Virus record (IMG/VR): IMGVR_UViG_3300009550_000053
Span: 1 to 27,841 of that record
Origin: a virus
DNA: 27,841 nucleotides
Strand: one strand, 5' to 3'
A model generated the notes under the pieces. The model was not told the origin of the DNA and ran no database searches. It saw nothing but the letters and a program-made list of their open reading frames with translations. Made by a program: the position numbers and the translations under genes. Shown piece after piece: positions 1-27,841 of this stretch (positions are counted from its first letter, which is position 1; each line of letters opens with the position of its first letter).

Positions 1-569
1 GTCGTATTAGCTGTTCCATCTAATCTTATTCCTATTCCATCAGCATGAACGGTTAGAGGTGAAGCAGGAGTACTCGTTCCTATACCAACATTTCCACCTC
101 TTAAATTCATTGTTTCTGTTGTACCAGCAATGAATCTCATTCTTCCACCTTCTCCAGCAGAACTAGCAAATTGAGTTATACTTCCATAATCTGCATCAGA
201 AGTATCTCCTAAATTTATAATTGTTCCATGCCCCGTAGAATTAGAGGTTAATTGTAAAGTGTTATAAGCACTCGAAGCACCAGTCACTGTGACTGTTCCA
301 GTTAAACTAGGACTTGCCAAAGGCGCTTTTGCTGCTATACTATTTGTTAATGTAGTATTTAAAGCAGCGTCATCATTTAACGCAGCTGCTATTTCGTTTA
401 AAGTATTCAATGTACTTGGCGCGCCATCAACGAGATTAGATATTGCAGTCGTCACATAAGCTGTCGTAGCTAATTTAGTAGTATTATCAGAAGCACTCTG
501 TGTTGTTGCTACTGAAGCACTTGGTATTACTACATTATCATCTAAAAGTTTTACTTTTGTTGTTGCCAT
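1..569 (-). CDS. Tail fibre gene, N-terminal part (3' end outside window)
   Basis: An ATG at 569 opens a frame with no stop to the window edge (189 codons visible). Its Shine-Dalgarno sequence AGGAGG lies 8 nt upstream, inside the end of the preceding fibre gene, and only one base separates that gene's stop from this start. The translation begins MATTKVKLLDDNVVIPSASV. It continues with the very common fibre module SDNTTKLATTAYVTTAISNL, then VDGAPSTLNTLNEIAAALND and KAPLASPSLTGTVTVTG. A 'GNVGIGTSTPASPLTVHADG' repeat of the same type as in the preceding gene follows. It is therefore another beta-structured fibre or receptor-binding protein. Whether it carries a chaperone domain at its end cannot be seen. 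Confidence 0.85.
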   Translation of the reverse strand, partial: MATTKVKLLDDNVVIPSASVATTQSASDNTTKLATTAYVTTAISNLVDGAPSTLNTLNEIAAALNDDAALNTTLTNSIAAKAPLASPSLTGTVTVTGASSAYNTLQLTSNSTGHGTIINLGDTSDADYGSITQFASSAGEGGRMRFIAGTTETMNLRGGNVGIGTSTPASPLTVHADGIGIRLDGTANT

Positions 570-570
570 A

Positions 571-927
571 TTATAAACCTCCTGCTGTTAATCTTGCTTC
601 AAGTTCTTGTATTGTTTTTACGAGTAATGGAACTAATTTACTATTATCTATGGCTTGATACTCAGGTACTGATTCTGTTTTAACATCTCCAACACTTTTA
701 CCTTCTGGTATTTCATCTCCGTCTTCATATAAAATAGGGTCAGCCATACCATCTTTTTCGCCATATATAGCTTCTGGAACAATACTTGATACTTCGTGAG
801 CTAAGAAACCATCAACTAATGTATTAGTATCATCAGCTATAAAATTAAATCTTGCCGGTTTTAGTTGTTTTAGTCTTGCTGTTGCGTCCCAAGTATAATC
901 TACATTTTCTTTTAATCTGTAATCCGA
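571..927 (-). other. Peptidase_S74 chaperone domain of the 671-aa fibre
   Basis: The Ser codon (TCG, 925-927) and the Lys five residues later form the dyad expected for autocleavage, with cleavage expected just before the Ser. The block FLAHEVSSIVPEAI and the terminal helix are as in the family. The released part would be about 118 residues. Confidence 0.85.
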
Positions 928-2586
928 AGTAGTGTAATAAGATGTTGAACCTGAATTAGCAACAATAGAACCAACTTCTCCACCACCAACAGTTCTTTCA
1001 AAAGCTAAAGCCTTATAACCCGTTCCAACTTCTCCAACAAAATTACCATGACCATTAGCAGTAGCACTTCCACTGTATGCTTGTCTGCCTAAATGATTTA
1101 TACGCAATCTTTCTGTAAATGCTGTACCTGTACAAAAATATATAGACCCTGCTTGTAATTCCATTGTAGCTGAAGCACTTGTTGCTCCATAATTATTTCT
1201 TATAGTAAACTTAGTAAAACCGCTATTATCATGATGTAAAATACTATTTACAATTCTTATTTGACTATCATCACCAGATAATTCTAAAACTTTTCCGACT
1301 GAAGAACCAGTTAAACCTAATTTTGCAGGACTAGTCGTTCCAATTCCAACATTTCCTGCCCCATCAATTGTCATTCTAGCAACACCAGCATTAGTATGGA
1401 AAGTTAAATCTCTATCTGCATTATAACTCATTCCACCATCATAAGCATCAGTGTTATTTGCAAGGGCTCTAGAAAAATAATATCCACCATTATTTGCACC
1501 ATTATATAATGCCATACCACCTGCACCACCTGCACCAACAACTAACATATTAGCATTAGCATGGTTATTTGATGGGCTAGTATTACCTATACCAACTTTT
1601 CCATTATGGTCAATAACCATTCTATGTTGTGTATCTTTATCATCATAAAAATAAAGTTTATCATCACCAGAACCAATGGACCATTTTGTAGGTACTGATG
1701 TAGAAAATAAATTAAGTACTGCGTAATTAGTTCCTTCAACTGTTAACTGTCTTGAACTACTTCCCCAATCAGCGTTGTAAGGAGAGTTTGTTCCAATTCC
1801 AACGTGGCCTGAAGAAATAATACGCATTCTTTCTAAATTACCGTAATTTGAAAATCTTAAAGAATCATCAGAATGGTCATATCCTATTAAGCCTTGAGAC
1901 CTTGTGCCATCTGAAAACATTATTAAAGCTTGATTAGAAGCAGGAGTTCTTATATCAATAGCTATAGAGTCATTATTTTCTAAAATTAATCTATCTGCAC
2001 CATCAGGAGTATAAGATGAACCTGAATCACCTCCGTATACATGTAATACACCTTCAGGACTACTCGTTCCAATTCCAACTTTGCCTGATGAGTCTATTGC
2101 GACTTTTACAGTACCACCACTATTTTTAAATGTATAATTAGTTGCTCTAAATCCCATTGCTCCCCAAGCAGAACCTGGATTATTATATGCACCAATCTGT
2201 CCCACAACATCAAGGTTGCCAGCAATTTGCATATGAGAAGCTGCTGTGACTATACCTGATGTGACTTGTAAACCATGTGACATTACAAATCTGTCATTTG
2301 CTGCAGACCAATTTAGTGTTGCATCGGTTGAACCATCAATAGCATCTTGTATTGTAATACCTGCTCCATCAACAGCACTTGAAGTATCATTGGATGCGTG
2401 GTAATTTAAAACAATATTTTTATCTGCCACTTGTAAAGTAGTAGCATCTAATGTGACGGTACTACCATTAACTGTAAGGTTTCCACTTAATGTAAGATTT
2501 GTTAATGAACCGGCACCAGCTGCAGTGATACGTTCTGTACCAGCTACGCTTAAACCATGTTTTACTTCGAAATTTTTATTTGCCAT
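571..2586 (-). CDS. Tail fibre with VGIGT repeats and C-terminal S74 chaperone
   Basis: This protein has 671 residues. After a short N-terminus it carries the module LTLSGNLTVNGSTVTLDATT and DAIDGSTDATLNWSAANDRF (about 29-106), a near copy of one in the upstream 1199-residue fibre. Four 'VGIG-x-x-SP' repeats follow (170, 262, 331, 413), each closing a beta segment such as MRIISSGHVGIGTNSP; this is a well-known fibre repeat. The C-terminal 118 residues are a Peptidase_S74 chaperone: SDYRLKENV with Ser554 and Lys559 at the catalytic spacing, VDGFLAHEVSSIVPEAI, and a terminal helix LVKTIQELEARL. It should therefore trimerise and self-cleave. A late promoter box lies 32 nt before the ATG, overlapping the stop of the upstream gene. 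GGAG is found before the start at a longish distance. Confidence 0.9.
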   Translation of the reverse strand: MANKNFEVKHGLSVAGTERITAAGAGSLTNLTLSGNLTVNGSTVTLDATTLQVADKNIVLNYHASNDTSSAVDGAGITIQDAIDGSTDATLNWSAANDRFVMSHGLQVTSGIVTAASHMQIAGNLDVVGQIGAYNNPGSAWGAMGFRATNYTFKNSGGTVKVAIDSSGKVGIGTSSPEGVLHVYGGDSGSSYTPDGADRLILENNDSIAIDIRTPASNQALIMFSDGTRSQGLIGYDHSDDSLRFSNYGNLERMRIISSGHVGIGTNSPYNADWGSSSRQLTVEGTNYAVLNLFSTSVPTKWSIGSGDDKLYFYDDKDTQHRMVIDHNGKVGIGNTSPSNNHANANMLVVGAGGAGGMALYNGANNGGYYFSRALANNTDAYDGGMSYNADRDLTFHTNAGVARMTIDGAGNVGIGTTSPAKLGLTGSSVGKVLELSGDDSQIRIVNSILHHDNSGFTKFTIRNNYGATSASATMELQAGSIYFCTGTAFTERLRINHLGRQAYSGSATANGHGNFVGEVGTGYKALAFERTVGGGEVGSIVANSGSTSYYTTSDYRLKENVDYTWDATARLKQLKPARFNFIADDTNTLVDGFLAHEVSSIVPEAIYGEKDGMADPILYEDGDEIPEGKSVGDVKTESVPEYQAIDNSKLVPLLVKTIQELEARLTAGGL
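2269..2502 (-). repeat. Shared SGNLTV fibre module, copy in the 671-aa fibre
   Basis: Partner of 4976-5209. Shorter relatives of the first half occur at 6879-6992 (496-residue fibre) and about 10083-10192 (1205-residue fibre). Confidence 0.8.
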
Positions 2587-2617
2587 TTACGTTTTCACTC
2601 TCCAACGTTTATTATTC

Positions 2618-2625
2618 TATTTATA
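2618..2625 (-). promoter_or_regulatory. T4-type late promoter box upstream of the 671-aa fibre
   Basis: Exact TATAAATA on the minus strand, containing the TAA stop of the 1199-residue fibre. The predicted start near 2612 gives a leader of 26 nt with GGAG in it. Confidence 0.65.
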
Positions 2626-5600
2626 CAGGTATTGCCGTTGAAACAACCCTCGCAGTTAAACTACTATTACTTCCTGGTGTGACTTGTAATAATATATTAC
2701 CACCTGAAATTGTAGCACTTAATGTGCCGAGTGCAGCATTATCGAATAATGTACCATACTCTGTGATATAAACTGTAGTACCATCATGTATTAAACTAAC
2801 TTCTGTTGAATGGTAATCAGTTCCTTGTGTTAATTGAACTATATATTTAATTGTTCTGTATGTATTACTCGAATGTGTTGCAATTGTTGTTGCACTTGTT
2901 GAGGTCATTGTGGTTGATGTGACAGCTGAACCTTGTACAGTTGTATCATCAAACATTGCAATTGTGTTAATTGAATCGGTGGCCGGTTGATTTATTTCTG
3001 AAACAGTTGGTGTTATTATTTCTATACTATGTCCACTTGGTACATCAGTATCGAATGTTAAAGTTGTACCACTTACAGAATATGTTGCTTTTTCTTGATA
3101 TACACCATCTAAATATACGAAGGTATTATTTTCCGATATTGGATTAACCGACATTGTATAAGCTGCCGTGCTACCATTTCCAGTAAATGCATCAACATTC
3201 ATAGCTTGCCCAGCAATACCTTTACCCATTGTGTGTATTACTACTTCAGTACCTGATGCTGGAGCACTATCTAAAGTGACTGTATTTCCACTTAATGTAT
3301 ATGAATTTTTATTTTGATATACACCTTCTAAAAACACGATTAAACTATCTTCACTTGAAGGTGTTTGACTTAATGTAAAATCTGTAGTTGTCGCGTTTGC
3401 TGTGGTGGCTAAGTCAGTTGTAAAAGGTGTGACTGAGCTTGAACCCGTGAGAGTGACAGTATCTGTTCCTGCGGTTGTGGTGATATCAATACCACCTGCT
3501 CCTACAAGAGTCAGAGTATCAGTGACCTGGTCGGCGGCAACGGTTGTTTGGCCACTTACAGCTATATTACCAAATGAATTACCTCCAGTACTACTATTCG
3601 TAACTGTTATTTCATCTGAACTTGCATTAGTTGTTAGTGTAATACCTGTTCCTGCCACTAGGGTTAGTGTGTCTGAAGTCGAGTCAGCACTTACTGTACT
3701 TTGTCCACTCACAGCAATGTTAGCGAAGGCGTTATCTCCAGCGGTTCCCCAACTTAAGTTTCCACTACCGTCGGTTTTTAATGCTTGGCCACTAGAGCCA
3801 TCGGCGTTGGGTAATACCCATATTTGGTCGCCTGATAATGCAGGTGCCTCAAACCCTACAAAATTAGAACCCTCATAGAATCTTAATTCATTTGCTGAAC
3901 CATCCAATGAGAGATGTCCACTTACATTAAGTGTACCATTTAAATCTGTATCACCATTTACTGTTAAACCAGTTGCATCATCAATGGTGACATTTCTATT
4001 ACCTATGACAACTTCTATTAAAGCGCCACTAGGTGGTGTATTACCTGAACCAAATGTTAATGTTGAACCACTAACACTATACTTATCTTTGGCTTGATAT
4101 ACACCATCAATATAAACTTGTGTATTATTTTCGTGATTTGGATTTACTCCAAGAGCAACTGTATTTGTTGAACCATCACCAGTATCTGTCACAACTGAAC
4201 TATCGCCAAATCCTAAAACTTGTACAAATGCTTCAACTTGTAGTTTATCACCAGTAGTTGCGCCATTTACTAAAACAATTGTTGTTCCATTAGTTGCGGT
4301 AAAGTCAGTAGTTGGTACTAATTTAATACCATTTAATAAAACTGAAACAGCACCTGCAGTATATGCTAATGTATTTCCATTTGCATCTGAACCTGAGAAT
4401 GATGTTTGACCAGATGTCGCAGTAAATAAAAATTCTGAATATACTCCGCTTTGCCCACTTCCACTTCCTGAAATAGTGATGGTTTTTGTAGCTCCGGTAC
4501 CTGATGCTGTGACTCCAGCACCTACAAAGTTTAATGTTGAACCTGCTGTTGATAAAGCTGAACCTTCATCTTGAATTGTAAGTGCACCACCGGATACTGT
4601 GATAGTTTTTGTTGCGCCTGAGCCAGATGCCGTAACGCCTGAACCGACAAAGTTTAGAGTAGTAGCTGCAGTTGATAATGATGAACCTTCTTCTTGGACT
4701 GTTATTGATGAACCACCAGCTGCGGCAATAGTGACTGAATCTGCTGATGCATCAGTTGTAAGTGTAATATTAGAACCAGCAACTAAAGTTAATGTATCAC
4801 TATTAGAATCTGCTGCTACGTTTGATTGTCCACTTACTGCTATTGTTCCAAATGCATTTCCTCCAGCCGATATAGAACTAAATGATAAATTACCACTACC
4901 ATCTGTGACTAAAGCTTGTCCACTTGAGCCATCACTTGATGGATATGTTAATGAAGCAATTGTTGCACCAGGAGCTGTGATTGCATGTGAAAAATCAAAC
5001 TCATCATCCGATGCATCCCATAATAGTGTAGCATCAGTTGAAGCATTAACAGCATCTTGAATTGTAAGACCAGCTCCATTTGCTGAACCTGATGTATCGC
5101 CTGAGCCTTTATTAACTGTTATGTTTTTATCTTCTACATCAAGAGTGGCTGTATTTAAAGTAGTAGTTGTACCACTTACAGTTAAATTTCCTGAAACAGT
5201 TAAATCGTTAAATGTGACATCACTTGAAGAACCAACCGCTTGGCCTATATTAATAACACCACTTCCAGTAATTGTGACTCCAGTTCCACCTGTTAAATGT
5301 GCTAATACTTCTGCTTGGCTTGGCCCTGTATATGTTATAACACCGGTTGAACTATTATAAGCTAATGAACCATCACCACCTGCATCAGTGACCGATATAG
5401 CTCCTCTAGCATCTGAATCTGCGTATTGTGTTATTGATGTAGATATTGCACCATTTGATATACCTATACCAGTTCCTGCAGAAAAATGAGCTCTTACTTC
5501 AGATGCACTAGGACCGGTATATGTAAAAACACCAGTACTACTATTATACGCAAGGGAACCATCCCCACCTGCGTCCGTGGCGGATACGGACCCACGCGCG

Positions 5601-6220
5601 CGTGCCTGAGTAAAATATTGATTTGTTCCTTCGGATAAATCTGCTGTATCAAATCCAGTTAAATTACGAGTATTGAAACTAGCTTTATTACCCATATATC
5701 CATGTGCTGAACATTGGTAATATAAACACATAGGTGTTGATTCTGTTGGAACAATTTGTGTGTATGCTCCTGATGAACCAGGTGTACCGTTTGTTGTGAC
5801 ACCGGCAGTATATGAAGTTGTTTTATCTGCTTCGTAATAGAATCTTAATGGATGACCTGAGTTTGAACTATCTGATTGGTCAAATCTATATGTATTACCA
5901 GGTACCAACATTAAGTGTGGTGATTGAACGCCATCAATATGATATCCTGAACTTGAACCTGAACCATGATAAGCATGGTCTGAATTTTTTGCTACAACTT
6001 TTACTTCAAAGGAAAGGGTTTGACTTTTTCTTATTTTAAAATATGAATCAGTAGCTGAACCAACTTGAAATACTTCACTATTAGAACCTTCAGTACTTTT
6101 AGCATAAAGTTTACCATCATAGGTATTTAGTGCTAATTCACCAAGGTCTAAATTACTTGTTGTTGGTATGGCACCTGCGGTAGCAGAACGCCTTAATTTA
6201 ATATTTGTATTTCTTGCCAA
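2621..6220 (-). CDS. Multi-domain tail fibre with cupredoxin-like domain (TTG start)
   Basis: This 1199-residue fibre is a chain of modules. The attachment N-terminus (residues 1-55, LDLGELALNTYDGKLYAK) is followed by a cupredoxin-like domain (60-183) with His123, Cys170, His173 and Met176. Then come two copies of a VTDAGGDGSLAYNSSTG module (211-262, 275-326) and the shared SGNLTVSGTTTTLNTATLDV module (338-415). Two PSSDGSSGQAL/TDGSGNL linkers, three IAVSGQ repeats and two 'LNFVGxGVTASG' repeats follow. Three modules carry Gly-Val-Tyr-Gln loops (706, 966, 1039). The C-terminal domain (1118-1199) begins YRTIKYIVQLTQGTDYHSTE, a type widespread in marine fibres. The start is TTG (6218-6220), supported by AGGAG six nt upstream and by the protein family's usual N-terminus starting exactly here. 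Base composition is uneven within the gene, pointing to recombination. Confidence 0.88.
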   Translation of the reverse strand: MARNTNIKLRRSATAGAIPTTSNLDLGELALNTYDGKLYAKSTEGSNSEVFQVGSATDSYFKIRKSQTLSFEVKVVAKNSDHAYHGSGSSSGYHIDGVQSPHLMLVPGNTYRFDQSDSSNSGHPLRFYYEADKTTSYTAGVTTNGTPGSSGAYTQIVPTESTPMCLYYQCSAHGYMGNKASFNTRNLTGFDTADLSEGTNQYFTQARARGSVSATDAGGDGSLAYNSSTGVFTYTGPSASEVRAHFSAGTGIGISNGAISTSITQYADSDARGAISVTDAGGDGSLAYNSSTGVITYTGPSQAEVLAHLTGGTGVTITGSGVINIGQAVGSSSDVTFNDLTVSGNLTVSGTTTTLNTATLDVEDKNITVNKGSGDTSGSANGAGLTIQDAVNASTDATLLWDASDDEFDFSHAITAPGATIASLTYPSSDGSSGQALVTDGSGNLSFSSISAGGNAFGTIAVSGQSNVAADSNSDTLTLVAGSNITLTTDASADSVTIAAAGGSSITVQEEGSSLSTAATTLNFVGSGVTASGSGATKTITVSGGALTIQDEGSALSTAGSTLNFVGAGVTASGTGATKTITISGSGSGQSGVYSEFLFTATSGQTSFSGSDANGNTLAYTAGAVSVLLNGIKLVPTTDFTATNGTTIVLVNGATTGDKLQVEAFVQVLGFGDSSVVTDTGDGSTNTVALGVNPNHENNTQVYIDGVYQAKDKYSVSGSTLTFGSGNTPPSGALIEVVIGNRNVTIDDATGLTVNGDTDLNGTLNVSGHLSLDGSANELRFYEGSNFVGFEAPALSGDQIWVLPNADGSSGQALKTDGSGNLSWGTAGDNAFANIAVSGQSTVSADSTSDTLTLVAGTGITLTTNASSDEITVTNSSTGGNSFGNIAVSGQTTVAADQVTDTLTLVGAGGIDITTTAGTDTVTLTGSSSVTPFTTDLATTANATTTDFTLSQTPSSEDSLIVFLEGVYQNKNSYTLSGNTVTLDSAPASGTEVVIHTMGKGIAGQAMNVDAFTGNGSTAAYTMSVNPISENNTFVYLDGVYQEKATYSVSGTTLTFDTDVPSGHSIEIITPTVSEINQPATDSINTIAMFDDTTVQGSAVTSTTMTSTSATTIATHSSNTYRTIKYIVQLTQGTDYHSTEVSLIHDGTTVYITEYGTLFDNAALGTLSATISGGNILLQVTPGSNSSLTARVVSTAIPV
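3011..4126 (-). repeat. Three GVYQ loop modules
   Basis: Segments at 3998-4126, 3227-3346 and 3011-3127 encode (V/L)-x-(L/I)-(E/D)-GVYQ, x-K-x-x-Y-(S/T)-(V/L)-SG, T-(L/V)-T, then P-x-G-x-x-(I/V)-(E/V). They are separated by other modules. Confidence 0.75.
3443..3736 (-). repeat. Two adjacent IAVSGQ modules (third copy at 4721-4861)
   Basis: Residues 829-874 and 880-926 of the 1199-residue fibre share F-(A/G)-NIAVSGQ, then V-x-AD, DTLTLV and a G-I-x-(L/I)-TT end. A third copy is at residues 454-500. Confidence 0.78.
4463..4708 (-). repeat. Two tandem LNFVGxGVTASG modules
   Basis: Residues 505-545 and 547-586 of the 1199-residue fibre are near-identical: I-x-V/I-Q-(E/D)-EGS-(S/A)-LSTA, then TLNFVG-(S/A)-GVTASG and ATKTIT-(V/I)-SG. 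Confidence 0.8.
4976..5209 (-). repeat. Shared SGNLTV fibre module, copy in the 1199-aa fibre
   Basis: Residues about 338-415 match residues about 29-106 of the 671-residue fibre (2269-2502): SGNLTV-(S/N)-G, TTL-x-x-TL-x-V-x-DKNI, DGAG/NGAG, TIQDA and STDATL-x-W. Confidence 0.8.
5243..5590 (-). repeat. Two tandem VTDAGGDGSLAYNSSTG modules
   Basis: Copies at 5435-5590 and 5243-5398 encode residues 211-262 and 275-326 of the 1199-residue fibre. Both read S-V-(S/T)-x-x-DAGGDGSLAYNSSTGV, then TYTGPS and EV-x-AH. The codons of the first copy are much more GC-rich than those of the second. Confidence 0.8.
5672..6043 (-). other. Cupredoxin-like domain in tail fibre
   Basis: Residues about 60-183 of the 1199-residue fibre. 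The pattern of a small copper protein is present: a strand with LVPGNTYRF, then GHPLRF with His123, and a C-terminal loop LYYQCSAHGYMG giving Cys170, His173 and Met176. This matches the order His...Cys-x2-His-xn-Met of type 1 copper sites, though the last spacing is shorter than in plastocyanin. Copper binding is inferred. Confidence 0.65.
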
Positions 6221-6240
6221 TTTTGGCTCCTCTTTTCAAT

Positions 6241-6252
6241 CTCTATATAGAG
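6241..6252. repeat. Short palindrome upstream of the TTG start
   Basis: CTCTATATAGAG is a perfect 12-bp palindrome. It lies just upstream of the AGGAG ribosome binding site of the 1199-residue fibre. Confidence 0.45.
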
Positions 6253-6273
6253 AATTTAATAAAACAGTTTACA

Positions 6274-6291
6274 AACACATATTTATGTGTT
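6274..6291. repeat. Inverted repeat in the 496/1199 gene gap
   Basis: AACACATA and TATGTGTT are perfect inverted arms separated by 2 bp. The stem is AT-rich and is followed on the minus strand by a T-rich stretch without a clean run, so it is a poor terminator but may be a leader or 3'-end hairpin. Confidence 0.5.
6280..6287 (-). promoter_or_regulatory. Weak late promoter-like box upstream of the 1199-aa fibre
   Basis: CATAAATA (7 of 8 match to the late box) on the minus strand in the 82-nt gap. It lies inside the inverted repeat 6274-6291. A leader of about 54 nt would follow. Confidence 0.35.
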
Positions 6292-6302
6292 ATAATATAA
6301 TA

Positions 6303-7793
6303 TTAGTATGTACCACCATCTATAACATTAGAAAATGCTGGTACTCCACCACTATCAGCTTGTAGTAAACTTCCATTTGCACTTGAAGCAGCGGTGACAT
6401 CTAGTGCATTTGCACCATCACCAAATAATACACCATTATCAGTAAAGGTTGAAACACCTGTACCACCGTGTGCTACGGCTAAATCTGTTGTTAATGTTAA
6501 CGAAGCTGCAGTCATAGCTCCTGTCACATCTAATCCACCAGTAATATCTACATCGTCATCAATTGTGACTGTACCACCAGCTGAGTCAATTGTTAAATTA
6601 CCAGATGATGTATCAATTTCGTTATCACCAGTTTGACCAACTTTAATATTACCTGATGCTAATCCAGTAAATGTACCTTCACCAAATACAACATTACCAG
6701 CTGTACCTGAGAATACTTCAGTATTATTTGTAGCATCTGGAATAAATGTAAATGTATTAGCACTATCGTCAAAACCAAAGAAACCTAGTTTAGCAGCTGA
6801 ACCATTATGGTATCTAAACTCTAAACCTCTATCTTTGTTATCATCTGAGCCTGGATCTGTATCTCCACCTAGTGTAAAGATTGGGTCATCAATTGTGACT
6901 GTTGTTGAGTTAACTGTTGTAGTTGTACCATTTACTGTTAAGTTTCCTGTGACCGCTAGGTTATTACCTATTGTGACATTGTTTGGTAAACCAACTTGTA
7001 GTGTTACGTCAGTACCTGATTTAGAAGCTGTAGTTTCTATCTCATTTGTTGTACCTACAATTTTTAAATCGTCTGAAAGTAATGCAACATCTGCTGTACT
7101 TGAATCACCATCAACTGTAAGGGTTGTAGCAACTGCGGCAGTACCTGCTGCGGTTAATCTACCTTGAGCATCTACTGTAAATGTTGGAATTGCTGTAGTA
7201 GAACCATAAGAACCTGCTGTGACGGCAGTATCATCTAAGTTAACTGTAAGAGTATTACCACTTCCTACAGTTGTTAAAGCTGTTCCACCTGCTATATCTA
7301 ATGTTTCACTATCTAAATCTATAGATAAAGCACCACCTGAATCACCTTGGAAATCTAAATCCTGAGCTGTTATTTGAGCATCAACATATGTTTTAATAGC
7401 GGAGGCTGTTATAAGTTGACTTTGTGCTGGGGAACCAGGCATTGAAGTTTGAATACTTGTGACTTCTTGACCTGAACCACCTGTACTTTCAAGAGCTAAT
7501 GTTCCTATATTTAAAACATCTATATGTTTATTACCATCTACAATAAGTGCACTATTATTAGTTGTGGTACCATGAACATGGTCCAACATGGCAGTAAAAT
7601 ACTTACCACCGATTAAATCAACTGCAGCTGATACTCCACTTGTTTCGGTACCAGTACCTATGTATAACCTATCACCGTTATTTCCTTGAGTCCCTGAAAC
7701 CCATGAGTAAGCTAACTCACCGGTTTTAAGATTAGTAGGTGCACTTGTGGTTGCACCCGTATTTAATATTTTTAATCTTGTTAATTTAGCCAT
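6303..7793 (-). CDS. Tail fibre-like protein (496 aa) with HxH motif
   Basis: The N-terminus (MAKLTRLKILNTGATTSAPT, NLKTGELAYSWVSGTQGNNG, DRLYIGTGTE) is the attachment-type start common to marine fibres. It is followed by GGKYFTAMLDHVHGT with His72-Val-His74. The shaft has the modules TAVTAGSYGSTTAIPTFTVD (189-208) with AQGRLTAAG after it, and NNVTIGNNLAVTGNLTVNGT (271-290), both shared with the 1205-residue fibre. A 'DRGLEFRYHNG' segment (321-331) often marks a beta-helix rung, and the protein ends VIDGGTY. There is no S74 chaperone. The start ATG lies 2 nt after the 71-residue gene; GGAGG occurs upstream but 12 nt away, so coupling is likely. A gap of 82 nt follows, the largest noncoding stretch in the window. 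Confidence 0.85.
   Translation of the reverse strand: MAKLTRLKILNTGATTSAPTNLKTGELAYSWVSGTQGNNGDRLYIGTGTETSGVSAAVDLIGGKYFTAMLDHVHGTTTNNSALIVDGNKHIDVLNIGTLALESTGGSGQEVTSIQTSMPGSPAQSQLITASAIKTYVDAQITAQDLDFQGDSGGALSIDLDSETLDIAGGTALTTVGSGNTLTVNLDDTAVTAGSYGSTTAIPTFTVDAQGRLTAAGTAAVATTLTVDGDSSTADVALLSDDLKIVGTTNEIETTASKSGTDVTLQVGLPNNVTIGNNLAVTGNLTVNGTTTTVNSTTVTIDDPIFTLGGDTDPGSDDNKDRGLEFRYHNGSAAKLGFFGFDDSANTFTFIPDATNNTEVFSGTAGNVVFGEGTFTGLASGNIKVGQTGDNEIDTSSGNLTIDSAGGTVTIDDDVDITGGLDVTGAMTAASLTLTTDLAVAHGGTGVSTFTDNGVLFGDGANALDVTAASSANGSLLQADSGGVPAFSNVIDGGTY
7143..7238 (-). repeat. Shared FTVDAQGRLTAA module, copy in the 496-aa fibre
   Basis: DDTAVTAGSYGS, then P-T-FTVDAQGRLTAAG. The partner is at about 9272-9366 in the 1205-residue fibre (DDTAVTASSYGS, PSFTVDAQGRLTAAS). 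The DNA is also clearly similar. Confidence 0.8.
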
Positions 7794-7795
7794 TT

Positions 7796-8011
7796 TTAAT
7801 ATGTGCCTCCATTAAATGTGGTATTTGAATTCTCTATTGTTGTTTTTAAATCAAATTTAGTTGTAGTACCATTGTATATTAACATTGCTCCATCAGCATT
7901 TGCAGAAGCATTAATATCAGATAAGTCTGTTAAAGCCAAATTACCAACCTTTATGGTTTGGGCAACAATCTTACTTGGATTCTTTCTAAGTTTTGCTTTT
8001 ATATTTGCCAT
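7796..8011 (-). CDS. Small protein ending in GGTY, fibre-associated
   Basis: This gene of 71 residues fits tightly between its neighbours (3 nt after one, 2 nt before the next). The N-terminus (MANIKAKLRKNP) is basic and resembles the start of the 1199-residue fibre (MARNTNIKLRRS), a type used for virion attachment in marine fibres. Then follow VGNLALTDLSDINASANADG and AMLIYNGTTTKFDLKTTIEN. It ends in NGGTY, the same C-terminus as the 496-residue fibre encoded next (DGGTY). No Shine-Dalgarno sequence is obvious. I infer a small adaptor or base protein for the fibre, possibly the stripped-down form of a longer fibre that kept only its two ends. The function is unknown. Confidence 0.7.
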   Translation of the reverse strand: MANIKAKLRKNPSKIVAQTIKVGNLALTDLSDINASANADGAMLIYNGTTTKFDLKTTIENSNTTFNGGTY

Positions 8012-8014
8012 TTA

Positions 8015-8350
8015 CTATATCTTCGTTACGCCTGGCATTATCTCCACTTGTCCTTCAAGAACTCTTGTTTTAACATTCGCTGCACTTTTAATTTCTACAT
8101 CATATACATATCTACCTGGTTTCATTGCATCGGATTGAACCGCTGATAATGAAAAGGTAATAATACCTGTTGTAGCATTACTAACTGCGCAAGTTAAATT
8201 TACAGCAGTACTAGAGTAATAACTTCTTCTTACCTGTCCCTGAACTGTAAATCCAGTTAAGTTTAAAGCATCTCCATCTGCATCAGTCACATCGACTGAA
8301 GCTGTAAAATCAGTTCCCTGATCGACTGTTATATTAGAGTAAACCGCCAT
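8015..8350 (-). CDS. Small Ig-like/BppU-like virion protein
   Basis: This protein of 111 residues is predicted to be a single beta-sandwich. It starts MAVYSNITVDQGTDFTASVD, followed by VTDADGDALNLTGFTVQGQV and RRSYYSS, and later has DAMKPGRYVYDVEIKS with ARVLEG-like strands near the end. The pattern (a polar 'D-x-G-x-x-x-N-L-T-G' turn, a later 'MKPGRYVYDV' strand) is one I associate with small structural proteins of marine phages and with the N-terminal domain of lactococcal BppU. It is probably a capsid, neck or fibre-base decoration, but this is not proven. The gene has its own late promoter box 17 nt upstream and AAGGA five nt before the ATG. It is followed after 3 nt by the 71-residue gene, so this promoter may drive the whole remaining fibre group down to at least the 496-residue gene. 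Confidence 0.78.
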   Translation of the reverse strand: MAVYSNITVDQGTDFTASVDVTDADGDALNLTGFTVQGQVRRSYYSSTAVNLTCAVSNATTGIITFSLSAVQSDAMKPGRYVYDVEIKSAANVKTRVLEGQVEIMPGVTKI

Positions 8351-8362
8351 TTATTCCTTTAC

Positions 8363-11300
8363 CTATTTATTTATACTTTTTAGTTCTTCTATTTCGGCTG
8401 AAAGTTCCTTAATAGATTCTACTAAAAGCCCTATTATTTTTTCGTATCTAACACCAAGTGTACCATCTTCTTTTTCATGTACAACTTCTGGAAGTACTTT
8501 TTCTACATCCTGTGCTATAATACCAGTATCTCTTTTTCTTATATACTCTTTACGTTCTTCTGTAAGATATTCATCTTTCCAATCAAAGGTCACACCTTTA
8601 ATTAATTTTACTTTATCTAAAGCATTTGGTATTACTTTAATATTTTCTTTTAATGTTTCATCAGATGAATAGAAAGCAATAACATCGCCAACTGCTCTTA
8701 AATCATGAGAAGTTGTTGTACCAATTGTATATGTTCCTGGGAAAGTTGAAGCCATAGCAACTGAACCAGTACCTGTGATTGTAGTAAAACTCATACCTGT
8801 ACCGGCAGCTACTGATGTGACTCCTGATGAGTTTACTGCTCCAATATCACTTCTTATAAGACTAGCTGATCTATTCAAATGCCCATCACTTCTTATTGCA
8901 GGTGTACCTGTATCAGGGGCATCATTATCGATTGTGATTACGTTACCAGAAATTTCAGTACTAATACTTGCACCACCCCTAATATCTACTGGACCAACAG
9001 CATTATTACCACTAAAGTTTGTTGCAGTACCAGTGTCAGCTGTTAAATTTGTTATTGTATTTGTGTCAGTATTTGTAGATGTATTTTTAATGGTAATAGT
9101 ATCACCTGAGTGTGTGACATCTATTCCAGTATCCCCAGCAAAAGATACTAAATCTCCACTTGTGACTGATTCATTTCCTGCTGTATCTGTTGTAAATGAC
9201 CAACTGCTATAATTATCTGCAGATGCAGAACCACTATAACCTAGTGAAGATAATGAAATCGCAGTATTATTAGAAGCTGCAGTTAATCTACCCTGTGCAT
9301 CAACCGTAAATGATGGAACAACAAATTGAGAACCATAACTACTTGCAGTGACTGCAGTATCATCAAGTGTAGTTGTAATATCATTGCCACTTCTTGATGT
9401 GGTTAATCCTGTACCACCCTTAAATTGTACAGTTTCAGTTGATGTGATGTTTTCAGAAGCTCCACTATCAGCATCAATTTTCCAATGTTGATAATTATCT
9501 AAACTTCCAACTGCAACAGAGTTGATATTTGTTATATGGCCATGAGTATCAAGAGTAATATCTTGTACAAATGTATTACCAATATTATTTACAGACCCTT
9601 GGCTTGATGTATCACTATGATTGATTGTGAGAGTATCTCCACTTACTGATGTATCAATAAAGGTTCCACCAGAAATTGTAAGTGTATCATTATTATTATC
9701 AGCTACAGCAGTTCCAGAATCAGATGCTACATTCTTAAATATATTTTGGCCTGAACCTAAATCACTAACTGAATATGTGACTGTATGAGTTGTACCTGAT
9801 TTTCCAGTTGTTAAGTTAAGACCTGCACCAGCTACAAAATTTAAATTATCATTTGCCTCAAAGTCATTGGTTTCGATTTTAGGACTACCCAATGTTGCTG
9901 ATGATAATATTAATGAACCATCTGCTTCCCATCTATCAGTTGCAAAGTTATATACAATAGAGTGAGAACCTGTGACATTAGAAGCTGCACCACTATGTGT
10001 GCCTACACCTGTAAAACTTCTTGTTTCAAATCCAAATCCACCTGTTGTTGGCTCAGTACTTGAAGTGCCTGTTAATATAAGAGTATCATCTACTTCTAAT
10101 GTGGCTGTGTTAATTGTTGTTTGAGTACCATTAACATCTAAATTACCAGTGATTGTTAAATTACCACCAACAGTCACGTTATTTGGTAAACCTACTGTGA
10201 CTGTACCAGCTGATTCTGAAACTTCAACTTCTCCACTTGTACCTTGGAAAGTAATTGTTGAACCCAGAGCTCTAGCTGTACTATTTGAACCATCACTAAC
10301 TGTAATTGATGAATTAGCTAATTTAGCATTTGCGATTGAACCTGCTAATTTATCATTCGATATAGAACCAGCTAACATACTATTTTCTACCGACCCTGCG
10401 GCTATAGTTGCTGTGAGTGTTGCATTTCCTAAGTTAGTTAATGTTGCATTACCAGTTAAATCACCAGCTAAAGTAATTACTGGATCAGCTGATAAAGCTA
10501 AATCAAAATGTTCATCACTAGCATCCCATGTTGCAGTTAATCCTGTGGCTGAACCAATTAATTCTTTTGCATTATAGAATGTGACAATATCAGCAACTTG
10601 TGAATTACCACTATCATCTAATCCTTTTACTTGGAAAGCTCTTGCTTCTTTATTACCACTTACCTGTGTTTCATTAAATCTAATTTCTACATCTGATGCA
10701 CCAGATATATGGTCACTTCTTTCAAAAGATAATCCTCTTATACTAGTGTTAGGTGTAAGTTTAAGGAAAGCAGTATCAAAACCAAGTTCTGAACCTGTGC
10801 CACCACCAACTAATAGAGAACCAGCTCTTAAGTCAAGAGTTGTGCCACTTCCAAAGGTCATTGTTTTACCATTAGTTCCAAAGGTTAAATTGGTGTTTAA
10901 TGTTTGAGCTGAAGATGAAACTAATTTTACACTTGCATCTGCATTGGCATCAACTTCATTTATTGCTAATACTAAATCGCCTTTTGCTGTGGTTGTTAAA
11001 TTTGCTTTTGTTCCTAAATGGTCTTGTAATTCTGTAATACCACCAACTACTGTAGTAGCACTATAACCTGATTCATCATCTATTGATGCAACATTACCAA
11101 TCTCAGCATCTAATTCATTTATACCTGCAACTAAATCATTTGCTGTGGTTGTTAATCCGGCTGCTACTAAATTATTACTTGTGCCTCTTACACCAAGTTC
11201 TAATTCGTTTATTGATGCAACTATATCTGCACTTGTATTTGTATTTAATGATGTGATATCACCAACATCATCTTGTACTTCGTTAATTGCATCTACTAAT

Positions 11301-11980
11301 GAATGAGATACAACCTTAATAACATCTCCACTTGAAGCTGCATTATTTAATTGAATAATTCTACCGTATGTAGTATCAATTGAAGTTTTACCAGTGTGTT
11401 GAGCTGATGTAATCGTATTTGTACTAACACCATTTCCACTTGTTCCTGGGTGAACTCTTAAAGCAGCATTTGTATTATAAGTACCTGAATCTGTTTTTAA
11501 TCTTATACCATCAGCCACTGATGAAGATAATATTTTACCTCTAAACGTGACGGCGGCTGCAGTTAAATCTGTTTGAGCACTAGCTGCTTGATATACTTCA
11601 CAATTTTCTACAAATTGAGTTAAGGTAGGTGAACCAGTTAAAGCAATATTTGATTTATAATTTGGTGCTCTAAATGTATTTGTTCCAGATAATGCTTGAG
11701 TAAGTTCAGTACTTCCACTATATACTCTTACTCTTCCAACTGGAAGTGATTCAGAATGTGATATATTATCTAAAGTTTCTTCAGATTTATATTCATATCT
11801 CATTGAACCACTTTCAAATAATGTTTGAGAAGCAGCAGCTGTAAATGTTTTTGTTTTATCTAATATTCTAGAATCGATTAATTTATTATCACCAACATCA
11901 AAAGAGATATCATTACTCTTTTGTCTAAACTCTTCAAGAGTATTATTCTTTAAAATTCGTGTTTCGTCGTTTTGTGCCAT
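8363..11980 (-). CDS. Long tail fibre with C-terminal S74 intramolecular chaperone
   Basis: This fibre protein has 1205 residues. The first 350 residues contain repeated helical segments such as VDAINEVQDDVGDITSLN, ADIVASINELELGV and NDLVAGINELDAEIGNVAS, a common fibre-shaft repeat. The middle is low-complexity Gly/Ser/Thr/Asn beta repeats, including the modules NNVTVGGNLTITGNLDVNGT and SFTVDAQGRLTAA that recur in the next fibre genes. The C-terminus is a clear Peptidase_S74 chaperone: SSDETLKENI with the Ser-Lys dyad at 1106 and 1111 spaced as in endosialidase chaperones, GIIAQDVEKVLPEVV, then a terminal coiled coil. In that family the chaperone drives trimerisation and cuts itself off. The ATG has little Shine-Dalgarno sequence (GAG), and the gene lies 2 nt after the small coiled-coil gene. 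Confidence 0.9.
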   Translation of the reverse strand: MAQNDETRILKNNTLEEFRQKSNDISFDVGDNKLIDSRILDKTKTFTAAASQTLFESGSMRYEYKSEETLDNISHSESLPVGRVRVYSGSTELTQALSGTNTFRAPNYKSNIALTGSPTLTQFVENCEVYQAASAQTDLTAAAVTFRGKILSSSVADGIRLKTDSGTYNTNAALRVHPGTSGNGVSTNTITSAQHTGKTSIDTTYGRIIQLNNAASSGDVIKVVSHSLVDAINEVQDDVGDITSLNTNTSADIVASINELELGVRGTSNNLVAAGLTTTANDLVAGINELDAEIGNVASIDDESGYSATTVVGGITELQDHLGTKANLTTTAKGDLVLAINEVDANADASVKLVSSSAQTLNTNLTFGTNGKTMTFGSGTTLDLRAGSLLVGGGTGSELGFDTAFLKLTPNTSIRGLSFERSDHISGASDVEIRFNETQVSGNKEARAFQVKGLDDSGNSQVADIVTFYNAKELIGSATGLTATWDASDEHFDLALSADPVITLAGDLTGNATLTNLGNATLTATIAAGSVENSMLAGSISNDKLAGSIANAKLANSSITVSDGSNSTARALGSTITFQGTSGEVEVSESAGTVTVGLPNNVTVGGNLTITGNLDVNGTQTTINTATLEVDDTLILTGTSSTEPTTGGFGFETRSFTGVGTHSGAASNVTGSHSIVYNFATDRWEADGSLILSSATLGSPKIETNDFEANDNLNFVAGAGLNLTTGKSGTTHTVTYSVSDLGSGQNIFKNVASDSGTAVADNNNDTLTISGGTFIDTSVSGDTLTINHSDTSSQGSVNNIGNTFVQDITLDTHGHITNINSVAVGSLDNYQHWKIDADSGASENITSTETVQFKGGTGLTTSRSGNDITTTLDDTAVTASSYGSQFVVPSFTVDAQGRLTAASNNTAISLSSLGYSGSASADNYSSWSFTTDTAGNESVTSGDLVSFAGDTGIDVTHSGDTITIKNTSTNTDTNTITNLTADTGTATNFSGNNAVGPVDIRGGASISTEISGNVITIDNDAPDTGTPAIRSDGHLNRSASLIRSDIGAVNSSGVTSVAAGTGMSFTTITGTGSVAMASTFPGTYTIGTTTSHDLRAVGDVIAFYSSDETLKENIKVIPNALDKVKLIKGVTFDWKDEYLTEERKEYIRKRDTGIIAQDVEKVLPEVVHEKEDGTLGVRYEKIIGLLVESIKELSAEIEELKSINK
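8368..8375 (-). promoter_or_regulatory. T4-type late promoter box upstream of the 111-aa gene
   Basis: Exact TATAAATA on the minus strand, overlapping the last codons of the 1205-residue fibre. T4 spacing predicts a start at G8362 and a 12-nt leader (GTAAAGGAATAA) that is almost only the ribosome binding site. Confidence 0.62.
8377..8395. repeat. 19-bp direct repeat, copy 1 (end of 1205-aa fibre)
   Basis: TTTTTAGTTCTTCTATTTC, identical to 12009-12027. On the minus strand it encodes EIEELK in the same frame in both genes. Confidence 0.75.
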
Positions 11981-11982
11981 AT

Positions 11983-12180
11983 TTATTTACTCAACTTTTT
12001 AACTAATTTTTTTAGTTCTTCTATTTCTGCTTTCATAGTTTGCATATCATTATCTCTTTCTTGATTTGCTGCCATTCTGGCTCTACGTCCTGCAAAAGCA
12101 TCTGCATTAGTATTTATAACTGCTCCACTGACCATATCTTTTTCTAAATCTGGTTTATCCACTACTTTTGCTCTTGCCAT
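11983..12180 (-). CDS. Small coiled-coil protein of unknown function
   Basis: This gene of 65 residues has a good ribosome binding site (AGGAGAT five nt before the ATG) that overlaps the stop of the preceding gene, and its own stop is 2 nt before the next ATG, so it is real and part of the operon. The N-terminal half is polar and probably disordered, with an Arg-rich segment (GRRARMAANQERD). The C-terminal half (MQTMKAEIEELKKLVKKLSK) is a short heptad-type coiled coil. Its KAEIEELK stretch matches the SAEIEELK end of the large fibre encoded next, and the DNA is identical over 19 bp. It might be a trimeric chaperone or adaptor for the fibre, or a remnant of an earlier fibre C-terminus; both are inference. 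The gene also contains an exact TATAAATA box. Confidence 0.75.
   Translation of the reverse strand: MARAKVVDKPDLEKDMVSGAVINTNADAFAGRRARMAANQERDNDMQTMKAEIEELKKLVKKLSK
12009..12027. repeat. 19-bp direct repeat, copy 2 (end of 65-aa gene)
   Basis: Same 19 bases as 8377-8395 and in the same reading frame. The two copies bracket the whole 1205-residue fibre gene. Confidence 0.75.
12111..12118 (-). promoter_or_regulatory. Possible late promoter box inside the 65-aa gene
   Basis: Exact TATAAATA on the minus strand, within codons for Val-Ile-Asn-Thr. It would give a leader of about 125 nt for the 1205-residue fibre gene, which has no other candidate promoter and a weak ribosome binding site. Confidence 0.35.
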
Positions 12181-12188
12181 TTTATCTC

Positions 12189-15100
12189 CTATGTACTACA
12201 AATTGCTCTAAAGTCTTTTATTTCAGGAACTTTAGAAGAACTAGTTGACCTTAATACTAATTTAAATTGTATCTGTGCAAATGAACCTGTTGGGTCTATT
12301 TGATATCTTGCTTCTCTAAATCTTTCTCCAGATGGTATAGGAGTATCAGGAGTTGCTTGAATAAATGCAACAGTATTAATATCAACATCACCACCAGCAA
12401 CTGTTCTAAAATATACATCTACATCACAAGCACTTGGTTTTTTAATATTAACAAATATATCTGCTACATCTGCTGGTTCATCTAATGAAACAACCTTTGT
12501 AAAATATTTACTTATGTTTGGTCCATTTTGAGCAACAGCTTCTGAACCTGATTGTGAATTCACTCTATTTTGTATACCATATATTGAAGCTCTATTCATA
12601 TCAATAATTGGTGTAAGTGCTGAATCAGTAGATTCTAATTCAATTCTTAATTCAACTGATTTTCTGTTTGACATATTAGCTGTTTCATTTCTATCTGAAA
12701 ATACAGCTCTTGGTAAAGCAAATTGAAAATTTCTATTTGGAAGTAATTCTATTTCACTACCATCTTGGCTAAATACATTTGCTTCATTACCATCTGCAGA
12801 TTTTGCTTTATGGAATTTAGCAAATACTTTTATATTAGTTCCTGGTACTTGTATGTTCTGTATATAAGGATGTAATACATCCATAATAGCATTTTGTGTA
12901 CAAAGTATTCCACTACCTCCACCAAATCCGGTGGCATTTGCATTTGTACCGCCTGAATTTGCTATAGTAAATGTATCATGCGTAAATGAAGTAATTGTAT
13001 GTGTACCTAATATTTGTGCCTTTGGAATATTGTTTACTGTTGATGGCATTGTTACGCCTGAAGCTTCAGAAATAATAACACTATTTGATGTATCATACAT
13101 TCCATGGTTCTTCGCATTAACTGTAAATGCAGGTGAACCACTAGTAGTTGATATAGAATCAACTTTTAATTTCTTAGCTGGTAGCACATCGTTTACTAAT
13201 GTGATTTCACCTTTCTTAGTAATATCAAAATCACATCTATTCAATCTAAATTTTAAATCTTTACTTTGCTCTGGTGTCCATGTTGAAGCATTTTGAGATG
13301 TAAAGAATACACCATTATATGGTTGTTTTGTAATTCTCTTAGTTGTATCTGTTAAATCATTACCACCCATTTGAGCTATATAAGCTTCATAGCTATCACA
13401 AGCTGAAGTTAGTACTATTGCATATTCAACACTTGGTTGTAAATATACTGGGAATGGAAAACTAAATTTAGTTGCTGCATCTGCATTACCTACACCATTA
13501 TTTGCTGATTGGTCAGATGCAATTGATACATCACCTGGATATAGAATACAATCTGCTCCAGGAACTATGTTTTGAGTTGGTATACCATTTCTTGTAGTAC
13601 GTATTGTTAACCTAACTGGTATTGCTGTATCTTTTGACCTAAAGAAACATTCAACGGAAGAACAAAAGTATCCACCTTTTCTATCAATAAGAATGGTTTG
13701 TGCTAATGGGTCTTCCCATTCAGTTGTTTCTTCTACTACAGTTTCTGTAAGTACTCGAGTATTTTTTAATTCTGATGTGACTAATTTTGGTACCTTAGTT
13801 GATACAACAGTTTCTTGTAATATTTCTAACATACCAACTGCATGATACTCAGCTTCACAAGAAGATGTTTCTACATGTTTTCTATTTTGACTATCATCGG
13901 ATAATCTAAATATCTTTGTACCTGTAGCAAATTTTAATGCATCGTTTCTTGGTATTAAGAATGAACCTGTTAATACACCACTTGCATTTGTAGTTAGTGT
14001 TTCTCCAGCACCATCAGGGTGTTGTGTTTTACCTTCATGAGTATCAACACTTCCTTGGTCTGAGAATTCAAAGAATCCATCTCCACTTCCATCAGTTGTA
14101 AATGTTTCTAGTCTTGTAAAGTTTGAAATATCTGAGCCATCAAAGAATGCATACATTCTAGTATTTGGTTTAAGTAATTGTGCTTTAAAGTTAACAACCC
14201 TTGACCTCATAAATGGTATAATATTTATTTGTACAACTTTTACGCCATCACTTCTTGTGACTGTATCAAATCCTAACTCTGTTAATAATCCTGTTTGTGA
14301 TTGATTAGTTGATGTAGTAGTAGTTGTTTCTGTTGTTATACCTTGATTTCCACGATCGTCTTCTACTCCATAAGTGACTCTTGATGTTTCTACTCCAACC
14401 CAATCTGTTTCCCACTCATTCCAAATTGTTCCTAATATACCTTCATCTTCAACCATTTGTTTAAATTGGTCATAAGCTTCTGTATCATCAATAAAAATTG
14501 TTGGAGCTGTATCAACATCTTTCCATTCATCTGAATCAGGTGATAGTTCAAGAGCACCAGTCCATGAGAATATATTATATGGATTAACATTAATAAAGAA
14601 TGATGAGAAAGGTTGATTTATTTCTGCAACTTCAGTTATTTGATTAGTTCCACCACTTCCATCTAAGTGAACTAATGAAGTACTCTTCTTAGCTAATTTA
14701 TGAGTTGAACTATTTGATGCGGAATCACTAGCTTTTCTAACTAAATTAATATTTCTATTAATAGATTGAGGTCTTAATATGCCTCTACTTCTATCCATGG
14801 CTACTGAGTATTCTGGGTTAGATGTATCAGCTAAACGTGTACCAAAGAAACTATCTACAATAAATCCATTCTTTAATCTTTCATCTCCTGATGAATCTCT
14901 AACTTGTATAGATGCTGCGTTTTGTTCTAGTAAAGATAAGGATGTAAAATACTCCATAGTTTTTACTCTTTTATCTAATTTACCGATATCTCTCATTGTA
15001 TATCTTTTATTATCAACAAGAGTAAGATGTACATCGTCATCAACATTAAAAACGTATGGGTCTAATAATACTTCAAATATTGACATACATTTATCTGGTG

Positions 15101-17462
15101 TAGCAGCAGGTACTGGGTCAATTGCAGGAACTCCTTTAGTCACTGCATATTCACCTTGAGCATTTAAATGTACATTATCAATTCTTGACATGAAATGTAC
15201 TATATCATGTTCAAATGCTGTTGAATCTGCTACAATACCATTATTAGGTACTCTTGAACCAGTTCCTGTAAATCCTGTACCGGCATTATTTTTTCTTGGC
15301 CTAAAGTCAATTGCATCTCTTAATCTAACTCTTCCTTTTATACTATCAAAGTTTCCAATATCTTCATATACCGGATATGATTCAGCACTAAAATAATCTC
15401 CTGAACCATGTGAATAGTATTTAAATGTTGCTGTGACTGTACCGGGATTTGCAAAACCTGATTTTAGCTCTATCGCTCCAAGGTCATAAAAGCTATCCCT
15501 TTGTCCAGTATCTAATGTAAATTTATCTGTAATATTATTTCCTGCTGCATCAACAACGCTTACTAGTTGGTAAACATCTGCATGACCTAAACTTAATCTA
15601 TTATTTGTTAATGCACCACTGGCTGTTGTATTACTTGATGCTGTTTTAGTTTTTTGTGAAGCTCCTGCAACCCTTACACTAATAACAGCTTCCATAGTAC
15701 TTCCACCTGAAACTGTTAGATTACCAAAGGTCACTACATTACCAGATATGTTTGTAGCAGCTGATGCTGCTCCACTGGCTGCATTACCAGATGTATATAC
15801 ACTTGCTAAAGCACTACCTTCATTTACTGGAGTTCCACCAGATACTGTGACCTGATTACTTGAACTTGTAAACCTTTTCTTAACTGTGTATGAAGTATTT
15901 GTAGCTGCAGTTTTAATTGCTTCGAATGGTAAAGGGAATACTAAAGAGTTAGCACCTGTACCAAATAACTGTCCAACTGCACCAGCTAAGAAATCTGTTC
16001 TAAATTTTACGACTGAACTTTCTAAATGTTCAACACTTTGTATATTACTAAAAGCATAACCTGAGTTCATAGTAATATCAAATAGATATAACCTTCTAAC
16101 ACCACCACTCATTTCAAATGCTCTTGCTCTTGCGGTACCTCTTATTGTACCACTTCCACCTGAGCCACCTGTTGAATCAAATAGATTTAATGTAGCAAAA
16201 TCATCAATTGGTGGAACACCAGAAGCGTTAGCATTACACTTCATAAAGTTTCCAACATCAACTGTTTGTAAAAAGTCTGGTACTGAATTTTCATCAGTAG
16301 AACTTCTTGGTTTATCCATAGCTAATGGGTCTGGAGCTGCAGTTTGTACTCTATAACCTTCAATATATGCAACCGATGGTTGTATTGAAAGTGCTATTTT
16401 ACCTGCGACACCACCATTACTATTTGTAAATTGACCAAAGTTTGAACCTGTATCTAAATGTTCTTTTACTTGAGCTTGCATTGGTTGTACAGTATAATTA
16501 CCTGATTCTTCATGAGTTCTTTCAGCTAATATTTGGTCTAATGTAGTTGGTTCATTTGTTGTTGTATCAACATGCATAGCACCATTTTTAACTTCAGCAA
16601 GTAATACAAAGTTTTGTGGAACTGCAGTTATACTTGTGGCTTTTGTTAGTGTAGTACTAATTTGATATCTATCTGCGCCAGGTGCTGAAAAGTTAGGTGC
16701 ACCTAAAGCGTTATCAACTAAACTGGAATCTGCATTTGAATTTACTAATGTTTCTGAAACTGTAAATCCTACAACACCATTTGGTGTTTGAGTATATTTA
16801 TCGCCACCATTATCTAGTGTAATTGTTCCACCTTCTACGTATACAAAATTTCCTCTTAAGAAGAATACACCTTCTTTTAATACAAAAAATGAGTTTTGAC
16901 CTACTGCATTACTAATTGATGATGCTTGAGCTGGTGTATTATTACCTGGGTTTGTACCACCACCTACCATAAGGAATGGTGTACCAGATGCATTACTTTG
17001 AAGTACTTCACCAGCAACAAAGGATTTAAATGCTCCACCGGTTCCTGAACTTTCATATGATAGATAAATGGTATGTGGATCTGAACCACTTGAAGCTTCA
17101 ACATCGTATACTCTTGCTGTCACTCCATTTGTTTGACCAGTTAATGTAGAACCTTTTATTGCAGTAAGTATAGCAGCAGTTGTTGTTTGAGATGAACCAC
17201 TATGAACAAAAGCTGATTCAACTTTTATAAAATCTCTATTTGTATAAGTTGATTTTTCTCCATTAACAACTGAATCACCTTCTTTAAATGCAAATTGACC
17301 TAACCTATCTAACTGAGCTTGTAAAGCCGTTTGCATTTGAGTAAGTTCTCTTGCTTGGACAGATACTCCTGGTTTAAATAATATACGATGAAATCCTTTT
17401 GTTTCATCAAAGTCATCGTAATAAGGTGTGACGTTGTAATTTTTTACTACTGTTTTTGCCAT
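12189..17462 (-). CDS. Giant virion protein with N-terminal DUF4815 domain
   Basis: This is the longest gene here, at 1757 residues. The N-terminus (YNVTPYYDDFDETKGFHRIL at 9-28, then FKPGVSVQARELTQMQTALQ at 29-48) is the hallmark of the DUF4815 domain found in large structural proteins of marine T4-like phages. A second typical element is RLRDAIDFRPRKNN at about residue 715. Later parts are a series of beta-sandwich-like segments, for example RSRVVNFKAQLLKPNTRMYA, GSFLIPRNDALKFATGTKIF and GGYFCSSVECFFRSKD. They suggest an elongated multi-domain protein with no obvious repeats of fibre type. Position after gp8 and before the fibres suggests a baseplate periphery or fibre-attachment scaffold, taking the place of T4 gp9-gp12, none of which I see. 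AGGA lies 8 nt before the ATG. The stop TAG is part of the next gene's Shine-Dalgarno region. Confidence 0.85.
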   Translation of the reverse strand: MAKTVVKNYNVTPYYDDFDETKGFHRILFKPGVSVQARELTQMQTALQAQLDRLGQFAFKEGDSVVNGEKSTYTNRDFIKVESAFVHSGSSQTTTAAILTAIKGSTLTGQTNGVTARVYDVEASSGSDPHTIYLSYESSGTGGAFKSFVAGEVLQSNASGTPFLMVGGGTNPGNNTPAQASSISNAVGQNSFFVLKEGVFFLRGNFVYVEGGTITLDNGGDKYTQTPNGVVGFTVSETLVNSNADSSLVDNALGAPNFSAPGADRYQISTTLTKATSITAVPQNFVLLAEVKNGAMHVDTTTNEPTTLDQILAERTHEESGNYTVQPMQAQVKEHLDTGSNFGQFTNSNGGVAGKIALSIQPSVAYIEGYRVQTAAPDPLAMDKPRSSTDENSVPDFLQTVDVGNFMKCNANASGVPPIDDFATLNLFDSTGGSGGSGTIRGTARARAFEMSGGVRRLYLFDITMNSGYAFSNIQSVEHLESSVVKFRTDFLAGAVGQLFGTGANSLVFPLPFEAIKTAATNTSYTVKKRFTSSSNQVTVSGGTPVNEGSALASVYTSGNAASGAASAATNISGNVVTFGNLTVSGGSTMEAVISVRVAGASQKTKTASSNTTASGALTNNRLSLGHADVYQLVSVVDAAGNNITDKFTLDTGQRDSFYDLGAIELKSGFANPGTVTATFKYYSHGSGDYFSAESYPVYEDIGNFDSIKGRVRLRDAIDFRPRKNNAGTGFTGTGSRVPNNGIVADSTAFEHDIVHFMSRIDNVHLNAQGEYAVTKGVPAIDPVPAATPDKCMSIFEVLLDPYVFNVDDDVHLTLVDNKRYTMRDIGKLDKRVKTMEYFTSLSLLEQNAASIQVRDSSGDERLKNGFIVDSFFGTRLADTSNPEYSVAMDRSRGILRPQSINRNINLVRKASDSASNSSTHKLAKKSTSLVHLDGSGGTNQITEVAEINQPFSSFFINVNPYNIFSWTGALELSPDSDEWKDVDTAPTIFIDDTEAYDQFKQMVEDEGILGTIWNEWETDWVGVETSRVTYGVEDDRGNQGITTETTTTTSTNQSQTGLLTELGFDTVTRSDGVKVVQINIIPFMRSRVVNFKAQLLKPNTRMYAFFDGSDISNFTRLETFTTDGSGDGFFEFSDQGSVDTHEGKTQHPDGAGETLTTNASGVLTGSFLIPRNDALKFATGTKIFRLSDDSQNRKHVETSSCEAEYHAVGMLEILQETVVSTKVPKLVTSELKNTRVLTETVVEETTEWEDPLAQTILIDRKGGYFCSSVECFFRSKDTAIPVRLTIRTTRNGIPTQNIVPGADCILYPGDVSIASDQSANNGVGNADAATKFSFPFPVYLQPSVEYAIVLTSACDSYEAYIAQMGGNDLTDTTKRITKQPYNGVFFTSQNASTWTPEQSKDLKFRLNRCDFDITKKGEITLVNDVLPAKKLKVDSISTTSGSPAFTVNAKNHGMYDTSNSVIISEASGVTMPSTVNNIPKAQILGTHTITSFTHDTFTIANSGGTNANATGFGGGSGILCTQNAIMDVLHPYIQNIQVPGTNIKVFAKFHKAKSADGNEANVFSQDGSEIELLPNRNFQFALPRAVFSDRNETANMSNRKSVELRIELESTDSALTPIIDMNRASIYGIQNRVNSQSGSEAVAQNGPNISKYFTKVVSLDEPADVADIFVNIKKPSACDVDVYFRTVAGGDVDINTVAFIQATPDTPIPSGERFREARYQIDPTGSFAQIQFKLVLRSTSSSKVPEIKDFRAICST

Positions 17463-17480
17463 AAAATTTTCCTGTTAAAC

Positions 17481-17500
17481 TATATTAGAATTCTAATATA
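17481..17500. repeat. 20-bp perfect palindrome at the gp8 stop codon
   Basis: TATATTAGAATTCTAATATA reads the same on both strands. The gp8 stop TAA (17485-17487) is inside it. It lies 18 nt from the next ATG. No T-run follows, so it is not a standard terminator. Confidence 0.6.
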
Positions 17501-19146
17501 ATTTTTATATCTTCAATTTGTGTTGCGCTTCTATTAATTGGTAATCTATTTTCTAAGAATAATACTTCACCAGTTTCTCTATTTAGTTCTGCATCTTTTA
17601 CTGCGTTAGAACTTTCAAGAGTACCATTAGTTGTACTAGTACCACCTACAACTTCTTCACCATTAACAAATGATACATAACCTGTTTTTTCATTTTGATG
17701 GTAATATACAAATCCATTTGATGTATCAATTTCCGTGACAAAGGCGACGGCTCCGGAAGTTTGACCTGTAATTACTTCATCTACTGTAAATGAACTAACA
17801 TTACTACCACTTGAGAATGTTGAAGAGAAATCTAAATAATCTAAAGCTTTTAAAGTATCGGAAGAAGCTATTTGACCAGCTGTTGCTCCCGCACCTACTA
17901 GTGGATTTTTCAATAACATAATTTGTCTGAAATCATTTCCTACTGTAATATCTCCACTACCATCAGCACCATCTAACTTAACGTTTAATCCCATAAAGAA
18001 TCCACCAAGTTCTGCTCTTGGGTCAGTTCCATGACCACTCTTACCTACACCTCTATAATTAGGTGCTATGACAGCTCTCCCAGTTCCTAATGAACCACCT
18101 TGGCCTGTCACTACGATTGTTGCTTTTGTATAGTTTGTACCTTTATTAACTATATTAATTGATGTTAAAGCTCCACCTACTACTGTTCCAGTAGCTGTTG
18201 CTCCTGTACCATCTCCAGTTATTGTTATAAATCTAGTTCCTGAAGAACCAGCAGCAAATTCATGAGTACCATTATTATAACTTGACCCACCTGCTGTGAC
18301 TTCAACTCTTTCGATTCCAGCAGCTAATGAATCATCTCTTGAAGCCTTTTGGTTTAGGTATTGAGCATAATCTGCTTCAGTTAAGTTTGATTCTGCATCT
18401 GAATCTGCAGCATATGCAAATGTTAAAACTGTATTTGCTGCTACTATACCACCATTTGCTACACTTACTGTAATTTGTGAACCACTCACTGCACTTACCT
18501 TTGCGGAACTTCCCATATTAGTACCTGTGACTGTCATTCCAAGAGCAATATCATCATTCATTTCTTTTAATAATAATACGGTTGCACCTGAAGCAGAGTT
18601 GGCAGCTACTTGAGCTTCGGTTCCCATTGAAATATATTTAACTGGCATAAATGAGTTTGTTAAAAACTTTTCTGCATCAGCTACAGAAGTTGTATACATA
18701 TATTTCCATGTATATCCATCTGATTCAGCTTGTGGTTGTGTTAATGTTTGTGTTGGCTGTTGAGTTGATACTCCACCACCAGCTTTTATACATTTATAAA
18801 CTTTAAACTCATTTGTAATTGCATAGAATTTTTTATCGAATATATCTGAATCATCAGAATCCCATGCTAAATATGATGTTTGTCCATCCCAAGTATGTCT
18901 TGGAACTACATGTGAAACGTTTGCTGATGTGACTTTCTTAACTCCAATAAGATTAGACCTTGCCTTTCCTATTTCATCGAGGTGGTCTCCTGGGTTAGGT
19001 GCTGTTGCTGCATCGGTAGTATCAGAGGTGGAATTAGACCACACATCACCTTTACCAATACCAACATATACTGCACTATTTGAAACATCTTCTTTGAAGT
19101 TGCTTGAGTTTACAACTCTAAAATTACTTGATACTATTGCTGCCAT
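17485..19146 (-). CDS. 8: Baseplate wedge protein gp8, enlarged
   Basis: T4 gp8 is a 334-residue wedge protein that binds gp7, gp10 and gp6; this one has 553 residues. The family pattern is seen in AIVSSNFRVVNSSNFKEDV at the start, a variable loop with a Pro-Asp/His segment, then FYAITNEFKVYKCIKAGGG (107-125) and DGYTWKYMYTTSVADAEKF (143-161) followed by NSFMPVKYI. The extra length comes from a beta-rich insert at about 183-245 (VTGTNMG, ITVSVANGG, VLTFAYA) and from a G-x-x-Y-x-x-A type region in the second half that resembles parts of the upstream 976-residue protein. A late promoter box lies about 46 nt upstream, inside the preceding gene. The ribosome binding site is weak (TAGGT). The stop codon sits in a 20-bp perfect palindrome. 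Confidence 0.82.
   Translation of the reverse strand: MAAIVSSNFRVVNSSNFKEDVSNSAVYVGIGKGDVWSNSTSDTTDAATAPNPGDHLDEIGKARSNLIGVKKVTSANVSHVVPRHTWDGQTSYLAWDSDDSDIFDKKFYAITNEFKVYKCIKAGGGVSTQQPTQTLTQPQAESDGYTWKYMYTTSVADAEKFLTNSFMPVKYISMGTEAQVAANSASGATVLLLKEMNDDIALGMTVTGTNMGSSAKVSAVSGSQITVSVANGGIVAANTVLTFAYAADSDAESNLTEADYAQYLNQKASRDDSLAAGIERVEVTAGGSSYNNGTHEFAAGSSGTRFITITGDGTGATATGTVVGGALTSINIVNKGTNYTKATIVVTGQGGSLGTGRAVIAPNYRGVGKSGHGTDPRAELGGFFMGLNVKLDGADGSGDITVGNDFRQIMLLKNPLVGAGATAGQIASSDTLKALDYLDFSSTFSSGSNVSSFTVDEVITGQTSGAVAFVTEIDTSNGFVYYHQNEKTGYVSFVNGEEVVGGTSTTNGTLESSNAVKDAELNRETGEVLFLENRLPINRSATQIEDIKIILEF
17502..17509 (-). promoter_or_regulatory. Weak late promoter-like box upstream of the DUF4815 gene
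   Basis: TATAAAAA (7 of 8) on the minus strand at the end of gp8, about 40 nt before the ATG at 17462. The palindrome 17481-17500 lies between them. Confidence 0.25.
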
Positions 19147-19156
19147 TTTTAATTAC

Positions 19157-22087
19157 CTATTCTATTTCTACGAATGTACGTATGTTATTATTATTTATAT
19201 TAGTTGGATCGACGTTTTGAATTTCTACGTCACCTAAAAAGGATATTTGTTGGTTAGAACTAAATAACCTATGTGTATCGTAAAAGTCACCTTTCCTTTG
19301 TTTATATCCATTATTTATAATGGTTTTAAAATTGTCAAAATTAAATCCATTATGTATATTTGTCATATTATGATTTAAACTTAATATTAAAATTTCTTTT
19401 TGATTGTTTGCTCTTAATTCGTTATGTGCACCAGATGCTATTCTTACTATTGGGTCTGTTGTATAACCTAACCCTGGATTGCTTGGTGTTATATCTCCAC
19501 TTGTAATAAATCCATTTGAATCTAAATTTCCAAATGATGCTACTGCAGTAACGTTTGTTGATAAAGGATTACCATCAGCATCCACTGCATTAGGTGGTGG
19601 AAATGTTATTCCAGGTGGTGTTCTAAAATTCTTTTGTGATGGACCAAGTACTCTTATCTTTGATATCTTTGTAGCATTAGAGTTTAACGGAACTGTCGCG
19701 AATAATTGAGCAAAACCTCCACCTACATTTAAAATCCTAATATCATCTACATCTAATTCACCATCTGAAGTTAATCCTATTTTTGCTACTGGGTTTGTTG
19801 TTGTTTGACCACTTGCTGCTGTTCCATTAAATGAAACATCTAATTCATTACCACTTGCTGTATATCCAAATCCTTTTTCACCTATTGTGATTGATTTTAC
19901 TTGGCCGTCACTTTTTGTAAATGTTGCTGTAGCTGTGACACCAGTTAAAGTGTGTGCTGTTCCACTACCTTGGGAACCTAAATTAATTGCTCCACCTCCT
20001 GTAGTTTCTCTCAACTGAATTGTATTACCAGATTTGTTGATAACTTTATATGCTTTAGGACTAGTTAAATTTGCTATAACTCCACCTCCACCACTATTAT
20101 ATGTGATTTGATCGCCATCATTTAAAGCTGCAGCTTGAGCTGTTGTTAATGTAATAGTATTACTTGATGTGTTAACAGCTGTTGCTGGATTAAATGTCAT
20201 AGCACTAGGTGCTGAGAAAGTTCCTTGTGGGTTTCCATAATCTTGACCACCATCTGTTATTGTAATATTTGTGACTCCACCACCTGAAATTGTAGCACTT
20301 AAATTTGCTGCAGTAAATCCACTTGCTGATGCAGCATCTGATGTTGTAATTGTTGGTGCACTTGTATATCCGGTACCACTACGACCTCCCGTTAAGCTAG
20401 TCAAAGTAAATCCTGAGATAACACCATTCTTTAATAGTAATGAAAGTGTACCTGATTTATGAATCTTAGCTACTGCAATTGGTGTAAATTGAGATGCAAA
20501 AGCTTCTACTAATAAAGGAATATCCTCTATACCAATTACACCAGGTTGAACACCAGGCATTGATATATGATTTTTAGTAATAGTAGAATCTATTAATTGT
20601 AAGAATATTAAAATCTCTGCAAAATAAATAAACCCGGCTGGGTGTACTAATTTATCAAATGCATTTTCCCAATCAGTTAAATTTCTACCGGTTTTTATTA
20701 GGTATGCAAACTTTTGAAATTTCTTACTGTCTTGTAATACCTGGTTATATGATACAAAACCCTTTTGGTTTAGGTAAGTACCTCGCTGTACGAAGGTCAC
20801 AGATGCACCAGATGGCAAAGTTATGGCTGTACCAAGGGTTATAACCTTCCCATTTGCACTAACAGCGGTCACTGAAGGTGCATTAGCCAGAGTAAATGTT
20901 GTACCACTAATTAATTTAGAACCTACTTTTATAATATTATTACTTGCTGCGATATTTACAGTTGTACTACCATTACTGGCTGAGGTTAAAGTTGTAGTGT
21001 GTCTAGGGTCTTGGTCCCAATCACCTTCCGATGGAATAAGAGTTCTATCATAAGGTCTTTCTACTTCTACATTATCATTAAATAATAATCTAAAAAATAT
21101 TTCAATTGAATCTGCGCTTCCTCTTAATTTATAAAAATCTATTATCTGTTTATATAAAGTTCTTTTATTTCCTACAGTATTTCTAGGTAATGATATTCCA
21201 ATTTCTTTCTGCATCATTGTCAGGAAATTTTCATCATTTAAATCTATATCCATAGCTTCTTCAATTGAATTCATGACATTTGATGGTCCTGGTCCAACCC
21301 ACCTTTTAACTATTGTGGTTAAAGAAGCTGAGTAATTATTAAAAGAACTTAAACCACTTACAGTATAAGTTTTACCTATTTGATTTACGGTTGTATCTGC
21401 TAAACTTCCAGGTAAATCATTTCCATTTGTTATTTCTACATTAATAGAATTTAATGGAATAGTCATACTAGATGTAGCACCTTTTATTGAATGTTGAACT
21501 CCGGTTCCAACTCCTGATAACCCAATAGCAGTTCCACCTTTTGTAGCACTTAGTTGTATTTCTCCACCATTTGAAAATACTATAAATAATTTACTTTGAT
21601 TTGTTAATCCAGTAATTTGTGTACCATCACCAGCATCATATATAATTTCAGTTCCAACTGGTAAAGCTCCCTGATTGGTAGTACCTATTATTAACTTATT
21701 GTTTGTGGTATCAACTACCGATGATGAAGAACCATCAAAGGTGAATTTAGCGGGTGAATCACCAGTTGGAGAGGTGATCGTGAGAACTGAACTTGTCCCT
21801 GAAAAATCTGTAAAAAATTGATTATTATTTTGTGTTGGGTCTGGTACTCTGAATCTAGCTACGCCATCTAATATTATATCATTAAATACTTTTGTTTCTT
21901 GGTATAAGAATTCATCCATATTCATGAATGTATAATATGATTCTAAGAAAGCTTTTAATTTAGGTTTATTAGATAATATATCACCAGGTATAATTTGGTC
22001 TAGACGAATATCCTCTTTAGTATGTCTTAAAGTGGAATCATCTACTTCTATTACACCAGGTGTTAAATTAAATTTACTTAATTTCAT
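19157..22087 (-). CDS. Large baseplate/virion structural protein in the gp7 position
   Basis: This 976-residue protein lies between gp6 and gp8, where T4 has gp7 (1032 residues), and its size fits, but I cannot claim homology to gp7. Conserved marine T4-like structural-protein signatures are seen: KPKLKAFLESYYTFMN (41-56), a central block with FLTMMQKEIGISLPRN (288-303) and LYKQIIDFYKLRGSADSIEI (311-330), then FFRLLFNDNVEVERPY (331-346), and LVHPAGFIYFAEIL (480-493). The rest is beta-rich. A module of about 60 residues occurs twice, at about 143-204 and 656-717, each ending Gly-x-Gly-x-x-His. The region from 560 on has repeated G-x-G-Y-T elements like those in gp8. The ATG overlaps the gp6 stop and has no visible Shine-Dalgarno sequence, so it is probably coupled. 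The likely role is a wedge arm or peripheral baseplate part. Confidence 0.75.
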   Translation of the reverse strand: MKLSKFNLTPGVIEVDDSTLRHTKEDIRLDQIIPGDILSNKPKLKAFLESYYTFMNMDEFLYQETKVFNDIILDGVARFRVPDPTQNNNQFFTDFSGTSSVLTITSPTGDSPAKFTFDGSSSSVVDTTNNKLIIGTTNQGALPVGTEIIYDAGDGTQITGLTNQSKLFIVFSNGGEIQLSATKGGTAIGLSGVGTGVQHSIKGATSSMTIPLNSINVEITNGNDLPGSLADTTVNQIGKTYTVSGLSSFNNYSASLTTIVKRWVGPGPSNVMNSIEEAMDIDLNDENFLTMMQKEIGISLPRNTVGNKRTLYKQIIDFYKLRGSADSIEIFFRLLFNDNVEVERPYDRTLIPSEGDWDQDPRHTTTLTSASNGSTTVNIAASNNIIKVGSKLISGTTFTLANAPSVTAVSANGKVITLGTAITLPSGASVTFVQRGTYLNQKGFVSYNQVLQDSKKFQKFAYLIKTGRNLTDWENAFDKLVHPAGFIYFAEILIFLQLIDSTITKNHISMPGVQPGVIGIEDIPLLVEAFASQFTPIAVAKIHKSGTLSLLLKNGVISGFTLTSLTGGRSGTGYTSAPTITTSDAASASGFTAANLSATISGGGVTNITITDGGQDYGNPQGTFSAPSAMTFNPATAVNTSSNTITLTTAQAAALNDGDQITYNSGGGGVIANLTSPKAYKVINKSGNTIQLRETTGGGAINLGSQGSGTAHTLTGVTATATFTKSDGQVKSITIGEKGFGYTASGNELDVSFNGTAASGQTTTNPVAKIGLTSDGELDVDDIRILNVGGGFAQLFATVPLNSNATKISKIRVLGPSQKNFRTPPGITFPPPNAVDADGNPLSTNVTAVASFGNLDSNGFITSGDITPSNPGLGYTTDPIVRIASGAHNELRANNQKEILILSLNHNMTNIHNGFNFDNFKTIINNGYKQRKGDFYDTHRLFSSNQQISFLGDVEIQNVDPTNINNNNIRTFVEIE
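19192..19199 (-). promoter_or_regulatory. T4-type late promoter box upstream of gp8
   Basis: Exact TATAAATA on the minus strand inside the last codons of the 976-residue gene. The predicted start gives a leader of about 39 nt before the gp8 ATG. A second exact copy lies at 19312-19319. Confidence 0.5.
19312..19319 (-). promoter_or_regulatory. Possible late promoter box inside the 976-aa gene
   Basis: Exact TATAAATA on the minus strand, about 166 nt before the gp8 ATG. It encodes part of an Ile-Ile-Asn-Asn stretch, so it may be chance in AT-rich coding DNA. Confidence 0.25.
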
Positions 22088-23970
22088 TATGTTTTTAATC
22101 TAGATGTTGTTGTATAATTAATACTTCCACTTGAACCAGCTGTTGCGATTGTATCAACTTCTGAAGTTATAGTAAGTAATGAATTATCAATTGTTAATAG
22201 TTGTTCTCTTTTAGGTGCAATATCTAAAGAATCAGGTATTACACTAATTTTAATTCTAGCGTTTGTTGTTGGAATAAAATTATTTAAAGTAATTGTTCCA
22301 TCTGCTATATTAATTGTACCAGCATCTGCAATAACTGTCACGTTATTTCCTGATACACTTTTAAATACAATTACTCTTCTTTCAGTTGAATTACCAGCAA
22401 TTGCTATATCTCCAAAGAAATGGTCACTAGTGTCTGAGCTATTTAATTTGAATGCTGTTGAAGAAATTAAATGTTTATCTGAAGCTCCTCTATCAAAGAA
22501 AGAACCTGCAAAATTAAGTGTATGATTTTGTGTTGTGACTACACCATCTATATCTGTAAGTGGTGTTATATATTGACACATTCTTGGTCTTATTGAACTG
22601 TTTAATATGGCTGGGTCTGCACTATCAATTAAATTGGTTAATTGTGAATGTCTAAATACACCATCAAATTTATTTAAATTATTAAAATTATAATCACTAA
22701 TTGTATCTCTTACTACTGTTTGTAATTCTACAGAACTTCTATCTGTAAGGTTAGGATTAAATTTAAATGCTACATCTAATTCTAATCTTGTAAATACAGG
22801 GTCAACAATTTCTGGTGTGACGGATACAACGTTCTTACCTTTTAATATAGCATCTTTTATTTCAGTTTTTTCATCTTCAGTTAATATCTCAGATAATATA
22901 GGTTTGACTGAAATATATACTCTTCCAAAATCTGGTATTTCTTGGTCCTCACCACCCCATGTAGCAATTGAATCTATATTACTAAAATTCTTTTTAATAA
23001 TTGAAGCATAATCATTTGCAGTCACAGCTCTATTTTGTGCAATAAAAGTAAGTGGTGCATTAAATCTAATAGATTCTGATGTTTCTTGTTCTACACCACC
23101 AGATGCGTTTGTAATAGTTGTTGGAGTATTAGCTGTAAATCCAGCAACGGAATCAACCATGGTAAATGCACTAGCACCATTTGCATCATCGCCTTTAGTT
23201 TTTACATAATCGATTGTGACTATATTATCATTAATAGGTTTAGTTCCAGTAACGCCATCACCAAAATAAACTTCATAAAATCCTGATGGATTTTCTTGTA
23301 AAAAATAAACTTTAGTTGTTTCATCTACATCTTTAAGTGTTTCAAATTTATTATATATATCAAATGAAGTTGATTCTTGGTTTTCCTGTACGCGTACACG
23401 TAGCGTGCTCGTATCTGCGTCTCTGTCTGAAATTTGAAACTTTTGATTCTCAATATCATTATCAACTCTATATTTCATTTCCCTTAGTGTGCCTTGAGCT
23501 ATTGTAATGTTAGGGAACGAATATATATTAGTTCCTCCACTTCCTAAAATTGATTGATGAGATTCTAAAACCACAAATTGAAATTCTTGGCCATCAACAA
23601 TTGTGGTTAGCTTTGTACCTCTATTTAATGATATTGCAGTTGGTTTATCACCACCTACTCCTGAAACATCAACTGCTATACTTACAGTAGCTCTTGCAGA
23701 TAAAATTGAACGTGGTACATATCCTAATAATTTTGCTCTTGTGACAACATTACCTCTTATTTGAGCTGAGTCTAAAAATGCTTCGTTTAAAGCAAAGTGA
23801 GCATTCATTGCGTTGTAATGTGTATTATAAGCTAATACATCTAAAATAATATTTAAGCCCGAGCCTTCGAAATCATAATCATTAAACTCTGATTGTGTTT
23901 TTAAAAAATTTTTAAGATTATTCTTTATTGTTGAAAAATCTAATTCCGTTACGTTTAAATTACTAGCCAT
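22087..23970 (-). CDS. 6: Baseplate wedge protein gp6
   Basis: This 627-residue protein (T4 gp6 is 660) forms the dimeric wedge core and the inner baseplate ring; it belongs to the gp6/P2 gpJ superfamily. The N-terminal signature is strong: a soluble leader, then FEGSGLNIILDVLAYNTHYN (34-53), ALNEAFLDSAQIRGNVV (60-76) and AKLLGYVPRS (79-88). The middle has the second conserved block, RFNAPLTFIAQNRAVTANDY, followed by a ferredoxin-like segment (FGRVYISVKPILSE). The C-terminal third is beta-rich. The start overlaps the gp25 stop (TAATG) and has a modest site (AAGG) 9 nt upstream. The stop overlaps the next ATG in the same way. A short GC-richer patch around 23385-23430 encodes TLRVRVQ with CGT/CGC arginine codons, unlike the AGA used elsewhere. 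Confidence 0.93.
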   Translation of the reverse strand: MASNLNVTELDFSTIKNNLKNFLKTQSEFNDYDFEGSGLNIILDVLAYNTHYNAMNAHFALNEAFLDSAQIRGNVVTRAKLLGYVPRSILSARATVSIAVDVSGVGGDKPTAISLNRGTKLTTIVDGQEFQFVVLESHQSILGSGGTNIYSFPNITIAQGTLREMKYRVDNDIENQKFQISDRDADTSTLRVRVQENQESTSFDIYNKFETLKDVDETTKVYFLQENPSGFYEVYFGDGVTGTKPINDNIVTIDYVKTKGDDANGASAFTMVDSVAGFTANTPTTITNASGGVEQETSESIRFNAPLTFIAQNRAVTANDYASIIKKNFSNIDSIATWGGEDQEIPDFGRVYISVKPILSEILTEDEKTEIKDAILKGKNVVSVTPEIVDPVFTRLELDVAFKFNPNLTDRSSVELQTVVRDTISDYNFNNLNKFDGVFRHSQLTNLIDSADPAILNSSIRPRMCQYITPLTDIDGVVTTQNHTLNFAGSFFDRGASDKHLISSTAFKLNSSDTSDHFFGDIAIAGNSTERRVIVFKSVSGNNVTVIADAGTINIADGTITLNNFIPTTNARIKISVIPDSLDIAPKREQLLTIDNSLLTITSEVDTIATAGSSGSINYTTTSRLKT

Positions 23971-24419
23971 TATCTTAACCTTCTTAATTCTATTGTGAAA
24001 TTTGTTTGTATATTAAATTCTTTTATAATATAAAATACATCTACTAAGTATGAATCTCTCGCTTCAATATTTTTTATATTGACACCTGTCACATCGACTC
24101 TAGGTTCACTTCTTGAAATAGCTGTTCTAATTTCGTGTCTTAAAAAAATTCTTGTAAGTGGATCGTCTGGTTCGAACAATATACTACGTAAGTTAGCTCC
24201 AAAATCTTTGTTAAATGGTCTTTCAAACTCATTTGTCGATAATATATGTTGAAGAGACTGTTGGATTGCTCTATCATCTCGCAATGGAACAATATCTTTT
24301 TTTATAGGATGTAGTGTAAAATTCAAATCTAAATCTCTATGTTCTTTTTTACGAGCAACAATACTGGCCCCTTTAATGTTTCCAGTTATTTGTTTTGCTG
24401 CTGAAGTAAATCTTGCCAT
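23970..24419 (-). CDS. 25: Baseplate wedge protein gp25 (GPW/gp25 family)
   Basis: This 149-residue protein (T4 gp25 is 132) is the wedge component that nucleates sheath assembly at the baseplate; relatives exist in P2-like phages and type VI secretion systems. The family pattern is clear: DLDLNFTLHPIKKDI (29-43), the early helix AIQQSLQHIL (51-60), FERPFNKDFGANLRSILFEP (65-84), and the conserved Glu-Pro-Arg motif at 105-107 (SRSEPRVDV), which in this family holds the wedge core together. It is followed by a strand pair that ends NFTIELRRLR. The gene is followed directly by gp6 through a TAATG overlap, and gp25 binds gp6 in the T4 wedge. No Shine-Dalgarno sequence precedes the ATG; instead a late promoter box lies 5 nt upstream of it. 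Confidence 0.93.
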   Translation of the reverse strand: MARFTSAAKQITGNIKGASIVARKKEHRDLDLNFTLHPIKKDIVPLRDDRAIQQSLQHILSTNEFERPFNKDFGANLRSILFEPDDPLTRIFLRHEIRTAISRSEPRVDVTGVNIKNIEARDSYLVDVFYIIKEFNIQTNFTIELRRLR

Positions 24420-24424
24420 ATAAC

Positions 24425-24432
24425 TATTTATA
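24425..24432 (-). promoter_or_regulatory. T4-type late promoter box upstream of gp25
   Basis: Exact TATAAATA on the minus strand. It includes the TAA stop of the 360-residue gene. With T4 spacing, transcription would start at the A of the gp25 ATG. Confidence 0.6.
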
Positions 24433-25510
24433 CACTTTGACCGATCGTTTGGTCACTTAACGATGATTGAAATGTATTAGGTTCCTCCTTTATTCCTTCA
24501 AATCCACTTAAGTCTATCTTCTTTGGAAATCCTATTATTTCTAGAAAATCACAAAAATCTAATGTTAAAAATTCTACTAACTTTCCTAATCCAACTGCAT
24601 CAAGAGCATCTTTTACTGCTTGAATAGCTTCCTTTATTAAGAAAGAAAAATAATCCTGTGCAAATTCTTTTATTTTAGTCACTAATCTTGCTAATGTAAA
24701 TTCTGGTATTTCAACATCATCATTAAATTCACCACCTAATATTTCTTCTAAAGTAAATGGTCCAACCTTAATCGCCATTATTTCATCTATTTTTTCTTCA
24801 ATAGATTTTTCAGTATCATCTATTATTTTTAAAATCAACTCTTCAATTGCTTCTGCTGGATTTGTAGGAATCTTAAATCCTAAAGCATCTAAAGCATCCA
24901 AAGCAATATTGATTTGATTATTCATATATTCTTTTACTTTCATTCTAATAAAATCATCTATTTGATTTAACTTGTATTCTCTACTTTCAAATTTGTCTAT
25001 CATCAATTGATATTCTGGAGGAAGTAAATCATACATACTATCTACATCAATTTGGTCTTTTATACTCTGTAAATAATCTCTATCAGTTGCAAATTTTATT
25101 ACATCTATTTCAACACCTAAAATATTTACTGTAATTGAAATAGACGTGACATCTTTAATTATTTCCATGATTTTAGCTTGAACATAAGTACTATATTCAC
25201 CAATCATACGCCTAATCATTATCTCATATTCTTTTTCAGGTATTTCTAACTTTTCAAACTTAGGGTCATAAGGTCCTAAAATTTTATCTCTTATTTCATC
25301 TAATATCTTTTTTAATTTTTGAGCTTCTTCACTTACTTTATCTATTTCAGAAGTTATACCTTTTTCAGCTTCTGTAATTAAAGCTCCAAAATAGTTTGTT
25401 AAGTTTGCAGGTGTTGGTAATAATACATTAGGACATTCTAAAGGTGGAATTGTTCTATTAATTCTCTTCGCCGTTACGACTACTTCTTCAATTACCTGCT
25501 GTTCAGCCAT
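24428..25510 (-). CDS. Unrecognised helical virion protein with TonB-box-like N-terminus
   Basis: I do not recognise this 360-residue protein. It is rich in Glu, Lys, Ile and Leu and appears mostly alpha-helical, with possible coiled-coil segments at about residues 45-75 (SEIDKVSEEAQKLKKILDEI) and in the middle (EELILKIIDDTEKSIEEKID). This is unlike its beta-rich neighbours. No signal peptide or clear membrane helix is seen. Residues 7-16 read IEEVVVTAKR, close to the segment at the mature N-terminus of many TonB-dependent receptors. The gene is translationally coupled to gp5 (TAATG) and ends 8 nt before gp25, so it is probably a baseplate or injected virion component made with the hub and wedge. 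Possible roles are a hub accessory, a spike-associated protein or an ejected protein; none can be shown from the sequence. Confidence 0.8.
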   Translation of the reverse strand: MAEQQVIEEVVVTAKRINRTIPPLECPNVLLPTPANLTNYFGALITEAEKGITSEIDKVSEEAQKLKKILDEIRDKILGPYDPKFEKLEIPEKEYEIMIRRMIGEYSTYVQAKIMEIIKDVTSISITVNILGVEIDVIKFATDRDYLQSIKDQIDVDSMYDLLPPEYQLMIDKFESREYKLNQIDDFIRMKVKEYMNNQINIALDALDALGFKIPTNPAEAIEELILKIIDDTEKSIEEKIDEIMAIKVGPFTLEEILGGEFNDDVEIPEFTLARLVTKIKEFAQDYFSFLIKEAIQAVKDALDAVGLGKLVEFLTLDFCDFLEIIGFPKKIDLSGFEGIKEEPNTFQSSLSDQTIGQSV

Positions 25511-26124
25511 TATGTTATTTTCGTTTTTCCACCTGAAGCAGATTTAATTAATATATTACCTTCTCTATCCATTACAATATAAGAACCTGATGCATGCTTA
25601 AATACTAATCTATCCGTAGAGCTTGTGACATGAATTTTATTATGAATACTTGGTCTATCATCAAAACCTGTGCCAACATCAGGATTACCTATACCTACTA
25701 AATCAGCAAGTGAACCTAAAGGACTTGCAGTCACTGAATCAAAAAGAGTTTTTTCTCCAGTAGGTATTTTATTTTTATGACCTGCTGGAGAATCTGGAAG
25801 AGTATTACTCATAAATCTAGATTGTATACTTCCAAGTATAATTGGGTCTTGAGCACTTGAACCATCTCTAAAAAAACCAACAACCCACGAACGAACTTCT
25901 AATCCATGAGTACTACCACGGTTATAGTTAGATGCAGATGTTGTTGGCATCATTACAGTTGCCCATGGTAAATCATCTGTAGATGGTCCACCATTTTTTT
26001 CTTCTTCATAATAACCATAGGCTCTTACTTTTACTCTATTATAAAGTTCTGTATCATCTATATCTTCTACTTCACCTATAAACCAATGAAAGTCATTTCC
26101 TATAAATCCATCACTACGTTTCAC
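25510..26124 (-). CDS. 5: Baseplate spike protein gp5, short form (OB fold, no lysozyme)
   Basis: This protein of 204 residues corresponds to the N-terminal OB-fold domain of T4 gp5, which caps the hub and starts the membrane-piercing spike. Diagnostic features are FHWFIGEVEDIDD (12-24), RVKVRAYGYYEEEK (30-43), TDDLPWATVMMPTTSAS (49-65), SWVVGFFRDGSSAQDPIILG (79-98). The last 35 residues (DRLVFKHASGSYIVMDREGN onward) look like the first strands of a beta-helix. T4 gp5 is 575 residues with a lysozyme domain and a long beta-helix; both are missing here, as is usual in marine T4-like phages. The start codon is GTG (26122-26124). It lies inside the gp27 end and is preceded by GGAGAGG nine bases upstream. 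The stop overlaps the next ATG (TAATG). Confidence 0.85.
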   Translation of the reverse strand: MKRSDGFIGNDFHWFIGEVEDIDDTELYNRVKVRAYGYYEEEKNGGPSTDDLPWATVMMPTTSASNYNRGSTHGLEVRSWVVGFFRDGSSAQDPIILGSIQSRFMSNTLPDSPAGHKNKIPTGEKTLFDSVTASPLGSLADLVGIGNPDVGTGFDDRPSIHNKIHVTSSTDRLVFKHASGSYIVMDREGNILIKSASGGKTKIT

Positions 26125-27520
26125 TGCCTGCTACCTCTCCTTTTTGTAAACTATCGATATTCTCTGGTAGAGAATCTCTTACCAATGTTAAAGTTTGTTT
26201 GAACTCTGATTCAAATTTACTTACTATTTTTTTAATTAGATATTTTCCACCTATATATTTATCCATCATATTTTCTTCAGCTATTCTAGCTGCAGATGAT
26301 GCTTTACTTATATCAATTTGAATAACTTTACCAACTTCTAATCCAAAATCTCCATGTACATCCGTTTCCATTGTGTGAGTATGCATTGCTAAGTAATTAG
26401 ATTCCCCTTCAAGTATAGTAATATTTAGAGGTGAATGAAAGTTAACATTATCAGCATTTTTACCAAGTGATCCGTCAAACGCTCTAGAGTTTATGTTAAC
26501 ATAATAATCTCTAGCGTCAGTTATTTCATCTAAAAATCTATCTTGAATTCTTTCATTTTTTGAAAAAGGAGGATTCTTATTTAAAGTTTTATCTCCTTTA
26601 TATTTGAATGTTTCTGATGTATAAGTTTTTGTGGCTATGTCTAAAAAGTTTCCTCTAGAGCCGTATACACCAGCTCCAACGTTTACGAATTGAGAATAAT
26701 TATAAGGGGATGAAAATTTTAAAATTCTCTTAGAAAGTTCATCATAGTATTCCGGCGATCCTTGTTTGAATTCATAATAGTTTTTAAATTCATATGTTTG
26801 ATATATCTCTTTATCATACATACTTCCTAAATCATCTAAGTGTATTCCTTTATGACATGTTTCATAAAAGAAAAATGGCATGCCATCTCCAGTGTATGCA
26901 TTATTTAATAACCATGTAGCAGCCTTTAATGGTTTCATCATAGGATACACACCTTTAATAGGTTGTTTAGTTGATGGATTAAAAACGCCCTTTGTTTCTT
27001 CAATTCCTAAACCAACCATTATATCTCCAATCAATTCACCTATGGTTCCTTTAAAAGCAGATTTTAAAACTGAAGCATTACTATTTACTAATTGTTTTGA
27101 TACAAAACTTAAACGATAAAATTGTCGTGAAGCATATTCTCTTGAATAATCACTTATCTCAGTAATTACAGTATCTAATTTCCATTCTTGACGAGGCTCA
27201 GGTTGATTAGTACCTTCCATTAAATTATTTCTTACTATGTTAAGTTCTAATCTTTCACCACCATTTAATTTTAATCGTTGTAAAATATTAGCTGCATCTT
27301 GACAAAAAATACTACCTACAATATAAGGTGTACTTAAATCTTCTGTAATTTCTAAACTTAAAATAAACTCAGCTTTTTGACCACCTGATACACCACCAAT
27401 TGTGACTGGATTTGTACCCTTTTGATTACTTGGATATAATAAAGCTTTTTTTATTTCATATGAACCAGGATGCGTAGTTGCGCCTGCTCCAGAAATTATA
27501 TCTGTTTGTACGTTAGACAT
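26114..27520 (-). CDS. 27: Baseplate hub protein, gp27-like
   Basis: This 468-residue protein (T4 gp27 is about 390) is read as the hub ring protein that joins the tail tube to the spike. Its N-terminal part has the beta-rich pattern of hub proteins (AEFILSLEITEDLSTPYIVG, then IVRNNL and EWKLDTVITEISD). The middle has the tail-hub signature WLLNNAYTGDGMPFFFYET. The C-terminal part (LAMHTHTMETDVHGDFGLEV, then GKYLIKKIVSKFE and KQTLTLVRDSL) is typical of the domain that closes the ring. The ATG overlaps the preceding gene by 8 nt and has only a weak ribosome binding site, which suggests coupling. It overlaps the downstream gp5-like gene by 11 nt; gp27 and gp5 form one hub-spike complex in T4, so the order supports the call. 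The identification comes from pattern and position, not from an alignment. Confidence 0.72.
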   Translation of the reverse strand: MSNVQTDIISGAGATTHPGSYEIKKALLYPSNQKGTNPVTIGGVSGGQKAEFILSLEITEDLSTPYIVGSIFCQDAANILQRLKLNGGERLELNIVRNNLMEGTNQPEPRQEWKLDTVITEISDYSREYASRQFYRLSFVSKQLVNSNASVLKSAFKGTIGELIGDIMVGLGIEETKGVFNPSTKQPIKGVYPMMKPLKAATWLLNNAYTGDGMPFFFYETCHKGIHLDDLGSMYDKEIYQTYEFKNYYEFKQGSPEYYDELSKRILKFSSPYNYSQFVNVGAGVYGSRGNFLDIATKTYTSETFKYKGDKTLNKNPPFSKNERIQDRFLDEITDARDYYVNINSRAFDGSLGKNADNVNFHSPLNITILEGESNYLAMHTHTMETDVHGDFGLEVGKVIQIDISKASSAARIAEENMMDKYIGGKYLIKKIVSKFESEFKQTLTLVRDSLPENIDSLQKGEVAGSET

Positions 27521-27841
27521 TTATTAATCTTTCAAATTCATCCATAAATTCTTCTATACGATTTATATTAATATATCGTATTTTAGATCTTACATCATTT
27601 TTTTCGTATTCTTTTTCTCTATATGTTGAAAATGCTAAATCACTTGATGCAACACCGCCTGTAATATGTAATGCATTTGCGACAGGTTTCCTTGCTCCGT
27701 CAAATTCTGAATAGTAATAGTATGGCGCATCAGCATAATTATAAACTCTAAATGTATTTACTAAATCACTACTCGTTCCACCTTTTACAGCTTCTTGAAC
27801 TCCATTTGGTTCATGCATATTTCCTTGAAAAGCTCCTGTCA
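27513..27841 (-). CDS. 53: Baseplate wedge protein gp53, C-terminal part (5' end outside window)
   Basis: The reading frame is open to the window edge: seven codons (TGAFQGN) precede the first ATG at 27818, so that ATG is probably internal and the gene starts outside the window. About 108 residues are visible. The end of the protein (REKEYEKND, then a charged stretch and EEFMDEFERLINV) matches the pattern I know from gp53 proteins of marine T4-like phages, where an E/K-rich segment is followed by a final helix of the form xEFxxEFxxLI. In T4, gp53 is a wedge component that helps join wedges around the hub. It overlaps the next gene by 8 nt (ATGTCTAA), and a baseplate hub gene directly downstream fits this role. 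The identification rests on the C-terminal part only; the family is likely but not certain. Confidence 0.68.
   Translation of the reverse strand, partial: TGAFQGNMHEPNGVQEAVKGGTSSDLVNTFRVYNYADAPYYYYSEFDGARKPVANALHITGGVASSDLAFSTYREKEYEKNDVRSKIRYININRIEEFMDEFERLINV

Follow-up and report, generated by a model that had tools for sequence, protein, structure and literature searches.

A tail fiber protein of a marine T4-like phage carries a domain with the predicted fold and all four metal-binding residues of blue copper proteins, and the domain was also found in fibers and baseplate proteins of hundreds of other ocean phages. The analyzed window is the whole 27,841-nucleotide stretch of DNA representing the IMG/VR virus record IMGVR_UViG_3300009550_000053. 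The domain most likely binds one copper ion and stabilizes a module located close to the fiber-baseplate joint, although no metal has been measured, and we estimate the probability of this interpretation at about 0.55. The domain was so far listed only as tail fiber or structural protein.

The tail fiber gene and its cupredoxin-like domain

The gene-length open reading frames of the window lie on the minus strand and read as a T4-like tail block comprising the gp5-like hub, gp25, gp6, gp8, a large DUF4815 protein, and fibers with S74 chaperone ends. The nearest named relatives of its gp6 are those of Methylophilales phage Melnitz and Pelagibacter phages Mosig and HTVC008M (38%–41% identity). 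The gp5-like hub is only 204 aa long and matched only the first part of the gp5 families, so the lysozyme part is missing or located elsewhere. The fiber gene encodes a protein of 1,199 aa and starts at TTG preceded by AGGAG. This start is real, since the same AGGAG ribosome binding site and TTG recur in nine homologous loci. The coordinates of the features are listed in Table 1.

Table 1. Features of the analyzed window
Feature	Coordinates	Strand	Supporting data
Tail fiber gene, 1,199 aa, TTG start	2621-6220	-	Open reading frame; match to PHROG phrog_30742 over the cupredoxin domain (E 9e-53); located in a T4-like baseplate/fiber gene block
Cupredoxin-like domain, residues 60-185	5666-6043	-	Homologues; AlphaFold2; Foldseek; profile-profile match to blue copper proteins
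Codon of His123, first predicted copper ligand	5852-5854	-	Invariant in the close family; aligned with the ligand His of Copper-bind proteins
Codon of Cys170, predicted thiolate ligand, end of a strand	5711-5713	-	Alignment of the close family; AlphaFold2; profile alignment; only conserved Cys column of the family
Codon of His173, predicted ligand	5702-5704	-	Alignment of the close family; profile alignment
Codon of Met176, predicted axial ligand	5693-5695	-	Alignment of the close family; profile alignment
N-terminal segment (LRRSATAGAIPTTSNLDLGELALNTYDGKLYAK), probable virion attachment segment	6098-6220	-	Conserved upstream of the domain in the closest homologues; attachment role inferred
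AGGAG ribosome binding site, 6 bases before the TTG start	6227-6231	-	Sequence; same AGGAG...TTG in homologous loci
TTG start behind AGGAG	6218-6231		Non-ATG start conserved in homologous loci
Best of three DUF4183 matches in the fiber, residues 940-996	3233-3403	-	Pfam PF13799 (E 1.8e-9)
gp5-like hub, 204 aa	25510-26124		Matches to the first part of the gp5 families

The preliminary description, which recognized a cupredoxin-like domain with a His, Cys, His, and Met ligand set, was supported. The motifs LVPGNTYRF, GHPLRF, and LYYQCSAHGYMG named in it are present, while the domain defined by homology is 6 bases longer than proposed. The description also suggested that the Cys-x2-His-x2-Met spacing, being shorter than in plastocyanin, could reflect an altered site. 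However, this spacing need not mean an altered site, since it appears to be that of amicyanin, versus C-x2-H-x4-M in plastocyanin. A chance occurrence was rejected because the composition of the protein predicts only 0.0002 C-x2-H-x2-M motifs per 1,199 aa and the ligands are invariant in the close family (75 of 75 sequences for H123 and C170, and 74 of 74 scorable ones for H173 and M176). The fiber also has three matches to DUF4183, a domain of unknown function.

Predicted fold

An alignment of the window domain with 71 homologues from IMG/VR (49%–88% identity) yielded an AlphaFold2 model of eight strands with a mean pLDDT of 92.6 and a pTM of 0.85. In the model, where residue numbers equal protein numbers minus 56, strand 109-114 ends at Cys170 (114), His173 (117) and Met176 (120) lie in the loop before strand 122-125, and His123 (67) is located just before strand 69-72, which is the layout of a cupredoxin. 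A Foldseek search against the PDB revealed eight matches with E below 1e-3, all of them rusticyanin, followed by small laccases, nitrite reductase, McoA, bilirubin oxidase, and pseudoazurin. About 47 of the top 50 matches were cupredoxin-fold entries, including 2ux6, a pseudoazurin carrying the amicyanin loop, and a plain Ig-like repeat was therefore rejected for the window domain. The TM-scores to solved cupredoxins were modest (about 0.45–0.52), so this is a distant member with its own loops. A second, independent model, obtained for the gp9-type copy, was less decisive: amicyanin, plastocyanin, rusticyanin, and nitrite reductase appeared among its matches about equally with Ig-like folds, none at E below 1e-3. 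Predicted beta-sandwich proteins of pithovirus- and marseillevirus-like giant viruses (BFVD entries A0A481Z6J5, A0A481Z7Q7, and A0A481YWX9) also matched the window model.

Sequence relationship to blue copper proteins

Single sequences did not reach any Pfam or NCBIfam cut-off for cupredoxin families, and a direct sequence search of the PDB with the window domain gave one chance hit. The relationship became evident at the level of profiles. The hhalign comparison of the wide family with 45 Copper-bind (PF00127) domains taken from bacterial genomes gave a probability of 94.1% and a score of 41.5, with His, Cys, His, and Met aligned to the four copper ligands. Sixty column shuffles reached at most a probability of 0.4% and a score of 10.9, and the reversed profile scored 11.6. 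With the four ligands masked the score was still 19.9, although this match was short (18 columns), so the similarity is mostly, but not only, due to the ligands. The best PDB hit of the profile, below significance (E 0.49), was pseudoazurin at the ligand loop. The only NCBIfam hits of a gp9-type copy, also weak, were amicyanin and halocyanin. Some homologues, but not the window domain, had Pfam hits to PF25489 At5g54830 (best E 0.00068) and SpaA_3 (0.00015). The At5g54830 matches that could be placed overlap the ligand-loop region, and that family may itself be related.

Conservation and loss of the ligands

Over all fetched loci, clustered at 90% identity, 154 of 165 complete copies contained all four ligands, while seven had lost all four, three had lost three, and one had lost two. 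Such near all-or-none loss, with the fold kept, argues for a real metal site and is the strongest evidence that the site is used. The corresponding statistics (Fisher p 4e-15) ignore relatedness, and about five independent losses are behind it. Viral loci were fetched through short peptide patterns, one of the six in most scans containing ligands, but the genome scan, performed with one pattern without any ligand, gave the same picture. Exactly one Cys was present in 286 of 322 copies, and there was a single conserved Cys column, which excludes a conserved disulfide or an iron-sulfur site.

Copies without ligands keep part of the core, such as YRFD and YYY. They were found in a fiber family of cyanophage ACG-2014b, in the free-standing ORF080 of siphophage P-SS2 (positions 3992-4330 of locus L227), in a first repeat in gp7 of P-HM2 and MED4-213, and as one of two copies in giant Flavobacteria proteins, where the other copy keeps the site. 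The fold therefore does not seem to need these residues. P-SS2 ORF080, listed only as a T4-like hypothetical protein, was detected in purified virions by mass spectrometry in 2009, with 9 peptides on average (PMC2784084). This shows that the domain family reaches the virion, although that copy lacks the ligands.

Distribution of the domain

The window domain was found by tblastn in 159 of 50,697 phage records, and the named hosts include marine bacteria (Synechococcus, Prochlorococcus, Pelagibacter, and Methylophilales). A diverged form ends the gp9-like baseplate wedge tail fiber connector of cyanomyoviruses (354 records) and recurs in the next gene (T4-GC 399). The 20 copies read in this set of records, mostly of these two genes, are only 20%–36% identical to the window but all keep the four ligands. 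The connector of Syn9 begins like T4 gp10 and gp9 and ends in this domain. An S-BM3 protein annotated as peptidase S8 (positions 1622-5306 of locus L300) contains two copies with full ligand sets. In the closest homologues of the window, the domain follows the N-terminal LRRS...GELALNT.DGKLY segment at a fixed place, while in others it is located in the middle or near the end of fibers with unrelated N-termini. It is thus a module that has been moved among tail proteins. Nearly the same 2,377-aa fiber-like protein was found in contigs labelled Prochlorococcus and Euryarchaeota, which are probably phage contigs filed under cells. The domain also occurs, rarely, in some Bacteroidota and Alphaproteobacteria (6 of 247 and 3 of 240 genomes sampled, respectively), partly in CHRD proteins that look exported.

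Possible role of the domain

The ligand set suggests a mononuclear type 1 copper site of the amicyanin loop type, located just behind the N-terminal segment that probably attaches the fiber to the baseplate. Most likely, the fold is made without metal in the host cytoplasm, where free copper is probably very low and metal loading is unlikely, and one copper ion is taken up at or after lysis. Uptake at lysis or from sea water is possible because type 1 sites appear to bind copper very tightly. The bound metal would lock a loop-rich beta sandwich serving as a joint or docking module of the adsorption apparatus outside the cell. The identity of the metal, the time of its loading, and its structural rather than redox role are inferred. 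A structural role is suggested by the absence of a redox partner in the block, the use of a ligand-less relative in a virion, and the placement of the domain near the fiber-baseplate joint here and in the gp9-like connector. It rests on position alone, however. In other phages the domain is in the middle or at the C-terminus of the fiber, and ligand-less members in virions mean that the module can work without metal in some phages.

Alternatively, the site could hold Zn or another ion as a purely structural clamp, since phage proteins fold in the cytoplasm and type 1 sites made there are expected to accept Zn. This appears unlikely because the Met ligand and the exact order and spacing are copper-type features, while structural zinc sites usually seem to employ only Cys, His, or Asp. 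Slightly less likely is a redox-active site cycling between Cu(I) and Cu(II) and acting as a switch or electron carrier at the cell surface, so that adsorption or sheath contraction responds to the redox state. A complete type 1 ligand set would normally be an electron-transfer site, and it is conserved down to 20%–36% identity, but no partner redox protein or second cofactor was seen in the block, and a ligand-less relative is used in a virion too. It is likewise improbable that marine T4-like phages carry tens of blue copper centers per virion at the fiber-baseplate joint, and that the presence or redox state of copper gates adsorption or contraction, making it a metal or redox sensor in a phage tail. 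Docking of the metal-loaded domain on a host surface protein that handles copper, a copper version of the Trojan-horse idea published for iron-binding HxH motifs in phage fibers (PMC11705849), is doubtful because here the domain is near the N-terminus of the fiber, it is present in the gp9-like connector and not only at tips, and the hosts are very different. Finally, retention of these residues only for packing of the loop, without metal, is consistent with ligand-less copies keeping the fold signature but is the least likely, since packing residues would be expected to drift one by one.

Comparison with known systems

The fold and the site are known, but a virion tail protein as their carrier was not found in the searched papers, which were limited to open-licence publications. 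Rusticyanin (PDB 1e30, 1a8z, 1rcy, and 2cak), the best structural match of the predicted domain, is a blue copper cupredoxin with His, Cys, His, and Met ligands, but it is apparently a free periplasmic electron carrier with a longer ligand loop (C-x4-H-x4-M) and has only about 14% identity to the phage domain. Amicyanin (TIGR02657) probably shares the C-x2-H-x2-M loop spacing, and amicyanins were among the matches of the gp9-type model. However, no TIGR02657 hit was obtained for the fiber, and a gp9-type copy scored only 14.6 bits (E 0.032) against the cut-off of 110.2 bits. Amicyanin itself is a periplasmic partner of methylamine dehydrogenase without a phage link. For the Copper-bind family PF00127 (plastocyanin, pseudoazurin, and others), the four ligands aligned at the profile level, but the gathering cut-off was not reached by the fiber or by any of 72 homologues, and the phage domain has extra loops. 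PHROG phrog_30742 (tail fiber protein) and phrog_677 (baseplate wedge tail fiber protein connector; E 4.7e-10) contain this domain but are annotated by position only, with no cupredoxin or metal named. Metal sites in phage fibers are known in T4 gp37 and in the fiber of Alteromonas phage R22Y (PMC11705849), where iron is bound between paired His (HxH) without a cupredoxin fold, Cys, or Met, while no HxH motif is present in the window domain. In Bacteroidota, proteins with CHRD domains that look exported carry the same domain with H, C, H, and M, several with lipoprotein or signal-like N-termini, but these proteins are cellular and rare.
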